Assembly: GCA_963812945.1 (NCBI GenBank)
Contig: CAWEXD010000008.1
Coordinates: 2,046,001-2,110,000, forward strand
Length of the DNA: 64,000 bases
Direction: 5' to 3'
DNA from: DASRDR01 sp963812945 [NCBI: uncultured Candidatus Rokubacteria bacterium]
GTDB taxonomy: Bacteria > Methylomirabilota > Methylomirabilia > Rokubacteriales
Part shown: positions 1-64,000 of the stretch, in pieces
Position numbering within the stretch: the first letter of the stretch is position 1
Layout: each line of letters begins with the position of its first letter
Program-made: the position numbers and the translations under genes
The notes under the pieces: model-generated
Told to the model about the DNA's origin: nothing
Database searches by the model: none
What the model saw: only the letters and a program-made list of their open reading frames with translations

Positions 1-790
1 GATAGAATCCGCTCGTGGCCACCGCCGCCGGTGACTTGATGGGGTTGCACGCGTTCGGCTTGCTGAGGAGGTGGGCGCGGGTCACCATCTCCTCCCAGAA
101 GGTGACCCTTCCCCCGTAGACACCGAAGATCCAGCTCCGCGCGAAGGGCTGCTTGTTGAACTCCGGGCCCGTCAGGTCGATGAGGTGGTTGCCCATCGCC
201 GGGGACACGGCGTCGACACCGCGAAAGTCGGGCGGGACGTAGTTCGAGGGGATCGCCTGCTTGGCCACCTCGAACTGGTCACAGCGGATGAACTCCACCC
301 CGCAGGGCCCCGCCTGGAGCGCGAAGACGTTCGCGATCGGCTCGATGAAGAAGTGGACGTCGAAGTGCGGGACGTCGTAGATCCCCGGCGGAATGTGCCC
401 CATCGGGTTCCAGTTCAGGAGCACCCACTTGAACGGCACGTCGCCGCGCCTCGCGACGGCGTCGGGCAAGGGAATCACGAACTCGAAGGTGTGGAGGCAT
501 TCGGTCGCTTGATCGACCGCGCCGTCCCGGTTCCGATCGACGCAGTGATGCCAGTGCGAGCCCCCGGTCGGCAGCCCGCTCAGGGCCGTCGGCGAGAACA
601 CGATGCCGATGGCCGCGGGCTCTCCCTGGCTCGTCAGCTCCGCGTAGCTCGACACCGTCCCGGCGCCGATCGCCGCCTGTGCCCCCAGCTGTCTGGCGGG
701 AGCCGCCCCGGAACCGCGTTCGAGCGACGCGCACCCGGCGATCATCGTCGTCGTGAGTGAAAGGAGAGCGAGAAGCGCCCACGGCACCAT
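1..790 (-). CDS. TTHB210-like lipoprotein (3' end cut by window)
   Basis: At least 263 residues; the C-terminus lies beyond base 1. The ATG at 790 is preceded by a GGGAGGA ribosome-binding site. The N-terminus is a lipoprotein signal: a hydrophobic stretch ending in MIAGC, so Cys20 would be lipidated and the protein anchored in a membrane. The body contains HWHHC (about residue 82), a DRNRDGAVD segment that looks like a calcium loop, and a PHFDVHFF segment. This arrangement matches the DUF5602/TTHB210-like family, whose function is unknown; the histidines suggest metal binding (inference). The family call is from remembered motifs and was not searched. Confidence 0.72.
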   Translation of the reverse strand, partial: MVPWALLALLSLTTTMIAGCASLERGSGAAPARQLGAQAAIGAGTVSSYAELTSQGEPAAIGIVFSPTALSGLPTGGSHWHHCVDRNRDGAVDQATECLHTFEFVIPLPDAVARRGDVPFKWVLLNWNPMGHIPPGIYDVPHFDVHFFIEPIANVFALQAGPCGVEFIRCDQFEVAKQAIPSNYVPPDFRGVDAVSPAMGNHLIDLTGPEFNKQPFARSWIFGVYGGRVTFWEEMVTRAHLLSKPNACNPIKSPAAVATSGFY

Positions 791-863
791 ACGGTCCTCC
801 CTCGCGTTGTCGTTCGGATGTGGGTTTCGGATCGTCACCCGTCCAGGCTCTGCTCGCGACCCT

Positions 864-1445
864 CTATGCCTTCGGCTTGACCCAGGTCTCCGACCAGGCG
901 AGGCAGGCGCTGGACGACTGCCGGTCGCCTCGCGTCTCGGGCCAGACGCTGCCCGCAGCGACCTGGCCGTTCAGCGTCACCTGGGCTCCTCGCGCCGGGA
1001 AGAACGTGCTGAACACACCGATCGGCCGATTCGCGTAGCCTGGCGGCATCGTCAGCACGAACGGCTCGTTGAAGTCGTACCAGGCGAGCACGATCTCGTC
1101 GTCGGCAGAGACGACGCGCTCCGTCGCCACCGCGCGCGGGTCGCCGCTCCGCTCGAAGGAGGCCTCGATCACCGGCAGCTTGGGATCGGCCGACGGCGGG
1201 AACAGGATCGACTCGATTTCTCGCTGGAGCCAGCGCGTCATCGCGATGTTGTCGCTGTAGACACGGGGCTTGCCCCCGGTCAGCTCCGCCTGGACCAGGA
1301 GAACGTGGCCGGCCCCCGCCGGGCACCAGAGCACGCGCCAGTGGCTCCAGCGGTCCGCCAGGCTCTTGCCGCCGTCGTGGCTCAGGCGCACGAAGGAGTT
1401 CTCGCCGGTCATGAGGACGTCGTTCGGATCAACGGGAGGGGTCAT
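864..1445 (-). CDS. hypothetical protein, 193 aa
   Basis: Starts at the ATG at 1445, eight bases after an AAGGAG site; an upstream in-frame start would add 27 arginine-rich residues and is less likely. There is no signal peptide or membrane segment. Readable features are a conserved-looking N-terminal half (NSFVRLSHDGGKSL, a tryptophan-rich WSHWRVLWCPAG stretch) and a beta-rich second half. The same strand carries the lipoprotein gene 74 bases downstream, so they may be cotranscribed. I do not recognise the family. Confidence 0.6.
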   Translation of the reverse strand: MTPPVDPNDVLMTGENSFVRLSHDGGKSLADRWSHWRVLWCPAGAGHVLLVQAELTGGKPRVYSDNIAMTRWLQREIESILFPPSADPKLPVIEASFERSGDPRAVATERVVSADDEIVLAWYDFNEPFVLTMPPGYANRPIGVFSTFFPARGAQVTLNGQVAAGSVWPETRGDRQSSSACLAWSETWVKPKA

Positions 1446-1582
1446 CTCGCGCTCCTTTTGAATGGACGAAGGTCCGACGCACCGCCGGCGCCGAGACACA
1501 GTGCCGGCGACCGCGTATCGTAGCACGGCTCCGCACGACCCGGGCCCGGCGGGTGACTCGATCCATGGACCCGGAGCGCCAC

Positions 1583-2839
1583 TCAGCCGGGGATGCGTCC
1601 CTCGCGGTCGAGGCGCGTGACCGCCGCGCCGGCCATCGCAGTCGCCAGCGCCGCCAGGAGACAGGCCCCGGCCGAGACCACGAAGACGGCGCCGGTCCGG
1701 CCGGTCGCGTCGATCACGGCGCCGGTCACGACGTCCCCGAGCGCCGCCGCGCCGTACCCCACCGCGTTCATGAAGCCGACGCCCGCCCCCACCGCACGGG
1801 TTCCGAGCAGCTCGGCCGCAAGCGCGGTGAACGAGGAGAACGGGCCGAACACCAGGAACCCCGCCAGGAAGAGCAGGACGAGGCCCCGCGCGTCCGGCGG
1901 CGCCAGGAGGAGGCCCAGGATGGCGACGCTCGCGAGGGTGTTGGCGATGACGATCAGCCGGGGATGGTTCCCGCCGAGATAGCGGTCGGTGACATCGCCC
2001 GCGACCAGGGCGCCCAGCGCCATGCCGACGGGCAGCGCGAGGGTGATCCAGGCCGCCCCGACCCCGGCGCCCGCAGCGACCACGTGGGCGGGAACCCAGA
2101 CGAGAAGACCGAGCCGTGCCCAGTTGGCGAAGCCGAACCCGACCGACGCGAGGAGGAACGCCCGGTTCCTGAACGCGTCACGCAGCCGCTGCCACAGCGA
2201 CTCCGGCGGCGCCGGCAAGCCTTCCGGCCTTGGATGGGCCGAGCCCGGGGGAACGAGACCGGTGTCCTCGGGGCGGTCCCGGGTCAGGAGAAGCACGACG
2301 AGGGCCCCGGCCAGCAGCAGCAGCACGGGGAGCCGGAACACCCACCGCCACGAGAGCCACGCGAGCACGAGGGCCGCCGTCGCGTAGGTCACGATCGACG
2401 AGAACCCGGCGGCGAAGTTGAACACGCCGAAGGCCCGCCCGCGCTCGCGCGGGGCCCACCAGGCGGCGATCAGCCGCGTTGCGGGCGCGAATCCCATGGA
2501 CTGCGCCCAGCCGTTGAGCGCCCACGGCAGGGCGAGCGTCCAGAATCCTGCGCCCCAGCTCGTCAGCCAGTTGAAGGCGCAGGACAGGACCGCACCGAGC
2601 GCCACGAGCCGGCGTCCGCCGATCCGGTCGGCCAGATGCCCGCTCAGGAGCTGGCCGGCTCCGTAGGTGACCAGGCCGATCCCGCTGATCCAGCCGATCT
2701 CCGTCGCGCTGAGCCCGAGCTCGGCGCGGAGCCCGGGGATGGCCCAGCCGAGGTTTTGCCGGCCGGTGTAGTAGACGAGATAGCACGCGCTCGTCGCGAG
2801 AAGGACGCGCCGCTGGGCGCGGCGGAACTCGGCGGTCAC
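1583..2839 (-). CDS. MFS transporter, organophosphate:phosphate antiporter type
   Basis: 418 residues with about 12 hydrophobic segments. The first segment has YLVYYTGRQNLGWA, which resembles the YxxYYxxR helix of the GlpT/UhpT/UhpC (OPA) branch, and the loop after helix 2 carries the MFS motif HLADRIGGRR. It acts in the inner membrane. OPA proteins exchange phosphorylated or otherwise anionic small molecules; the substrate here is unknown. The gene lies 91 bases after the sulfopyruvate decarboxylase pair on the same strand, so an anionic C3 sulfonate or phosphonate is a reasonable guess. The start is a GTG at 2839 with no strong ribosome-binding site. Confidence 0.75.
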   Translation of the reverse strand: MTAEFRRAQRRVLLATSACYLVYYTGRQNLGWAIPGLRAELGLSATEIGWISGIGLVTYGAGQLLSGHLADRIGGRRLVALGAVLSCAFNWLTSWGAGFWTLALPWALNGWAQSMGFAPATRLIAAWWAPRERGRAFGVFNFAAGFSSIVTYATAALVLAWLSWRWVFRLPVLLLLAGALVVLLLTRDRPEDTGLVPPGSAHPRPEGLPAPPESLWQRLRDAFRNRAFLLASVGFGFANWARLGLLVWVPAHVVAAGAGVGAAWITLALPVGMALGALVAGDVTDRYLGGNHPRLIVIANTLASVAILGLLLAPPDARGLVLLFLAGFLVFGPFSSFTALAAELLGTRAVGAGVGFMNAVGYGAAALGDVVTGAVIDATGRTGAVFVVSAGACLLAALATAMAGAAVTRLDREGRIPG

Positions 2840-2930
2840 CGGCTCGGACGAGCCTACGCGCGCACTCCTCTGCGGGACGCGCGCCGGGCGACCGGCTGGA
2901 GTCGCGTCGCTCGACGCGGCGCGCGCCGTC

Positions 2931-3503
2931 TCAACGGGTGGCGGGCACTGCCGCCAGGGCCTGGCGGAACCGCCGCGCGTAGCCGACCACGTCGCGCTCG
3001 AGCGTGCCCTCGGCCTGGTTCTTCGCGATCTTCACGGGCACGACGAAGGGGCCGTCCTCCGAGAGCATCCGCTCGTACGCCCGCACGAGCTCGGTCTCGC
3101 CCTTGGGCTCGATGACCTTCTCGATCCCGGCGCCGCGGGCCAGCCCGGCGAAGCTCGACCGGAACGCCGTCGCCGTGGACTGCCCGCCGGTCGTCATGTG
3201 GACCTCGTTGTCCCAGATGACCAGCGCGAAGTTGCGCGGCTGAATGGTCGCGATCGTGCAGAGCGACCCCAGGTTCATGAGCAGGGACCCGTCACCGTCC
3301 AGGCAGATGACGCGCACGTCCGGCCGGGCCAGCGCGATCCCGAGCCCAATGGACGAGCACTGCCCCATCGAGCCGAACGTGTAGCAGTTGAGCGGCCGGT
3401 CGCCGAGACGCTGGAGATCGCGCGTGGCCTGGCCGAGGTTCGAAACCACGACCTCCTGGGTCAGCCGGCTCACCAGAAGACGCGTCGCGGTCGCGCGGTC
3501 CAC
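2931..3503 (-). CDS. comE: sulfopyruvate decarboxylase-like, beta (TPP-binding) subunit
   Basis: 190 residues. It carries the C-terminal TPP-binding half of a thiamine-diphosphate enzyme: a GSMGQCSSIGLGIALA segment and the Mg/TPP motif GDGSLLMNLGSL near residues 65-76, followed by VIWDNE. The GTG start at 3503 lies 8 bases after the alpha stop and behind a GAGGTG site; other frames at the junction are arginine-rich shadows. The length is close to ComE-type subunits (about 188 aa). The enzyme decarboxylates 3-sulfopyruvate to sulfoacetaldehyde; phosphonopyruvate decarboxylase is the main alternative. Confidence 0.75.
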   Translation of the reverse strand: MDRATATRLLVSRLTQEVVVSNLGQATRDLQRLGDRPLNCYTFGSMGQCSSIGLGIALARPDVRVICLDGDGSLLMNLGSLCTIATIQPRNFALVIWDNEVHMTTGGQSTATAFRSSFAGLARGAGIEKVIEPKGETELVRAYERMLSEDGPFVVPVKIAKNQAEGTLERDVVGYARRFRQALAAVPATR

Positions 3504-3511
3504 GGGACACC

Positions 3512-4027
3512 TCAGCCGAGCTTCCCGCCGGTGAGCTCGGGGGGCAGCACGAAAGCCACCGGGAGGGACTGGGTGTAGCCGAGCTTGATCAGGCCGTCGG
3601 CCTGGGCCTCGAGCTCCGCGATGGAGCGCGGCATGACGTGGCGGATGCCGAGAGCGTCCAGGATGCGCTCCGTGGCCTGTCCGACGGGCACCTGCGCGGG
3701 GTTGAACTCGCCGAGATCCCCCCGGTGGCTGATCACGAGCACCGCCGGGATCTGGGAGGCGACGTTCAGCGAGCCCAGCGTGTTGACGCTGTTGCCCAGC
3801 CCGCTGTTCTGCATGAGCAGCGCGCCGCGCTTGCCGCCCAGCCAGGCGCCCGACAGGATGCCGAGCGCTTCCTCCTCCCGGGTGGCGGTCACCACGGTGC
3901 ACGTGGGATCGGCCCAGAGGTGCTCGAGCACATGCGAGACGATGTAGTCCGGCACCGTCGCGAATAGGCGGATGTCGTTCCGCCGCAGGACATCCGCCAT
4001 GTGCTTGGACCAGCTCGCATCGCTCAT
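3512..4027 (-). CDS. comD: sulfopyruvate decarboxylase-like, alpha subunit
   Basis: 171 residues, the usual ComD length. This is the N-terminal pyrimidine-binding half of a TPP enzyme: a TATREEEALGILSGAWLGGKRG segment holds the activating glutamate (read as EEEALG), followed by LMQNSGLGNSVNTL and a VLVISHRG strand. The ATG start at 4027 follows an AGGAGG site. It pairs with the beta subunit immediately downstream, forming the split enzyme known from coenzyme M synthesis and bacterial C3-sulfonate degradation. No methanogen-type CoM genes are nearby, so a catabolic sulfonate or phosphonate role is more likely here (inference). Confidence 0.75.
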   Translation of the reverse strand: MSDASWSKHMADVLRRNDIRLFATVPDYIVSHVLEHLWADPTCTVVTATREEEALGILSGAWLGGKRGALLMQNSGLGNSVNTLGSLNVASQIPAVLVISHRGDLGEFNPAQVPVGQATERILDALGIRHVMPRSIAELEAQADGLIKLGYTQSLPVAFVLPPELTGGKLG

Positions 4028-4118
4028 GACGCTCCTCCTTCGGCGCCGACAATAGCATGCGATGGGCCACCGACGGAACTCGTCCGCCCTCGGCGGCCTT
4101 CTGGGTTCGACGCCTTGT

Positions 4119-4814
4119 TCAGAGGGTTGGCCCGAAGAGCGCGCCGACCCCGGCCGTCACAGCCATCGCGAGCGCGCCCCAGAACACCACGCGAGCCGCG
4201 CCGGCCCACCGTCGAGCGCCACCCACTCGTGCTGCCAGCCATCCCAGAACGCCCAGCAGCACGAGGGACGTGCCGCCGACCAGCGGAAGGACCACGCCCT
4301 CCGGGCTGAGAGCGACGGTCATCAGCGGTGCAGCCGCACCCACGGCGAAGCTCGCGGCCGACGCGAAAGCGGCCTGCAAGGGCCGCGCGCGGAGAACTTC
4401 CGAGATCCCGAGCTCGTCGCGAGCATGGCTCCCCAGCGCGTCGTGAGCCATCAGCTGAGCGGCCACCCGTTGAGCCAGATCCGGATCGAGGCCACGGCTG
4501 ACGTATATGCCGGCCAGCTCGGCGAGCTCCCCCTCGGGATCCAATGCCAGCTCTCCTTCCTCGCGCTTCAGGTCAGCTCCTTCCGTGTCGGCTTGCGAGC
4601 GGACCGAGACGTACTCCCCGGCGGCCATCGACATCGCGCCCGCGACGAGGCCGGCTGTGCCCGCGACCAGCGCGCTCGAGGTGCCCGGGTGAGCGGCGGC
4701 CACACCGAGAACCAGGCTTGCGGTCGACACGATTCCATCATTCGCACCGAGGACGGCAGCTCGAAGCCATCCGATGCGTTCCGTGCGATGTCCTTCGTGA
4801 TGACGCGATCGCAT
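4119..4814 (-). CDS. VIT1/CCC1-family metal transporter
   Basis: 231 residues. The ATG at 4814 sits 8 bases after a GAGGAG site and is preferred over a GTG three codons upstream. The N-terminus has RIGWLRAAVLGANDGIVSTASLVLGVAAA, close to the conserved first helix of vacuolar-iron-transporter proteins, then MSMAAGEYVSVRSQ, a cytoplasmic acidic/helical insert (EEGELALDPEGELAELAGIY) and C-terminal membrane helices. The family moves Fe2+ or Mn2+ across membranes, probably in exchange for protons. It stands alone, divergent from the SDR gene. Confidence 0.85.
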   Translation of the reverse strand: MRSRHHEGHRTERIGWLRAAVLGANDGIVSTASLVLGVAAAHPGTSSALVAGTAGLVAGAMSMAAGEYVSVRSQADTEGADLKREEGELALDPEGELAELAGIYVSRGLDPDLAQRVAAQLMAHDALGSHARDELGISEVLRARPLQAAFASAASFAVGAAAPLMTVALSPEGVVLPLVGGTSLVLLGVLGWLAARVGGARRWAGAARVVFWGALAMAVTAGVGALFGPTL

Positions 4815-5082
4815 GGAGATCACTCCTCGAGTCTGCGGGATACCCCCTCGGGCCTGCGCTCAGCAGCCGGACTCGTCGGCGCTGGCGCTGGAGAGCGTCA
4901 GCCGCGTGCGCGGCGCCCTGGACGATCGCGCGTAGCATAACGGACCCCCGGGCGGCGCGGCAACGGCCCGCCGTGCGCCGCGCGGCCACGGAAGGTGACT
5001 CACGGCTTCTCCGTCGGTGAGCGTTGCGGTACTGTACCCGTCGGGCCCGCGAATGAGCAGCTCTCGCGGGACGGAGGAGCTC

Positions 5083-5838
5083 ATGCGTCTCGCCGGAAAG
5101 GTCGCGCTCGTAACGGGCGCCCAGCAGGGCATCGGGCGGGCCATCGCCGTCGCGCTCGCCCAGGACGGCGCCGACGTCGGAGTGAACTACCTGGATGACC
5201 GGGACGCCGCCGAAGAGGTCGTGGCCGAGGTCCACCGGTCAGGGCGACGTGCGTGCCTGGTCCGCGGTGACGTCGCCCGGGCGAGCGACGTGGCGGCCTC
5301 GGTGGACGCGGTGGCCCGCGAGCTGGGGACGCCGACGATCCTCGTCAACAACGCGGGCGTCTTCCCGCGCGTGGACTTCCTGGCGATGGCCGAGGCGGAC
5401 TGGGACCACGTTCTCGACGTGAACCTGAAGGGCACCTTCCTCTGCGCGCAGGCCGCGGCGCGCCGCATGGTGGAGGCGGGCGCCGGCGGGGCCATCGTCA
5501 ACCTCGCGTCGGTCGCCATGCGGGGCACGCCGCTCGGGGTGCACTACTCGGCCAGCAAGGCCGGCGTCATGGGGCTGACGCGCGCCATGGCGCTGGCCCT
5601 GGCGCCGCACCGGATCCGCGTCAACGCGATCGCGCCCGGGCTCACCGACACCGCGCAGCCGCGCTACGGCAACTCGGAGGCGGAGCTCGTGGAGCTGGCC
5701 CGCCAGATCCCGCTCGACGGGCGCATGGCCCGGCCCGAGGAGATCGCCCGGGTCGCCGTGTTCCTCGCGTCCGAGGAATCGGGGTGGATCACGGGACAGA
5801 CGATCCACGTCAACGGCGGCGCGTTCATGGGGGGATAG
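5083..5838 (+). CDS. SDR-family oxidoreductase (FabG-like)
   Basis: 251 residues, a typical classical short-chain dehydrogenase. It shows the Rossmann motif TGAQQGIG (residues 11-18), NNAG, the catalytic serine strand, YSASK with the active-site Tyr and Lys, and the C-terminal GQTIHVNGGAFMGG. The ATG at 5083 is preceded by GGAGGAG; an ATG 22 codons upstream lacks a site and adds a non-family extension. The cofactor is probably NAD(P)H. The substrate is unknown: candidates are 3-oxoacyl thioesters, sugars or a polyol. It is followed after 9 bases by the deacetylase gene, suggesting one transcript. Confidence 0.85.
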   Translation: MRLAGKVALVTGAQQGIGRAIAVALAQDGADVGVNYLDDRDAAEEVVAEVHRSGRRACLVRGDVARASDVAASVDAVARELGTPTILVNNAGVFPRVDFLAMAEADWDHVLDVNLKGTFLCAQAAARRMVEAGAGGAIVNLASVAMRGTPLGVHYSASKAGVMGLTRAMALALAPHRIRVNAIAPGLTDTAQPRYGNSEAELVELARQIPLDGRMARPEEIARVAVFLASEESGWITGQTIHVNGGAFMGG

Positions 5839-5847
5839 AGGACAGCC

Positions 5848-6669
5848 ATGCGATACCAGTGGCCAGACGGTCAGCAGTGCGCGGCGGTGCTCTCGTTCGA
5901 CTTCGACGCGGAGTCCGGGTTCCTCTTCCGGGAGCCGGAGAAGGCCAAGCGAAGCCTGGCCGGGCTCGAGGAGCGGCGCTTCGGCCCCCGCGTCGGCGTC
6001 GACCGCATCCTCCGGATGCTCGACCAGCTGCGGCTTCCGGCGACGTTCTTCATCCCGGGCTGGACCGTCGAGAACCACCGGCCGCAGGCGCTCCGCATCC
6101 GAGACGCCGGTCACGAGATCGGCGCCCACGGCAACGTCCACGAGGCGGTGGACGGCCTCGACGCGGCGCAGGAGGAAGCCGTGATGCGAGCGCAGCTCCG
6201 GATCCTCGCGGATCAGCTCGGCGTGCGTCCGGCCGGCTACCGGTCACCCTCCTGGGACGTGAACGTCCGGACCCCCGAGATCCTCAAGGCCCACGGCTTC
6301 CTCTACGACAGCTCGCTCATGGGCGACGACGTGCCGTACGAGATCGAGACCAGCCGCGGCCCCCTCGTCGAGGTGCCCGTCCAGTGGATCCTGGACGACG
6401 CGCCGCTCTTCCGGCACGTGTACGGCGCGACCAACGCCATCGCCGACCCGGCGCGGGTGTTCGACCTGTGGAGCCGCGAGTTCGCGGGAATCTACCGCGA
6501 GAACGGCTGCTTCGTCCTCACCTGCCATCCGTTCGTCATCGGGCGCGCCTCGCGAATCATGCTGCTGGAAGAGCTGGTCGGATTCATGCGCCGCTTCCCC
6601 GGCGTCTGGTTCACGACCGGGGTCGAGGTCGCGCGCTGGCACGAGAAGCAGAGGCAGGCCGCGCGCTGA
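5848..6669 (+). CDS. polysaccharide deacetylase-family hydrolase
   Basis: 273 residues, NodB-homology (carbohydrate esterase 4-like) fold. The metal-binding aspartate motif is FDFDAES near residue 17, the HxxxH-like motif is GAHGNVHEA near residues 92-100, and GYRSPSWD is the third conserved block. LTCHP near residue 232 supplies the late His. This variant subgroup, with SFDFDAE and no signal peptide, acts on non-peptide C-N bonds in the cytoplasm in several characterised relatives, so it need not act on cell wall. It follows the SDR gene by 9 bases. Confidence 0.8.
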   Translation: MRYQWPDGQQCAAVLSFDFDAESGFLFREPEKAKRSLAGLEERRFGPRVGVDRILRMLDQLRLPATFFIPGWTVENHRPQALRIRDAGHEIGAHGNVHEAVDGLDAAQEEAVMRAQLRILADQLGVRPAGYRSPSWDVNVRTPEILKAHGFLYDSSLMGDDVPYEIETSRGPLVEVPVQWILDDAPLFRHVYGATNAIADPARVFDLWSREFAGIYRENGCFVLTCHPFVIGRASRIMLLEELVGFMRRFPGVWFTTGVEVARWHEKQRQAAR

Positions 6670-6677
6670 GGCTTTCC

Positions 6678-6696
6678 GCCCGCGCGAGCCGCGGGC
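6678..6696. terminator. GC hairpin between convergent genes
   Basis: Stem GCCCGCG / CGCGGGC (7 bp) with loop CGAGC in the 37-base gap between the deacetylase and the radical SAM gene, which converge here. There is no U tract on either side, so it may only be a weak or Rho-assisted stop. Confidence 0.35.
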
Positions 6697-6706
6697 GCGC
6701 TGCGGC

Positions 6707-8920
6707 TCAGTCCTCGTCGGCCACGGCGCGGGCGACGGCCCGTCGGTACTGGCGGAAGTGGCGCCAGGCCTGGCGCAGAGGTCCGACCTGGGGCGCGCGC
6801 GGCCCGCGCGGCGCGGACCGGCCGCGGGGCCGCACCGCGGCCCAGCGGCCCAGGGCGCCGAGATAGCGCACGCGGGCGCCGAGCGAGTCGTGCAGCAGTA
6901 GGAGCAGCGCGTTCCGGCTGAGCGGGTCGAGCTCCCCGGTCCGCTCCACGACGCGGAAGAGCCGGTGCCCGGCCACCGTCTCGAGGTCGCGCTCGAGCGC
7001 GTCGCGCGGCGCCTGGCGCAGGAAGTCGGCGGGAAGCGGGAGGTCCAGCTCGCGGGCCAGCACCGCCGCCGGCACCCAGAAGCCCCGCGGCGCCCGCATC
7101 GCTCCGACCCACCGCGCCAGCCGATCCCAGTCGACCCCGGGTTCGGCCCGCAGGATCGCGAGGACGTCCCACGCGGCCCGGAGCCCGTGCGAGAAGCAGC
7201 TCTGCGAGCAGTGGACCAGCGCGTGGAGGAGGAGGCCCTCCGCGTCGAGCGTCCCGAAGCCGTCAGCCAGCCGCAGCGGCCGAGCCCGGGCGAGCATCTC
7301 GGCCTCGGGCAGCCGCCAGAACGGCGCCGCGATCCGGGTGTGGATCTCGACGGAGATGCCCTGGAGCACGACCGGCGCCAGGTGGTGCGGGGACGTGGGT
7401 CGCCCGTCCGGATCGCCGTGAAAGCCGAGCTCGAGGAGGCACCGCCGCAGAGCGGGTCCCTGCCCCGGGCCGACGTAGACATCGACGTCACCGGTCGCCC
7501 GGAACGGGACGGCGCTCCCCTGCTCTCGCGCCCGGAGCTGGAGGGCCATGCCCTTCAGGAGGACGCCCCGCGCGCCGATCTCCCGCAGGCCGATGCCGAC
7601 CTGCCGCAGCACCTCCTGCTGGACCAGCCCGACGATGCCGTCCCGCACGGCGGTGGCCCGGAGGGCCTCCGTGAAGAACGCCGGCGCCCAGCGGCGCAGC
7701 TCGGCGTCGTCCAGCGCGGGCAGGAGCGGCCGGCCCAGCCCGCACGCCTCGAGGTACGACGCCCAGCGCTTCCAGTCGACGTCCGGTCGCGCGAGGATCC
7801 AGGCCGCCTCGTCGGTCCACCGTGCCCCGGGCTCCGCGGCGGCCCGGAGAAAGACGCGGCCGGCCCCGGCTCCGTTGATGCGGCCCGGATTGAGCGCTCC
7901 TCGCCGCCGGCTGTCCTGGATCACGAGCCACGCGGCTCGTCGCTCCGCCGCGAGTCCGGGATCGTCGAGCCGCGCCCGGAGGGCCGCGACGGCCGCCGAA
8001 TCGGAGGTGATGTGGAGGCACAGATCGCAGATGCCCAGATATCGAGCCCGGAACGGGAAGCGCTCGAACCCGGGGAGGGCCCGCAGCTCGTCCCGGAGGC
8101 GGGCCGGCCCGAACGTGCGAATCGTGTCGAGGATCGGATCCCGGCGATGGCGCTCCAGCAGGGCCGCGAGCGGCTCCGTCCGGAGCGATCCGACGATCAG
8201 GGGTGACGACGCCGGAGCGAAGTAGGCGGGCCCGTTGCACGCCGTCAGACGGCCGTCGTCGGTCACGGCCGGCGCGGCGCACGCCGAGCAGAACCCGTCG
8301 ACCGCGCCGGCCATCGTGTCGGCCGGCAGGCCGCGTGCCCGGCCAACGGCCTGGAGCCCGTAGAATCGGAGCCGCGTCCCGGGAAGGCCCTCGAACGGCG
8401 CGACCAGCGGGGCCAGCCCGTCCTCCCCGGTGGGCCCGGTGGGCCCGGCGGGCACGACCAGGCTGATCCGCACCGGCAGACCGACCTCCTCGGCGGCGCG
8501 GGCGATCGACAGCGCAGGCGCCGGCCCCTGGAACTCGTCGTGGTAGCGGTCGACGCTGACAGCCACCGAGCCGAGGCCGGCCCGCCGGAGAGCCCGGACG
8601 CCGTGTCGCGCCCGGGCGGTGGTGCGCCCCCAGGATCCGTTCGTCGTGAGCGTCGTCGCGACGCCGAGCCGGCGGGCCTCCCGGATGAGCCGCAGGACCG
8701 TCCGGGGGCGCAGCATGGGCTCCCCACCCGTCAGGTTGATCGAGCGGACCTCGGCCGCCGCCGCCTGGCGGACCTGGTCGAGGAGCTCCTTCTCGCTCGG
8801 CTCGTTGCGGACGTCGGGCCCGCTCTCCACGCTGCAGTGGCCGCACCGCATGTTGCAGCGCCGCGTCACCATGAGCGCCATGGTGATGGCCGGGGGCGGC
8901 GTCCCGACCCGCATGCTCAT
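6707..8920 (-). CDS. radical SAM / nucleotidyltransferase fusion protein
   Basis: 737 residues. Residues 22-29 are CNMRCGHC, the CxxxCxxC motif for the [4Fe-4S]-SAM cluster, followed by a GGEP motif (LTGGEPMLRP, about residue 64). Further cysteines (FCSAC...LTAC near 245-260 and ICDLC near 335) look like a SPASM/Twitch auxiliary-cluster region. From about residue 470 the protein carries a NTP_transf_5-like nucleotidyltransferase (LLKGMALQLR, then ATGDVDVYV). ATG 8920 overlaps the kinase-like stop (ATGA). It is the last gene of the peptide operon and the probable modifying enzyme. The fusion is unusual; in most clusters these are separate genes. Confidence 0.8.
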   Translation of the reverse strand: MSMRVGTPPPAITMALMVTRRCNMRCGHCSVESGPDVRNEPSEKELLDQVRQAAAAEVRSINLTGGEPMLRPRTVLRLIREARRLGVATTLTTNGSWGRTTARARHGVRALRRAGLGSVAVSVDRYHDEFQGPAPALSIARAAEEVGLPVRISLVVPAGPTGPTGEDGLAPLVAPFEGLPGTRLRFYGLQAVGRARGLPADTMAGAVDGFCSACAAPAVTDDGRLTACNGPAYFAPASSPLIVGSLRTEPLAALLERHRRDPILDTIRTFGPARLRDELRALPGFERFPFRARYLGICDLCLHITSDSAAVAALRARLDDPGLAAERRAAWLVIQDSRRRGALNPGRINGAGAGRVFLRAAAEPGARWTDEAAWILARPDVDWKRWASYLEACGLGRPLLPALDDAELRRWAPAFFTEALRATAVRDGIVGLVQQEVLRQVGIGLREIGARGVLLKGMALQLRAREQGSAVPFRATGDVDVYVGPGQGPALRRCLLELGFHGDPDGRPTSPHHLAPVVLQGISVEIHTRIAAPFWRLPEAEMLARARPLRLADGFGTLDAEGLLLHALVHCSQSCFSHGLRAAWDVLAILRAEPGVDWDRLARWVGAMRAPRGFWVPAAVLARELDLPLPADFLRQAPRDALERDLETVAGHRLFRVVERTGELDPLSRNALLLLLHDSLGARVRYLGALGRWAAVRPRGRSAPRGPRAPQVGPLRQAWRHFRQYRRAVARAVADED

Positions 8921-9798
8921 GTCGGCAGAGCGGCGCCCGCGAGCCCTTCGACGGCGGCCGCCATCTCGGCGAGCGGTCCGCGGCCAAGATCGAAGGCCGG
9001 AACCCGGTCGGCAAGCGGCGCGAGCCTCCGGATGGCCTCCCCGAGCGACGTCCCGGCGCGCAGGTTCGTGTAAGGCAGGAGGGCCATCAGCGCGTGCGCG
9101 GGCGCGAGCGGTTCGGGGCGCGCCGATGCGGACGCGCCGCCGCGCCGGGTGAGGAAGACGATCGCCGCGAGCCGCGCCGACGCCGGTCGCGGGCGAGGCT
9201 CGATCTCCTCGGGGTGGAACAGGCACGCGTCGGCCCGCGCGACGCTGGACGGCCCTTGGAGAATCCGGGCGAAGAGGGACTCGCCGAGGAGCTCGCGGCT
9301 CGCCGACCTCAGGGACACGCGCCGCGGCGCGGGCCGCGCGTCGCCCGACGCAGGGTCCAGGAGGGTGACGTCGTCACCCAGCAGCGCGGCCCCCCGGGTC
9401 CAGAGCGCGCAGGCGAGCGTCGACTTCCCGGCCTCCCCGCGCCCGACGAGCAGGATCCCTCGACCGTCCCGCGCCACCAGGGCCCCGTGCGCGATGACGC
9501 CCGGCGACTCCACGATCGCGTTGACCGCCGCGAACTCGACCGCGCCGACCGCGCGCTCCGGGCTCGAGACCCGCGTCTCGACGCCCACCGAGGATCGGAC
9601 GCGCCATTCGGGATCCGCCATCGTTCCGTTGACCCGATCGATCTGCCAGGACCGGGTCGACTCGCTCGCTTCCGTGGTCGCCCAGGGGCGGAAGACGGCC
9701 CTGGCCAGGGCCCGGACGGGGGGGTCGTCGCTCGTCAGCTCGAAGCGAAAGGGGCCCGCCGCCCAGCGCACGGACGGCTCGGCTGACGCCGCGGTCAC
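8917..9798 (-). CDS. HPr kinase-like P-loop protein
   Basis: 293 residues. It contains a Walker A loop GRGEAGKST (residues 119-127) and a following LLGDDVTLLD strand typical of HPr kinase/phosphorylase C-terminal domains. The HPr-binding and regulatory parts of true HprK are absent. Such proteins recur in RiPP clusters, and in some lasso-peptide systems the homologue phosphorylates a Ser at the peptide tail. The GTG start at 9798 overlaps the PqqD-like stop by four bases (GTGA), and its own stop overlaps the radical SAM start, so the three genes are translationally coupled. Confidence 0.8.
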   Translation of the reverse strand: MTAASAEPSVRWAAGPFRFELTSDDPPVRALARAVFRPWATTEASESTRSWQIDRVNGTMADPEWRVRSSVGVETRVSSPERAVGAVEFAAVNAIVESPGVIAHGALVARDGRGILLVGRGEAGKSTLACALWTRGAALLGDDVTLLDPASGDARPAPRRVSLRSASRELLGESLFARILQGPSSVARADACLFHPEEIEPRPRPASARLAAIVFLTRRGGASASARPEPLAPAHALMALLPYTNLRAGTSLGEAIRRLAPLADRVPAFDLGRGPLAEMAAAVEGLAGAALPT

Positions 9799-10079
9799 GC
9801 GGCCGTGACGAGCGCGCCGTGGCGGGTCAGCTCGTCGACGAACGCCGAGACATCCCGGAGCGCGTCTTCCTGGGCGAGCGCCGGGAAGCGCTGGCGCAGG
9901 GCGGCCGTCAGGTCCTCGGCGCTCGCCGGCGTGACGAGGCGCTCCCAGAGGTGGCTGCCGGTGGGGTTTAGGACGAGCGCGGTCCGGGACGTCCGGTGAT
10001 AGAGCACCACTCGGTCGCCCACGGTCGAGGCTTCCACCTGATCGGACCGCGCGAATGTCGACGCGATGGCTCCACTCAT
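9795..10079 (-). CDS. PqqD-family peptide chaperone (RRE)
   Basis: 94 residues, the size of PqqD and of RiPP recognition elements. Visible family features are the beta strands VGDRVVLYHRTSRTALVLNPTG, the SHLWERL turn (LNxxG..LWExL pattern), and the C-terminal helices DVSAFVDELTRHGALV. PqqD-type winged-helix proteins bind the leader part of a precursor peptide and present it to the modifying enzyme. The ATG at 10079 is chosen over a TTG two codons upstream. It lies 25 bases after the last small peptide and overlaps the kinase-like gene. Confidence 0.85.
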   Translation of the reverse strand: MSGAIASTFARSDQVEASTVGDRVVLYHRTSRTALVLNPTGSHLWERLVTPASAEDLTAALRQRFPALAQEDALRDVSAFVDELTRHGALVTAA

Positions 10080-10104
10080 GGCCAAGTCCGCGGTTCTCGA
10101 GGTG

Positions 10105-10287
10105 TCACGATCCCGAGGCGCGCCCCTCGAATGAAGGACGGCCTCTCCAGGTCAAACCGGTGAAGGCTCGATGATGCACCTCGCGCTCGAGCTCCGCCGG
10201 GGTCAGCACGCGTTCCACGCGTGGCGGGTCGTAGGCCGGCACCGGCAGCTCCCCGAGTCCCTCCGGCTCTCTGTCACTCCCATTCAT
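10105..10287 (-). CDS. candidate RiPP precursor peptide A, 60 aa, divergent tail
   Basis: Shares the family core: a short acidic N-terminus, then YDPPRVERVLTPAELEREV. After that it departs from its siblings, which read LYAG; this one runs HHRAFTG and a basic tail ending SFEGRASGS. The ATG at 10287 follows a GGGGGAG site. It is the copy nearest the PqqD-like gene. The tail could be a genuinely different core peptide or the product of decay; the clean ribosome-binding site favours expression. There are no cysteines, so thioether chemistry is unlikely. Confidence 0.65.
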   Translation of the reverse strand: MNGSDREPEGLGELPVPAYDPPRVERVLTPAELEREVHHRAFTGLTWRGRPSFEGRASGS

Positions 10288-10359
10288 CGTCGCTCCCCCA
10301 CCAGACTCCGCGCTCGCCGGATCAGCCTCCCTCGACCACGGTGAGTCCTCGCCCGGCTC

Positions 10360-10458
10360 CTACGTCGGTGTGCCAAGGAGGCCGGCGTAGAGCACCTCGA
10401 GCTCGGCCGGGGTCAGGACCCGCTCGATGCGATAGGTTCGCTCACTGACCTGGGCTGT
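10360..10458 (-). pseudogene. start-less fifth copy of the precursor peptide
   Basis: Reading toward lower coordinates, this frame gives RIERVLTPAELEVLYAG, then LLGTPT and a TAG stop. It lacks the Arg-Glu pair found in the other copies (a 6-base deletion) and has no ATG, GTG or TTG between the upstream in-frame stop at 10459 and the core. Its 5' part overlaps the last five codons of peptide B. It looks like a truncated duplicate; initiation at a CTG inside the core cannot be excluded. Confidence 0.6.
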
Positions 10459-10582
10459 CTACGCCAGCGTACAGGATCTCGCGCTCGAGCTCGGCCGGGG
10501 TCAGCACATGCTCCACCCGTGGCGGCTCGTAGCCCGGCTGGTCCGGCCGCTCGTCGTGATCGCTTTGGTTCTCGTCTCTCAT
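10442..10582 (-). CDS. candidate RiPP precursor peptide B, 46 aa
   Basis: Too short for ordinary gene calls but has a good GGGAGGG site before the ATG at 10582. The N-terminus is acidic and hydrophilic (MRDENQSDHDERPDQPG), followed by YEPPRVEHVLTPAELEREIL, then YAG and the tail VDSPGQ. The LTPAELERE helix is the likely recognition segment for the PqqD-like protein, and the residues from Tyr on are the likely core (inference). The shared Tyr with preceding Glu is reminiscent of the Glu/Tyr pair in PqqA. The tail contains one Ser, a possible kinase target. Confidence 0.72.
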   Translation of the reverse strand: MRDENQSDHDERPDQPGYEPPRVEHVLTPAELEREILYAGVDSPGQ

Positions 10583-10657
10583 TGCACCCTCCCGGTGAAT
10601 CGGTCCGTTGTCAGGTCAAGGCGCACCGTCACGCGGTGCTCGCCGCAGCGACTACGT

Positions 10658-10804
10658 TCAAACGTCGGAAGGCACCGCGCCGGCGTACAGGATCTCGCGC
10701 TCGAGCTCCGCCGGGGTCAGCACTCGCTCCACGCGCGGCGCCTGGTAGTCGGGTCGTGCTGGCTGCTCCTGCTCGATCACCTCGCGCTGTTCCTGGTCAG
10801 CCAT
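10658..10804 (-). CDS. candidate RiPP precursor peptide C, 48 aa
   Basis: ATG at 10804 follows a GAGGAGG site. The N-terminus is Glu/Gln-rich (MADQEQREVIEQEQ), then YQAPRVERVLTPAELERE, ILYAG and the tail AVPSDV. At DNA level its 3' half is almost identical to that of peptide B over about 45 bases, whereas the N-terminal halves differ. This is the pattern expected of a precursor family with a conserved recognition/core segment and a free leader. No Cys or Trp is present. Confidence 0.72.
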   Translation of the reverse strand: MADQEQREVIEQEQPARPDYQAPRVERVLTPAELEREILYAGAVPSDV

Positions 10805-10843
10805 CGTGCCTCCTCTCGAGACATGTCGACGTCAGCAGCCCCG

Positions 10844-10975
10844 TCACGCGGAGACGCCCGCGTAGAGCACCTCGCGCTCGAGGTCCGCCGCCGTCACCAC
10901 CAGCTCCACCCGAGGCGGCTCGTAGGCGGCTGCCGGCTCGCGGCCACCCTTCACGCCGCTCCCCTGAGTGTCCAT
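10844..10975 (-). CDS. candidate RiPP precursor peptide D, 43 aa
   Basis: First gene of the peptide operon. ATG at 10975 with GGAG nine bases upstream. The sequence has a Gly-rich start (MDTQGSGVKGGREPAAA), then YEPPRVELVVTAADLERE, VLYAG and the very short tail VSA. It is the most divergent intact copy in the core (VVTAADLE for VLTPAELE) but keeps PPRVE, LERE and LYAG. A probable promoter lies 49-78 bases upstream. Confidence 0.7.
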   Translation of the reverse strand: MDTQGSGVKGGREPAAAYEPPRVELVVTAADLEREVLYAGVSA

Positions 10976-11023
10976 TCCACATCACTCCATCTGGCGCCGT
11001 TATCCAAGCATTTTCCGGGACGT

Positions 11024-11053
11024 ACCCTAGCATCGGCGCCGGCGCGGCGTCAA
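11024..11053 (-). promoter_or_regulatory. probable sigma-70 promoter of the peptide operon
   Basis: On the minus strand TTGACG (11053-11048) and TAGGGT (11029-11024) are separated by 18 bases. Initiation near 11016 would leave a leader of about 40 bases before peptide D. Confidence 0.4.
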
Positions 11054-11184
11054 ACAGTCACACACGAGTCACGACCGGAAGTGACGCGCGGCGGCCGCAA
11101 GGGCCTGGCGCGGGACGATCGTGGCCGTGTAGCATCGTGGCGGCCTGCCGGACCCGACGGGTCGGCCATGGCCAGGCGGCCTGG

Positions 11185-11649
11185 ATGCCGGACCCGGAGC
11201 GAGCCCTCGATCCGATCCACGCGGCCTCCGCGACGGCCGTCGAGGCATCACGCTACTGTCTCGGGTCGCGCCGCGCTGATCTGCTCGCGACCGGGGTCTT
11301 GGCACTCCTGGTCCTGGCCGGCTCACCCTTCGTGTGCGTGTACCACCGCATCACGCTGCTGGACGTGAGCGTCGTGAGCATCGCGCCGGACGGCCGGCGG
11401 ACCGCCATGCCGGTCCCTCCATCCCTCGGACACCGCCGCGCTCGCCCCTGGGCCGTGCAGCAAGGGCCAGCGGCAGCAGTCCGGGCGCTGGAAGCTCGGA
11501 TTCGTCGGCTGACGCGCGCCGAGCCCGCCATGGCGACCGCCCCGCCCGGAACGCGCTTCGAGTGGACCATCCGCTATTCCGAGAACAGCACGCGGCTCGA
11601 CCGAACGGCGGTGTACCTGTCTTCCCTGCCGGCTGATGGCGCGCGCTGA
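11185..11649 (+). CDS. small membrane-anchored protein paired with HTTM
   Basis: 154 residues, ATG at 11185. One hydrophobic segment (LLATGVLALLVLAGSPFVCVY, about residues 33-53) would anchor it, leaving about 100 residues outside. The soluble part has a beta-like segment (TLLDVSVVSIAPDGRR) and ends FEWTIRYSENSTRLDRTAVYLSSL. Its 3' end overlaps the HTTM gene by 14 bases, so the two are probably made together. It is divergent from the peptide operon. I do not recognise the family. Confidence 0.6.
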   Translation: MPDPERALDPIHAASATAVEASRYCLGSRRADLLATGVLALLVLAGSPFVCVYHRITLLDVSVVSIAPDGRRTAMPVPPSLGHRRARPWAVQQGPAAAVRALEARIRRLTRAEPAMATAPPGTRFEWTIRYSENSTRLDRTAVYLSSLPADGAR

Positions 11650-12508
11650 GCGGTCGGGCCGGGATGGCTGGATCGCCCGCACCCTGTTCACCCCGGTCGA
11701 TCCGCTCGCCGCCGCCCTCTTCCGCATCGCACTCGCGGGCATGGTCGTTGTCGTCTTCTGGCCGCTCCGGTGGCCGCTCCCCGAGCTCGTCGAGGCCAAT
11801 CCGGTTCTGAGGAGCCTCTACGGCAACGTCTTCCTGACCGGCGGTTACTGGACGGCCGTCGTGACGGCGGCCGCGCTGCTCGCCCTGGGCGTGCGGCCTC
11901 GGCTCACCGGAGCCGCGCTGGCCGGCCTGCTGCTTCCGCTGGTGCCGTTCGAGGGAAGACAGCCCGGGCGTCAGGTGCTCGCAGTGACGGTGCTGGCCTT
12001 CTCGTTCCTCAGGAGCGACGCGGCGCTCGCCGTCACCTGGGACCGGCGGACCGCGGCCGTGCCCGTCGGCCCGTACTGGCCGATCCGGATCGTGCAGCTC
12101 CAGCTCTCGGTCCTCTATGCGGCCAACGCGATCGCCAAGACGACCCCGGACTACCTGAGCGGCCAGACCCTCGCGACGATGATGCAGGCGCTGCCCAACT
12201 TTCTGGTTCGTCCATCGGACGGGCACATCGCCCTGGGCGGCCTCTCGATCCCGCTCTGGCTCGCCGCGACGGCAGTCGTGCTCACGGAATACGCGCTGGC
12301 CGTCGGCTTCTGGTTCCGGCGAACCCGCGTGGCGACGGCCGCGCTCGGGGTCGCGTTTCACGCGGTCATGCGCTACGTCGTCCGGATCGGCTTCCTGGAC
12401 GTCGTGGCGCTGCTGCTGTACATGGCGTTCCTGCTGCCCTTCGACCGACGCCCCGCCCAGACGGCGCCGGAGGTCGGCGCCGCGCATCCTGGCGCGCGGA
12501 GCGACTGA
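11636..12508 (+). CDS. HTTM-domain integral membrane protein
   Basis: 290 residues with about seven hydrophobic segments. The opening (LFTPVDPLAAALFRIALAGMVV), the WPLRWPLPEL loop, RIVQLQLSVLYAANAIAK and GVAFHAVMRYVV match the HTTM family, the membrane domain related to vitamin K-dependent gamma-glutamyl carboxylase. In bacteria HTTM proteins are found beside peptide and redox genes, and few have a known reaction. It overlaps its small partner and diverges from the candidate RiPP operon, so a role in modifying or exporting the peptides is possible but unproven. Confidence 0.75.
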   Translation: MARAERSGRDGWIARTLFTPVDPLAAALFRIALAGMVVVVFWPLRWPLPELVEANPVLRSLYGNVFLTGGYWTAVVTAAALLALGVRPRLTGAALAGLLLPLVPFEGRQPGRQVLAVTVLAFSFLRSDAALAVTWDRRTAAVPVGPYWPIRIVQLQLSVLYAANAIAKTTPDYLSGQTLATMMQALPNFLVRPSDGHIALGGLSIPLWLAATAVVLTEYALAVGFWFRRTRVATAALGVAFHAVMRYVVRIGFLDVVALLLYMAFLLPFDRRPAQTAPEVGAAHPGARSD

Positions 12509-12570
12509 CGGCGGCCGAGGCGGGCGCGGCGAACAGTCGCGCCGGCGGGGTGACGCGGCGGGCGGCCCCC

Positions 12571-13821
12571 TCAGAGGCCCGCGCGGATGGCGCGGCCGAG
12601 GCGGCGGACTCCCTCGGCGATGCGGTCCGGGGGCTGGAGGCTGAAGGCCAGGCGCAGATTGTGAGTGCCACGCCCGTCGGGGAAGCACTCGGTGCCCGGA
12701 AGCGCGATGACGCGCTCCTCGGCCGCCCGCGCCGCCACCTTCGCCATGTCCGCCCGCGCGGGCACAGTCAGCCAGAGGAAGAAGCCGCCCTCGGTGCGGG
12801 TCCACCGCACGCCCTCCGGCATCTCGCGCTCGAGCGCGCCGTTCATCGCATCGCGCCGCCGGTGGTATTCGGCCCGGAGCGTCTCGATGTGTGCCGCGAG
12901 CCCGCCGCGCTTCATGAAGGTCCCGACGACCATCGACGCGAAGCCGTTCGTGCTCCCCTCCGCCTTGAAGGCGAGCACGCGCTCGATCACGGCCGGGTCG
13001 GCCAGGACGAACCCGAGCCGCACGCCGGGCGCGACGATCTTCGAGAAGGTGCCGAGCCGTATCACGAGGCCGTCCCGGTCGAGCGCGTGGAGGGTCGGGA
13101 CCGGCTCGCCCTCGAAGCGAAGATCCCGGTAGGCGTCGTCCTCGATCACCGGCACCCCGTGACGTGCGGCGATGTCGAGCAGGGCCCGCCGCCGACCGAG
13201 CGACATCGTCACCCCGGCAGGATTGTTGAACGTCGGGATGGTGTAGACGAACCGCGGCGGGGTGCCAGCCGCCTCGAGCCGGTGGATCTCGCGCTCGAGC
13301 GCCTCGACGTCGAGCCCCTCGTCGTCGAGCATCACGGGCACGGTCCGGATCCCGTGGAACCGGATGTGGTGGATCGTTCCGAGGAAGGTCGGCGCCTCGC
13401 AGAGGCACACGTCGCCGGGGTTCGCCAGCGCCTGCACGACGAGCGCGATCGCCTGGGACGAGCCGTTCGTCATCGCCAGGCCTCCCGCCTCGACGGGACG
13501 CCCCTCCTCGGCCGCGAGCTTCCGCGAGAGCTCCGCCAGGAGGAGCGGGTTGCCCCCGACGTTCCCGTACTGGAGGGCCACCGCGTAGGTCGCCGTGTCG
13601 CGGAGGGCCTCCTCCGCGGCCGCGGCGAGGCCGGCGGCCGGGAAGAGCGCGGGGTCCGGCATCCCGTAGGCGAGCGAGATGACGTCGGACGGGACCCCGC
13701 CCGCCCGCGGCATCGGCGTGGCCGCGCGCACGCGCGCGTTGAAGCGGTCCGGGGTCCACGTGAACCCGCTCATCTCCGCCGTGGAGCCTTCTCGTCCTGC
13801 GTCGGGAACCCGCCCGGCCAT
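12571..13821 (-). CDS. PLP-dependent aminotransferase (2-aminoadipate/kynurenine type)
   Basis: 416 residues, fold-type I aminotransferase of the MocR/LysN-like class. Visible are the LQYGNVGGNPLLL entry, TNGSSQAIALV, CEAPTFLGT, PTFNNPAG (PLP-contacting Asn), EDDAYRDLRFEG, GTFSKIVAPGVRLGF with the Schiff-base lysine, and a late GGFFLWL and LRLAFS with the carboxylate-binding Arg. ATG 13821 follows GGAGGA; no DNA-binding domain precedes it, so it is an enzyme and not a MocR regulator. The exact amino donor is not readable. Confidence 0.87.
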   Translation of the reverse strand: MAGRVPDAGREGSTAEMSGFTWTPDRFNARVRAATPMPRAGGVPSDVISLAYGMPDPALFPAAGLAAAAEEALRDTATYAVALQYGNVGGNPLLLAELSRKLAAEEGRPVEAGGLAMTNGSSQAIALVVQALANPGDVCLCEAPTFLGTIHHIRFHGIRTVPVMLDDEGLDVEALEREIHRLEAAGTPPRFVYTIPTFNNPAGVTMSLGRRRALLDIAARHGVPVIEDDAYRDLRFEGEPVPTLHALDRDGLVIRLGTFSKIVAPGVRLGFVLADPAVIERVLAFKAEGSTNGFASMVVGTFMKRGGLAAHIETLRAEYHRRRDAMNGALEREMPEGVRWTRTEGGFFLWLTVPARADMAKVAARAAEERVIALPGTECFPDGRGTHNLRLAFSLQPPDRIAEGVRRLGRAIRAGL

Positions 13822-13927
13822 CACTCGGTCCTCCCCGCGATGTCGTGAACGTGCGCTGCCGGCTCCACGGTACCAGACCCCGGACGCCCGCGCACCCACC
13901 GGGCTCGCGCTCCGGCGAACCCGGCGA

Positions 13928-14284
13928 TCAGGATCCGCGGACCCGGTCTTGGAGCCGGCGCTCTCGCTTGGTTGGCCGCCCGAGTCCGCGCACGCGCAGG
14001 ACGGCGGGCGGTGGACGCTGCGCCCGTGGAGGCGGCGGTGGCGAGAGATCCTCGTAGAGGGCGCGGGCGGCGGCCGCGGGTCCACGACGATCGCCCAGGG
14101 CCTTGACCACGAGCACCCGCCGCCACTCCCCGAGCGTCACCTCGACCCGATCGCCCTCCCGGATCGCGCGTGACGGTTTGGCGGCCTGGCCGTTGACGTC
14201 CACCTTCCCGCCGTCGCAGGCCGTGTGCGCGAGGCTCCGGCTCTTGTAGAACCGCGCGACCCAGAGCCACTTGTCCAGGCGCAT
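13928..14284 (-). CDS. S4-domain RNA-binding protein (HslR/RqcP-like)
   Basis: 118 residues. Starts MRLDKWLWVARFYKSRSLAHTACDGGKVDVNGQ, the S4 RNA-binding domain of heat-shock protein 15. HslR rescues stalled 50S subunits still carrying tRNA in E. coli. The C-terminus (from about residue 75) is proline- and arginine-rich and lacks a clear domain. The ATG at 14284 lies 9 bases after the phosphatase stop, so it is cotranscribed with cobS-cobC. Confidence 0.85.
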   Translation of the reverse strand: MRLDKWLWVARFYKSRSLAHTACDGGKVDVNGQAAKPSRAIREGDRVEVTLGEWRRVLVVKALGDRRGPAAAARALYEDLSPPPPPRAQRPPPAVLRVRGLGRPTKRERRLQDRVRGS

Positions 14285-14292
14285 GGCGTCCG

Positions 14293-14952
14293 TCAGCCGT
14301 CCGCCCCCCGGGACAGCGTGGACTCGACCGGCGGCGCACCGGGGGCCCCTCCGGGCCGCTGGTTCAGCGCGTGCACGACGGCGCCCTCGGCGCGGTACTC
14401 GATCAGGTTCCAGGCCGCGTAATCCTGGGCGAGCCGAAAGATGTTGCCGAGCGGCAGCCCGAGAGCCTCGGCCAGGATCACGCGGTTGGTGCCGCCGTGG
14501 GCGACGACGGCAACGCGCCCGCCCGCGTGCCGCTCGACGACTCCGCGAACGGCCGGCACGACGCGCGCGCGGAGATCGGCCAGGCCCTCGCCGTCCGGAA
14601 ACGGCATCGCGAAGGGATCGGCGAGCCAGCGGTCGCACAGATCCGGCTCCCGGGCCCTGATCTCCGAGAACGTGAGACCTTCCCAGCGCCCCATCGCCAT
14701 CTCGCGGAACGGCGGCACGACGACCACGTCCGTCCCGCGGGCCGCGGCCAGCGGCGCCGCCGAGTCCCGGGCGCGGAGGAGATCGCTCGCGTAGACGGCG
14801 TCGATCGGCTCCGTCCCGAGGCGCTGCCCGAGCGCGGTCGCCTGCGCGTGGCCCGCGGGGGACAGGGCGATGTCGGTATGCCCGAAGAAGCGGCCCTCCG
14901 CCGCGTGAAGCACCTCGCCGTGGCGGGCCAGGTACACCCACGTCGACGCCAT
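14293..14952 (-). CDS. cobC: histidine phosphatase, probable alpha-ribazole phosphatase
   Basis: 219 residues. YLARHGE (Arg10-His11) is the phosphohistidine motif and VVAHGGTNRV near residue 155 holds the second catalytic His; FFGHTDIALSPAGHAQA and VYASDLLRARDSA are standard for the family. The stop of cobS and the ATG share one base (TGATG), which supports removal of phosphate from alpha-ribazole-5'-phosphate in the last steps of cobalamin assembly. Without that context the substrate could not be named. The last 20 residues are a non-conserved Pro/Gly tail. Confidence 0.8.
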   Translation of the reverse strand: MASTWVYLARHGEVLHAAEGRFFGHTDIALSPAGHAQATALGQRLGTEPIDAVYASDLLRARDSAAPLAAARGTDVVVVPPFREMAMGRWEGLTFSEIRAREPDLCDRWLADPFAMPFPDGEGLADLRARVVPAVRGVVERHAGGRVAVVAHGGTNRVILAEALGLPLGNIFRLAQDYAAWNLIEYRAEGAVVHALNQRPGGAPGAPPVESTLSRGADG

Positions 14953-15704
14953 CAGGTGAGCTCCAGGAAATCGAGGCTCACGGCCAGGGTGAGGACACCC
15001 GCCTCGATCGTCTCGACGAGCGCGCCGAGCGTGTCTCCGGTGAACCCTCCGAGCCGGCGCCGGAGGTAGGCGGCCAGGCGCCAGACGAAGAGCCCCGCCG
15101 CGCCGAGCGGCAGGGCGCCCCACGGGCCGAGCGTCGCGAGGGACACCGAGAGCGCGATCAGTCCGCCGACGACGAGCGCCGGCCAGCGCGCGCCCGCCGC
15201 GAAGGCGTGCCCGGCCCCATCCGGACGGGCCGGTGGACAGAGCCGGACGAGCAGCAAGGGGCCGGCGCGCCCGAGCACCGGAGCCAGTACCAGCGCCCGC
15301 CAGGCGAGGCCTTCCGGCAGGCTCGCCAGCGCCGCGGCCTTGAGGCCGAGGATCAGGACGATGGCAGCCACGCCGTACGGCCCGCTCCGGGCGTCCCGCA
15401 TGATCGCGAGGGCGCGCTCGCGGGACCAGGCCCCGCCGAGCCCGTCGCATGCGTCCGCGAGGCCGTCGAGGTGGAGACCCCCGGTCAGCGCCGCCCAGAG
15501 CGCGACGAGGAGCATGCCACCGACCCCGGGAGGGAAGACGCGGTCGACCGCGAGCGACGCCAGCGCCAGGCACCCGCCGACGACGAGACCGACCACGGGA
15601 AACCAACCGGCCGCGCGGCCGAGGTCACCGGCGGCGCGGCTCCGCGGGAGCGGAAAGGTCGTCAGATAGCGGAAGGCGACGAGGGCGCCGCCGAAGAAGC
15701 TCAT
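14952..15704 (-). CDS. cobS: adenosylcobinamide-GDP ribazoletransferase
   Basis: 250 residues, integral membrane, five or six hydrophobic helices. The signature GGLHLDGLADACDGLGG (residues 75-91), LTTFPLP near the N-terminus and the ARSGPYG loop identify CobS, which joins alpha-ribazole to adenosylcobinamide-GDP to give cobalamin. It is coupled to cobC downstream and begins 6 bases after the carboxyltransferase stop. No cobalamin riboswitch is visible here because the gene is internal to an operon. Confidence 0.92.
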   Translation of the reverse strand: MSFFGGALVAFRYLTTFPLPRSRAAGDLGRAAGWFPVVGLVVGGCLALASLAVDRVFPPGVGGMLLVALWAALTGGLHLDGLADACDGLGGAWSRERALAIMRDARSGPYGVAAIVLILGLKAAALASLPEGLAWRALVLAPVLGRAGPLLLVRLCPPARPDGAGHAFAAGARWPALVVGGLIALSVSLATLGPWGALPLGAAGLFVWRLAAYLRRRLGGFTGDTLGALVETIEAGVLTLAVSLDFLELT

Positions 15705-15710
15705 CCCCCG

Positions 15711-17234
15711 TCAGACGGGGTAGACGCCGTTCCGCCGCGGCGGGAAGCGGTGCTGCTTGGTGCCTGCGTAGCCGAGCCGCTTGATCAGCTCGCTTCGAAG
15801 CTCCGCCGGCGGGACGACGGCGTCGATGAGCATCTCGGAGGCGAGCCGGAACACGTCGATGTCCTTCTGGAACTCCTCTCGCCGTTCGCGCACGAACGCG
15901 GCGCGCGCTTCGCCCTCGAGCTCCATGATGCGGTTGTAGTAGACGGCGTTGACCGCGGGCTCCGGCCCCATGATCGCGACCTGCGCCTGCGGCAGCGCGA
16001 GCACGGCGTCCGGCTCGAACGCCTGGCCGCACATCGCGTAGAGCCCCGCCCCGTAGCACTTCCGCACCACGACGCAGATCTTGGGGACCGTCGCCTGCGA
16101 GGTGGCGAAGATCATCTTGGCCCCATGACGGATGATCCCCGCGCGCTCCACCTTCGAGCCGACCATGAATCCGGAGACGTCGGCGAGGTACACGATCGGG
16201 ATGTTGTAGGCGTTGCAGAGCCAGAGGAAGCGCGCCGCCTTGTCCGAGGAGTCGACGAAGAGGACACCGCCCTTGACCTTGGGCTGGTTGGCGACGATCC
16301 CGACGGCGCGACCGCCGAGCCGGGCGAAGCCGGTGATGATCTCACGGGCGAACAGCGCCTTGATCTCGAGCCACGACCCCGCGTCGATGAGCGCGCGGAT
16401 GACCTCGTGCATGTCGAAGTACTTCCGCTGGTCGTAGGGGACGATCTCGCCGATCGGCCGTCCCGGCTCGGGCGCGATCGTGGGCACGTCGGGCACCCGG
16501 TCGCGGTGGCTCTGCGGCATGCAGGCGAGATAGCGCCGGGCGGCCGCGATGGCCTCCTCGTCCCCGCCCACCAGCACGTCACCGCACCCCGACTCCTCGC
16601 AGTGCATCCGCGCGCCGCCCAGCGCCTCGTGGTCGATCTTCTCGCCGATGGCCATCTCGACCATGCGGGGCGAGCCCACGTACATCGACGCCTTCCCTTC
16701 GACCATGATGACGAGATCGGTGAGCGCGGGCAGGTACGCCGACCCGGCGGGCGACGGCCCGAAGAGGATGCAGACCTGCGGCACCACGCCGGAGAGCTGC
16801 ACCTCGTTGTAGAAGATGCGGCCGGCGTGGTAGCGGCCCGGAAAAATCCGGATCTGCTCCGAGATGCGGCCGCCCGCCGCGTCGACGAGGTAGACGAGGG
16901 GGACCCGGAGGCGCGCCGCCTTCTCCTGGATGCGGACGATCTTCTGAACGGTCTTCTCGCCCCACGAGCCCGCCTTCACCGTGAAGTCGTTGGCCATGAC
17001 GCAGACCGGCCGGCCCAGGACCGTCCCGACCCCGGTGACGACGCCGTCGGCGGGCGTCTCGGGATCCTGGGAGCGCGCGAGGAGCCAGTCCTCCTGGAAC
17101 GCCGTGTCGGGGTCGAGCAGGAGACGCAGGCGGTCGCGGACGAAGAGCTTGCCCTCCGCCCGGAGCTTGTCGCGGTACTTGACGTGCCCCTGCTGGACCC
17201 GCGCGATCTCGCCCCGGAGCCGCTCCTCGGTCAC
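15711..17234 (-). CDS. acyl-CoA carboxylase, carboxyltransferase subunit
   Basis: 507 residues, the usual size of biotin-dependent propionyl-/methylcrotonyl-type beta subunits. Order: N-terminal crotonase-like half with RDRLRLLLDPDTAF, VCVMANDFTVKAGSWG, DAAGGRISEQ and ILFGPSPAGSAYLPAL; C-terminal half with VGIVANQPKVKGGVLF, ADVSGFMVG and ICVVVRKCYGAGLYAMCG. It transfers CO2 from carboxybiotin to an acyl-CoA. Biotin carboxylase and BCCP are not beside it but lie at 42.6-44.1 kb and may be its partners. The substrate is not determined from sequence. It heads the cobS-cobC-hslR transcript. Confidence 0.87.
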   Translation of the reverse strand: MTEERLRGEIARVQQGHVKYRDKLRAEGKLFVRDRLRLLLDPDTAFQEDWLLARSQDPETPADGVVTGVGTVLGRPVCVMANDFTVKAGSWGEKTVQKIVRIQEKAARLRVPLVYLVDAAGGRISEQIRIFPGRYHAGRIFYNEVQLSGVVPQVCILFGPSPAGSAYLPALTDLVIMVEGKASMYVGSPRMVEMAIGEKIDHEALGGARMHCEESGCGDVLVGGDEEAIAAARRYLACMPQSHRDRVPDVPTIAPEPGRPIGEIVPYDQRKYFDMHEVIRALIDAGSWLEIKALFAREIITGFARLGGRAVGIVANQPKVKGGVLFVDSSDKAARFLWLCNAYNIPIVYLADVSGFMVGSKVERAGIIRHGAKMIFATSQATVPKICVVVRKCYGAGLYAMCGQAFEPDAVLALPQAQVAIMGPEPAVNAVYYNRIMELEGEARAAFVRERREEFQKDIDVFRLASEMLIDAVVPPAELRSELIKRLGYAGTKQHRFPPRRNGVYPV

Positions 17235-17390
17235 CGCAGGATCCTCGCGACCTGCGTTGACCGACGGACGGCCTTCGGCACGCGGCGACCGGTGACGGCC
17301 AGCGGGCTCACGGCCGGCATGGTAGCACGGTGGTCGGGCCCGACCCCGCGGGGCGGCCCGCGAGCCCCGCTGCGGCGATTCCGGCGCGGG

Positions 17391-18563
17391 CTAGTTGGCC
17401 CGGATCGCGATGATCAGGACGCCGGACTCGTGGGGCAGCCCGCCGATGAGCGCCGGACGCCGCGGCGGCACGTCCATCACGGTGGCGATCTCCCCCACCA
17501 TCCCGCGCTTGACGCGGGCGAGGATGCGGACGACAGGCGGGCGGATGCCGAGCGGCTGAAGCTCCAGCTCGCGTCCGCCCGGGAGCGCGAAGCGCTGCAG
17601 CATGCCAACCGGCATCCGGGTCTCGAACGCGCTGACGGGCTCGTAGTGAGAGTACTGGAACACCTTCTGGAGACGCGGAACCCAGAGTCGCATCCGGACG
17701 GGATGACCACAGCCACTCTGAGGATCCACGGACGCGCGCGGCGCCGTCCCGGGGGGAGCGGCTGGGCTCGCGAGATCCGGCGTCGGCGACGTTCCCGTCG
17801 GCGGCGCGCTCCCAGGGGGTGTCCCGCCCGCCGGGCTCGACGCGAACAGCACGAGCGCGTAGACGCAGACTTCCTGCGCAGGCCCCCCGCCTGGCGCGGT
17901 CACCGCTGGCGGGAGGACTCCCGGCGGCGGCATCGGGGGAAGCTGGCCCTGGGCAGGCCCCACCGCCCCGAAGAGGCATGTGAGCGCGCCGAGGAGCACC
18001 GCGAAGCCCGGACCGAGAGCCTCGCGGAGCCGCTTCCGCGCGTGGTGCAGGCGGGACATCACGGTCCCCATCGGGATGCCGAGCACCTCCGCGATCTCGC
18101 GGTACTGGAGTCCCTCGATATCGCTCAGGATGACAATCGCTCGATGATGCTCTGACAAGGAATCGAGCCCTTTCCGGATGCGCTCACGCCGCTCCGCGCT
18201 GGATGCCACGTCCTCGGGATCGGGATCGGTCGACGCCGCAGTGCGCTCCCACTCCTCCGGCGGGACGTCCTCGGCGCCCATAGACTTCGCCCGGGTCGTC
18301 CGCTGCCGCTTCCTGTCCAAGGCCACGTTCATCGTGATGCGGAACAGCCAGGTGTAGAACGCCGAGTCTCCCTTGAAGGCCGGCAGGGCTCGGAATGCCT
18401 TCACGAAGGCTTCCTGGGCGACGTCGAGCGCCTCCTCCTGGTCCCGGAGCACCTGGTAGGCCAGCCGGAAGACCTTGCGCTTGTACTTCTCGACCAGGGG
18501 CTCGAACGCCTCCCTGTCCCCGGCCTGGACCTGCCGGACTGCCTCGCGATCGTCGTCGCTCAC
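17391..18563 (-). CDS. ECF sigma factor with membrane helix and C-terminal domain
   Basis: 390 residues; typical ECF sigmas have about 190. Region 2 is residues 16-88 (FRLAYQVLRDQEEALDVAQEAF) and region 4 residues 126-181 (YREIAEVLGIPMGTVMSRLHHARKRLR). With no stop it continues into a hydrophobic segment (about 186-204, ending AQGQ like a signal-peptide cleavage site), a Pro/Gly/Thr linker (205-285) and a beta-rich domain of about 100 residues (286-390). GTG 18563 was chosen because the conserved sigma fold begins there. An internal GTG near codon 189 could also start a separately secreted C-terminal product. Confidence 0.78.
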   Translation of the reverse strand: MSDDDREAVRQVQAGDREAFEPLVEKYKRKVFRLAYQVLRDQEEALDVAQEAFVKAFRALPAFKGDSAFYTWLFRITMNVALDRKRQRTTRAKSMGAEDVPPEEWERTAASTDPDPEDVASSAERRERIRKGLDSLSEHHRAIVILSDIEGLQYREIAEVLGIPMGTVMSRLHHARKRLREALGPGFAVLLGALTCLFGAVGPAQGQLPPMPPPGVLPPAVTAPGGGPAQEVCVYALVLFASSPAGGTPPGSAPPTGTSPTPDLASPAAPPGTAPRASVDPQSGCGHPVRMRLWVPRLQKVFQYSHYEPVSAFETRMPVGMLQRFALPGGRELELQPLGIRPPVVRILARVKRGMVGEIATVMDVPPRRPALIGGLPHESGVLIIAIRAN

Positions 18564-18667
18564 GGGGCCGACCCGGCGGGACGCCGGGCCGGCCGGTGTC
18601 CGGTCGACCACCGCGGGAAATCCCCGGTGTCCACCCCTTCCTGAGACGGCCCGCCCCGGCCACGCAT

Positions 18668-19111
18668 TCAGCGCCGGACAAGGCAAGCCAGGGCGGCGTC
18701 GAGCCCCAGGATGTAGCTGTGGGCGCCGAATCCGGCGATCTGGCCGCGACAGGCGCCCGCGGTGACCGAGCGCCGACGGAATGGCTCCCGCCCGTGGACG
18801 TTGGAGAGGTGGACCTCGACCACGGGCAGCGCCACGGCGGCGATGGCGTCCCGGATGGCGTAGGAGTAGTGGGTGAAGGCGCCCGGGTTGATGACGATGG
18901 CCGCGAAGCCCTCCCCCGCCGCGCCCTGGATGGCGTCGACCAGCAGGCCCTCGTGGTTCGACTGCCGGCATGCCACGCGCACTCCACGCGAGGCCGCGTG
19001 GGCTTGGATCGCCGCGTCGACGTCGGCGAGCGTGGCCGTCCCGTACACCCCCGGCTCGCGCTGGCCGAGCAGGTTCAGGTTCGGGCCGTGCAGCACCAGG
19101 ATCGCCGTCAT
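18668..19111 (-). CDS. aroQ: type II 3-dehydroquinate dehydratase
   Basis: 147 residues, standard length. [16 protein letters not shown] (residues 8-23) has the catalytic Tyr and Arg region; [20 protein letters not shown] and [15 protein letters not shown] contain the substrate-binding Asn, the His pair and Arg. It dehydrates 3-dehydroquinate to 3-dehydroshikimate in the shikimate pathway in the cytoplasm. ATG 19111 begins the conserved fold; an upstream start adds 31 arginine-rich residues and is rejected. Confidence 0.93.
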
Positions 19112-19240
19112 GTCACGTCCCCCGCGAGGGCCGGGTGCCCCGTTCTCTGCTCGGCAGCGCTCGGGCGGTCGTCGCCGGAACCCGCGTCGTCCGGAGACTA
19201 GCACAGGGCGTGATGGGCCCCGAACCGGGCGCGCGCCACA

Positions 19241-20053
19241 CTATCGACGTCCCTCCTCCTTCCAGGGGGTGAGCCACGCCTCGAGCCCCCGAAGGGCCCA
19301 GGTGCTGGCGAGCCCCAGGATCGACAGGGTTGCGAGCCCTACCATCAGCTTCCCGGTGAGCATCAGGTCGCCCGAATGCAGGATGAGGAAGCCGATGCCG
19401 GCCGTCGCATTGATCATCTCCGCCGACACGACGAGCAAGAGCGCGATCCCCGCCCCCAAGCGATAGCCCGCCAGGATCGTCGGCAGGGCCGACGGCAGCA
19501 CCACCTTGCGGATGACCTGCCATCGGCCAGCGCCGAGACTCCGCGCGGCCTTCACCATCAGCGAATCCGTTCCCTGAACGCCCGCATACGTGTTGATCAC
19601 CACGGGGAAGAAGACGCCGAGGGCGATCATGGTCACCTTGGGGGCCTCGCCGATCCCCAGCCAGAGGATCATGAGGGGCAGCAGCGCGATCTTGGGGATG
19701 GGGTAGGTCGCGGCGATGACCGGGTTGCCGATGGCCCAGAGGCTCCGGGACGACCCGAGCACGAGCCCGAGCAGCGTCCCCGCCGCCGCGCCGAGGCCAA
19801 AGCCGAGCCCCACGCGCGCGAGCGAGACACCGACGTGTCGCCCGAGCTCGCCGCTCCACGCCATCCGAGCGGCCTCGCCCAGAACGGCCGTCGGCGCGGG
19901 CAGGAAGAGGGCGGGCACCCACTGAAGCCGCGCCACGGCCTCCCACGCGAGCGCGATCAGGGCCAGGGCGGCCCCCCCGAGGAGCCAGGACGGCCGCGCT
20001 GCCGGCTCCGGGGCGCCCGCGTAGACGACGGTCCGCCCCGCCTCAGGGCGCAT
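19241..20053 (-). CDS. ABC transporter permease, SsuC/TauC type
   Basis: 270 residues with six hydrophobic helices. The EAA-type loop is AARSLGAGRWQVIRKVVLPSALPTILAGYRLG-like (about residues 170-200), typical of nitrate/sulfonate/taurine permeases. ATG 20053 overlaps the ATPase stop by 11 bases and follows GAGAGG; an ATG seven codons upstream has no site. It belongs with the adjacent ATPase. No periplasmic binding protein is encoded nearby, so the substrate (sulfonate, nitrate or pyrimidine precursor) is undetermined. Confidence 0.85.
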   Translation of the reverse strand: MRPEAGRTVVYAGAPEPAARPSWLLGGAALALIALAWEAVARLQWVPALFLPAPTAVLGEAARMAWSGELGRHVGVSLARVGLGFGLGAAAGTLLGLVLGSSRSLWAIGNPVIAATYPIPKIALLPLMILWLGIGEAPKVTMIALGVFFPVVINTYAGVQGTDSLMVKAARSLGAGRWQVIRKVVLPSALPTILAGYRLGAGIALLLVVSAEMINATAGIGFLILHSGDLMLTGKLMVGLATLSILGLASTWALRGLEAWLTPWKEEGRR

Positions 20054-20819
20054 CGGCCAGGGCCTCTCGCGCATCGTGCTTGATGAGCTGCCAGCACTCG
20101 TCCACGAGCGCGACGAACCGCGGGTCGAGCATCGTGCGCTCGTCTCGAGGACGGGGCAGCGGAACCGACCGAACCGCCCGGATCCGGCCGGGTCGCCGCG
20201 TCATCACCACGACACGATCGCCCAGGAGCACGGCCTCCTGGATCTGGTGGGTGACGTACAGGATCGACCGACGCGTCCGCTCCCAGAGGGCCAGGAGCTC
20301 CAGCTGCATGAGCGCGCGACTCTGCGCGTCGAGGGCCGAGAACGGCTCGTCCATCAGGAGGAGCGCCGGCTCGACCGCGAGGGCCCGGGCGATGGCCACA
20401 CGCTGGCGCATGCCGCCCGAGAGGTGGTGGGGGTAGCGATCGGCGAAGCTCTCGAGGCCGACCAGCGCCAGGAGGCGCCGGGCCGTGTCCTGGCGCTCCG
20501 CCGGAAGCACTCCCCGCACCTCGAGGCCGAAGGTGACGTTGTCGCGGACCGTCCGCCACGGGAAGAGGGCATGCTCCTGGAACACCACGCCCGTGAGCGG
20601 GACGCCCGGGGGCGCGTCCTCGAAGATCACGCGCCCACCGGTCGGCGCTTCGAGCCCCGCGACGACCTGGAGCAAGGTCGACTTCCCGCAGCCCGACGGC
20701 CCGAGGAGCGTCACGAACTCGCCGTCGCCCACGTCGAGGGAGACGTCCTCGAGCGCGACGAGCCGGTTGCCGGCCGGCCCTGGGTAGACCTTCGTGACGG
20801 ACTCGACCCGCACGCGCAC
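20043..20819 (-). CDS. ABC transporter ATP-binding protein, SsuB/TauB type
   Basis: 258 residues. Walker A is GPSGCGKST (about residue 45), the signature is LSGGMRQRV, Walker B is LLLMDEP and the D-loop is FSALDAQSR; VFQEHALFPWRTVRDNV is the Q-loop block characteristic of the nitrate/sulfonate/taurine importers. The start is placed at the GTG at 20819, 20 bases after the ZIP gene stop; no ATG exists in this frame near the family start. It energises the downstream permease at the inner membrane. Confidence 0.87.
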   Translation of the reverse strand: MRVRVESVTKVYPGPAGNRLVALEDVSLDVGDGEFVTLLGPSGCGKSTLLQVVAGLEAPTGGRVIFEDAPPGVPLTGVVFQEHALFPWRTVRDNVTFGLEVRGVLPAERQDTARRLLALVGLESFADRYPHHLSGGMRQRVAIARALAVEPALLLMDEPFSALDAQSRALMQLELLALWERTRRSILYVTHQIQEAVLLGDRVVVMTRRPGRIRAVRSVPLPRPRDERTMLDPRFVALVDECWQLIKHDAREALADAP

Positions 20820-20839
20820 GGTGCGCGCCGGGACCGCCG

Positions 20840-21586
20840 TCAGTGGGCGTGGAGGCCCGTGGCCTCCAGCACCGACTCGGCGACGTAGTAGAGGAGCACC
20901 CCCCCGAAGACGGCCAGCGCGACCCCCCAGCTGCGCTCCTTGTTGACCTCGGGAATCAGGTCGGAGGCCGCGACGTAGATCGTGACGCCGGCCGAGAGGG
21001 CCAGGGCCTGCCGCACGAACCCGGTGAACGTGGTCATGAACACCACGCCGGCCATCGTGGCGAGACCCAGCACGCCGGACGCGAGCAGCGCGGTCCGGCG
21101 CGACGCCCCGGAGGCCAGCATCAAGGAGGCCACCGTGAATCCCTCGGGGAGCTTGTGCAGGAGCACGGCCGCGAACAGGATGAACCCGAGCGGCCGGCTC
21201 ACCAGGAACCCGGAGGCGATCGCGACCCCGTCGAAGAACGTGTGGATGCAGAGCCCCGCCAGGCCGATGTACCCGACGGACGGGTGGACGAGCGCGTCGT
21301 GGTGGGTCTCCTCCCCGAAGTGGAAGTGCGGCGTCAGCGTGTGCTCCGTGAGGTGCACCACGAAGTAGCCGATCAGGACGTAGAGGTACACGTGGGAGCC
21401 CGATTCCAGGCTCTCCGGCACCATGCGGAGGAACGCCACGGCGAGCATGAAGCCCGCCCCAAGGGCGAGGAAGTACTGGAGGACCGTCCGGTCCCAGTGC
21501 CGCCGGCCTACCACGAGCGCCCCGCCCAGGAGGTCGGCCAGCCCCGCGACCGCGCCCAGGATCAGCGACAGCTCTCGCGGGGCCAT
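20840..21586 (-). CDS. ZIP-family metal transporter
   Basis: 248 residues, eight predicted helices. The conserved pair of metal-binding helices is visible as LCIHTFFDGVAIASGF (HxxxDG) and LLHKLPEGFTVA (HKxPEG). A His-rich loop (HTLTPHFHFGEETHHD) precedes them. ZIP proteins move Zn2+, Fe2+ or Mn2+ into the cytoplasm. It begins about 115 bases from the divergent gspE and is followed by the ABC pair on the same strand. Confidence 0.88.
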   Translation of the reverse strand: MAPRELSLILGAVAGLADLLGGALVVGRRHWDRTVLQYFLALGAGFMLAVAFLRMVPESLESGSHVYLYVLIGYFVVHLTEHTLTPHFHFGEETHHDALVHPSVGYIGLAGLCIHTFFDGVAIASGFLVSRPLGFILFAAVLLHKLPEGFTVASLMLASGASRRTALLASGVLGLATMAGVVFMTTFTGFVRQALALSAGVTIYVAASDLIPEVNKERSWGVALAVFGGVLLYYVAESVLEATGLHAH

Positions 21587-21702
21587 GATTGCAAACAGTT
21601 TGCAAAGCCCTCGCCCGGGCTGTCAAGGGAAACATTCCTTGCCGGCCCATCGACATCTCCGGTAACCTATCGAATTAGCGTCGCGAAAGCGGCCTGATCC
21701 CC

Positions 21703-23409
21703 ATGGACTCCCGCCACTCTTCGTCCTTCGGACGATGGCTCACCGGGACCGGCCTCCTCTCGGAGGCGGAGCTGGCCCGCGCCGAGGCGCGGCGCCAGTC
21801 GACCGGCGAGCGCTTGCCGGACACGCTCGTCCGGCTCGGGCTATCGAGCCCGGAGGAGGTCGCGCAGGCCCTCGCCCGCCACCTCGAGATCGCCTTCGTC
21901 GGCCGGGAGGAGTTCCCCACGAGCCCGCCGTTCCTCCAGCGGCTGTCACCCCAGTACATGCGCCAGTACCGCTTCTGTCCCCTGGCCGTCGAGAACGGCG
22001 CCCTCGTGGTCGCCTGCGCCGACCCGACGGACCCGACCGTGGTCGACGAGCTCCGGGGCACGCTCGGGCTCGAGGTCCGCCTGGCCGTGGCCACGGAGAC
22101 CTCGATCCTCGAGGCGATCGAGCGGTACTTCGGCGCGGGATCGACGGCCGTCCAGAAGGTCATCGAGACCATGGGCGAGGAGGACCGCGGCGAGGAGACG
22201 AGCGGCGAGGACCTGACCTCGCTCCGGGACATGGCGTTCGACGCGCCGGTGGTGCGGCTCGTGAACCTCCTGATGGAGAACGCGATCAAGGCGAGCGCCT
22301 CGGACGTCCACATCGAGCCGTTCGAGGACACCCTCCGGGTCCGGTATCGGATCGACGGCATGCTCTTCGATGCCGAGACCCCGCCCAAGCGGCTCCGGGC
22401 GGCGATCACCTCACGGATCAAGATCATGTCCGAGCTGAACATCGCCGAGCGCCGGCTACCCCAGGACGGACGCATCCGCATGAGCCTCGAGGGCCGGCGG
22501 CTCGACATCCGCGTCTCGACGATCCCCACCCTCCACGGCGAGAGCATCGTGATGCGGATCCTGGACCGGGCGGCGATCCTGCTGCCGCTCGACCATCTCG
22601 GCTTCGAGGAGCGAAACCGGCGATCGATCGAGCGCATCATCCAGCTGCCCCACGGCATGCTGCTGGTCACGGGGCCCACCGGATCCGGGAAGACCACGAC
22701 CCTCTACGCCGCGCTCGACAAGATCAACTCGCCCGGCAAGAAGATCATCACCATCGAGGACCCGGTCGAGTACCAGCTCCGCGGCGTCAACCAGATTCAC
22801 GTCAAGCCGAAGATCGGGCTCACGTTCGCGGCCGGCCTCCGGCACATCGTGCGCCAGGACCCGGACGTGATCATGGTCGGCGAGATCCGTGACCTCGAAA
22901 CAGCCGACATCAGCATCCACGCCGCGCTGACCGGCCACCTGGTGTTCTCGACTCTCCACACGAACGATGCCCCGGGCGCGATCACCCGCCTCCTCGACAT
23001 GGGGGTGGAGCCGTACCTCATCGCCTCCGTGCTCGAGGGAGTTCTGGCCCAGCGCCTCGTCCGGCTGGTGTGCGCCGGGTGCCGCAAGCCCAGCGAGCCC
23101 GACGTGGGCGAGCTTCGGGCGCTGGGAATCGACCGCGTGCCGGCGAGCGCACGGCTCTCGCGCGGCACCGGGTGCGACGATTGTCGCGGCACGGGATACC
23201 GGGGCCGCACCGGGATCTACGAGTTCATGGCGATGACCGAGGAGATCCGCAGTCTCGCCATCCGGAAGACCCCGGGACACGAGATCCGCCAGCGGGCGGT
23301 CGCGGGCGGCATGATCACCCTCCGCCAGGACGGCTGGCAGAAGTGCTGCCTCGGGGTGACGACGGTGGAGGAGATCCTCCGCGTGACCCACGAGGACATG
23401 GAGGCGTAG
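21703..23409 (+). CDS. gspE: type II secretion ATPase GspE
   Basis: 568 residues. The N-terminal GspE/PilB domain (residues 1-150, LSSPEEVAQALARHL) is followed by the catalytic core: SDVHIEPFEDTLRVRYRIDG, Walker A GPTGSGKTTTLYA (about residue 323), the Asp-box region TIEDPVEYQ, Walker B VIMVGEIRD (about 389) and the His box LVFSTLHTND. A tetracysteine zinc loop, CAGC...CDDC, is at about 457-490. It is the cytoplasmic hexameric motor of the type II secretion system and heads the operon; its TAG stop overlaps the GTG of gspF. Confidence 0.93.
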   Translation: MDSRHSSSFGRWLTGTGLLSEAELARAEARRQSTGERLPDTLVRLGLSSPEEVAQALARHLEIAFVGREEFPTSPPFLQRLSPQYMRQYRFCPLAVENGALVVACADPTDPTVVDELRGTLGLEVRLAVATETSILEAIERYFGAGSTAVQKVIETMGEEDRGEETSGEDLTSLRDMAFDAPVVRLVNLLMENAIKASASDVHIEPFEDTLRVRYRIDGMLFDAETPPKRLRAAITSRIKIMSELNIAERRLPQDGRIRMSLEGRRLDIRVSTIPTLHGESIVMRILDRAAILLPLDHLGFEERNRRSIERIIQLPHGMLLVTGPTGSGKTTTLYAALDKINSPGKKIITIEDPVEYQLRGVNQIHVKPKIGLTFAAGLRHIVRQDPDVIMVGEIRDLETADISIHAALTGHLVFSTLHTNDAPGAITRLLDMGVEPYLIASVLEGVLAQRLVRLVCAGCRKPSEPDVGELRALGIDRVPASARLSRGTGCDDCRGTGYRGRTGIYEFMAMTEEIRSLAIRKTPGHEIRQRAVAGGMITLRQDGWQKCCLGVTTVEEILRVTHEDMEA

Positions 23410-24623
23410 TGCCGGTCTTCGCCTACCGGGCGGCGGACCGGGCCGGCCGGACGGTCGACGGCACGATGGAAGCGTACGACGCCAACGCGGTCGTCGAGCG
23501 TCTCCATCGCGAGGACTTCTTCCCCCTTCGTGTCGAGCCTGCCGCGCAGAAGGGCCGGCTCGGCCAGCGGCTCTTCGGAGCGCCCCGTGTGCCCGCGCGG
23601 GACGTCCTGGACTTCACGCAGCAGCTCGCCACGCTCGTGGAGGCGGGTCTGCCGCTCGAGCGCGCTCTCGTCGTCCTCGGCGAGGTCGCGGCCAACCGGC
23701 GGCTGCGACAGATCGTCCAGGACGTGACGCAGAGCGTCCGGGCGGGATCAACGCTCGCCGACGCGCTGGCCCGCCACCACCCTCGGCCCTTCTCGCGCCT
23801 CTACGTGAACACGATCCGCGCGGGCGAGCGGGGCGGCGTGCTGGAGCTGAGCCTCCGGCGCCTGTCGGAGCACCTGGACGCGGCCCGGGAGCTCCGTGAG
23901 GCGATCGTCTCGGCGCTGATCTACCCCGCGCTGCTCGCCGCCGTGGGCGCGGGCGCCGTGGTCTTCCTGCTGACCTTCGTCCTGCCGCGGTTCGCGGTCA
24001 TCCTGGCGGACCTCGGTCAGACGCTCCCGCTGCCCACGCGGCTCGTGCTCGCGGTGAGCGATGCCTTCCTCGCGTACTGGTGGGCGATCGCGGCGGCCGG
24101 GCTCGTGATCGTGGTCGCCTGGCAGGCCATGGCCCGGTCGGAGACAGGCCGCCTCCAGCTCGACACCGGGCTCCTCGGGCTCCCGGTCGCAGGGGACGTG
24201 CTGCGCAAGGTCGAGGTCGGACGCGCGATCCGGACGATCGGGACGCTCCTGTCGTCGGGCGTTCCGCTGCTCGGCGCGCTCGACGTGGCCCGGGAGGGCG
24301 CCGGGAACCGCGTGGTGGCGAACGCCCTCGCGGCGGTGCACGATGGCGTGAAGCGCGGCGAAGGACTGGCGAAGCCGATGGCCCAGAGCGGTGCCTTTCC
24401 GACCCTCGTGGTGCACATGGTGCGAGTGGGCGAGGAGACGGGGCGCCTCGACGAGATGCTCGGGCGAGTTGCCGGAACCTACGAGCGCGAGGTCCGCGTC
24501 GCGGTCCGACGTCTGGTCGCGACCCTCGAGCCCGCGATCATGGTCGTGCTGGGCCTGGTCGTGCTGGGGATCGTGCTGGCGATCCTCCTCGCGATCCTGA
24601 GCGTCAACGAGCTGCCGCTGTGA
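23409..24623 (+). CDS. gspF: type II secretion inner-membrane protein GspF
   Basis: 404 residues with the two repeated GspF domains (about 70-190 and 275-395). Motifs LDFTQQLATLVEAGLPLERAL and the repeat RTIGTLLSSGVPLLGALDV are diagnostic, as are the three membrane helices with VFLLTFVLPRF and the terminal IMVVLGLVVLGIVLAIL-like helix. It forms the platform under the pseudopilus. The GTG start at 23409 shares a base with the gspE stop. Confidence 0.93.
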   Translation: MPVFAYRAADRAGRTVDGTMEAYDANAVVERLHREDFFPLRVEPAAQKGRLGQRLFGAPRVPARDVLDFTQQLATLVEAGLPLERALVVLGEVAANRRLRQIVQDVTQSVRAGSTLADALARHHPRPFSRLYVNTIRAGERGGVLELSLRRLSEHLDAARELREAIVSALIYPALLAAVGAGAVVFLLTFVLPRFAVILADLGQTLPLPTRLVLAVSDAFLAYWWAIAAAGLVIVVAWQAMARSETGRLQLDTGLLGLPVAGDVLRKVEVGRAIRTIGTLLSSGVPLLGALDVAREGAGNRVVANALAAVHDGVKRGEGLAKPMAQSGAFPTLVVHMVRVGEETGRLDEMLGRVAGTYEREVRVAVRRLVATLEPAIMVVLGLVVLGIVLAILLAILSVNELPL

Positions 24624-24631
24624 GGTCACCG

Positions 24632-25126
24632 ATGCCGACATCGCGTCGTCGCCGCCGCTCGCGCCGCCCGCGTCCCGCGTCACGATTCCGCGCGGTCGGA
24701 GCGAGCCAGGCGGGATTCACACTGATCGAGCTCCTGATCGTCGTCATCATCCTGGGCGTCCTCGCCGGCCTCGTGGGCCCGCGCCTCTTCGGACGGGTCG
24801 GGCAGTCCCGACAGGCGGCGGCCCGCGTCCAGATCGAGCTCCTGGGAGCGGCCCTCGATCAGTTCAAGCTCGACGTCGGTCGCTACCCCAGCAGCCAGGA
24901 GGGGCTCCAAGCCCTCCAGCAGAGCCCCGGCAACGCGCCCGGCTGGGAGGGGCCATACCTCAAGAAGGAGGTGCCCCGGGACCCGTGGGGCGCTCCGTAC
25001 CAGTACCGGAGCCCCGGCGAGCACGGAGAGTACGACATCGCCTCGCTCGGCTCCGACAACGCCCAGGGCGGTGAGGGCGAGGCCGGCGACGTGACCAGCT
25101 GGGGCGCCGAGGGCAAGACACGGTGA
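24632..25126 (+). CDS. gspG: major pseudopilin GspG
   Basis: 164 residues. A long basic leader (about 30 residues, rich in Arg) ends in the prepilin peptidase site G/FTLIELLIVV with Glu at +5, followed by the hydrophobic helix. The C-terminal signature of GspG is present: RYPSSQEGLQAL, GPYLKK, PRDPWGAPYQY and the GEYDIASLGSDN calcium-site segment. It polymerises into the pseudopilus after cleavage by a prepilin peptidase that is not encoded in this window. The ATG at 24632 gives an unusually long leader; a shorter one is possible only with a non-ATG start. Confidence 0.93.
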   Translation: MPTSRRRRRSRRPRPASRFRAVGASQAGFTLIELLIVVIILGVLAGLVGPRLFGRVGQSRQAAARVQIELLGAALDQFKLDVGRYPSSQEGLQALQQSPGNAPGWEGPYLKKEVPRDPWGAPYQYRSPGEHGEYDIASLGSDNAQGGEGEAGDVTSWGAEGKTR

Positions 25127-25584
25127 CACGAGGTCCGGCGCGCCAGTCCTGCTCCGGGGTGACCCTCCTGGAGCTCATCGTCGTCGTCGCGATACTGGCG
25201 ATCGCGAGCGTCTTCGCGCTCCCGGCAATCCGAGTCGGGAACGACAACCTCCAGCTTCGCGCCGGGGCAAGCCGCGTCGCCTCGCTCCTGCGCGAGGCCC
25301 GCCAGCAGGCCGTCACGCACCGGCGGCCCGCCCGGGTCACTCTCGAGTCGAATCGCCACGGCGCGGCCCTCGCTTGGGACGGAACCGACGAGCCGATCCG
25401 CCGAGTCGAGCTCCCCGCCCGCTTTCGACTCGATGCGGCCGGGAGTCCGGAGGCCGTCACGTTCTCTCCGCGCGGACTGGTCCGGGACGCTCGGTGGACG
25501 GTGGAAGGCCCGGGCGGTCGCCGCCTTGTCGTCCAAGTGCACGGCGTGACCGGCCGGGTGACCGTCGGCGCGCCCGCTCCATGA
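25123..25584 (+). CDS. gspH: minor pseudopilin GspH
   Basis: 153 residues. The type IV prepilin N-terminus is G/VTLLELIVVVAIL with Glu+5; here the residue after Gly is Val, a tolerated change from Phe. The rest is beta-rich (RRPARVTLESNRHGAALAW) as in GspH. The GTG start overlaps the gspG stop by four bases (GTGA). It takes part in the tip complex of the pseudopilus. Confidence 0.83.
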   Translation: MTRGPARQSCSGVTLLELIVVVAILAIASVFALPAIRVGNDNLQLRAGASRVASLLREARQQAVTHRRPARVTLESNRHGAALAWDGTDEPIRRVELPARFRLDAAGSPEAVTFSPRGLVRDARWTVEGPGGRRLVVQVHGVTGRVTVGAPAP

Positions 25585-26021
25585 CGGCCATGCGACGTTC
25601 GCCGGCCGGCCGGCGCTCTGTCGCGCCCACGCTGCGGACTCGTGACGGGGGCTTCACGCTCCTCGAGGTCCTCGTGGCGTTCGTCGTGCTGGCCACGACT
25701 GTCGTGGCGGTCCTGCAGCTCTTCGGCGGCGGCCTCCGCCTCGCCCGGGCCGCTGGTGATCACTCCGACGCGGCGCTCATCGCGAGCGCCCGCCTCGCGG
25801 ATCTCGAACCGGGTCCCCTCACCGAAGGCGCGACGGAGGGCGTCGACGGCCAGTATCGGTGGGTGCGGCGGGTCACGCTCGCGCCCGACCTCCTGCCCGT
25901 CGAGAACGACACCCCCGAGGCAGCCCGCATCCGTCTGGCTCGGGTGACTGTGGAGGTCCGATGGGGGCAGGGCCGCCGATTCGAGCTGGTCACGTTGCGC
26001 GTCTGGCGGGCTGCCTCGTGA
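25581..26021 (+). CDS. gspI: minor pseudopilin GspI
   Basis: 146 residues. Prepilin site G/FTLLEVLVAFVVLA at about residue 24; the LLEVLVA core is typical of GspI. ATG 25581 overlaps the gspH stop as ATGA. The soluble part ends with repeated strands (ARVTVEVRW, FELVTLRVW). It is the tip subunit that binds GspJ and GspK. Confidence 0.87.
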   Translation: MTAMRRSPAGRRSVAPTLRTRDGGFTLLEVLVAFVVLATTVVAVLQLFGGGLRLARAAGDHSDAALIASARLADLEPGPLTEGATEGVDGQYRWVRRVTLAPDLLPVENDTPEAARIRLARVTVEVRWGQGRRFELVTLRVWRAAS

Positions 26022-26659
26022 GAGTCCTTTCGCATTGGCCGCATCGGTCGCGTCGGGTGAGTGATCGGGGCTTCACGCTCATCGAGATCGTCCTGGCCCT
26101 GTCGACCCTCGCGGTGGTCGTGCTCCTCGCGACCGCCGCGCTGCGCATCGGCCTCCGGGCGTGGGAGGCAGGGCAGCGGCGGGCGGATCTCCAGCAGGAG
26201 AGCCGTGCCCTGGTGGAGCTGGTCGGGGAGGCGCTGGCGGGGGCCACCCCCTACCGCGGCCGACCCGGCCTGGGGCCGGATCGGGTCGTGCTGTTCGAGG
26301 GGGAGCCCGAGGAGGTGCGCTTCGTCACGAGCGCACTGCCGCTCACGCTCGAGGCGCCGGCCGTTCCGTTCCATGCGGTTGTCCTCGGCCGCAAGGGGGA
26401 CGATGCCCTGCGCCTCATGGAGCGGCTGGTCCCGGCGGACGAGCCGTTCGCGCCGGGGCCGGAGCGCGTGCTCTCACGGTCGGTCACCCGGTTCAATCTC
26501 GCCTACCGAGACGAGACCGGGGCGTGGCAGGAGCGCTGGGACGCCAAGGAGGTGGGCGGGTTGCCGACCGCGGTGCGATTCGAGCTCCGGGTCGGGAGCG
26601 CCACCCAGGCGACGCCGGCGGTGGTGGTCCCGCTTCCGCTGGGGAAGCAGGGCCCGTGA
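26018..26659 (+). CDS. gspJ: minor pseudopilin GspJ
   Basis: 213 residues. Prepilin site G/FTLIEIVLALSTLAVV near residue 19, then a long helix and the GspJ-like soluble domain (VTRFNLAYRDETGAWQERW, LPTAVRFELRV). The GTG start overlaps the gspI stop by four bases. It belongs to the GspIJK tip. Confidence 0.88.
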   Translation: MRVLSHWPHRSRRVSDRGFTLIEIVLALSTLAVVVLLATAALRIGLRAWEAGQRRADLQQESRALVELVGEALAGATPYRGRPGLGPDRVVLFEGEPEEVRFVTSALPLTLEAPAVPFHAVVLGRKGDDALRLMERLVPADEPFAPGPERVLSRSVTRFNLAYRDETGAWQERWDAKEVGGLPTAVRFELRVGSATQATPAVVVPLPLGKQGP

Positions 26660-27717
26660 CGCCGGCAGGCCGCCAGGCCCGCCCGAGCGAGAGCGACGCG
26701 GGGGTCGCCCTGGTCGTGGTGCTCCTGCTCCTCACCCTGCTCCTCACCATCGTCGGGGAATTCGCCCAGGCCATGCGCCTGGAGGCCGTCACCGCGACGA
26801 ACTTCCGTCTCGCGGTCGGGGAAACCTGGCTCGCCGAGGCCGCGTACCAGCGCGCGATGGCCGAGATTCTCCCGGAGGCCCTGACTCACGCGCTGGACCC
26901 GAGCGGGACCCTCGTCTTCCGCCGGACGCGGCTTGGCACCCTCCGGGTTCCCGAGCGCCTCGACGTCGCCGTCGGCCCGGCTCGCCTCTCCTACCGCCTC
27001 ACCGACGAGACCGGACGGATCAACGTGAACCGCGCGTCGCGCGAGGTCCTGGACCGGCTCCTCCTGGAGGTCGGCGTCGAGAAGTCCGCGCGCGACGTGA
27101 TCGTCGACTCGATTCAGGACTGGCGGGACCCGAACGAGGAGCACCGGCTGAACGGGGCGGAGAGCGACCACTACATGGGGCTGCCCGTCCCGTATCGCTC
27201 GAAGAACGCGGACTTCGACAGCGTGGACGAGCTGCGTCAGGTGCAGGGCGTCACGCGCGAGATCTTCTACGGCCGCCCCGAGGCGCCCGGCCTCGCTGAG
27301 TACCTCACGGTATCGGGCACCGGGGCCGTGAACGTGAACACCGCCAGCCCCCTCGTGCTGCGGGCCCTGGGGTTCGCCGTCCCCGAGGTGGAGACCCTCG
27401 TCGGGCGCCGCCCCTACGCAGACCTGGCGCAGCTGCCCCCGGGGCTCCGGCGGGGGACTCAGCGGACGAGCTCCGACACGTTCCGCATCGAGGCATGGGC
27501 GGGGGGATCCGAGCCGGCGGGCCGGGTCCTGACCGCGGTCGTGCGACGGCAGAACACCGGAGACGGCCAGCTCCAGGTAGTGCCGCTGGCATGGCGCTGG
27601 TCGGAGAGCGCACGCGCGGCCACGCCGCCGAAGGCCGTGCAAGGCGCCCAGAGCGCGGCGCGAACGCCCGCCGGGGGGTCAACGAAGGGGCCTTACAGAG
27701 AGAAGGGAGCCCCGTGA
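26656..27717 (+). CDS. gspK: minor pseudopilin GspK
   Basis: 353 residues, the largest pseudopilin, as expected for GspK. The N-terminal helix (GVALVVVLLLLTLLLTIV) lacks the Glu+5 found in other pseudopilins, a known GspK trait. The inserted domain contains RINVNRAS, SIQDWRDPNEEHRLNGAESDHY and, later, NVNTASPLVLRALG (helix-hairpin-helix-like). The C-terminus after about residue 315 is a low-complexity Ala/Pro tail. The GTG start overlaps gspJ. Confidence 0.9.
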   Translation: MTPAGRQARPSESDAGVALVVVLLLLTLLLTIVGEFAQAMRLEAVTATNFRLAVGETWLAEAAYQRAMAEILPEALTHALDPSGTLVFRRTRLGTLRVPERLDVAVGPARLSYRLTDETGRINVNRASREVLDRLLLEVGVEKSARDVIVDSIQDWRDPNEEHRLNGAESDHYMGLPVPYRSKNADFDSVDELRQVQGVTREIFYGRPEAPGLAEYLTVSGTGAVNVNTASPLVLRALGFAVPEVETLVGRRPYADLAQLPPGLRRGTQRTSSDTFRIEAWAGGSEPAGRVLTAVVRRQNTGDGQLQVVPLAWRWSESARAATPPKAVQGAQSAARTPAGGSTKGPYREKGAP

Positions 27718-29054
27718 GCGACATCGTCGGGCTCACCCTTCGGGACGGACGAGTCGACGTGGTGGCGCTCCGCGCGGGCCTCGGCGCGCGGCGGGTGGTC
27801 GCCGCGTTCAGCGTGCCGGCCGACGAGGAGGCCGCGGGCGCCATCCGCGGTCAGCTCGCCGAGGCGGGGGTCCGGGCCCGGCGCGCCCACGTCGGTCTCC
27901 CGCGACGCGCCATCATCGCCAAGGCCGTCGAGCTGCCCGCCGTTGCCGGCGCGGATCTGCGGCGCATGGTCGGGTTCGAGCTGGAGCGTCACCTCCCCTT
28001 CCCCCCATCGGAGGCGGTCTTCGACTTCGAGGTCCTGGACAGCGGCGCCGACCGGCCGGTACGCGTCCTCCTGGTGGCAGTCGAGCGACGAAGCCAGGAG
28101 CGGATCCACCAGCTCCTCCGAGACGCGGGGCTGACGGCCCGCCTGATCGGCGTGGGCATCCACAGCCTGGGCCGTCTGGCTGCCGCCAGCGGGGGGGGCG
28201 GGCGCATCGTGCTCTGGCTCGAGGCGACCGACGCCGAGCTTGCGGTGGTCGTGCGCGGTCGCGTGGTGGCGAGTCGCGCGTTCCCCCTGCCGGCGAACGG
28301 CGAGGCGCGGGGCCCCGCTCTGGAGGCTGAGATCGCCCGGACGCTGGCGGCGCTCCCGGAGGCTGACCGGGCCGACGTCACGGAGGTCCTCGTCGGCGGG
28401 CAGACCCCGCCCGCCTTCGCGGCCGACACGCTGCCCGTGCGGATCGGCATCGACGCCCCGCCCGGCATCCCCGTGGTCGAGGACACGAGTCTCCTGGCCC
28501 TGGCGGCCGCGTTCGAGCGCCCCGGCAGAAGGCCCCTCGTGGCCAACCTCCTGGCCGACGACCTTCGTCCCCGGCCGTTCCCGTGGCCCTTGGCCGCCAC
28601 GGCCGCCATCGCCCTCGTGACGCTCGGGATCGGCCTGGCGATCCCAGGCGTGGCCTTCGTGAGGGAGCGGCGCGCGCTCGCGGCGCTCGAGGCCGGGATC
28701 GCCCGGCTCGCGCCCGAGGTTCGCCGGGCCGAGCAGGTCGCGGCCGAGGTGGAGCGAGCCCGGCGCGAGGTGGCGACGCTCCGCAGCTTCCAGGAGCAGG
28801 GTCTCCGTCCCCTGCCGGTCCTGCAGGAGCTCACGGACACGCTCCCCACCGACGCGTGGCTGACGAACCTGTCCGTGGATCGCACGGGGCTCGAGCTCAG
28901 CGGGTTCGCCAACGCCGCCTCCCAGCTCATCCCGCTGCTCGAGGCCTCACCCGGCCTCGAGCGGGTCGAGTTCACGTCGCCGGTGACGAAGGGCCGTGAC
29001 CGCGAGCAGTTCCGGCTGCGCGCCACCTGGGAGCGGCGCGGGGGCGGGCGCTAG
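27714..29054 (+). CDS. gspL: GspL, actin-like plus PilN-like assembly protein
   Basis: 446 residues. Residues 1-290 form the actin-like (PilM/GspL cytoplasmic) fold with RRMVGFELERHLPFPPSEAVFDF. A single membrane helix lies at about 303-325 (LAATAAIALVTLGIGLAIPG), then a coiled coil (RERRALAALEAGIARLAPEVRRAEQVA) and a ferredoxin-like domain with LPTDAWLTNLSVDRTGLELSG that resembles PilN. It links GspE to the platform. GTG 27714 follows AAGGGAG and overlaps gspK. Confidence 0.88.
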   Translation: MSDIVGLTLRDGRVDVVALRAGLGARRVVAAFSVPADEEAAGAIRGQLAEAGVRARRAHVGLPRRAIIAKAVELPAVAGADLRRMVGFELERHLPFPPSEAVFDFEVLDSGADRPVRVLLVAVERRSQERIHQLLRDAGLTARLIGVGIHSLGRLAAASGGGGRIVLWLEATDAELAVVVRGRVVASRAFPLPANGEARGPALEAEIARTLAALPEADRADVTEVLVGGQTPPAFAADTLPVRIGIDAPPGIPVVEDTSLLALAAAFERPGRRPLVANLLADDLRPRPFPWPLAATAAIALVTLGIGLAIPGVAFVRERRALAALEAGIARLAPEVRRAEQVAAEVERARREVATLRSFQEQGLRPLPVLQELTDTLPTDAWLTNLSVDRTGLELSGFANAASQLIPLLEASPGLERVEFTSPVTKGRDREQFRLRATWERRGGGR

Positions 29055-29687
29055 ATGCCGGCCCTGCGTCCGCGCGAGCGCCGGCTCCTCGTGCTCGCCG
29101 GGGTCCTGGTGATCGGCGTGGTGGGATACGTCTACGCGGTGGAACCCCTCCTGGAGACGCATGCGGCGACGCGCGAGCTCGTCGTCGCCCGGCAGGGTCT
29201 CCTCGTCCGCCAGGAGCGCCTCGTGGCCAGGGCGGACGCCTATGGCCGGGAGCTCGAGACCCTCAGGACGGAGATCGGCCAGCACCGCGCGCGACTCCTG
29301 ACGGGTGACAAGGCCCCCGTGGCAGCGTCAGAGATCCAGAAGCTCGTCAAGACCACCGCCCAGGAGGCCGGCATCGAGGTCCGCAGCGAGCGGATCCTCG
29401 CGACCGTGGAGCGTGGAGGCTACGCCGAGGTTCCCGTCGAGGTGACCCTGTCGGGGCCGGTCCGTGGCCTGACGACCTTCCTCCATCGGCTGGAGGATGC
29501 GCCCATCCTCCTGGCGTTGACCGATCTCAAGGTGCGGGCGCCCGCCACCGGCGCGCAGCGAGACCTGTCGGCCACGCTTCAGCTGAGCGGCTTCATCCCC
29601 ATCCAGTCCGGCGCGCCGGCCCCCGCAGGGTCCAGCACGCCCGTCCGCCCGGCCACCCCCACGCCGCCGGTGCGGCCCAGAGCCTGA
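29055..29687 (+). CDS. gspM: GspM/PilO-like assembly protein
   Basis: 210 residues. N-terminal membrane helix (RRLLVLAGVLVIGVVGYVYA), a coiled coil, then a small alpha/beta domain (GIEVRSERILATVERGGYAEV, VEVTLSGPVRGLTTFLHRLE) and a Pro/Thr-rich tail. It starts on the base after the gspL stop. It partners GspL in the inner membrane. Confidence 0.85.
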   Translation: MPALRPRERRLLVLAGVLVIGVVGYVYAVEPLLETHAATRELVVARQGLLVRQERLVARADAYGRELETLRTEIGQHRARLLTGDKAPVAASEIQKLVKTTAQEAGIEVRSERILATVERGGYAEVPVEVTLSGPVRGLTTFLHRLEDAPILLALTDLKVRAPATGAQRDLSATLQLSGFIPIQSGAPAPAGSSTPVRPATPTPPVRPRA

Positions 29688-29691
29688 CCAG

Positions 29692-30387
29692 ATGGCGCGC
29701 CGGCTCCTCTTGGTGGTCGACGGCATCCTCCTCGTGGCCGCCATCGCCCTGGCGGTGCGTCTCTACCAGGCGTGGACGGTGGGGCCGGCCTTCGCTCCGC
29801 CCGAGCCGGCGCCCGCCGCTCAGACGGAGGCCCCCGCACTGCCCTCCACCGTCCAGGCTCGGCCTCCCTTGACTGCCTACGCCGCCGTGGCAGAGCGGAA
29901 CCTCTTCAGCCCGACCCGGAGCGAGGCGCCGCCGGAGCCGCCCCGGCCGGCAGCCGGGACCGGGGCGCCCGCACCGCCCGCCCCGCGGCCCCGCCTCTAC
30001 GGCATCGTGCTGCTCCCCGAGGGGCGTGGCCGCGCCTACCTCGAGGACGTCCAGCGACGCCGCGTCGTCGGATTTTCGGTGGGGGACCTGGTGGGCGACG
30101 CCCGATTGGAACAGATCAAGGGCGACCGGGTCGTCCTCCGGCGGGGAGGCGAGACCTTCGAGGTGCTGCTCCACGACCCTTCGAAACCTCGCCAGGCCGC
30201 CGCACCCCCCGGCGTACAATCGCCCGAGGGTGGAGGAACGGGGCGTCCGGCGGCAGGCAGGCCGCCAGGCGCGATGCCGTCGGCGCCGCCGCCCGGGCTC
30301 CGGGCCCCCGGGCGGCCGCGGATGCCCACTCCACCGCCTCAGCCGCCCCCAAGCTCAGACGGCCAGGAGCAGAACGAGGAGGAATGA
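29692..30387 (+). CDS. gspC: GspC-like inner-membrane protein
   Basis: 231 residues. N-terminal membrane helix (LLLVVDGILLVAAIALAVRL), Pro/Ala linker, then the homology-region domain starting AERNLFSP (about residue 66) with RLYGIVLLPEGRGRAYLED and VGDLVGDARLEQIKGDRVVLRRGGE. The C-terminal 60 residues are Pro/Gly-rich with no PDZ domain, so it is a short GspC. It bridges the platform to the secretin GspD. The position late in the operon, just before gspD, differs from the E. coli order in which gspC is first. Confidence 0.83.
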   Translation: MARRLLLVVDGILLVAAIALAVRLYQAWTVGPAFAPPEPAPAAQTEAPALPSTVQARPPLTAYAAVAERNLFSPTRSEAPPEPPRPAAGTGAPAPPAPRPRLYGIVLLPEGRGRAYLEDVQRRRVVGFSVGDLVGDARLEQIKGDRVVLRRGGETFEVLLHDPSKPRQAAAPPGVQSPEGGGTGRPAAGRPPGAMPSAPPPGLRAPGRPRMPTPPPQPPPSSDGQEQNEEE

Positions 30388-32753
30388 TCGAGACGTTGGC
30401 GCCGCGCCGCATGGCGATCGTCGGCCTCGTCGTCCTGGCCGGGTGCGCCGGCCCCGGACCGACCAAGCCGTCACCGGTCCCACCGGCCGCGAGCGCCCCT
30501 CCCGTGGTGACGGTGACGGCCCCGGAGGCCCCGACCCCTCAGGCGGGCGGCCCGGTCTCGCCGGCGGCCGGGACCGTGGCGGTCGTTCCCGCGCCCCAGC
30601 CCCCGGCGGCGCCCGCTCCGGGCCGCGTGACGACCGCCCAGGCGACACCCGGTCGCCCGATCACGCCTCCGGCGCGCCCGGGCCGGCAGATCGTTCTCAA
30701 CTTCGACAACGCCGACATCGAGGCCGTGATCCAGGCGGCCAGCGAGATCGCCGGGTTCAACTACACGATCGGACCGGGCGTGGCCGGCAAGAAGGTCACC
30801 GTCCAGACCTCGGGCCGGATCCCGGAGGACGAGGTCTTCAACGTCCTCCTGGCCGTGCTCGAGGTCAACGGCGTGACCGCCATTCGCGCGGGCAACCTCT
30901 ACAAGATTCTCCCGACCACGGCGGTCCGCGAGCGCCCGCTGCCCACGGTGATCGGCGGCCAGGCCGACCCGACGCGCCGCGATGACGAGCTGATCACCCA
31001 GATCGTGCCGCTCCAGCACGCCCCGGCCGACAGGATCGCGGTAACCCTCCGGCCGTTCGTCCAGGGTGGCAACCTCGTCGTCCAGGGCAACCTCTTGATC
31101 GTGACCGACACCGCCGCCAACATCGCCCGGCTCCTCCAGATCGTGAGCGTGCTCGATGTGGAGGTCGCGCTCGACGAGATGCGGCTCATCACCGTGCGGT
31201 ACGCCGACGCGGTCGAGCTCGGACGGATCCTGAACGAGTTCTTCTCGGGCCGGCGGGTCCGCACGCCGACGGTCACGGTCCCCGCGCCGGCCCCCGTCCC
31301 GGCGCGGCCCGGCGCGCCCGCGGCGCCCGGCGCCCCGGCCATGGCGCCCGGCGACGGGGGAGACCGGCCGCCCCTCATCCTGGCCGACAAGCGCACGAAC
31401 GCGCTGATCGTCTCCGGGCGCCGGGCCGACGTCGAGCTGGCCTCCAAGCTGACAGCGCAGCTCGACGTGGACACTCAGGCGAACAAGCGCGTCTTCGTCT
31501 ACTACGTGGAGAACGTCAAGGCAAAGGAGCTCGCCACGACGCTGACCGAGATCTTCGGCAAGCCGGGCGAGGGCGCCACCCGCACGGAGCGGCGAGACCT
31601 GCCGCCGGGCTCGTCCCTCTATCCGGGGACGGGGCCCGGCGGCACGTCCCCCCCGTCCTCTCCTGTCGTCGCCGTCGTCGCGACGCCGGGAGATCTCGAG
31701 CCCAGCGTGGTCGAGGGCCAGGTCAAGGTCGTCGCCGACGAGCCCAACAACGCCCTGATCATCACGACGTTCCCTCGCAACTGGCCGCTCATCGAGGACA
31801 CCATCCGGAAGCTCGACCGGATCCCGAAGCAGGTCCTCATCGAGGTGCTGGTGGCGGAGGTGGGGCTGACCGACGAGAACCGCCTGGGCATCGAGTGGGC
31901 CATCCGATCCCAGCGTGACGTCAGCGTCGGGGGCACGCCCTACAACGTCGGCTCCGTCGCGAAGGTGGACACCGGCCCTCTCTCCACACTGCCAGGCGGT
32001 CAGACGGCTCCGACACTCCCGATCATCGCCGGGGCGGTCGGGGCGCTGCCCACGGCCGGATTCAGCCTCCTCCTCTTCGAGACCGACCGCTTCCTCGGGC
32101 TCCTCAACCTCTACGCCAACTACGGCCAGCTGACCGTGCTCTCGAGCCCGACGATCCTGACCTCCGAGAACAAGAAGGCCGTCATCAACGTGTCCAACTC
32201 AGTGCCTATCGTGACCCAGCAGGTCGTCACCCCGGTGGCCCCCGGGACCGGGCAGGTACAACCCGGGGTCGTCTCGGGGACATTCACCCAGAGCGTCGAG
32301 TACCGGGACGCCGGCATCATTCTGACCGTCACGCCCCGCATCAGCGACAAACGAGTCGTGGCCCTGGACGTGAAGCAGACCGTCAACGACGTGGGCGAGC
32401 CCCGCCCCCCGAGCTTTTCCCCGGACATCATCAAGCGGGAGGCGGAAACGTCGGTGGTCCTCCGGGACAACCAGACGCTCGTGCTCGGGGGGCTCATCCG
32501 CACCCGACGGGCCAGCACGAAGCAGGGAATCCCGTGGCTCTCGAAGATCCCCGTCATCGGATTCCTGTTCGGCGCCACGGCCGACCGGATCGAGCGGACC
32601 GAGCTCCTGCTGCTGATCACCCCGCGCGTGATCGGGGACCCGAGCGAGGGTATGGAGATCTACCAGCAGGTGCGCGGCCAGCGTCCCGGCCTGGAGCGGG
32701 ACCTCCGCCTCCACCCGAGCATCCTCAGACCCGAGCCGGCGCCCACGCCGTGA
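30384..32753 (+). CDS. gspD: type II secretin GspD, lipoprotein type
   Basis: 789 residues. The N-terminus ends in VVLAGC, a lipobox, so the mature protein should be lipidated. Next comes a Pro/Thr-rich linker, then N0 (NFDNADIEAVIQAASEIAGFNYTIG), the N1-N3 repeats (PLQHAPADRIAVTLRPF; LILADKRTNALIVSG; VVADEPNNALIITTFPRNW) and the secretin barrel from about residue 475 (VEVLVAEVGLTDENRLGIEW, the VPIV turn and GIPWLSKIPVIGFLFG). ATG 30384 overlaps gspC. Lipidated secretins such as HxcQ reach the outer membrane without a separate pilotin, and no pilotin gene is nearby. Confidence 0.9.
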   Translation: MIETLAPRRMAIVGLVVLAGCAGPGPTKPSPVPPAASAPPVVTVTAPEAPTPQAGGPVSPAAGTVAVVPAPQPPAAPAPGRVTTAQATPGRPITPPARPGRQIVLNFDNADIEAVIQAASEIAGFNYTIGPGVAGKKVTVQTSGRIPEDEVFNVLLAVLEVNGVTAIRAGNLYKILPTTAVRERPLPTVIGGQADPTRRDDELITQIVPLQHAPADRIAVTLRPFVQGGNLVVQGNLLIVTDTAANIARLLQIVSVLDVEVALDEMRLITVRYADAVELGRILNEFFSGRRVRTPTVTVPAPAPVPARPGAPAAPGAPAMAPGDGGDRPPLILADKRTNALIVSGRRADVELASKLTAQLDVDTQANKRVFVYYVENVKAKELATTLTEIFGKPGEGATRTERRDLPPGSSLYPGTGPGGTSPPSSPVVAVVATPGDLEPSVVEGQVKVVADEPNNALIITTFPRNWPLIEDTIRKLDRIPKQVLIEVLVAEVGLTDENRLGIEWAIRSQRDVSVGGTPYNVGSVAKVDTGPLSTLPGGQTAPTLPIIAGAVGALPTAGFSLLLFETDRFLGLLNLYANYGQLTVLSSPTILTSENKKAVINVSNSVPIVTQQVVTPVAPGTGQVQPGVVSGTFTQSVEYRDAGIILTVTPRISDKRVVALDVKQTVNDVGEPRPPSFSPDIIKREAETSVVLRDNQTLVLGGLIRTRRASTKQGIPWLSKIPVIGFLFGATADRIERTELLLLITPRVIGDPSEGMEIYQQVRGQRPGLERDLRLHPSILRPEPAPTP

Positions 32754-33415
32754 CCTGCCCATCGGCCACGCTCGCCGCGTGCGCCCGCCTGCGGCGCCAG
32801 CTTCACCGCGCCGCCCACGTCGCGCGGGCGCTGGCCCTCGTGGCCCTCCTGGCGGGCTGCGAAGGCAGCTCGGGCCAGAGCGGGAGCGCCTTCGTCTTCC
32901 TGAGCATCGACGGGTTCTCGCAAACCGGAACGAACATCGTCAGCAGCGTCACGTCCTCCACCAATCAGAACACGACGACGCTCGCCTGCGTCACGCTCCG
33001 CAACAACCTCAAGAACCCGACGATCACCGGGCCCAGCCCGCTGGACAACGTGATCATCCAGTCGTACACGGTGACGCTCCGGCAGCTGGGGGGAGGGCAG
33101 TCCGGCCCGTTCACCTTCGGAACAGCCATCCTCGTTCCCGCGGGCACGCCAGGAGGGACGCAGGCTGCCCCTATCCCTACCCCTAGCACGCAGACGGCCA
33201 CCATCATCCTGGTCCCGGCGGGAGCGAAGGGCGGGGCCGGAACCGTGGCGACGGCGGAGGTCAGGTTCAGCGGGCACGATGGGCGGGGAAACTCGATCAA
33301 CGAAGAGGGAGCGGTCACGATCGTGTTCGAGGCCGGCGCCGAGCCGACGGTCAGCTGCGGCGGCGGCACCCCACCGACGCCGACGCCCACCCCTACTCCG
33401 ACGCCGACGACGTAG
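32750..33415 (+). CDS. small lipoprotein at the end of the gsp operon
   Basis: 221 residues. The signal is long (about 37 residues; basic RLRRQLHRAAHVAR then ALALVALLAGC), so Cys would be lipidated. The mature part is Ser/Thr- and Gly-rich with predicted beta strands (NVIIQSYTVTLRQLGGG, ATIILVPAGAKGG) and ends in a Thr-Pro repeat. The GTG start overlaps the gspD stop (GTGA), so it is part of the secretion operon. It could be a substrate, a pilotin substitute or an envelope factor; the family is not recognised. Confidence 0.72.
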   Translation: MTCPSATLAACARLRRQLHRAAHVARALALVALLAGCEGSSGQSGSAFVFLSIDGFSQTGTNIVSSVTSSTNQNTTTLACVTLRNNLKNPTITGPSPLDNVIIQSYTVTLRQLGGGQSGPFTFGTAILVPAGTPGGTQAAPIPTPSTQTATIILVPAGAKGGAGTVATAEVRFSGHDGRGNSINEEGAVTIVFEAGAEPTVSCGGGTPPTPTPTPTPTPTT

Positions 33416-33452
33416 CCGGGCCGGGAGTGGCCGCGGGCCGCGGCGCGTCCGT

Positions 33453-34547
33453 CTACCAGCGGAAGAGGGAGGCCCCCCAGGCGAAGCCGGCGCCGAAGGC
33501 GGCGGTGAGGATCAGGTCGCCCTCCCGGATCCGCCCCTCCGTGAAGGCCTCGTGGATGCAGATGGGGACCGAGGCCGCCGACGTGTTCCCGTACTTGTGC
33601 ACGTTGTTGAACAGCTTGTGCTCCGGGATCTTCGCGTGCTCGGCGATCGCGTCGAGGATGCGCTGGTTCGCCTGGTGGAAGAGGTAGAGGTCGATGTCCT
33701 CGGAGGTGAGGCCGTTGGCCTCCAGCGCCTCGCGCATGACCTCCTTGAACCGCCGCACGGCGTGGGTGAAGATCGCCCGCCCGTTCATCGACGGCCTGGC
33801 CCGCCCGTCGTCGATCTTCTTCTTCGAGACGATCGGGTAGGTCGAGGTGCCGTAGATCTCCCCGAAGAGCTTGGGCAGGACCGTGCCGTCCTGGTGAAGA
33901 TGATGCGAGATGAACCCGCTCCGGGAGCTCCCGTCGACCGCCTGGAGCACGGCGGCGCCGGCGCCGTCCGCGAACAGGACGGCCATGTCACGGCCCCGGT
34001 CCGAGTACTCGAGCATCATCGACAGCGCCTCCGCGCCGACCACCAGGACCCGCCGGTAGGTGCCGATCCGGATGAACGCGTCCGCCACCGCGAGCGCGTA
34101 CACGAACCCGGAGCACCCCTGCTGAAGGTTCAGGACCGGCGTCGACGTGAGGCCGAACTTCTCCGAGATGACGGCGCCCGTATGCGGATACGCGTACTCG
34201 GGTATCGTCGTGGTCACGATGATGAAGTCGATGTCGTCGATCTGCAGACCCGCGTTCTTGACGGCCATCTCCGCCGCCTCGCGCCCGAGCGTGGCCGGCG
34301 TGACCTCCGCGTCGATCTGCCCGTCGACGCCCCGCTCGTTGACCTCCCGGATGTAGGCGTCCTTGTCGGGGGCCTCGGCGAGCCGGAGCAGGAACCGGTA
34401 CGTGCTCGGGGTCACCCGGCGCTCCTTGATGCCCGTCCGCTGGGTGATCCACTCGTCCGAGGTGGTGAAGCAGCGGGCGAGCAGGTGGTTGTCCACCACG
34501 CAGTCGGGCACTGCCATCCCGGTCCCGATGATCTTGGCCTTCTGCAT
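33453..34547 (-). CDS. 3-oxoacyl-ACP synthase III-like (FabH family)
   Basis: 364 residues, longer than typical FabH (about 320). Catalytic Cys145 lies in LQQGCSGFVYAL, the His in LFHQANQRI and the Asn in YGNTSAASVP. An extra segment of about 35 residues (about 50-85) follows the KERRV motif. This thiolase-fold enzyme condenses an acyl-CoA with malonyl-ACP, or makes another C-C bond if the insert changes the pocket. It stands alone, convergent with the secretion operon. Confidence 0.85.
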   Translation of the reverse strand: MQKAKIIGTGMAVPDCVVDNHLLARCFTTSDEWITQRTGIKERRVTPSTYRFLLRLAEAPDKDAYIREVNERGVDGQIDAEVTPATLGREAAEMAVKNAGLQIDDIDFIIVTTTIPEYAYPHTGAVISEKFGLTSTPVLNLQQGCSGFVYALAVADAFIRIGTYRRVLVVGAEALSMMLEYSDRGRDMAVLFADGAGAAVLQAVDGSSRSGFISHHLHQDGTVLPKLFGEIYGTSTYPIVSKKKIDDGRARPSMNGRAIFTHAVRRFKEVMREALEANGLTSEDIDLYLFHQANQRILDAIAEHAKIPEHKLFNNVHKYGNTSAASVPICIHEAFTEGRIREGDLILTAAFGAGFAWGASLFRW

Positions 34548-34670
34548 GACTGCCTTTCGCGATCGGAAGGGTTACAGGCGCCGCCAGCCTACTACCCGCT
34601 CTCGAAAGCTGTCAAGAATTGGGAATTCCTTCCGTGGCGGGAGCTTGCGCCCACTGATCATCCCGAACGC

Positions 34671-35456
34671 TCACGCACCCGTGAACCGCGGCGGACGCTT
34701 CTCGAAGAACGCCCGGAGCCCCTCCCGATGGTCGGCGGCGTCGATCATCGCTCCCTGGGTCAGCGCTTCCCAGTGGAGCGCCGACTCGAGGTCGAGACCG
34801 GGCGCGCGATCGAGGAGGGTCTTGGCCGCCGCCAGAACCCGCGGGGGGCCATCCGCGATCCGCCGCGCGAGCGCGTAGGTCTCCGCCTCGAGCTCTGCCA
34901 CCGGCACCACCCGGTTGACCAGGCCGATGCGCTCCGCCTCGCGCGCGTCCACGATGTCCGCGGTGAAGACCAGCTCCTTCGCCCGCGCGAGCCCGACGCG
35001 TCGGGGGAGGAAATAGGTTCCCCCGGCGTCCGGGATCAGCCCGATCCGCGCGAACACCTCCCCGAAGCGCGCCCGGTCCGAGGCCACCACGAGATCGCAG
35101 GCCAGGGCGAGGTTGCAGCCGGCACCCGCCGCGGCCCCGTCGACCATCGCGATGGTGGGCGCGCGAAACCGGGCCAGGGCCAGGATGGCGCGATTGATCG
35201 CCTCCACCCGCGCCTGTCCCTCCGCCGCCGTCATCGGGTTGTCGCGCATGAACTTGACGTCGCCGCCGGCGCAGAAGTGCTCGCCGGCCCCGCGCAGGAC
35301 CACCACCCGCACCTCGGGATCGCCATCGAGCCCGACCAGCGCCGCCTCGAGGTCCTGGCGCATGGTCATGTCGAACGCGTTGCGGGCCTCCGGCCGGTTC
35401 AGCGTGATCGTGGCCACGCCGTCCGCGCAGGCCGTCAGGATCGTCCGAGTCTCCAT
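34671..35456 (-). CDS. enoyl-CoA hydratase/isomerase family protein
   Basis: 261 residues, crotonase fold. NRPEARNAFDM at the N-terminus, HFCAGGDVKFM and VDGAAAGAGCNLALACD (oxyanion-hole strands), then FARIGLIPDAGGTYFLPRRVG. Where classical hydratase has a catalytic Glu pair, this protein reads A-G-A-G-C (no Glu) and D-A-G-G, so it may act as an isomerase or other crotonase type and not as a hydratase (inference). ATG 35456 follows GGGAGGG by eight bases. Confidence 0.82.
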   Translation of the reverse strand: METRTILTACADGVATITLNRPEARNAFDMTMRQDLEAALVGLDGDPEVRVVVLRGAGEHFCAGGDVKFMRDNPMTAAEGQARVEAINRAILALARFRAPTIAMVDGAAAGAGCNLALACDLVVASDRARFGEVFARIGLIPDAGGTYFLPRRVGLARAKELVFTADIVDAREAERIGLVNRVVPVAELEAETYALARRIADGPPRVLAAAKTLLDRAPGLDLESALHWEALTQGAMIDAADHREGLRAFFEKRPPRFTGA

Positions 35457-35478
35457 CGTCACGGCCCTCCCTGCCCCG

Positions 35479-36762
35479 TCAGACACCGGGCGCCGTGGCC
35501 ACGACGACCTGGGGCGGCCGCCGGGAGACCGGGTCCTCGCGGATCGCCAGCACCATGATGGTCGCCGCGAACGCCACCAGCGCCGCCGAGTGGAAGGCGA
35601 CCGTGTAGTCACCGAGGCGGTCGTACAAGTAACCCCCGGTCAGGGCCCCCACCGCCGACCCGATCTGGTGCGAGAAGAAGATCCAGCCCGACAGCTCGCC
35701 GACGGAATAGCGCCCGTAGATCTTCGCCGTGAGCGCCGTCGTGGCCGGCACCGTGGAGATGAAGTTCAGCCCGAACACCACCGCCCACGCGAAGAGGCCC
35801 GCGGTCGTTTCCACGTAGGGCAGGAACACGAGCGACAGGCCGCGCAGGCCGTAGTACGCGGCCAGGGGGATCTTCTGCCCGTACCGGTCGCAGATCCAGC
35901 CGGACCCGATCGTGCCGATGATGTTGAAGGCGCCCATCACGCCGAGGGCCTGGGCCGCCTGGCCGCCGTGGAAACCGTGCTCGGTGGCGTGAGGGATCAG
36001 GTGGGTGAGCACGAGCCCGACACTCGTGTAGCCGCAGACCCAGAAGCTCCCGGCCAGGAGCCAGAACGGCGCCGTGGTGAGCGCCTCTCTGAGCGTCGTT
36101 CGCTCGACCGACGCGCTCGTAGGCGCGGCTGTCCGGGCGCCGGGGACGGCGCCGTAGGGCTCGAGACCCATGTCCTTCGGGTCGTTCCGGATGAGAGTCA
36201 GGACCAAGGGCAGGACGATCGCGAGGAAGCCCGCGCCGAGGACGACGAACGCCGTCCGCCAGCCCCACGTCAGCATGAGCCACATCGCCAAGGGCACGAC
36301 GAGGAGCTGACCGGCCGCCATCGCTCCGCCCGCGATCCCGATGGCAAGGCCGCGTCGGGTGTCGAACCAGCGTGACGCCATCACCGCGGCGATCCCCGAC
36401 GACGCGCCTCCGGCGCCGATGGCGATGATGACCCCGACGGTCGCGTGCAGCTGCCAGAGCGAGACGATCAACGCCGCCCCCAGGGCGCCGACGCCGAGGA
36501 GGACGCCCGAGGCCGCCAGGACCACGCGACCGCCCCACCGATCGGCGAGGCGGCCCATCACCGGCCCGGCAGCCCCGTTGAACACGAACGACAGGGACGC
36601 GACGAGGGACAGAGCCGTGCGACCCCAGCCGAACTCGGTTTCCATCGGCTTGATGAAGACGCCGAAAGCGCTCCGCACCCCGGTGGCGGCCAGGAGCACG
36701 ACCGCGGTCGCCCCCAGGACCACCCAGGCGTAGTGGAGGCGGCCCGTGCCTCGCGTCGTCAC
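35479..36762 (-). CDS. MFS transporter, oxalate/formate antiporter-like
   Basis: 427 residues, 12 helices with a central cytoplasmic loop near residue 210 (DPKDMGLEPYGAVPG). LADRWGGR after helix 2 and ICDRYGQK after helix 8 are the MFS A motifs; FGVFIKPMETEFGWGRTALSL and SRWFDTRRGLAIGIA are typical of the monocarboxylate/OFA branch. The GTG start overlaps the ribokinase stop (GTGA), so it and the kinase are coupled. The substrate is unknown; the kinase context hints at a sugar or nucleoside but the OFA type prefers carboxylates. Confidence 0.8.
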   Translation of the reverse strand: MTTRGTGRLHYAWVVLGATAVVLLAATGVRSAFGVFIKPMETEFGWGRTALSLVASLSFVFNGAAGPVMGRLADRWGGRVVLAASGVLLGVGALGAALIVSLWQLHATVGVIIAIGAGGASSGIAAVMASRWFDTRRGLAIGIAGGAMAAGQLLVVPLAMWLMLTWGWRTAFVVLGAGFLAIVLPLVLTLIRNDPKDMGLEPYGAVPGARTAAPTSASVERTTLREALTTAPFWLLAGSFWVCGYTSVGLVLTHLIPHATEHGFHGGQAAQALGVMGAFNIIGTIGSGWICDRYGQKIPLAAYYGLRGLSLVFLPYVETTAGLFAWAVVFGLNFISTVPATTALTAKIYGRYSVGELSGWIFFSHQIGSAVGALTGGYLYDRLGDYTVAFHSAALVAFAATIMVLAIREDPVSRRPPQVVVATAPGV

Positions 36763-37724
36763 CGCGTCCACTCCGTCCACCAGGCGTGGCTCGGCTGTCG
36801 ATCGTAGCGGTTCATCAGCGCCAGTACCTCCTCCCGCGTGGGCATGGCGTCGACCGCGCCCGGGCGCGTACACGTCAGGGATCCCGCCGCGCTCGCGACC
36901 AGGAGCGCGTCCTCGAGGGGCGCTCCGGCCGCCAGGCACGCCGCCAGGGCACCGCTGAAGGCGTCGCCCGCGCCCACGGTATCGACCGCCTCGACCGGGA
37001 AGGCGGCGACCCGGAAGGCGCCCGCGGCGCGGACCGCGACCGCGCCCGCCGCGCCCAGCGTCACCACCGCCGTGGACACGCCACGGTCGACCAGGGCACG
37101 GCCTGCGGCCTCGGCCTCATCCACGTTCCGGACCTCGCGGCCGGTGAGGAGCTCCGCCTCGATCTCGTTGGGCGTGAGGTAGTCTACCAGCGGGAGGAGA
37201 TCAGCGGGAAGCGGCAGAACCCGCGCGGGCGCGGGGTTGAGCACGGTGCGCTTGCCGAGCCGCCGCGCTTCCACGAGCGCCCAGCGCACCGTGTCGATCG
37301 GCGTCTCCAGCTGCAGGAGCACGACCTCTGCTCCGGCCAGGGTCTCCGCATGACGCCGGGCCCTGTCGGGGGTCAGGTGGTGGTTCGCGCCCGGGGCGAC
37401 GGCGATCTGGTTGCGCCCCTCCGGATCGACCGCGATCAACGCGACCCCCGTCGGTGTCTCGCGAGTGCGCTCGATCGGCCCCGGGGGCAGGCCAGCCTCC
37501 GCCAGCGCGGCAGCCAAGCGGTCCCCCATCGGGTCCGCCCCGAGCAGGGTCACGAAGGCGACGTCGGCGCCGAGCCGGCGCGCCGCGACGGCCTGGTTGG
37601 CACCCTTGCCCCCCGGGGACGTGACCAGTGTGCCGCCTGACACCGTCTCCCCGACGCCGGGAAGCCGCGGCACCGACACGGTGAAGTCGAGGTTGGAGCT
37701 CCCGATCACGCAGACGGTGGCCAC
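36759..37724 (-). CDS. rbsK: ribokinase (PfkB family)
   Basis: 321 residues. PfkB signature 1 is near the N-terminus (SPGGKGANQAVAARRLG) and signature 2 is DTVGAGDAFSGAL with the catalytic Asp. SSNLDFTV and NPAPARVLP match ribokinase more closely than fructokinase. It phosphorylates a pentose, normally D-ribose, at O5. It is followed by the MFS transporter with a four-base overlap. Adenosine or other nucleoside kinases are less likely alternatives. Confidence 0.85.
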   Translation of the reverse strand: MATVCVIGSSNLDFTVSVPRLPGVGETVSGGTLVTSPGGKGANQAVAARRLGADVAFVTLLGADPMGDRLAAALAEAGLPPGPIERTRETPTGVALIAVDPEGRNQIAVAPGANHHLTPDRARRHAETLAGAEVVLLQLETPIDTVRWALVEARRLGKRTVLNPAPARVLPLPADLLPLVDYLTPNEIEAELLTGREVRNVDEAEAAGRALVDRGVSTAVVTLGAAGAVAVRAAGAFRVAAFPVEAVDTVGAGDAFSGALAACLAAGAPLEDALLVASAAGSLTCTRPGAVDAMPTREEVLALMNRYDRQPSHAWWTEWTR

Positions 37725-37843
37725 CGCACCTCCTGTCTCAGAACGGGTCCGGTGCCCCCGGGCCGTCGACGCCAGGCGGCCCGAACCGTCCGGGCGTCTG
37801 ATCCCGTCTCAAGGGTGATTGGCGTCCCGGGCACCGGGGCGTC

Positions 37844-37852
37844 TGCTATCAT
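37844..37852 (+). promoter_or_regulatory. extended -10 promoter of the selenoprotein gene
   Basis: TGCTATCAT: an extended -10 element (TGn then TATCAT at 37847-37852) with no clear -35. Initiation near 37859 would give a leader of about 40 bases before the GTG at 37900. Confidence 0.45.
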
Positions 37853-37899
37853 CAGGGCGGCCCGAGAGGCACACAACCGGCCGGAAAGGAGGGGGACGC

Positions 37900-38130
37900 G
37901 TGAACATCCAGATCACCTACTGCACCGAATGAGACTACTACCCCCAGGCCTCCAGTCTGCAGGCCGCGATCAAGCAGGAGTTCGGAGTCACCGCTAGTCT
38001 CCAGGGCGGTCACGGCGGCGTGTTCGACGTGACGCTCGACGGCAAGCGCATCTACTCGAAGGACGAGACGTACCGCTTCCCCACGAACGACGAGGTCTTC
38101 ACCCAGATCCGCGCGCATCAGAAGGCCTGA
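37900..38130 (+). CDS. SelW-like (Rdx family) selenoprotein with in-frame UGA
   Basis: 76 residues if the TGA at 37930-37932 is read as selenocysteine (U). The N-terminus is MNIQITYCTEUDYYPQASSL: a C-x-x-U redox motif directly after the first beta strand, as in SelW/Rdx proteins, then LQAAIKQEFGVTASLQGG and FDVTLDGKRIYSKDETYRFP. The frame runs cleanly past the TGA for 65 more codons with family-like content. The GTG start follows AAAGGAGG. These thioredoxin-like proteins handle thiol redox. The 3' end overlaps the convergent CoA-transferase gene by 13 bases. Standard gene callers would truncate or miss it. Confidence 0.85.
37930..37965 (+). promoter_or_regulatory. Sec UGA codon and probable bacterial SECIS hairpin
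   Basis: UGA at 37930-37932 is followed after 14 bases by stem GGCCU / AGGCC (37947-37951 and 37961-37965) closing the loop CCAGUCUGC, which may tighten to an AGUCU apex about 22-26 bases after the UGA. The E. coli fdhF SECIS has a GGUCU apex at a similar distance, where SelB binds. Confidence 0.65.
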
Positions 38131-39392
38131 CTCCGCGCCCGCCAGTCCCGCTCGAGCCCTTCCCGGAAGCGGGGGTGGGCGAGGCGCGTCAGCTCCCGGG
38201 CACGCTGGTGATCGCTGAGCCCCCGTAGCTCCGCGCGACCGAACTCGGTCACGACGCAGTCGACGAGGTGGCGTGGCGTCGTGACGGGCGTTCCGGTCGC
38301 GAGCCGGGAAACGATTCGGGACGCGTCCCCGCCCCGTCCAGTCGACGGGAGCGCGATCACGGACCGGCCCCCGCCGAGAGCCGCCCCCATCACGAAGTCG
38401 AACTGACCCCCGATCCCCGACACCTGGCGCTCGCCGAGCGCTTCGGCGTTCACCTGTCCCGTCAGATCGACCTCGATCGCCGAGTTGATCGAGACGAAGC
38501 GGTCGAGGCCGGCCACCAGCCGCGGGTCGTGGACGGCCGTCGAGGACTCCATGTAGACGCGGGGATTCTCGTGCACCCAGCGGAACAAGGGCTCGGTGCC
38601 CATCACCTCGCCGAGATCGAGACAGCCAGGGTGGCGGCGGTTTCGCGCCCCGGTGACGACGCCCGCCTCGAGAAGCGGCAGCATCGCGTCCACCAAGAGC
38701 GAGTGCACGCCGAGATCCCGGTGCCCTCCGAGCCCCGACACGACCGCCTCGGGCGTCGCGCCGATGCCGATCTGGATGGTCGCGCCGTCCGGCACGAGCT
38801 CCGCGACGTGGGTGGCGATCCGGCGCTCGACCTCCCCGACCGGGGGTGACGGGTACGCGACCAGCGCCCGGTCGGTCTCGACCCAGGCGCCGATCCGGTC
38901 GACGCCGATGGTGCTGTCGCCGAGCGTCCGCGGCATCCGGTGGTTGACCTCGGCGATCACGAGGGGCGCCAGCCGCGCCACCGGCAGGGGGTAGCTGGTC
39001 GACACGCCGAGCGACAGCCGGCCGGCGCGGTCCGGCGGCGCCACCTGCACGAGGACCGCGTCGGCGGACCAGGGGCCACCCGGGCCGAACGCCCACGGCG
39101 CGTCGAAGTAGCGTAGCGGCACGAACTCCGCCTGGCCCCGAGACAGGGCGTCTCGAAGGCCCGGCATCGCGTGGAAGGTCACCCAGCGAAGTCGTCCGTC
39201 GTGCTCCGGAGCGCAGAACGGGTGCCCCCCGAGGTGGAGGCCCCCCATGAGCGTGAGCGGTCCCAGCCGGTCCGCCTGGCGCAGGACCTCGGCGATCAGC
39301 GGGGTGGGCTCCGCGCAGCCAGGGGGAAGCAAGACCCGCATGCCCGGTCGGAGGCGCCCGACAGCCTCCTCGACGCCGACGGGAGCGACCAC
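38118..39392 (-). CDS. acetyl-CoA hydrolase/transferase family (CoA-transferase)
   Basis: 424 residues, two Rossmann-like CoA-transferase halves. IQIGIGATPEAVVSGL, GEVMGTEPLFRWVHENPRVYM, and SGIGGQFDFVMGA with the glycine loop of the second domain match the 4-hydroxybutyrate/acetyl-CoA transferase family; SINSAIEVDLTGQVNAE contains the Glu used as the acyl-enzyme residue in this family. It moves CoA between short acyl groups or hydrolyses acetyl-CoA. The acceptor is unknown. Its 3' end overlaps the selenoprotein gene. Confidence 0.83.
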   Translation of the reverse strand: MVAPVGVEEAVGRLRPGMRVLLPPGCAEPTPLIAEVLRQADRLGPLTLMGGLHLGGHPFCAPEHDGRLRWVTFHAMPGLRDALSRGQAEFVPLRYFDAPWAFGPGGPWSADAVLVQVAPPDRAGRLSLGVSTSYPLPVARLAPLVIAEVNHRMPRTLGDSTIGVDRIGAWVETDRALVAYPSPPVGEVERRIATHVAELVPDGATIQIGIGATPEAVVSGLGGHRDLGVHSLLVDAMLPLLEAGVVTGARNRRHPGCLDLGEVMGTEPLFRWVHENPRVYMESSTAVHDPRLVAGLDRFVSINSAIEVDLTGQVNAEALGERQVSGIGGQFDFVMGAALGGGRSVIALPSTGRGGDASRIVSRLATGTPVTTPRHLVDCVVTEFGRAELRGLSDHQRARELTRLAHPRFREGLERDWRARSQAF

Positions 39393-39407
39393 GGGCCCCG
39401 GGCCCGG

Positions 39408-40604
39408 TCAGGCGCCGGGCAGCGCGCGACGGAGGCTGTCGAGCGCCAGGACCGCGGCACGGAGGCGGACCTGGCGGAGATCGCCGCCGGGGCGGTGCTC
39501 GACCTCGCTCGCTCGCGTCGCCGTCGCCACGCCGATGCGAGTGGGGTAGACGGGATTCGGTCCATCGCCTTCGGGATTCCCCATGACGATGGCCGCCCCG
39601 ATGTCGGTGCCGGCCCAGGTCCGGATCGCTCGGGCCAGCTCCGCCGCCGACCCCGACGGCATGCCGAGCCGGCGCTGGACGCCCTCCAGGCTGGCGACCA
39701 GGGATTCCAGACGGGCGGCGACACCGGGCACGCTCGTGAGCCGTTCCGACACCAGGCCCCCGGTCCCGACCTCCACGAGCGCCAGCCTCTGGCCCTGGTC
39801 GGCAAGCTGAGCCGCGACGACGCCTTCCAGGCTCTCCCGGTCCACTCCGAAAACCGTGTCGCCGAGCCGCGAGCGGATCTCGGCCTCGACGGGCGCGATG
39901 AGGGCGCGCGCGGCGCCCTCGTCCGTCCCCTTCGCCGCGATGCGGACGTCAACTTGGCCGGGATGCGCCATCGTGCCGACGGTCGGGTTCGCGCCCTTGG
40001 CCATGAGATCCGCGAGAAGCTCTCCCACGCGGCTCTCCCCGATCCCGGCCACGCGCACGAGCCGCGACACGATGGCGGCCTGGAGCCCGTAACGGGCGCG
40101 GACATGGGGGAGGGCCCGCGTGAGCAAAAGGTGCTCCATCTCGCGTGGCACGCCGGGCAGGACGATCAGGGTGCGGTCGCCCTCCTCGACGATGAAGCAG
40201 GGCGCGGTCCCGACCGGGTTCGGCACGGGGAGCGCGCCTCGCGGGACATAGGCCTGCTTCCGGTTCGACGACGAGAGAGGCAATCCCCGGGCCTGGAAGA
40301 AGGCCTCGATGTCGGCGAGAAGCTCGGGGTGGAAAACCAGCTCCCGCCCTGTCGCGCGGGCGACGGCCTCCCGGGTCACGTCGTCCTCGGTCGGCCCGAG
40401 GCCCCCGGTCGTGATCACGACCTCGGCCCGGCCCAGTGCCGTCTCGAGGGCCGCGGCGACACGGGCGAGGTTGTCCCCGACGGTCGTCTTCTGGAAGAGG
40501 TCCAGGCCGAGCAAGGCCAACTGCCTGGCGATGAAGGCGGCGTTCGTGTCGACGATCTGCCCCAGGAGGAGCTCCGATCCGACGCTCACGATCTCCGCGC
40601 GCAT
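39408..40604 (-). CDS. cinA: CinA-like protein with degenerate deamidase motif
   Basis: 398 residues, standard CinA length. Residues 1-165 are the MoaB/MogA-like domain (SVGSELLLGQIVDTNAAF, ITTGGLGPTEDDVTREA, LPGVPREMEHL). The C-terminal domain corresponds to PncC-type NMN deamidase, but the usual ESCTGG reads EVGTGG here: the catalytic Ser and the Cys are replaced, and the following conserved GGVVTYSN-like strand is absent. The deamidase is therefore probably inactive, leaving the ADP-ribose pyrophosphatase-like domain. ATG 40604 is preferred over a start eight codons upstream. Confidence 0.82.
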   Translation of the reverse strand: MRAEIVSVGSELLLGQIVDTNAAFIARQLALLGLDLFQKTTVGDNLARVAAALETALGRAEVVITTGGLGPTEDDVTREAVARATGRELVFHPELLADIEAFFQARGLPLSSSNRKQAYVPRGALPVPNPVGTAPCFIVEEGDRTLIVLPGVPREMEHLLLTRALPHVRARYGLQAAIVSRLVRVAGIGESRVGELLADLMAKGANPTVGTMAHPGQVDVRIAAKGTDEGAARALIAPVEAEIRSRLGDTVFGVDRESLEGVVAAQLADQGQRLALVEVGTGGLVSERLTSVPGVAARLESLVASLEGVQRRLGMPSGSAAELARAIRTWAGTDIGAAIVMGNPEGDGPNPVYPTRIGVATATRASEVEHRPGGDLRQVRLRAAVLALDSLRRALPGA

Positions 40605-40900
40605 GGGGTCAGGCCGGCATGTTAGCACACGGCCTCAGGAGGGCCCTGGGGGGGTCGGCCGGGCCGGATGTTTGCACCCATGACACTTCTGGAACCCCCA
40701 GGCGCCTCCTACGAGGTGGCGAAGTTCTGGTTCAGGATGAAGATTCCCTGAATGCACGGGACCTTGCAGCGCGTCAGCTGAACTGGAGTCACAGCGTTTG
40801 AAAAAAATAGCCGCGTGGAAACTTTCCGGGCGCTTCGCCCGTCTTATGGTGGGCAAGCGAAAAACGAGAGTGGGCTCCCGACCGACCGGAGGACGTGACG
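40605..40900. other. divergent intergenic region between cinA and rpoD
   Basis: No supported gene. It includes an A-run (40800-40807, after GTTTG) and a short hairpin GGGCG-CTT-CGCCC around 40827-40839 in the rpoD leader. A small minus-strand frame with CHGC (about 40640-40700) is not convincing. Promoters for both flanking genes should be here, but no box pair is clear enough to call. Confidence 0.4.
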
Positions 40901-42493
40901 ATGCTCCAGCGTAGCACTGCGCATGACCGCAGCTCCTCGGTGGCCGTGTCCAGGATCCGACAGGCCAAGCCCGAGGATGGGTTCAGCCGGACTCCCGGCG
41001 AACTCGTGCCGGCCGACAAGGTGGACGAAGTGCTCCACGGCCTCGACCTTCCTCAGGCAGTCGAGACCGGGGAAGCCCTCCCGGTGGGTCCCGGGGACTA
41101 CGACGGGGCCGTCGAGGAGGAGGAGGAGCCGGTCGAAGAGAGCCTCAGCCCGGAGGACCCCGTCCGCCTGTACCTCAGGGAGATCGGGCGGATCCACCTC
41201 CTGAACTCCGAGCAAGAGGTCAAGCTCGGCCAGCAGATCGAGCGTGGTCAGGACAAGGTCCGCCGAGCGATCATGGCCGTCCCCCTCGTTCGGGCCCAGC
41301 TCATGGACCTGGCCGAGCGGCTGCGGAAGCGCGAGGTCGACCCCAACCAGTACCTGGAGGCCCCTGACGGCACCGAGCTTCCGGAGAGCGAGCTCCGGCG
41401 GGTGCTGAACGTGTTCGCCCAGATCCGCCGGCTGGATCGGGAGCTCGGTGAGCTCGAGGCCTCGCGGAACCGGGCGCGGAAGGACTCGACGATCAAGGCC
41501 ATCCAGGAGTGGATCGCCCAGAACCATCAGGACCGGGTGCGCCTCCTGGGCGACCTCCCGCTCAAGCCCATGGTCGTCGACCGCTGGGTCGGACGGTTCC
41601 GCACCCTGGCCCAGGAGCTGGCCGGCCTGCAGAAGCAGATCGAAGTCATGGCCGACAAGGGAGCGAAGGCTGAGCTCCGTAAGCGCGCCCGGGTGATCGA
41701 GGCAGAGATCGGTCTGGTCTCGAAGCGCGCGGTGGCGGTCATGCGGGACCTCGATGCCGGCGAGTTCGAGGTGCGCCTGGCGAAGAAGGCCCTCATGGAG
41801 GCGAACCTGCGCCTCGTGGTCTCGATCGCCAAGCGCTACCTGAACCACGACATGCCGCTCCTGGACCTCATCCAGGAGGGGAACATCGGTCTCATGAAGG
41901 CCGTCGACCGGTTCAAGTACCGCCGCGGGTTCAAGTTCTCGACCTATGCGACCTGGTGGATCCGCCAGGCGATCACCCGGGCGATCGCGGATCACGCGCG
42001 GACGATCCGCATCCCGGTCCACATGATCGAGACGCTGAACCGGCTCGCGCGGGTCAACCGCGGTCTCTACCAGGAGCTTGGCCGGGAGGCGACTCCGGAG
42101 GAGCTGGCCACGCGGAGCGACCTGCCCCTCCGCAAGGTGCGGCTGATCCTGGAGTCGTGCAAGAAGCCGCTCTCGCTCGAGACGCCGATCGGCGAGGACT
42201 CGGACCTCGGGGACTTTCTCGAGGACAAGCGCACGCCGTCGCCAGTGGAGTCCCTCCTGTCCGACGACCTCACGGCGCAGGTGGAGCGCGCCCTGTCCGG
42301 CCTCTCCGAGAAGGAGGCGCAGATCCTCCGCCTCCGGTTCGGGATCGGCGAGGAGGGCGAGCACACCCTGGAGGAGGTTGGCCAGCGCTTCGACGTCACC
42401 CGCGAGCGCATCCGCCAGATCGAGGCGAAGGCGCTCCGCAAGCTGCGCTCGCCGCTCCGCGGCCGCGGCCTCCGGAGCTTCGTCGAGAACTAG
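40901..42493 (+). CDS. rpoD: primary RNA polymerase sigma factor
   Basis: 530 residues. Region 1.2 [22 protein letters not shown] (about residue 85), a long non-conserved insert, region 2 ([33 protein letters not shown] and [19 protein letters not shown]), region 3 and region 4 with [18 protein letters not shown] at the C-terminus. The N-terminus is acidic ([12 protein letters not shown]). ATG 40901 is eight bases after GGAGG; the GTG two codons upstream is too close to the site. This is the housekeeping sigma factor. Confidence 0.93.
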
Positions 42494-42518
42494 CCGGCGC
42501 GCGGCGCCGCATCGTCTC

Positions 42519-42550
42519 ACGGCCGGCCAGTCCGACGACTGGCCGGCCGT
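42519..42550. terminator. strong bidirectional terminator hairpin
   Basis: Perfect 14-bp stem ACGGCCGGCCAGTC / GACTGGCCGGCCGT with a CGAC loop, between the convergent rpoD (ends 42493) and BCCP gene (ends 42573). The downstream sequence on the plus strand is TCTGCTT, with only a partial U tract. Confidence 0.75.
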
Positions 42551-42572
42551 TCTGCTTACGGGATCGTGGAGC

Positions 42573-42788
42573 TCACTCCAGCGTGGCGACGACCTCGCCT
42601 TCCTGGACCGTCTGCCCCTCGGCCACCCGGATCTCTCGGACCACACCAGCGCGCGGAGCCTCGACGGGGATCTCCATCTTCATCGACTCCAGGATCAGGA
42701 TCGGGTCCCCCGCTCCGACTGCGCTCCCCGCGCCGGCGACGACCTGGAACACCACGCCCGTGATGTGGGCGCGCACCTCTTCAGCCAT
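42573..42788 (-). CDS. biotin carboxyl carrier protein
   Basis: 71 residues: a bare biotinyl domain with ESMKMEIPVEAPRAGVV; the Lys of MKM is biotinylated. VVAGAGSAVGAGDPILIL and VREIRVAEGQTVQEGEVVATLE are the flanking strands. No Ala/Pro-rich leader is present, so it is a minimal BCCP of the acyl-CoA carboxylase type. Its start overlaps the biotin carboxylase stop by eight bases. It carries CO2 to a carboxyltransferase; the gene at 15.7 kb is the only visible candidate. Confidence 0.9.
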   Translation of the reverse strand: MAEEVRAHITGVVFQVVAGAGSAVGAGDPILILESMKMEIPVEAPRAGVVREIRVAEGQTVQEGEVVATLE

Positions 42789-44127
42789 GGTCAGAGAGCC
42801 CTCCCTCCAGGAACCGCGTGTGCACCGCCCCCGCCCGGAACGCCGGGCTGGCCAGGATCCGCCGGTGGAGAGGCACCGTGGTCTTCACCCCCTCGATCCG
42901 GTAGCGCCCGAGCGCGTCCGCGAGCCGCTCCAGCGCCTCGGCCCGGTCCCGCCCGGCGGCGATCAGCTTCGCCAGGAGCGGGTCGTAGTGGACGCTGACG
43001 ACGCTGCCCGGCTCGACGCCGCACTCGTGACGTAGCCCAGGCCCCTCCGGCAGGTCGACGGCGGTGACGGTGCCGGGTGACGGCAGGAAATTCCGGTCCG
43101 GGTCCTCGGCGTAGATCCGGCACTCGATCGCCGCGCCCCGCGCCGCGACGTCCGACTGGGTCCAGCCGAGCCGCTCCCCGGCGGCGATCCGGAGCTGGGC
43201 CTCGACGAGGTCGAATCCGACGACCTCCTCGGTCACCGGATGCTCGACCTGGAGCCGCGCGTTCATCTCGAGGAAGTAGAAGTGGTCGCCCTCCACCAGG
43301 AACTCGACCGTCCCGGCGTTCCGGTACCCGGCCGCCACCGCGGCTCGCACGCCGGCCGCGTGGAGCCGGTCCCGGAGGTCCGCGTCGAGCCGGGGCGCCG
43401 GTGACTCCTCGACCAGTTTCTGGTGGCGCCGCTGGATCGAGCAGTCACGCTCGAGGAGATGGATCAGCGCCCCGTGCTCGTCACCCAGCAACTGGACCTC
43501 GATGTGCCGAGGGCGCTCGACGGCCCGCTCCACGTAGACCGCCGCGTCCCCGAAGGCCGCCTGGGTGCGCCGCGCCGCGGCGGCGAACGCTTGCTCGAAC
43601 CGTTCCGGGCCTGAGACCAGCGCCATGCCGATCCCGCCCCCGCCGGCGGCGGCCTTCAGCATGACGGGATAGCCGATCGCGTCGGCGACCTCCCGGCCCG
43701 CTCCCGCGCTCCCGACGGGGCCGTCCGACCCGGGCAGCACCGGAACGCCGGCCCGGGCGACGATCCGGCGCGCCTCCGTCTTCTCGCCCATCGCCCGGAG
43801 CACCTCGGGCGGCGGGCCCACGAACGTGAGGCCGGCCTTCTGGCATGCTTCCGCGAACCGCCAGTTCTCCGACAGGAACCCGTAGCCGGGGTGGACGGCG
43901 TCCGCGCCCCCCTGCCGGGCGGCTCCGATCATGCGCTCGATCGAGAGGTAGCTCTCCCGCGCGGGCGCCGGCCCGATCGGCAGCGCGCGGTCCGCTGCCC
44001 GGACATGGAGCGCGTCGGCGTCGGCCTCGGAGTACACCGCGATCGCGCGGATCCCGAGCTTCCGGCAGGCGCGGATGATCCGGAGCGCGATCTCGCCCCG
44101 GTTCGCCACGAGGACCGCGTCGAACAG
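42781..44127 (-). CDS. accC: biotin carboxylase
   Basis: 448 residues. The N-terminus reads FDAVLVANRGEIALRIIRACRKLGI, then VHPGYGFLSEN, KAAAGGGGIGM (ATP-grasp glycine loop), RHIEVQLLGDEHGALIHLLERDCSIQRRHQK, and EMNARLQVEHPVTEEV with metal ligands and catalytic Arg. It carboxylates biotin with ATP and bicarbonate. No ATG, GTG or TTG lies at the family start; a CTG at 44127, seven bases after GGGAGG, gives exactly the expected N-terminus. A later GTG (about codon 7) would remove part of the ANRGEIA strand. Confidence 0.9.
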   Translation of the reverse strand: MFDAVLVANRGEIALRIIRACRKLGIRAIAVYSEADADALHVRAADRALPIGPAPARESYLSIERMIGAARQGGADAVHPGYGFLSENWRFAEACQKAGLTFVGPPPEVLRAMGEKTEARRIVARAGVPVLPGSDGPVGSAGAGREVADAIGYPVMLKAAAGGGGIGMALVSGPERFEQAFAAAARRTQAAFGDAAVYVERAVERPRHIEVQLLGDEHGALIHLLERDCSIQRRHQKLVEESPAPRLDADLRDRLHAAGVRAAVAAGYRNAGTVEFLVEGDHFYFLEMNARLQVEHPVTEEVVGFDLVEAQLRIAAGERLGWTQSDVAARGAAIECRIYAEDPDRNFLPSPGTVTAVDLPEGPGLRHECGVEPGSVVSVHYDPLLAKLIAAGRDRAEALERLADALGRYRIEGVKTTVPLHRRILASPAFRAGAVHTRFLEGGLSDHG

Positions 44128-44129
44128 GA

Positions 44130-44498
44130 TCAGACCTCCCCGGGACGGGACACGGGACGGGGCCCGCCGACCGGCGCGCCTTCCACCCGAGCGATCTCCG
44201 CCTCGTGGATGACCCAGCGGCCGGCGGCATCGGCGGCCCATCGAGCCTGCACCACGACAGTGATCGGGCCGACGAACTTCGTCTTGAAGATGTGATGGGC
44301 GCCGATCCGGGCGTGGGCGACCAGCTCGAATTCGCGGAAGTCCCGCCCGACGAGCCACTTCACGAGATCCGGCGGCGTGATCTCCGCGCCGGGCGCGAGA
44401 TCCTCCCCCGCCCCGGCGTCGCGCCCGACGATGCGCCCGGCGTGGGCTCGCGCCGCCCGCTCGGGCTCCGTGCCTTCCTCACCCCGCCCCGGGCTCAC
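44130..44498 (-). CDS. hypothetical protein, 122 aa
   Basis: Lies between biotin carboxylase (2 bases apart) and a ferritin-like gene (GTGA overlap at its start), so it belongs to the same transcript. The first 35 residues are charged and low complexity; the rest (DLVKWLVGRDFREFELVAHARIG and FKTKFVGPITVVVQARW) looks like a compact alpha/beta fold with no signal peptide. No family recognised. Confidence 0.6.
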   Translation of the reverse strand: MSPGRGEEGTEPERAARAHAGRIVGRDAGAGEDLAPGAEITPPDLVKWLVGRDFREFELVAHARIGAHHIFKTKFVGPITVVVQARWAADAAGRWVIHEAEIARVEGAPVGGPRPVSRPGEV

Positions 44499-45100
44499 GC
44501 CTCGCTCCCCGTCACCCCGCCGGAGGCGTCGAGCATGCCCCTGAGCTCCCGCTCCCAGGCCGTGACGCGCGCCTGATCGGCCGGGCTACGGGCGAGCTTC
44601 TCGATGAGCGCCGCCCCCTCCGCGAGGTGCCGCCGCTCGTCGGCGAGGCACCGCTCGAGGATGCGCCGCGTCGGCGGCTCGTACACGGGGTTGGCCCGTC
44701 CGAGATGGGCGTCGTACACGGCGACCAGATGCGGCTTGAGGACACGATACACGCCGGTCAGCCGCTCGACCGTCTCCCCCCAGCTTTCCCGCGCCTCGAG
44801 CGCGTCGAAGAAGCGCACGAACTCGGGACCGGGCGGCTCCGACACCTGCGCCGGGGCGCGGAGCTCGGGGAGGCGCTTGCCCCACTGATCCGCGTGCTGA
44901 GCGCAATCCCACACCTGGCGGCCGAGGAGCAGCTTCGCCGGCAGCTCGGGCGTGAGCGCGATCCACCCGGCCATCACGCGCATCATGCGCTCCTCCGCGT
45001 AGCGGTAGCGGCGGACGCAGCGGGCGGTGACCTCGACGCCGAGGTGGCCGGCCAGCTCCCGGCTGGGCTGGTCCGCGGACGAGGATGTAACCCCGGTCAC
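44495..45100 (-). CDS. ferritin-like protein with partly changed iron ligands
   Basis: 201 residues, almost all helical. EERMMRVMAGW (about residue 36), WDCAQHADQW (about 64) and LADERRHLAEG (about 157) sit where ferritin-like proteins carry the E, ExxH and ExxH ligands. The second motif has Cys where Glu is expected (C66-A-Q-H69), while the last keeps ExxH. It may therefore hold one or two metals or none. It is next to a second, better-conserved ferritin-like gene (4 bases upstream), suggesting a heterodimer. Confidence 0.6.
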   Translation of the reverse strand: MTGVTSSSADQPSRELAGHLGVEVTARCVRRYRYAEERMMRVMAGWIALTPELPAKLLLGRQVWDCAQHADQWGKRLPELRAPAQVSEPPGPEFVRFFDALEARESWGETVERLTGVYRVLKPHLVAVYDAHLGRANPVYEPPTRRILERCLADERRHLAEGAALIEKLARSPADQARVTAWERELRGMLDASGGVTGSEA

Positions 45101-45103
45101 GGG

Positions 45104-45859
45104 CTAGTAGACCGGACTGCGCTGCGTGCTCTTGACGAGCCGCTCGATCTCCTCGTCGGTGAAGCCGGCGAGCCTCCGGTACTCGGTCGCGATCGCGATG
45201 GGCACCTGGTCGGCCGGACCTTCCCGGCGCACGCCGCCGAGGTTGAACCGCTCGTCGATGGACTCCTGGAACTCGACCGCTTGCCGCCGCCGCTCCGGGT
45301 CGCCCTCGGTGAGCTTGTTCAGCCAGTACGAGCCCATGCGCACGTGGGTGATCTCGTCGGCCAGGACGTAGTCGACCGCCTGGGCGATGGTGGGATCCGG
45401 CAGGCGCCGGGCGATCTCCACCAGCTGGACGAACACGTCGCACGCGAGCCCTTCGAGCCCGCGGTTCACGCCCGCGACGCGGGCCGCGGCGTCTTCCGCG
45501 CAGGCGCAGCGCCAGAGGATCGTCGTCTCGGGGAACTCCCCGATGTAGCCGCCGAGATGCTCCAGCAGCCGGCTGAAGACCTCGACGTGGCGCGACTCGT
45601 CCCAGGTCTGCCGCGCCATGTCCATGGTGAACTCCCACGGCGCGTCGGGGAAGTCGTAGACGGTGCGGCCCGCGCCCTCCATCGCCTGGAGCTCCCCCAC
45701 GAGGATCCCGTGAACGCGCTCGCGGATCGACTCGGTCGACGAGAGGTTCGGCATGATCGGCAAGCCCTGCTCGGTCCGGATCTCCCCGACCCGGCGGGCG
45801 CGCATCCGGACGAACCGGTCCTCGCGCGCCAGCTTGTCGTACGCGATCGGCCGCTCCAT
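45104..45859 (-). CDS. DUF455-like ferritin-fold diiron protein
   Basis: 251 residues, helical. Likely ligands are Glu56 or Glu61 (VGELQAMEG), Glu88 and His91 (DESRH), Glu136 (RGLEGLACD) and Glu169/His172 (DEITH), a standard diiron set. The segment NLSSTESIRERVHGILVGELQAMEG resembles DUF455/MiaE-like hydroxylases. It is the first gene of the group running to BCCP. What it oxidises is unknown. Confidence 0.68.
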   Translation of the reverse strand: MERPIAYDKLAREDRFVRMRARRVGEIRTEQGLPIMPNLSSTESIRERVHGILVGELQAMEGAGRTVYDFPDAPWEFTMDMARQTWDESRHVEVFSRLLEHLGGYIGEFPETTILWRCACAEDAAARVAGVNRGLEGLACDVFVQLVEIARRLPDPTIAQAVDYVLADEITHVRMGSYWLNKLTEGDPERRRQAVEFQESIDERFNLGGVRREGPADQVPIAIATEYRRLAGFTDEEIERLVKSTQRSPVY

Positions 45860-45940
45860 GCTGGAGATTCTATCCCGGGCGCGGTTCCCCCGGCAACGCT
45901 CTCCCGGTCGTCCCTCTCGAGGGTCGCCCCCCTCCAGGGT

Positions 45941-46822
45941 TCAGACGCGCTCCTTGAACTCGCGGCCGAGGAGCCCCTCCGGCCGGATGAGCAGGACGAC
46001 GATGATCACCAGGAAAGCCAGCGTGTTCTTGAACTGGATCGTGAGGTACGCGCCGGTCAGGCTCTCGGCCACGCCCAGGATCACGCCGCCCAGGACGGCC
46101 CCGGGAAGGCTGTTGAGCCCGCCCAGGACGGCGGCGGCGAACCCCTTGAGGAACGGGTCGACCATGAAGAACGGGTCGAGGAGCAGCGCCGGAGCCAGGA
46201 AGACGCCCGCGAGGACGCCGAGGGCCGACGCCACCGCCCAGGCCATGGCGAGCACGCGCCGGGTCGGGATCCCCAGCGTCTGCGCGGCGGGCAGGTTCTC
46301 CGACGCCGCGCGCATCGCCAGGCCGAGACGCGTCCGCTGGACCAGCAGGTAGAGCAGGGCGCTCGCGACCACGCTGGCGGCGAACGTGCCGGCGCTCAGC
46401 TCGCTCACGAAGAGGGGCCCGAGCCGCCACGTCCTCGTGTCCGACAGTGGAAACGGGAGACGGTCCGGCTCCGCCCCCCACTTGTAGATGATGACGCCCT
46501 CGAAGATGAGGGCCAGGCCCAGGGTCAGGATCACCTGGCTCAGGAGAGTGGCGCCCTGGCGCTGGGCCGGCACGAGCACGAGGAAATAGAAGGCGACGGC
46601 GATCAGCGCGCCGGCGAGGATGGCCGCCGGAAACGCGACGGCGAACGGGAACCCCGACGTCAGGAGGGCGAAGGCCACGAAGGTGCCGAAGGTGGCAACC
46701 GCGCCGTGCGCGAAGTTGAGGACGCGGGTCGACCGGTAGATGAGCACGATTCCCAGGCCCACCAGCGCGTAGAGGCTGCCCGCCGAGAGACCGGCCAGCG
46801 CGTACTGGAGGAAGCGCGTCAC
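45941..46822 (-). CDS. livH: branched-chain amino acid-type ABC permease LivH
   Basis: 293 residues, eight or nine hydrophobic helices. GLSAGSLYALVGLGIVLIYRSTRVLNFAHGA at the N-terminus, and RTRLGLAMRAASENLPAAQTLGI is the family loop that contacts the ATPases. The GTG start lies 4 bases after livM. It is last in the Liv operon. The substrate may be a carboxylic acid and not an amino acid, as often in this family. Confidence 0.9.
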   Translation of the reverse strand: MTRFLQYALAGLSAGSLYALVGLGIVLIYRSTRVLNFAHGAVATFGTFVAFALLTSGFPFAVAFPAAILAGALIAVAFYFLVLVPAQRQGATLLSQVILTLGLALIFEGVIIYKWGAEPDRLPFPLSDTRTWRLGPLFVSELSAGTFAASVVASALLYLLVQRTRLGLAMRAASENLPAAQTLGIPTRRVLAMAWAVASALGVLAGVFLAPALLLDPFFMVDPFLKGFAAAVLGGLNSLPGAVLGGVILGVAESLTGAYLTIQFKNTLAFLVIIVVLLIRPEGLLGREFKERV

Positions 46823-46826
46823 GCGG

Positions 46827-47807
46827 TCACCGGAACGGCCACAGCTGGAAGTACAGGCGGGTCTTGAGCCACCGCCCGGCCAGCCCCAGCGGCTCGAAGA
46901 CCAGCACCACGATGACCCCGGCGCCGAAGAGGACGGGCACCAGCCACCGGGTCTCGCTGAGGAGCGCCGGCACCAGGATCACGAACGCCGCGCCGAGGAT
47001 CGACCCCTCGACCGAGGCCAGGCCGCCGACGATCACGGCGACGAACAGCGTGATCGACTCCGACAGGTTGAAGGTCTGGGGCTCGAGATGCCCGAGGAAC
47101 AGCCCGTACAGCGCCCCCTGCACGCCCGTGTAGAACGACGAGACGGCGAATGCGAGCAGCTTGTACCGGGTGAGATTGACGCCCATGGCCTCGGCCGCGA
47201 TGTCGCTGTCGCGGATGGCGACCCACGCCCGGCCGACGTACGAGGAGACCAGGTTGTACGTCGCCATGGTGAACACGAGGAGGATGGCGAGGTACGCGTA
47301 GTAGAGGAACACCTCCCGGGACACCCCCGCGGGGGGCGCCAGGCGCGGCACCGCCAGGCCGTTGCGCCCGCCCGAGATCCACTCCGAGCCGGCGACCACC
47401 TGATACGTCGCGACCCCGAACCCCAGCGTGGCAATCGCCAGGTACGGTCCCTTGAGCCGGAGTGACGGGAAGCCGACCACCACGCCGGCAAGGGCCGCCG
47501 CCGCGCCGCCGCCCGCCAGAGCGAGAGGGAGCGGTACCCCGGCGATGCGCAGATGGCCGAACGTGTAGGCCCCGATCGCCAGGAACCCCGCCTGGCCGAA
47601 CGAGATCAGCCCGGTGTAGCCGATCAGGAGGTTCTGACCCATGACCCCGATCGCGGTGAGCCAGATGAGGCTCGCCCGCACCAGCCAGGCGGCGTCCGCG
47701 ACGGCCGGCAGCGCGATCAGGGCCGCCACCAGTCCGCCGAGAAGGACACGCGACAGCGGCTTCCGGACGAACCGCAGGTCCTCGGCGTAGCTCTCGACGA
47801 GGTCCAT
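46827..47807 (-). CDS. livM: branched-chain amino acid-type ABC permease LivM
   Basis: 326 residues, about ten helices. IWLTAIGVMGQNLLIGYTGLISFGQAGFLAIGAY and WVAIRDSDIAAEAMGVNLTRYKLLAF are diagnostic. The ATG at 47807 abuts the inverted repeat at 47808 and the bases in front of it (TCTGACCCC) contain no ribosome-binding site, so the insertion may have removed the original site. Confidence 0.9.
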   Translation of the reverse strand: MDLVESYAEDLRFVRKPLSRVLLGGLVAALIALPAVADAAWLVRASLIWLTAIGVMGQNLLIGYTGLISFGQAGFLAIGAYTFGHLRIAGVPLPLALAGGGAAAALAGVVVGFPSLRLKGPYLAIATLGFGVATYQVVAGSEWISGGRNGLAVPRLAPPAGVSREVFLYYAYLAILLVFTMATYNLVSSYVGRAWVAIRDSDIAAEAMGVNLTRYKLLAFAVSSFYTGVQGALYGLFLGHLEPQTFNLSESITLFVAVIVGGLASVEGSILGAAFVILVPALLSETRWLVPVLFGAGVIVVLVFEPLGLAGRWLKTRLYFQLWPFR

Positions 47808-47881
47808 GGGGTCAGACTTTGACTTCGGGACAGTTCATGCCGCAGCGCATCCCAAATGTCTCGAAGTCAAAGTCTGACCCC
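47808..47881. repeat. 74-bp palindrome (REP/MITE-like) filling the ligase-livM gap
   Basis: Perfect 20-bp inverted repeat (GGGGTCAGACTTTGACTTCG and its complement at 47862-47881), extended inward by one G-U pair and four more pairs to about 25 bp, around a 24-base centre. It occupies all but two bases of the space between the acyl-CoA ligase stop (47884) and the livM start. Sequences beginning GGGGTCAGAC...TTTGAC are known as dispersed palindromes in several GC-rich phyla and are often linked to IS200-like (RAYT) transposases, but none is in this window. Confidence 0.8.
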
Positions 47882-47883
47882 CG

Positions 47884-49692
47884 TTAGCGGTAGAGCGACT
47901 CGATGAGCTCGCCGTAGCGTCGCTCGACGTTCCGGCGCTTGACCTTCTTCGTGGGCGTCACGTCCCCCTCCTCCTCGTAGAAGCGGCGGGGCAGGAGGGC
48001 GAACCGCTTGATCGACTCGACCTGGGACAGCGTGCGGTTGACCTTGTCCACCTCCTCCTTGATCAGACGGTGGACATCGGGATGCTGGGTCAGGTCCGCG
48101 AACGTCGCGAATGGGATCCGGTGGTCCTGGGCGAACTGGACGACGACGTCCTCGTCGATCAGGATCAGCGCGACGAGATACTTGCGCCGATCCCCGATGA
48201 CGACGGCGTCCTGTACGTACGGGCTGAACTTGAGCTTGTTCTCGATGTAGGTCGGGGTGACGTTCTTCCCGCCGGCGGTGATGATGATGTCCTTCTTCCG
48301 GTCCAGGATGCGGAGGTACCCGTCGTCCCAGGCTCCGACGTCCCCGGTGTGGAGCCATCCCTCCGGGTCGATCGTCTGCGCCGTCAGCTCGGGGTCCCTG
48401 AAGTACCCGGGGAACACGTGGGGCCCGCGCGTCAGGATCTCGCCGTCCGGGTCGAGCTCGACCTCGATCCCCGGGATCGGCTCGCCGACCGTCCCTACCC
48501 GGTCCCGTCCCTGGCGATTGGCCGTGATCACCCCGGTGGACTCGGTCTGGCCGTACACCTCGAGCAGCGGGACGCCGAGCGCATGGTAGAACTCGAACAT
48601 CTCCGGCGCGGCCGGCGCCGCCGCCGACACCGCGATCCGTGTGCGCTCGAGACCCAGGCGGCGCTTCAGCGGATCGAGGACCGCGGCGCGGGCCATCCGG
48701 TAGGCGAGGCGGAGGCCGAGGCCGATGCGTCCCGTCCGCTCGGCCCGGGCGTGTCGCCGGCCCACGTCGACGGCGAGCCGGTACAGCCATCGCTTGAGCG
48801 GCGTCGAGTCGGCCATGCGCAGGTCGAGCGTCGAGGCCAGCTTCTCCCAGATCCTCGGAGGGCCCGCGAAGTAGGTCGGCGAGACCTCGCGCAGGTTCTG
48901 GAAGAGCGTGTCGACGCTCTCGGCGAAGCTCACGACGATCCCGAGACGGATCGGCCAGAACACCGACGTGAAGTTCTCGAAGATGTGCGCGAACGGGAGA
49001 TACGACACGACGTCGTCGTCCGGCTCGAGCGACAGGGACCGGGAGACCGACTCGATCGCCCACAGCACGTTCCGGTGCGAGAGCATCGCCCCCTTGGGCG
49101 GCCCCGTCGTCCCCGAGGTGTAGATGATCATCGCGACGTCGTGCGCGTCCGTCCCGGCGAGCGTCGCATCGAGCCGCTCCGGGCTCCTCTCCAGGAACGC
49201 CTGCCCCTGCTTCACGAAGTCCTCGAAGAAGCTCACGCGCTCGTCGGTGAATCCCCAGAGCCCCTTGCCGTCCCAGACGACGATCCGCTCCACCGCCGTC
49301 TCGCCGACGACCGTGAGGACCTTCTCGAGCTGCTCCTCGTTGTCGAGGAAGAGATACCGGGCCCCCGAGTGCTGGAGGAGGTATCTCACCTGCTCGGGGG
49401 ACGACGTGGCGTAGATCCCGCACGTCGCGCCGCCCGCCGCCATCGTGCCCACGTGGCAGTAGAGCCACTCGGGCCGGTTGTCGCCGAGGATGGCGACTCG
49501 CTCCCCGCGGGCCAGACCCGATGCCAGGAGGCCGCCGGCCACCCGCCGGACCGCCTGTCCATACTCGTCCCAGGACACGCGCTGCCAGATGCCGTAGACC
49601 TTGTGACGGATCGCGAGCGCGGTCCCCCGTGCCCGCGCCTGCGCGAAGAAGAGCTCGGGGAGCGTGCGTCCCGCCGGTGTGATCGTCTCCAT
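47884..49692 (-). CDS. long-chain acyl-CoA synthetase-like AMP-forming ligase
   Basis: 602 residues, ANL superfamily. The P-loop is IIYTSGTTGPPKGAMLSHRN, with VYGQTESTGVIT, GDVGAWDDGYLRILDRKKDIIITAGGKNV (A8 hinge) and TPTKKVKRRNVERRY with the C-terminal Lys. The overall layout (YLPFAHIFENFTS, DLRMADSTPLKRWLYR) matches long-chain acyl-CoA synthetases of the FadD15 type. ATG 49692 overlaps the livF stop (TGATG), eight bases from GGAGG. Its place inside a liv operon suggests it activates the imported acid. Confidence 0.88.
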   Translation of the reverse strand: METITPAGRTLPELFFAQARARGTALAIRHKVYGIWQRVSWDEYGQAVRRVAGGLLASGLARGERVAILGDNRPEWLYCHVGTMAAGGATCGIYATSSPEQVRYLLQHSGARYLFLDNEEQLEKVLTVVGETAVERIVVWDGKGLWGFTDERVSFFEDFVKQGQAFLERSPERLDATLAGTDAHDVAMIIYTSGTTGPPKGAMLSHRNVLWAIESVSRSLSLEPDDDVVSYLPFAHIFENFTSVFWPIRLGIVVSFAESVDTLFQNLREVSPTYFAGPPRIWEKLASTLDLRMADSTPLKRWLYRLAVDVGRRHARAERTGRIGLGLRLAYRMARAAVLDPLKRRLGLERTRIAVSAAAPAAPEMFEFYHALGVPLLEVYGQTESTGVITANRQGRDRVGTVGEPIPGIEVELDPDGEILTRGPHVFPGYFRDPELTAQTIDPEGWLHTGDVGAWDDGYLRILDRKKDIIITAGGKNVTPTYIENKLKFSPYVQDAVVIGDRRKYLVALILIDEDVVVQFAQDHRIPFATFADLTQHPDVHRLIKEEVDKVNRTLSQVESIKRFALLPRRFYEEEGDVTPTKKVKRRNVERRYGELIESLYR

Positions 49693-50534
49693 CACCATCG
49701 CCTCCGCTTCCGGTAGAGCCGCCACCCTCTGGGCGAGGCGGTGTCCGCCCCGCCCACCCCGAGGTACACCTCGCGCACGTCCGGGTTCTCGGCGAGCTCC
49801 GACGCCGGCCCCTGGAGCACGATCCGGCCCGACTCGAGGATCGCCGCATGGCGCGCGATCCGGAGGGCGAGCCGGGCGTTCTGCTCCACCAGGAGGATCG
49901 TCGTGCCGCGCCCGCTGATCACCGTCAGAGCCTCGAACACCGTCTTCGCGATCTGAGGCGCCAGGCCGAGCGACGGCTCGTCCAGCATGAGGAGCCGCGG
50001 TCGCCGCAGCATCGCCCGGGCGAGGGCGAGCATCTGTTGCTCGCCGCCCGACAAGGTCTCCGCGTGCTGACGCGTCCGCTCGCGAAGGATCGGGAACATG
50101 CCGTAGACGAACTCGAGGTCCGCGCCGATCGCGGCGTCGCGGCGCCCCCACAGCCCGAGGCGGAGGTTCTCCTCGACCGTCAGCTCCCGGAAGAGCCCCC
50201 GGTCCTCCGCCACGTACACGATCCCGAGGTTCGCGATCCTCTCCGGAGGCCGCCGGTCGATCGCCTGTCCGGCGAACTGGATCTCGCCCTTCTTGGGCTG
50301 ATCCTTCAGCAGGCCCGCGATGGTCCGGAGCAACGTGGTCTTCCCCGCGCCGTTGGGGCCGAGCACCGCAAAGACCTCGCCGGCCTGGATCTCGAGCGAC
50401 ACGCCCATGAGCGCGTAGATGCGGTCGAAGTAGAGCGTCTCGATGCTCGAGACGGACAGGAGAGGGTGGGCCGCCTCCGTCGAGGACGTCCCCCGCGCGC
50501 GATCGTCGCCCTCCCCGCGAAGCGCCCCGCTCAT
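49692..50534 (-). CDS. livF: LivF ABC ATP-binding protein
   Basis: 280 residues. Walker A GPNGAGKTT, signature LSGGEQQML, Walker B LLMLDEPSLGLAP and the late LVEQNARLAL are typical of LivF. A 25-residue N-terminal extension rich in polar residues precedes the fold, and a 20-residue basic tail (RGWRLYRKRRRW) follows it; the tail's DNA also contains the GGAGG site for the ligase. Begins one base after livG. Confidence 0.92.
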   Translation of the reverse strand: MSGALRGEGDDRARGTSSTEAAHPLLSVSSIETLYFDRIYALMGVSLEIQAGEVFAVLGPNGAGKTTLLRTIAGLLKDQPKKGEIQFAGQAIDRRPPERIANLGIVYVAEDRGLFRELTVEENLRLGLWGRRDAAIGADLEFVYGMFPILRERTRQHAETLSGGEQQMLALARAMLRRPRLLMLDEPSLGLAPQIAKTVFEALTVISGRGTTILLVEQNARLALRIARHAAILESGRIVLQGPASELAENPDVREVYLGVGGADTASPRGWRLYRKRRRW

Positions 50535-50535
50535 G

Positions 50536-51288
50536 TCAGTCGCCGAGATACGCCCGGACCACCTCGGGCGCGCGCTGGACCTCGGTGGGCGTCCCCTCCG
50601 CGATCTTGACGCCGTGGTCGAGCGCCACCATGCGCCCGGCCAGGCGCGACGCCACCCGAAGGTCGTGCTCGACGAGCAGCACGGTGATCCCGAGCCGCCC
50701 GCGCAGCTCGTGCACCCAGTAGGCGAACTCCTCCTTCTCCTCGGCGGTCAGCCCCGCGACCGGCTCGTCGAGCAAGAGGAGCTGGGGCTCGGTGGCGAGC
50801 GCCCGCGCCAGCTCCACGCGCTTCTGGACCCCGTACGAGCAGTCCGCCACCCGGCTCTTCCGGTACGGCTGGAGGTTCAGGAAGTCGATCAGCTCTTCAC
50901 ACTTCCGGCGGTGGTGGATCTCCTCGCCGCGCCGCCGGAGAACCGCCGCGAGGAAGCGGCGCTTGAAGTGACGATGCCGGCCCAGCAGCATGTTGTCCAG
51001 CACGGACATGTTATGGAAGAGCCGGAGGTTCTGGAAGGTGCGCGCCACCCCCCGCTGCGTCACCCCGTCGGGCGAAATGCCGAGGAGGCTCTCCCCGCGA
51101 AGCGTGATGGTGCCCGTGTCGGGGCGGTAGATGCCCGTGATGCAGTTGAACAGCGACGTCTTGCCCGATCCGTTCGGCCCGATGACCGCCAGGGTCTCTC
51201 CCTCGGCCAACGACACGTCGACGCTCGCGAGGGCCCGGATGCCCCCGAAGCTCAGCGACAGCCCTCGCACCTCCAGGAGAGTCGCCAT
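50536..51288 (-). CDS. livG: LivG ABC ATP-binding protein
   Basis: 250 residues. Walker A GPNGSGKTSLFNCITG, QRGVARTFQNLRLFHNMSVLDN (LivG Q-loop), LLDEPVAGLTAEEKEE and LLVEHDLRVASRLAGRMVALDHG. Here the ABC signature is unusual: the usual LSYGxQxRVELARAL reads CSYGVQKRVELARAL. It forms the ATPase pair with LivF. The start ATG lies 52 bases after the binding-protein gene. Confidence 0.91.
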   Translation of the reverse strand: MATLLEVRGLSLSFGGIRALASVDVSLAEGETLAVIGPNGSGKTSLFNCITGIYRPDTGTITLRGESLLGISPDGVTQRGVARTFQNLRLFHNMSVLDNMLLGRHRHFKRRFLAAVLRRRGEEIHHRRKCEELIDFLNLQPYRKSRVADCSYGVQKRVELARALATEPQLLLLDEPVAGLTAEEKEEFAYWVHELRGRLGITVLLVEHDLRVASRLAGRMVALDHGVKIAEGTPTEVQRAPEVVRAYLGD

Positions 51289-51340
51289 CGTGGGCGCGGC
51301 CTGGAGGGGGCGCCGCCCCCTCCAGGCGGGCGCGAAGGGG

Positions 51341-52540
51341 CTAGAACAGGGGCGAGAAGGTCTGAAACTCCGTGATCGGCTCGAACGACTGATCGGCCGC
51401 CTTCTTCGCCCGGTACATGCGCACGGTGTTCAGGCCGTGGTGCCGCCCCGGTCCGAACGTGATCGGAGCCCACTTGAGCCCTTCGGGCACCCAGTTCCGG
51501 ATGCCTTCCATGGCCTCGACGTAGCCCTCACGGGTCAGGTTCCGCCCCGCTCGCTTGAGCCCCTCGACCGCCGTCGCCATGGCGATCCCGCCGGCCAGCG
51601 CGAAGCTCTCCCGGCCCTTGAGCTTCTCGTCCTGCTTGATCAGCGCCTGGACGAGCTTCACCGACTCGGGGTCCGTCGGCGAGGGAATGTTCCCGTTGTA
51701 GTAGACGCCCTCCCACAGCTCGCCCAGGAGCCGGAACATGATCTGGTGGTCGCCGTAGGGGAAGGGCGCGAAGATCTGCGGCTTGTACCCGACCTTGGCC
51801 ATCTCCTTGATGAGATTCGCGCCCGCCGTCACGGTCCCGACCGGGATCACGACGTCGGCGCCGGAGTCCCGGATCTTCAGGGCGTGCGTCCCCAGCTCCC
51901 GGTCCTGGACTTCGTGCGGCACCTCGGCGGCCAGCGCCACCTTCCCGCCCAGCGCCTGGACCGCGCGCTTGACCCCTTCGACGTACCCCTTCCCGAAGTC
52001 GTCGTTCTGGTAGAAGATCGCGACCTTCTTCGCGTTGACGATCTTGGCCGCCTGCTGGACGATGAACTCGCCCTCGTCGACGTAGTTCGTGTAGATGGCG
52101 AACACGTAGCGCAGCTTGTCCTTGGGCTGCTTCGCCCAGATCAGCGGGTCCCCGTATGGATAGATGGTGGGGACCTTCGCCTCGGCGACGACGTCCTTGT
52201 TGGCGTTCATCACCGCGGAGCCGAGAAGCCCCACGATGGCGAACACGCTGTCCTTCATTTCCGTGACGTTCGCGACAGCCCGGCCCGGGACGTAGCCGTC
52301 GTCCTTCATCACGACCCGGAGCTTCCGTCCGTGGACGCCGCCCTGCTCGTTGACGTGCTTGGCCCAGGCCTCGGCCGCGAGCCCCGTGGTGCCCCACGCT
52401 GCCGCGGGACCCGAGAGCGGCGTCGTGATGCCGAGGACGATCTCGGTGTCGGTCAAGCCCGGCGTCTTCGCCTGGGCGAAGGCCGACGTCACGGAGAGGA
52501 GCAGGGCCAGGAGTGACACGCCCAGCGCCTTGACGATCAT
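51341..52540 (-). CDS. livK: Liv-type periplasmic binding protein
   Basis: 399 residues, type I periplasmic-binding fold. A Sec signal peptide (MIVKALGVSLLALLLSVTSAFA) ends at AFA. The mature protein has LTDTEIVLGITTPLSGPAAAWG, KLRVVMKDDGYVPGRAVANV, VGLLGSAVMNANKD and VPTIYPYGDPL. The ATG at 52540 follows GAGGAGGG. It is the first gene of the operon and sets the specificity; the family covers amino acids, urea, amides and aromatic acids, so the ligand is not known. Confidence 0.9.
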   Translation of the reverse strand: MIVKALGVSLLALLLSVTSAFAQAKTPGLTDTEIVLGITTPLSGPAAAWGTTGLAAEAWAKHVNEQGGVHGRKLRVVMKDDGYVPGRAVANVTEMKDSVFAIVGLLGSAVMNANKDVVAEAKVPTIYPYGDPLIWAKQPKDKLRYVFAIYTNYVDEGEFIVQQAAKIVNAKKVAIFYQNDDFGKGYVEGVKRAVQALGGKVALAAEVPHEVQDRELGTHALKIRDSGADVVIPVGTVTAGANLIKEMAKVGYKPQIFAPFPYGDHQIMFRLLGELWEGVYYNGNIPSPTDPESVKLVQALIKQDEKLKGRESFALAGGIAMATAVEGLKRAGRNLTREGYVEAMEGIRNWVPEGLKWAPITFGPGRHHGLNTVRMYRAKKAADQSFEPITEFQTFSPLF

Positions 52541-52659
52541 GGGACCCTCCTCGTTGAGGGGTGAGGGATCGCGGTCAACCGTAGGGGGATTATAGGTGGC
52601 CGGTCCCCGGCTGTCACCGTTCGTCTCGCGGGGCGCGACCCCGATTCGAAGCCGGCACG

Positions 52660-53916
52660 CTACCGCCCCGGGCGGCGTCGCCGGGCGCTCCCGAGGAGGC
52701 TCCCGCGGACCAGGGCGGACGGGCCGAATCGGGTCCGCACCTCGTCGGTGACCCGTCCCAGCCGGTCGGCCCGGTCCCCCCGCTCGAACAGCGCCAGCTG
52801 ATGCGGGTCGCCCGCGCCCACGAGCCCGGAAACGGAGAGGCCGATCAGCCGGACCGGCTGGGCCCGGGGGATCTTCGAGAACGCGGTCCAGGCCCGGCGG
52901 AAGATCTCCCCCGCGTCGGCGGTGGGCGACTCGCCCGTCCCCCGCCGGGTCAGCGTGTGGAAGTCCGCGAACCGGAGCTTGAGGGTGACGGTGCGGCCGC
53001 GGAGTCCGCCCGATCGGAGCTCGGCCGCCACCCGGTCCGCCTGAGCGAGGAGCGTCGCACGGAGACGCCCGACGTCGCGCGTGTCCCGGCCGAAGGTCTC
53101 CTCCGCCCCGACGGATTTGGGATCGTGCCACGGCACGACCGGGCGCTCGTCGATTCCCTGGGACAGCGCCCAGAGGTGCGCGCCCGAGGCGCCCAGGCGC
53201 CCCTCGAGGCGCGACCGCCCCAGCCGCGTCAGGTCACCGATCGTGCGAGCGCCCAGCGCGGCGAGCTCGCCCTCCGCCGACGGGCCCACTCCCCAGAGGC
53301 GCCGGAGCGGCAGGTCGCGCAGAAATGCCGCTTCCTGGCCGGGGTCGACCACGACCAGGCCGTCGGGCTTCTCCAGGTCCGAGGCGATCTTCGCGACGAA
53401 CTTGTTCGGCGCGACGCCCGCCGACGCCGTCAGGCCCACCTCGCTCCGGATCCGCGCCTTGATGCGGCGCGCGATCTCCGGCCCGGAGCCGTGGAGCGAC
53501 AGAGAGGCGGTCACGTCGAGAAACGCCTCGTCCAGGGACAAGGGCTCGACCAGCGGCGTGAAGTCGGCCAGGATCGCCATGATGCGCTCGGACTCCCGCG
53601 CGTACTTGTCCATGTCCACGGGCAGGAAGGCGGCCGCCGGGCACAGGCGATACGCGCGCCCGATGGGCATGGCCGAGTGGATCCCGAATCGCCGCGCTTC
53701 GTAGGAAGCGGCCGAGACCACGCCCCGGCCGCGGGGATCGGCGCCGACCACGACGGGACGCCCGGAGAGCTCGGGCCGGTCGCGCTGCTCCACGGACGCG
53801 TAGAACGCGTCCATGTCGACGTGGAGCACGACCCGCGAGACGGGCGCCTCGCGCGCAGCCGCTCGGCGGCCGCGGGTCAGCTCGTGGCGGGGCGGGGCGC
53901 CCGAGGTCCCCGGCAC
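52660..53916 (-). CDS. dinB: DNA polymerase IV
   Basis: 418 residues. LHVDMDAFYASVEQ (catalytic Asp) near the N-terminus, SYEARRFGIHSAMP, EPLSLDEAFLDVT (second Asp-Glu pair), then a helix-hairpin-helix (LWGVGPSAEGELAALGARTIGDL) and a little-finger domain. No full beta-clamp-binding motif is clear, though HQLALFERG near residue 382 resembles one. The ATG at 53916 adds about 25 non-conserved residues; a GTG within HVDMDAF's strand is the alternative start. Confidence 0.9.
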   Translation of the reverse strand: MPGTSGAPPRHELTRGRRAAAREAPVSRVVLHVDMDAFYASVEQRDRPELSGRPVVVGADPRGRGVVSAASYEARRFGIHSAMPIGRAYRLCPAAAFLPVDMDKYARESERIMAILADFTPLVEPLSLDEAFLDVTASLSLHGSGPEIARRIKARIRSEVGLTASAGVAPNKFVAKIASDLEKPDGLVVVDPGQEAAFLRDLPLRRLWGVGPSAEGELAALGARTIGDLTRLGRSRLEGRLGASGAHLWALSQGIDERPVVPWHDPKSVGAEETFGRDTRDVGRLRATLLAQADRVAAELRSGGLRGRTVTLKLRFADFHTLTRRGTGESPTADAGEIFRRAWTAFSKIPRAQPVRLIGLSVSGLVGAGDPHQLALFERGDRADRLGRVTDEVRTRFGPSALVRGSLLGSARRRRPGR

Positions 53917-53970
53917 GTCGAGGGAGACCGCCCGGACGACGTCACGGCGAGCGGCGGCCGGGCCGACGGG

Positions 53971-54648
53971 TCACGGGCGCGCGTCGGGCTCGACCGCCTG
54001 GTCGAGGGCGCGACGCAGGGTCTGGACCTCCGACTCCAGCGCGTGGATGCGGTCGAGCATCTGCTCGATCGACCTCGTCAGGGGATCGGGCAGGTCGGCG
54101 TGCTCGAGATCGACGGGGAACCCGACGCGCTGGCCGTCACGGTAGATGACCTTGCCGGGCACGCCCACCACGACGGAGTCCGGGGGCACCTCGGCCACGA
54201 CCACCGAGCCGGCCCCGATGCGAGCCCCGGCCCCGACGGTGATGGCTCCGATGATCGCCGCGCCGGTGCCCACGACCACGTTCCGCTCCAGCGTCGGATG
54301 GCGCTTCTCGCGCTTCAGGCTCGTGCCCCCCAGCGTGACACCCTGGTAGAGCGTGACGTCGTCACCAACCTCCGCGGTCTCGCCCATCACGACGCCCATG
54401 CCGTGGTCGATGAAGACCCCCTGCCCGATGCGCGCGCCGGGGTGGATCTCGATCCCCGTCAGGAACCGCGAGACGTGCGACACGAAGCGGGCCGTCACCA
54501 GCCACCCCGCACCCCACAGCCGGTGCGCCAGCCGGTGGAACGCGAGCGCGTGCACACCGGGGTAGCAGAGCACCACCTCCAGGCGGCTCCGCGCCGCCGG
54601 GTCGCGCGCCATGGCCGCCGCCACGTCCCGACGAATCGACTCAAGCAT
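53971..54648 (-). CDS. cysE: serine O-acetyltransferase
   Basis: 225 residues. [11 protein letters not shown] and the left-handed beta-helix repeats [30 protein letters not shown], then [25 protein letters not shown]. It acetylates serine for cysteine synthesis in the cytoplasm. A C-terminal coiled coil ([28 protein letters not shown]) takes the place of the usual short inhibitory tail, so feedback control by cysteine may differ. It lies 67 bases after the desulfurase gene on the same strand. Confidence 0.92.
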
Positions 54649-54715
54649 GGCTCGTCTCCCGCCGCGCCTCGCTGTACATCGTAACCCGGGCGGGCCCTCG
54701 AGCCCGCTCTCCCTG

Positions 54716-55870
54716 TCAGGCGGCCCCGGCGGGCGACAGAGCGCGGATCCGCTGGACGGCCGGCGGCAGGACCTCGAGCACGTAGTCCACGTCCTCCCGG
54801 GTCGTACCCCCGCCGAGCGAGGTCCGGACCGCTCCCAGCGCCCAGTCCGCCGGAATACCCATGGCCGTGATCACGTAGGAGGGCTCGAGGCTCCCCGACG
54901 TGCAGGCCGAGCCCGCCGAGACGCCGATCCCCTTGAGGTCGAGCGCCAGGATCAGGGACTCCGCCTCGAGGCCGCGGAAGCTCATGTTGAGCGTGCCGGG
55001 AAGCCGCCGCGTTGGGTGGCCGTTCAGACGAACGTCGGGCACGACTCGCCGCACGCCCTCCCACAGCCGGTCGCGCAGCGCCGACACCCGCTCCGCCTCC
55101 TCCGCCATGTACCGGGCCCGCAGCTCGACCGCCTTGCCGAAGCCCACGATCGCCGGCACGTTCTCGGTGCCCGCCCGTCGCCGGCGCTCGTGATCCCCGC
55201 CGTGCTGGACGGACACCATCCGGGTGCCCTTCCGGACGTAGAGCGCGCCGATGCCCTTCGGACCGTAGATCTTGTGGGACGACATCGAGAGGAGCGAGAT
55301 CCCGGTCTCACGCACCGACAGGGGCAGCTTGCCGAAGGTCTGGACCGCGTCGGTGTGGAGGGGGATGCTCCGCTCCGCCGCGATGCGCCCGATCTCCTTG
55401 ATGGGCATCACGGTGCCGGACTCGCTGTTCGCCGACTGGATGGAGATCAGGATCGTGTCGGGACGCAGCGCGCGGCGCACGTCGTCCGGATCCACCAGGC
55501 CGTCACCGTCGACCGGCAGGTACGTCACGCCGTGGCCAGCCTGCTCCAGCGCCTGGCAGGTCCGCAGGACCGCGTGGTGCTCGACCTGGGTCGTCACCAC
55601 GTGGCCCCCGGGCCGGGCGCCGGCGACACCCTTGACGGCCAGGTTGTCCGATTCCGTGCCGCCGGAGGTGAACACGATCTCCTCCGGCGTGACCCCGAGG
55701 AAGCCCGCGATGGTCTCACGAGCCGTGTCGATGCCGTCCCGCGCCTCCCGTCCGAACCCGTGAATGCTCGAGGCATTGCCGAAACGCTCCGAGAAGTAGG
55801 GCAGCATCGCCGCCAGAACATCGGGGTGAACCGGCGTCGAGGCGTTGTGATCGAGATAGACGCGTCGCAT
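54716..55870 (-). CDS. cysteine desulfurase (NifS/IscS family), second copy
   Basis: 384 residues. [49 protein letters not shown] with the PLP lysine, and [16 protein letters not shown] with the catalytic Cys. A start at 55870 gives the canonical N-terminus. Together with the IscS at 61 kb the window encodes two desulfurases. This one, beside cysE and divergent from the DsrEFH-like triad, is the better candidate for supplying sulfur to tRNA thiolation or sulfur relay (inference). Confidence 0.92.
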
Positions 55871-55936
55871 GACGTTCCTCACCTCGTGGCGCGGCCGGCA
55901 CGCGGGCGCGCGAGCGCCTGCGAGAGGCGCCGCGCG

Positions 55937-55965
55937 TTGACAGGGTGCCGGCCGGATGTTAGCGT
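55937..55965 (+). promoter_or_regulatory. probable promoter of the DsrEFH-like triad
   Basis: TTGACA (55937-55942), 17 bases, TAGCGT (55960-55965). The start site would fall near 55972, only a few bases before the ATG at 55975, and no ribosome-binding site precedes that ATG; the mRNA may be nearly leaderless. Confidence 0.4.
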
Positions 55966-55974
55966 TGGCGCGCA

Positions 55975-56313
55975 ATGAGCGGAGAGGTCGCGAGCCAGAA
56001 TCTGCGCGGCCGCAAGCTCGGGATGCTCCTCTCCACCGACCCGCGGCACCCCAACCTCGGCACCGGCCTGGGGCTCGCCCGGGCGGCTCTGGACCGGGGC
56101 GTGGACCTCTACCTCTACTTGGTCGACGACGGCGTCCGAAACATCGACGACGAGCGCATCCTCGAGCTCGGCCGCCGCGGCGCGAAGCTCTTCGTGTGCG
56201 CCTACGGCTGTCAGCGACGGCGCCTGCCCATCACGGACAAGGCGACGTACTGCGGCCTCGTCGTCCTGACCGATCTCATCAACGGCACCGAGCGCTTCGT
56301 CGCGCTCAACTGA
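55975..56313 (+). CDS. DsrE-family protein (TusD/DsrE-like)
   Basis: 112 residues. GMLLSTDPRHPNLGTGLGLARAALDRGVDLYLYLVDDGV is a DsrE alpha/beta fold opening, and VCAYGCQRRRLP at about residue 74 holds two cysteines where DsrE/TusD has its sulfur-carrying Cys. Next two genes are DsrF/DsrH-like, so this should be the large subunit of a sulfur-relay complex. No TusE or TusA partner is visible here. Confidence 0.7.
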   Translation: MSGEVASQNLRGRKLGMLLSTDPRHPNLGTGLGLARAALDRGVDLYLYLVDDGVRNIDDERILELGRRGAKLFVCAYGCQRRRLPITDKATYCGLVVLTDLINGTERFVALN

Positions 56314-56343
56314 CCGGGTTCGGGAACCCGCCTCCCTCGAGCC

Positions 56344-56703
56344 ATGATCGAGACCGGAATCCCCGTCCTCGTCGCCGTCTCGGTGGACCCCGAAGCGTCG
56401 CACCGGGCGAACGAGGCCGTGCGCATCGCGCTCGGGATCCTCGCGGGAGAGAACGCCGTCACGATCGCGCTCGTGGGTGCCGGCGCGAAGGTGCTCGACG
56501 CCGACGTCGAGGACTACGTGGACGGGGAGGACCTCCTGAGGCACCTGGGCACGCTGGGGAAACTCGGCCAGATGTTCCACGTCGAGCGAAGCGCGATCCG
56601 CTCGGGCGGCGGCTGGAACCCGCTCGGTCTCAAGGTGGTGCCGATCGACCGCGCGGATCTCGCCGGCCTCCTGGCCGGGAGCCGGCGGGCGCTTCTGTTC
56701 TGA
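56344..56703 (+). CDS. DsrF/TusC-like protein
   Basis: 119 residues. VLVAVSVDPEASHRANEAVRIALGILAGENAVTIALVG follows the DsrE/DsrF fold pattern (strand, helix, strand ending in a hydrophobic core). No cysteine is present in the whole protein, consistent with a structural role, as in TusC. It lies 30 bases after the DsrE-like gene and 6 before the DsrH-like gene. Confidence 0.6.
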   Translation: MIETGIPVLVAVSVDPEASHRANEAVRIALGILAGENAVTIALVGAGAKVLDADVEDYVDGEDLLRHLGTLGKLGQMFHVERSAIRSGGGWNPLGLKVVPIDRADLAGLLAGSRRALLF

Positions 56704-56709
56704 GCCGCC

Positions 56710-56988
56710 ATGCCTCACGTGCTCCACCTGATCAAGGACCCGGGAAACGCCTTGGCGCTCGAGGTGCTGCGCGCCCAGGCGGCCGACCCGAGCACACAGC
56801 TCACGGTGGTGCTCATGCACGACGCCGTCCGTCTCGCCGAGCCGCTGCCGGGTCAGGTCTACCGTCTCCGCGACGGTCATCGAGACCTCCCGGAAACCGA
56901 CTCCTCAGCGATAGGCGCGATGGGCGCGATCGGGCCCTCGGAGCTCCTCGACCTCATCTTCGCAGCCGACTCAGTCGTCACCTGGTAG
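56710..56988 (+). CDS. DsrH/TusB-like protein
   Basis: 92 residues, the size of DsrH. MPHVLHLIKDPGNALALEVL and VVLMHDAVRL keep the DsrH opening, but it has no cysteine, whereas DsrH normally has one catalytic Cys near position 20; the final Trp-Trp-like stretch is reduced to a single W. The 3' end overlaps iscX, read from the other strand, by 18 bases. Confidence 0.58.
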   Translation: MPHVLHLIKDPGNALALEVLRAQAADPSTQLTVVLMHDAVRLAEPLPGQVYRLRDGHRDLPETDSSAIGAMGAIGPSELLDLIFAADSVVTW

Positions 56989-57216
56989 CTCGGCGTCGCC
57001 CGCCCCTTCGCGGGCGGCGCGATACTCCTCGAGCCACGCCATCTGGATGGCCTCGAGCTTGCCCTCGGTCGAGGCCTTCGCGTCGTCGACGAACCCCGGC
57101 AGCTCGGTGACCCACCGGTGGAGATCCGTGAACCGCACGGTGAGCGGGTCTGTCTCCGGATGCCGCTCGGCGAGCGCGATCGCGATGTCCTCGGCGTCCT
57201 GCCACGTCAGCGCCAT
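56971..57216 (-). CDS. iscX: IscX/YfhJ-like Fe-S assembly protein
   Basis: 81 residues. Starts MALTWQDAEDIAIALAERHPETDP and continues VRFTDLHRWVTELPGFVDD and IQMAWLEEYRA, the IscX fold. GGAGGG lies seven bases before ATG 57216; the upstream in-frame ATG is rejected. IscX binds IscS and iron and modulates the desulfurase. It is the last gene of the ISC operon. A dozen acidic residues form the expected face. Confidence 0.87.
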   Translation of the reverse strand: MALTWQDAEDIAIALAERHPETDPLTVRFTDLHRWVTELPGFVDDAKASTEGKLEAIQMAWLEEYRAAREGAGDAELPGDD

Positions 57217-57227
57217 AGATCCCTCCG

Positions 57228-57551
57228 TCACTCGATGACGTCGACGACCACGTCACCCTGCACGATCGCCTGGCAGCCGAGCCGGGAGTGGAGGGTCAGC
57301 CCCTGGGCCGTGTCGAGGCGATCCTCCTCGTCCTGCTCCAGGGGCGAGAGGTTCTCCTCGCCCTGCCGGACGACGACGTGGCACGTCGTGCACGCGCAGT
57401 TGCCTCCGCAGTTGTGGTCCAAACGGATTCCGTGGTGCAGCGCGATGTCCAGGAGCGATCCCGGCTTGCCGTGGTCGCCGTACGGGAAATCCTTGTCGTC
57501 GACCTCGACGGTGACGTTGGCCGGTTGGAAGGTGACGCGGTAGCGGGCCAT
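57228..57551 (-). CDS. fdx: ISC-type [2Fe-2S] ferredoxin
   Basis: 107 residues. Cluster ligands are Cys48, Cys54, Cys57 and Cys93, in CGGNCACTTC and LGCQAIV. The sequence is acidic. It donates electrons to IscU-based cluster assembly. The gene is 3 bases after hscA and 11 before iscX. Confidence 0.92.
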   Translation of the reverse strand: MARYRVTFQPANVTVEVDDKDFPYGDHGKPGSLLDIALHHGIRLDHNCGGNCACTTCHVVVRQGEENLSPLEQDEEDRLDTAQGLTLHSRLGCQAIVQGDVVVDVIE

Positions 57552-57554
57552 CGG

Positions 57555-59473
<1,919 letters not shown>

Positions 59474-59474
<1 letters not shown>

Positions 59475-60163
59475 CAGTCCGTCGGCCCTCCATCTGTTTG
59501 GACGGCGAGCGCGGCGCCCAGGTCGCGGAGGACCGTCCTCAGGTACGCCCGGGTGGCGAGGATGTCCCGCATCCGGCCGAGCAGGCGTCGCCGCGTCGCG
59601 GCGTCCCCCGCATCCCACTCGGGGAAGCACGCGGCCAGCTCCGTCTCCGCGCCGGCGCGGCGGGCCTCGAGCTCCGTTCGCGCCCCTTCGAGGCGGGCGC
59701 GGAGCGCCGGGGCCTCGTCCGGCCCGGCCGTGCGGAGCTCCATGCGCGCCTCCTGGAGCTCGAGGATCTCCTCGAACAGGTCGGCCGGCGGCTTGGCCTG
59801 GCCAGCGGTGCCGAGCGCCATGCCCTCCTGCTCCAGGAGGCACTCCACCCGGCTCACCGGATCGCGGAGCGCGCGGTAGGCCGCGTTCACGGCGGCCGAG
59901 GCATCGAGGCTGACCGCCTGCTCCTCGGCGGACCGGAGGCGGAAGTAGTCCGGATGGAGCCGCCGGTTGAGCCCGTGGAAGCGCCGCTCGAGATCGGCTC
60001 GGTCGAGGTGGAGCCGCCGCTCGAGTCCGAGCACCGCCCAGTGGTCGCTCCCGGCGGGAAAGGGCTGAAGCCGGCCGCACTCGGGGCAGACGTCCCCCGC
60101 CGGCGCGGTCCCGCCGCAGCCCCAGCACTTCGGTCCCACCCGCTCGCTCGTCGCCTCTACCAC
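59474..60163 (-). CDS. hscB: J-domain co-chaperone HscB with N-terminal zinc finger
   Basis: 229 residues. The J domain has the HPD motif (RRLHPDYFR, about residue 73). The N-terminus has CWGCGG...CPECG, a two-CxxC zinc site that is found in eukaryotic and some bacterial HscB but not in E. coli HscB. The GTG at 60163 follows GAGGGG and is preferred over TTG starts upstream. It delivers IscU to HscA. Confidence 0.87.
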
Positions 60164-60183
60164 CAATCGCCCCTCAAAGACCA

Positions 60184-60207
60184 ACCGGGCCTCGAACGAG
60201 GCCCGGT
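60184..60207 (-). terminator. hairpin in the iscA-hscB gap
   Basis: Palindrome ACCGGGCCTCG-AA-CGAGGCCCGGT (11-bp arms) between iscA (ends 60272) and the hscB start (60163). On the transcribed strand it is followed by TGGTCTTTG, with only a partial U tract. It may attenuate or protect the hscBA part of the transcript. Confidence 0.5.
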
Positions 60208-60271
60208 CACGTCGTTGGCTCCATCTCGACTCAGGTCGGGATACCGATCGCCCCGCCCCCGTGACTCGGCC

Positions 60272-60598
60272 TCAGGCCGTGAACGACGTGCCGCAGCCGC
60301 AGCTCGACTTCGCGTTGGGATTCACGAACGTGAAACCGCCGGTCAGCCCCTGGGTGACGAAGTCCAGCGTCGTCCCGTTCAGGTACAGGTAGCTCTTCAC
60401 GTCCACGACCACCTTGACCCCGTCGACCTCGAACTGCTTGTCGTGCTTCCTGAGCTCGGAGTCGAACTGGAGGTCGTAGGTCATGCCCGAGCAGCCGCCC
60501 CCCCGCACACCCATGCGCAGGAAGGCGTTCTCCAGCTTCTGGGTCGTCATGAGCTCCCTGACCCGGCTGACCGCCGTCGGCGTCATCGAGACCGCCAT
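60272..60598 (-). CDS. iscA: A-type Fe-S carrier IscA/ErpA
   Basis: 108 residues. Ligand cysteines Cys36 (GGGCSGM), Cys100 and Cys102 (SCGCG) are all present. It carries iron or a cluster from IscU to target proteins. Between iscU (28 bases) and hscB. The C-terminal SSCGCGTSF is canonical. Confidence 0.92.
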   Translation of the reverse strand: MAVSMTPTAVSRVRELMTTQKLENAFLRMGVRGGGCSGMTYDLQFDSELRKHDKQFEVDGVKVVVDVKSYLYLNGTTLDFVTQGLTGGFTFVNPNAKSSCGCGTSFTA

Positions 60599-60626
60599 GC
60601 TCGCTCGTCCTCCTTCCTGCTCCCCG

Positions 60627-61040
60627 TTACGTCTGGGCCTGAGCCGCCGCCTGCTTTTCGGCCCACTTCTCCTGGAAGTCGCGGATGGCCGCCTTGATCG
60701 CGTCCTCCGCCAGGACCGAGCAATGGATCTTGACGGGCGGCAGCCGGAGCTCGTTCACGATGTCCGTGTTCTTGATCTTCAGCGCGTCGTCGACGCTCTT
60801 GCCCTTGAGCCACTCGGTGGCCAGGCTCGAGCTCGCGATCGCGGAGCCGCAGCCGAAGGTCTTGAACTTGGCGTCCTCGATGACGCCGGTGTCCAGGTTG
60901 ACCTTGATCTGCAGCTTCATCACGTCGCCGCACTCGGGTGCGCCGACGAGCCCCGTCCCCAGGCCGGGGGTGTCCTTCCCGAACGACCCGACGTTCCGGG
61001 GATTGCTGTAGTGATCGATGACCTTGTCGCTGTAGGCCAT
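60627..61040 (-). CDS. iscU: Fe-S scaffold IscU
   Basis: 137 residues. YSDKVIDHYSNPRNVGSF at the N-terminus; ligands Cys37 (with Asp39), Cys64 and His106/Cys107, with PPVKIHCSVLAEDA containing the HscA-binding LPPVK site. The cluster forms here from IscS sulfur. ATG 61040. The last 12 residues are an Ala/Gln tail. Confidence 0.94.
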   Translation of the reverse strand: MAYSDKVIDHYSNPRNVGSFGKDTPGLGTGLVGAPECGDVMKLQIKVNLDTGVIEDAKFKTFGCGSAIASSSLATEWLKGKSVDDALKIKNTDIVNELRLPPVKIHCSVLAEDAIKAAIRDFQEKWAEKQAAAQAQT

Positions 61041-61056
61041 GGTCGAAGTGTCCTCC

Positions 61057-62286
61057 TTACTCGGCCTTCCAATGGATGGACTTGATGTCGACGCCTTCCT
61101 TCGCCAGCTCGTAGAGCGGCGACATGTCCCGGAGCCGCTTGACGACGTCGATCGTCCGGTCCGCCACGAAATCCACTTCCTCGACCGTCGTGAACCGGTG
61201 CAGCCCGTACCGGATCGAGGAGTGCGCGAGGTCGGCGCCCACACCGAGAGCCTGGATGACGTACGACGGCTCCAGGGTGGACGACGTGCATGCCGACCCG
61301 GACGACAGCGCGACCTCCTTGTTCAGCCCCATCAGGATCGACTCGCCCTCCACGTAGGCGAACGAGATGTTGAGCGTGTGCGGCAGCCGCCGCTCCGGGT
61401 GGCCGTTCAGGTACGCCTCGTCCACGGACGAGAGGATCCGGTCTTGCAGCCGGTCCCGGAGCTGACCCAGATGCACCGACTCCTCGGGCATGATCTCGCG
61501 GCAGATCTCCGCTGCCCGGCCGAAACCCACCGCCAGCGGCACCGGCACCGTGCCGGAGCGCGCGCCCCGCTCGTGCCCGCCGCCGTCGATCATCGGCGCG
61601 ATCCGGACCCGCGGGTTGCGCCGCCGCACATACAGGGCGCCGATGCCCTTCGGGCCGTAGATCTTGTGGGCGGTGCAGGACAGGAGGTCGATGTTCATCT
61701 TCTCGACGTCGACCGGAATCTTGCCGACCGCCTCCGTCGCATCCGTGTGGAAGAGAACCCCGCGCTCCTTGGCGACCTTGCCGAGCTCGGCAACGGCCTG
61801 GATCGTCCCGATCTCGTTGTTGGCGAACATGATCGAGACGAGGATGGTCTGGTCGGTGATGGCCTTGCGCACCGCGTCGGGATCGACCACGCCTTGGGGG
61901 TCCACCGGCAGGTACGTCACCCGGGCCAACCCCTGCTTCTCGAGACGCCGGCACGGATCCAGGATCGCGCGCTGCTCCGTGGCCACCGTGACGATGTGAT
62001 TGCCCTTCTCCCGGTACATCTCGACGACACCCTTGATGGCCAGGTTGTCGGCTTCGGTCCCCCCGGAGGTCCACACGAGCTCCTTGGGGTCCCGGGCTCC
62101 GATCAGCCGGGCCAGCTGCTCGCGCGCCCGCTCCATGCCAGACTCGGCTTCCCAGCCGAAGGAGTGATTGCGGCTGCCGGGATGCCCGAACCTCTCGGAG
62201 AAGTACGGGATCATCGCCTCGAGCACCCGCGGATCGACGGGCGTCGTCGAGTTGCTGTCCATGAAGATCGGGAACTTCACTGCCAT
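61057..62286 (-). CDS. iscS: cysteine desulfurase IscS
   Basis: 409 residues, IscS length. YMDSNSTTPVDP-like opening (IFMDSNSTTPVDPRVLEAM), [17 protein letters not shown] with PLP lysine and SSGSACTSSTLEPSYV with the catalytic cysteine loop. It feeds persulfide to IscU. It starts 13 bases after iscR. Confidence 0.95.
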   Translation of the reverse strand: MAVKFPIFMDSNSTTPVDPRVLEAMIPYFSERFGHPGSRNHSFGWEAESGMERAREQLARLIGARDPKELVWTSGGTEADNLAIKGVVEMYREKGNHIVTVATEQRAILDPCRRLEKQGLARVTYLPVDPQGVVDPDAVRKAITDQTILVSIMFANNEIGTIQAVAELGKVAKERGVLFHTDATEAVGKIPVDVEKMNIDLLSCTAHKIYGPKGIGALYVRRRNPRVRIAPMIDGGGHERGARSGTVPVPLAVGFGRAAEICREIMPEESVHLGQLRDRLQDRILSSVDEAYLNGHPERRLPHTLNISFAYVEGESILMGLNKEVALSSGSACTSSTLEPSYVIQALGVGADLAHSSIRYGLHRFTTVEEVDFVADRTIDVVKRLRDMSPLYELAKEGVDIKSIHWKAE

Positions 62287-62299
62287 GGGCGCCGTCTCC

Positions 62300-62746
62300 T
62301 CAGTTCCGGGTCGCGGCGAGCGCCGGCGCGACGGCCAGCGGCTCGTTCAGGGAATTCATCTCCTCCAGGGTCATCGTCTCCAGGACCCGCTCGATGCTGC
62401 TCTGGATCGCCCAGACGGGGCGCCGGATGTTGCAGCGCTCGAGCTGCGGGCACTTCATCGCCCGGTAGCAGTTCACGAGGCCGAGGGGCCCCTCGATCGC
62501 CCGGAGCACCTCGCTCACGCGGATCTGCCCGGGGTCCCGCGCGAGAACGTAGCCCCCCTTGGGCCCGTTCACGCTGGCGATCAGCTTGCCCTTGGCGAGG
62601 CGCTGGAGGATCTTCGCCAGGAGCTCCGCCGGGATCGTGAGGTCCTCGGCGATCCGCTTGGTGCTGACCACGCCGTCGTGCTGATGGAAGGCGATGTAGT
62701 GCACCGCCATGAGCCCGTAGTCAGCTTTCTTGCTCAGCTTTAACAC
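62300..62746 (-). CDS. iscR: Rrf2-family regulator IscR
   Basis: 148 residues with the GTG start at 62746 (LKLSKKADYGLMAVHYIA), preceded by GGAGGGG; a TTG at 62812 would sit on the promoter. The winged-helix part has ILQRLAKGKLIASVNGPKGGY. The [2Fe-2S] cysteines Cys93, Cys99 and Cys105 are in CYRAMKCPQLERC. It senses Fe-S status and represses the isc operon when the cluster is full, so it should be autoregulated. Confidence 0.93.
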   Translation of the reverse strand: MLKLSKKADYGLMAVHYIAFHQHDGVVSTKRIAEDLTIPAELLAKILQRLAKGKLIASVNGPKGGYVLARDPGQIRVSEVLRAIEGPLGLVNCYRAMKCPQLERCNIRRPVWAIQSSIERVLETMTLEEMNSLNEPLAVAPALAATRN

Positions 62747-62761
62747 CGACCCCTCCGATCG

Positions 62762-62778
62762 CCGACCGAAATGGTCGG
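62762..62778. promoter_or_regulatory. probable IscR operator
   Basis: Perfect inverted repeat CCGACC-ATTTC-GGTCGG, 16 bases upstream of the iscR start, downstream of a TTGACA box (minus strand 62812-62807). Its position at the expected transcription start fits an autoregulatory site; the half-site resembles Rrf2 operators but was not compared with a matrix. Confidence 0.5.
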
Positions 62779-62949
62779 ACTTAAAGGTGCCACGCCGATC
62801 GGGGCCTGTCAAGGTCGAAACCCTCAGGAACGGTTGGGGTTAGCTGCCCTCCGACGTGGGCCCGGACTCGGGACCCTGGCGGGCTGGCCTTTTGACGCCC
62901 CCTCTCGGGAACGTCAGTCGGTGGACGGCTGAGAGGAGGGCTCCGTCAC

Positions 62950-62991
62950 GTTGCCGGGGCTGGCAACAGTGCCCCGGAGCTCGCTCCGGGG
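62950..62991 (-). terminator. two tandem hairpins downstream of galT
   Basis: GTTGCC-GGGGCT-GGCAAC (62950-62967) and CCCCGGAG-CTCG-CTCCGGGG (62972-62991), just past the galT stop and before iscR. No U tract on the minus side. The remaining 62830-62949 stretch shows nothing I can support. Confidence 0.45.
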
Positions 62992-63001
62992 GGGGGGAAC
63001 G

Positions 63002-64000
63002 TCAGCCGCTCGGGGTGTCCAGCGAGCCGGCCTCCCGGAGGATTCTGGCCGCCTCCTCGGGAAGCATGTCGGTCACCGCGATCCCGGCCACCGCGGTCGC
63101 GCGCTCCGGGTGCACCAGGATCTCCAGGTGCCAGTGGTAGTCGCGCTCGATCGTGTCCCACTCCCCCTGGACGATCTTGACCGCGAGGTTCGGGGAGGTG
63201 TGGAGCGTGAGCTCGTAGGACGGGTCCCCGATCCCCTTGATCAGAAGCCCGGCCAGGCTCTTCAGCATCCGCGCGAGGTCGGCGACTTCCTCGGGCGTGA
63301 TCTCCTCGAAGGCCGAAGCGTGACGCCGGGGCAGGACCCGGACCTCGAAGGGCACCCGGGCCGCATAGGGCACGAACGCGGCGAAGTGAGGGGTGACCTG
63401 GATCACGCGGTCACCGCTGGCGATCTCCTCCCGGATCGTGTCGCAGAACACGCACCGCCGCTTGTAGGCGTAGTACTCCCGGGCCTGGGTCAGCTCGTGG
63501 CGGAGGTCGTCGAAGACGATCGGCGCCGCCAGGATGCGCGAGTATGGATGGCGGATCCGGGAGCCGGGCTTGCCGTGCCGGCGTGTCACGACCACGTTTC
63601 GAATCTTCAGGTCCCGCTTGAGGTCCCTCACGCGATCCCGGTACATCCACAGCACACGCTCGACCTGCACCTCGTCAGCGCTGTCGAGCGTCATCCCGTG
63701 GTCCGGGCTCTCCACCACGATCTCGCTGGCGCCCCGCGTCGAGATGCGGTCGAACATCCCGATCCCCTCGCGGACCATCTCCTCCTCGATGACGAAGTAC
63801 GGCTCCCGCTCCGGGAAGACCCGGACCTCCCAGCCTGACCCGTTCGAGGCGCCCGCCGGCGGACGGTACGAGGCGATCTCCGGGGGCGTCAGGCGCTCGT
63901 TCCCCGGGCAAAAAGGACATGGTCCCGGGTCAGAATCCCGCTGGTCGCCCCCGTGCGGGCGGACGAGCACCCACTTCCCGGTCGCCGGATCTTTTCTCAG
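63002..64000 (-). CDS. galT: galactose-1-phosphate uridylyltransferase-like (5' end outside window)
   Basis: 333 residues visible; the N-terminus continues past 64000, though the visible part starts almost at the family start (LRKDPATGKWVLVRP). CPFCPGNE, later CVFCDTI (two zinc CxxC sites) and HWHLEI, the His triad around the active-site histidine, identify the GalT fold. It transfers UMP between UDP-glucose and a sugar phosphate; relatives in the ADP-sulfurylase branch exist, so the substrate is not certain. There is no gal operon in view. Confidence 0.87.
   Translation of the reverse strand: MRKDPATGKWVLVRPHGGDQRDSDPGPCPFCPGNERLTPPEIASYRPPAGASNGSGWEVRVFPEREPYFVIEEEMVREGIGMFDRISTRGASEIVVESPDHGMTLDSADEVQVERVLWMYRDRVRDLKRDLKIRNVVVTRRHGKPGSRIRHPYSRILAAPIVFDDLRHELTQAREYYAYKRRCVFCDTIREEIASGDRVIQVTPHFAAFVPYAARVPFEVRVLPRRHASAFEEITPEEVADLARMLKSLAGLLIKGIGDPSYELTLHTSPNLAVKIVQGEWDTIERDYHWHLEILVHPERATAVAGIAVTDMLPEEAARILREAGSLDTPSG

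Follow-up and report, generated by a model that had tools for sequence, protein, structure and literature searches.

Tandem precursor-like peptides and a radical SAM-nucleotidyltransferase fusion in a candidate RiPP operon

Within the window (the whole stretch of 64,000 nucleotides that was analysed), we identified a locus in which translated-looking, paralogous small peptides, each with a conserved block and most with a short variable tail, precede three overlapping enzyme genes. We consider it somewhat probable that the locus forms a RiPP operon whose peptides are tandem precursors and in which a PqqD-like protein would present the leaders, a kinase and a nucleotidyltransferase would tailor the peptides and a radical SAM domain would modify their core. 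All of its parts belong to known kinds, but searches of a limited set of other genomes did not turn up the combination. The features, all on the minus strand, are given in order of transcription:

10844-10975, minus strand: P1, putative precursor peptide of 43 amino acids, ending YEPPRVELVVTAADLEREVLYAGVSA
10658-10804, minus strand: P2, putative precursor peptide of 48 amino acids, ending YQAPRVERVLTPAELEREILYAGAVPSDV
10442-10582, minus strand: P3, putative precursor peptide of 46 amino acids, ending YEPPRVEHVLTPAELEREILYAGVDSPGQ
about 10360-10458, minus strand: P4, degenerate copy lacking a start codon (from translation; 27.9 bits with the peptide profile)
10105-10287, minus strand: P5, putative precursor peptide of 60 amino acids
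9795-10085, minus strand: PqqD-like protein (RiPP recognition element; Pfam PF05402)
8917-9798, minus strand: HPr-kinase-like protein of 293 amino acids (NCBIfam TIGR04352 and Pfam PF07475, both below cut-off)
7900-8920, minus strand: EpeE/YydG-like radical SAM domain of the fusion (from Pfam, profile, fold and tree)
6707-7900, minus strand: C-terminal part of the fusion, with the NTP_transf_5 domain (residues ~380-610; Pfam PF14907)

The last two lines are parts of one gene (6707-8920, minus strand), which encodes a single radical SAM-NTP_transf_5 protein of 737 amino acids, as an earlier note on this DNA had described; the other parts it listed (four intact peptides, a broken copy and three coupled enzyme genes) are likewise all in place. 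The PqqD and kinase genes overlap by 4 bases, as do the kinase and fusion genes. Promoter and terminator scans of 6500-11700 returned nothing, nor did Rfam and tRNA scans. The GC content of the window is 71%, which together with its gene content suggests, as no more than a guess, a Rokubacteria-like soil bacterium; in a search of 62 genomes with HscA, identity was 42-53% among the matches listed. For the divergent gene pair at 11185-12508, an SdpA/SdpB identity was rejected, there being no NCBIfam match at E ≤ 10.

The small open reading frames have in common the block YxxPRVExV(L/V)T(P/A)A(E/D)LERE, with VVTAADLERE in P1 as against VLTPAELE in the other copies. LYAG is present in P1, P2, P3 and P4, where 3-6 residues come after it; P5 keeps the leader block and has HHRA in place of LYAG, then a tail of ~19 residues. 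P4 retains VLTPAELE and LYAG without the N-terminal part, PPRV and ERE; its motif is preceded by no in-frame ATG, GTG or TTG as far back as the stop at 10459-10461, and it shares a reading frame with P5, from which a TAG stop separates it. The peptide repeats are more than chance: in the six-frame translation of the window, a profile made from any three intact peptides recovered the held-out one at 45-62 bits; the broken copy followed at 26-30 bits, with no further match up to E 10.

Several features point to translation. Differences from the consensus among the copies number 6, 3 and 16 at codon positions 1, 2 and 3 (n = 25), the 16 at third positions being as expected if the peptides are translated, and pN/pS is 0.44 in the shared 20-codon block, a value as low in 0.9% of 3000 neutral simulations. 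By eye, each intact peptide has its own ribosome-binding site, which bears out a further claim of the earlier note; those of P2 (AGGAGG), P3 (GGGAGG) and P5 (GGGGGAG) are good, and that of P1 (GGAG) is weaker. P1, P2, P3 and P5 are indeed free of Cys, as that note had said, and so lack the precursor Cys of sactipeptides and ranthipeptides. Ser occurs within the tail of each of P1-P3 (chance 0.8%, calculated post hoc) and is the final residue of none. In all four intact peptides the shared block starts with YxxPRV, having Val, not the Leu of YxxPxL, and NCBIfam models, including those for lasso precursors and leaders, gave 0 families at E ≤ 1 for any of them.

The PqqD-like protein (96 amino acids from a TTG, or 94 from an ATG two codons on) is of the recognition-element kind: it passes the Pfam cut-off (PF05402, E 3e-13), and its NCBIfam matches (lasso PqqD as the best, ScmD, PqqD_rel_X and two more) are all below cut-off. 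The kinase-like protein has an intact P-loop (GRGEAGKS at 119) and DD (LLGDD at 139), and is 48% identical over 73 amino acids to a Sphingomonas HprK-related kinase A. Neither protein reaches the cut-off of any NCBIfam model it matches; the kinase scores 65.5 bits with TIGR04352 (cut-off 200). The earlier domain calls were right, with PqqD, Radical_SAM and NTP_transf_5 above their Pfam cut-offs and the kinase below (PF07475, 27.5 bits against 33.3). PADLOC matched the fusion to three viperin models, over the radical SAM core only, and returned no match for the other three proteins. The NTP_transf_5 domain (PF14907, E 1.1e-20, over cut-off) contains LLKG and GDVD motifs (motif at residue 477) and has its DxD.

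By predicted fold and cluster cysteines, the radical SAM domain belongs to the EpeE/YydG kind (TIGR04078; PDB 8ai1-8ai6). It shares with EpeE the CxxxCxxC motif (C22/C26/C29) and cysteines at the auxiliary-cluster positions (C211, C228, C298 and C301, invariant in all 8 rows of the domain alignment), and has an extra C214. A profile of the domain with 7 relatives, searched against the PDB with a limit of E ≤ 1e-10, found only EpeE/YydG chains (best 1.8e-40), and nine EpeE chains rank first in a Foldseek search with the predicted model, which is of low confidence C-terminally (pLDDT <50 at 144 of 340 residues, among them 186-215 and 261-340). The best NCBIfam match is TIGR04078 (residues 15-314), at 69.3 bits for the fusion and 72.6 bits for the domain alone, where the cut-off is 300. 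A tree of 48 rows, which does not include EpeE itself, groups the domain with 21 EpeE-like relatives to the exclusion of 26 other radical SAM proteins (support 100/100).

Unlike EpeE, the window domain is fused to NTP_transf_5 and has Asn229 (codon AAC, 8234-8236) at the position of the hydrogen-atom donor Cys223. All 21 relatives that can be aligned there have Cys (from 23 profile matches, 2 of which do not align and were set aside), and the residue is Thr in 24 of the 26 outgroup proteins, else Leu or Gln. The domain branches just outside all 21 Cys-bearing relatives (support 87/85); the tree program warned that its branch is long and meets that of the outgroup, and that its composition deviates from that of the other rows. 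We therefore withdrew the idea that the cysteine was lost: with the domain outside those 21 and an outgroup without Cys, Asn229 need not be a loss, and the cysteine may never have been gained. This placement also made the epimerase reading slightly less probable in our judgement. The domain cannot be classed as an epimerase.

Relatives of the peptides were sought by profile in the genome groups of G002 (195 genomes), G006 (395) and G005 (247), none of which includes the window's own lineage. Matches came from 12 of the 195 genomes at E ≤ 0.05 (best 19.5 bits) and 4 of the 395 at E ≤ 0.02 (best 19.1 bits), none accepted as a homologue; 2 of the 247 also matched, both already among the G006 matches, the G005 and G006 groups being largely the same genomes among the matches listed. 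All 16 lie within open frames of 181-1212 amino acids and were rejected as chance, 11 of the 16 scoring 12-18 bits among the matches listed compared with 45-62 for held-out peptides. P2 retrieved 1 plasmid record only (E 5), and the profile confirmed 0 of 59 pattern matches in viral contigs. These searches thus yielded no homologue of the peptides beyond the window, so the precursor status of the peptides rests on position and pattern; their absence from the searched groups speaks neither for nor against it. Small YxxP peptides do occur near PqqD and radical SAM genes at four loci (L059, L060, L063 and L125), those of L059-L063 being chosen by eye, among the matches listed, from a motif scan in which chance open reading frames were numerous. 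The L125 peptide, also from a locus chosen by eye, scores 12.8 bits with the window profile, with 1 of 5000 shuffles higher (4935 reported), a suggestive likeness.

The enzymes were searched for as well. Six short exact patterns drew 48 loci from the genome collection, all rejected as distant radical SAM proteins (best 37% identity, the matches falling within residues 1-208); with such patterns, an absent close relative proves little. The fusion protein had 0 matches at E ≤ 1e-14 in the 74 genomes of the G009 group, a search run without a positive control. In the G002 group, 168 of 193 genomes have NTP_transf_5 matches, and of 12 such places among the matches listed, 0 have CxxxCxxC in any frame of at least 400 amino acids, a weak test in one group (open frames of 537-1316 amino acids; nucleotidyltransferase motif seen in 8 of 12). 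HprK_rel_A matched in 3 of 12 genomes carrying EpeE-like genes at E ≤ 1e-5, with 0 over cut-off.

The locus is nevertheless less isolated than the earlier note, which called it undescribed-looking, had thought. Its inference that the peptides are precursors stands as the best reading and its remark that no nameable class fits is fair, but the genes follow the order of the annotated HPr-rel-A system (TIGR04353, TIGR04352 and a nucleotidyltransferase family protein), and EpeE, a relative of the radical SAM domain, has a solved structure. The adjacent order PqqD, HPr-kinase-like, nucleotidyltransferase recurs in Sphingomonas parapaucimobilis as PqqD_rel_X, HprK_rel_A, nucleotidyltransferase. The one Sphingomonas cluster examined differs in having no radical SAM gene within 6 kb and, as its small upstream gene, one for a 161-amino-acid protein that by eye seems to carry a signal sequence, whereas the window has tandem peptides of 43-60 amino acids; TIGR04353 gives 27.1 bits here against a cut-off of 35. 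The SynChlorMet cassette (ScmC, ScmD, ScmE and ScmF) also brings kinase-like, PqqD-like and radical SAM proteins together, yet ScmC and ScmD reach 26.7 of 125 and 28.3 of 100 bits, and ScmE and ScmF are not in the best 25 NCBIfam families of the window's radical SAM protein. Phosphorylated and phosphoglycosylated lasso peptide systems (paeninodin, pseudomycoidin and Bradymonas BsfA) share the HPr-kinase homologue, the nucleotidyltransferase, a PqqD-type B1 and YxxPx[LV], and differ from the window in its radical SAM domain, in the 3-6 residues after LYAG and in B2 and C, neither of which was found nearby. A report on the Bradymonas cluster describes the kinase BsfK phosphorylating the precursor, B1 speeding the reaction and the leader motif YxxPxL (PMC10368454), an experimental precedent for a kinase and a PqqD protein acting on such a leader. 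Another describes a lasso HPr kinase homologue that phosphorylates the C-terminal Ser and a nucleotidyltransferase that adds hexoses to the phosphorylated peptide (PMC8498205).

In the proposed pathway, PqqD would bind the YxxPRVE... leader and present each peptide, the kinase would phosphorylate a Ser of the short tail, and the nucleotidyltransferase domain would then attach a nucleotidyl or sugar group to that phosphate, a step with a reported parallel in pseudomycoidin. Hydrogen abstraction in or near the LYAG core would fall to the radical SAM domain. In EpeE a cysteine finishes epimerization; since Asn takes its place in this domain, the radical probably meets another end (by cross-link, oxidation, cleavage or a hydrogen atom from the extra Cys214), and a plain D-residue is therefore an improbable product. 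Pfam scanning of the genes at 864-21586 revealed neither a protease nor a peptide exporter; the transport-type genes recognized there are limited to one for an MFS protein and a pair for an ABC system whose permease is of the importer type. Protease and exporter may be encoded elsewhere. Against the RiPP operon reading stand P5 without LYAG, P1-P3 without a terminal Ser (the site used by the lasso kinases of PMC8498205), the missing peptide homologues, the lack of a protease or exporter at 864-21586, the kinase and PqqD scores under the NCBIfam cut-offs, and the place of the radical SAM domain outside its 21 Cys-bearing relatives.

The competing explanations each take up part of this evidence. 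An epipeptide-like pathway, in which the domain is an epimerase with another hydrogen donor (for example, Cys214) that makes D-residues in or near LYAG, fits the EpeE relationship over the whole domain and the presence of Cys214; we regard it as unlikely, given that mutation of EpeE Cys223 is reported to have broken the peptide (PMC8326336), that all 21 alignable relatives have Cys where this domain has Asn, that the domain branches outside them, and that its TIGR04078 score is far below cut-off. Still more doubtful is a remnant or dispersed lasso cluster with PqqD as B1, the kinase and nucleotidyltransferase as tailoring enzymes, and B2 and C elsewhere in the genome. Both are known lasso tailoring genes, the best NCBIfam match of PqqD is lasso PqqD and the block starts, like lasso leaders, with YxxPx[LV] (here Val); yet the four peptides have 0 NCBIfam matches, the earlier observation that the B2 protease and cyclase are absent holds among the genes scanned at 864-21586, and tails of 3-6 residues look too short for a lasso peptide.

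It is equally improbable that the small open reading frames are a duplicated regulatory or structural protein lying by chance upstream of the enzymes. The lack of homologues, one decayed copy and one diverged copy would suit this explanation, which is opposed by coding constraint, ribosome-binding sites, the position directly before a PqqD gene, and a YxxP start as in lasso leaders and in small peptides near PqqD and radical SAM genes elsewhere. Least probable, in our judgement, is that the conserved Tyr of LYAG gives rise to a redox cofactor like PQQ or mycofactocin. PqqD, radical SAM and several short precursors with Tyr near the C terminus (P1-P4) recall such pathways, but the scores are below cut-off for PqqE (39.5 of 381.35 bits), PqqD (21.1 of 46) and the mycofactocin maturase (32.7 of 265), the tails vary, P5 lacks that Tyr, and to our knowledge a kinase and nucleotidyltransferase have no role in either pathway.

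Within the RiPP operon reading, we tentatively propose, as a possibility well short of an even chance, that an EpeE-type domain without the hydrogen-donor cysteine carries out another radical reaction on the LYAG core and that the fused nucleotidyltransferase, acting after the PqqD-assisted kinase, adds a phosphate-linked group to the tail. We found no case of radical SAM and HPr-kinase/nucleotidyltransferase tailoring together in the open-access literature searched. If the proposal is true, a radical-made and a phosphate-linked modification would occur on the same product, and these two kinds of RiPP tailoring would be joined under one guiding PqqD protein. A natural EpeE relative with Asn for the catalytic cysteine would also offer a test of epimerization against other radical outcomes.

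The four intact small ORFs, one broken copy and three enzyme genes described in the earlier note were all found in the sequence. The enzyme genes follow the peptides on the same strand, and each of the two junctions between enzyme genes is a 4-base overlap.

Peptide and enzyme genes of the window locus
10105-10975, minus strand: putative precursors P1, P2, P3 and P5 (intact ORFs of 43, 48, 46 and 60 aa) and P4, a copy without a start codon
9795-10085, minus strand: PqqD
8917-9798, minus strand: HPr-kinase-like protein
6707-8920, minus strand: radical SAM-NTP_transf_5 fusion (737 aa)

P4 and P5 (10105-10458) lie in a common reading frame with one TAG stop between them. On the plus strand, 11185-12508 holds a divergent pair: one protein, of 154 aa, has what looks like a single membrane segment, and the other has an HTTM domain (PF05090, E = 7.7e-9). 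Gene calls extend over 21587-64000, where family comparison covered one gene, used as a marker.

The peptides have in common the block Y-x-x-P-R-V-E-x-V-(L/V)-T-(P/A)-A-(E/D)-L-E-R-E, followed in P1-P3 by (I/V)LYAG; in the broken P4, VLYAG comes immediately after LE, and P5 diverges past ERE. Beyond LYAG, P1-P4 have tails of 3-6 residues (VSA, AVPSDV, VDSPGQ and LLGTPT, respectively), with Ser in every tail of P1-P3 (post hoc chance 0.8%). The repeats are not chance, because leave-one-out profiles scored the omitted peptide at 45-62 bits in every case and otherwise matched only the broken copy in the window. The small ORFs also look translated, judging from codon-level differences: pN/pS is 0.44 in a 20-codon block common to the peptides (neutral mean 1.18; 0.9% of 3,000 neutral simulations were as low or lower), and third codon positions hold 16 of the 25 differences among copies. 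One reverse frame gives a similar value (0.48) because its silent positions are the third positions of the forward frame, which is the frame of the ORFs with ribosome-binding sites. Searches with the peptides returned no Pfam family with E < 0.09, and NCBIfam gave none at E ≤ 1.

Several comparisons place the radical SAM domain near the epipeptide epimerase EpeE/YydG. YydG was its best NCBIfam match, at 69-73 bits against a cut-off of 300, and the sole family to span the whole domain among the matches listed (25 families). In the PDB, an eight-row profile of the window domain and seven relatives (24-28% identity) had EpeE/YydG as its sole matches at E ≤ 1e-10 (1.8e-40); since seven rows are relatives, this result says more about where the family belongs than about the window protein by itself. 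The window domain by itself matched MoaA (4.4e-10), PqqE (2.6e-8) and EpeE (3.4e-8) roughly equally, over at most its first 200 residues. The nine top Foldseek matches of the domain model were EpeE chains (E = 3e-12, TM about 0.6), from a model with mean pLDDT 61.6 and 144 of 340 residues below 50. A tree was built from the window domain, 21 EpeE-like rows and 26 rows of more distant radical SAM proteins. In it the window domain grouped with the EpeE-like rows (support 100/100) but branched outside the whole set of 21 (87/85), and its long branch drew warnings.

The auxiliary-cluster cysteines C211, C228, C298 and C301 are retained, and the equivalent of C211 is absent from the 26 distant rows. 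An extra Cys214 creates a CX2CX13C spacing that also occurs in the aligned MoaA stretch. Cys222-Cys223 of EpeE aligns to Cys228-Asn229, and reviews describe Cys223 as the H-atom donor of epimerization (PMC8326336; PMC5682303); EpeE C223A structures have Cys-Ala at this place. Among 23 profile hits in the retrieved loci, all 21 alignable there have Cys at the Cys223 position (7 of these had gone into the profile); in the 26 distant rows the residue is Thr (24 rows), Leu or Gln. We conclude that the window domain is of the EpeE kind, but with Asn in place of the residue that defines an epimerase. The Cys may have been lost, or may never have been present.

EpeE-like genes that carry the Cys-Cys pair lie near small peptides at five loci of one set of searched genomes.

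Small YxxPx(V/L/I) peptides near EpeE-like radical SAM genes
L059, 11004-11183
L060, 11548-11694
L061, 7194-7352
L062, 3086-3235
L063, within 8615-8854

At L059, L060 and L063, the three of these loci searched for PqqD, the neighbourhood includes a PqqD gene above the Pfam cut-off and a protein of about 2,300 aa; the L061 and L062 peptides are similar to those of the other three. All five C-terminal tails are of the YGPxRxxPRR or GPEREAPRR type, and these peptides with their EpeE-like genes look like a RiPP-type family to which we can assign no name. At L125 (4678-7595), a peptide with YVTPRI and the C-terminal end YVTPRIVTYTSEEILEQIGPAQACSPSPCGIN precedes a protein of 462 aa that combines PqqD, radical SAM and SPASM domains (the first two above Pfam cut-offs), followed by an HPr-kinase-like protein (HprK_rel_A, 60.4 bits against a cut-off of 200). 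PqqD and radical SAM proteins thus recur near YxxP peptides, joined at L125 by an HPr-kinase-like protein, which supports, but does not prove, the reading of the window peptides as precursors. In a second set, 12 of 297 genomes carry EpeE-like genes (E ≤ 1e-25); no clear YxxP peptide was seen among the ORFs listed at 10 of these loci, and the one neighbour checked at L104 was not a PqqD.

At L100 (5711-8711), three EpeE-like genes lie in tandem, and each encodes the Cys-Cys pair. On a Klebsiella sp. plasmid (L082, 3859-10927), an EpeE-like gene adjoins SdpI-family, methyltransferase, toxin-activating acyltransferase, HlyD and peptidase-domain ABC transporter genes in a bacteriocin-like cluster. 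At L127 (5406-6605), an HPr-kinase-like gene lies next to a small peptide that resembles a lasso leader (NF033528, 21.4 of 33 bits; NF033521, 17.6 of 19).

The window PqqD is above the Pfam cut-off. In the PDB it gave three matches, TbiB1, TfuB1 and a protein of the PqqD family, none of them strong (E = 0.02-0.8). GRGEAGKS and LLGDD are retained in the kinase, whose nearest NCBIfam family is HprK-related kinase A, and LLKG and GDVD in the nucleotidyltransferase domain. In the mechanism that we propose, PqqD would bind the leader, the kinase and nucleotidyltransferase would act on the tail and the radical SAM domain would perform radical chemistry at the core, with no order of steps implied; judging from the gene fusion, the radical and nucleotidyl reactions may take place on one and the same bound peptide. 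For a kinase acting with PqqD there is a precedent in Bradymonas, where the reported site is Ser3 of the core rather than the C terminus (PMC10368454), and pseudomycoidin offers one for the kinase with the nucleotidyltransferase (PMC8498205). The latter paper also notes lasso B2 proteins that carry a fused nucleotidyltransferase, so a maturation enzyme with this domain attached is not new in itself. Our search of the open-access literature found no paper that joins HprK and PqqD, although other spellings may hide some.

The same PqqD-kinase-nucleotidyltransferase order occurs on a plasmid of Sphingomonas parapaucimobilis, in a cluster annotated as HPr-rel-A. That cluster has no radical SAM gene within 6 kb, whereas the window has a fused radical SAM domain; its small upstream protein, with an apparent signal sequence (by eye) and no Pfam match, contrasts with the short precursors here. 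The window locus therefore looks like an HPr-rel-A triad with short precursors and an extra radical SAM domain.
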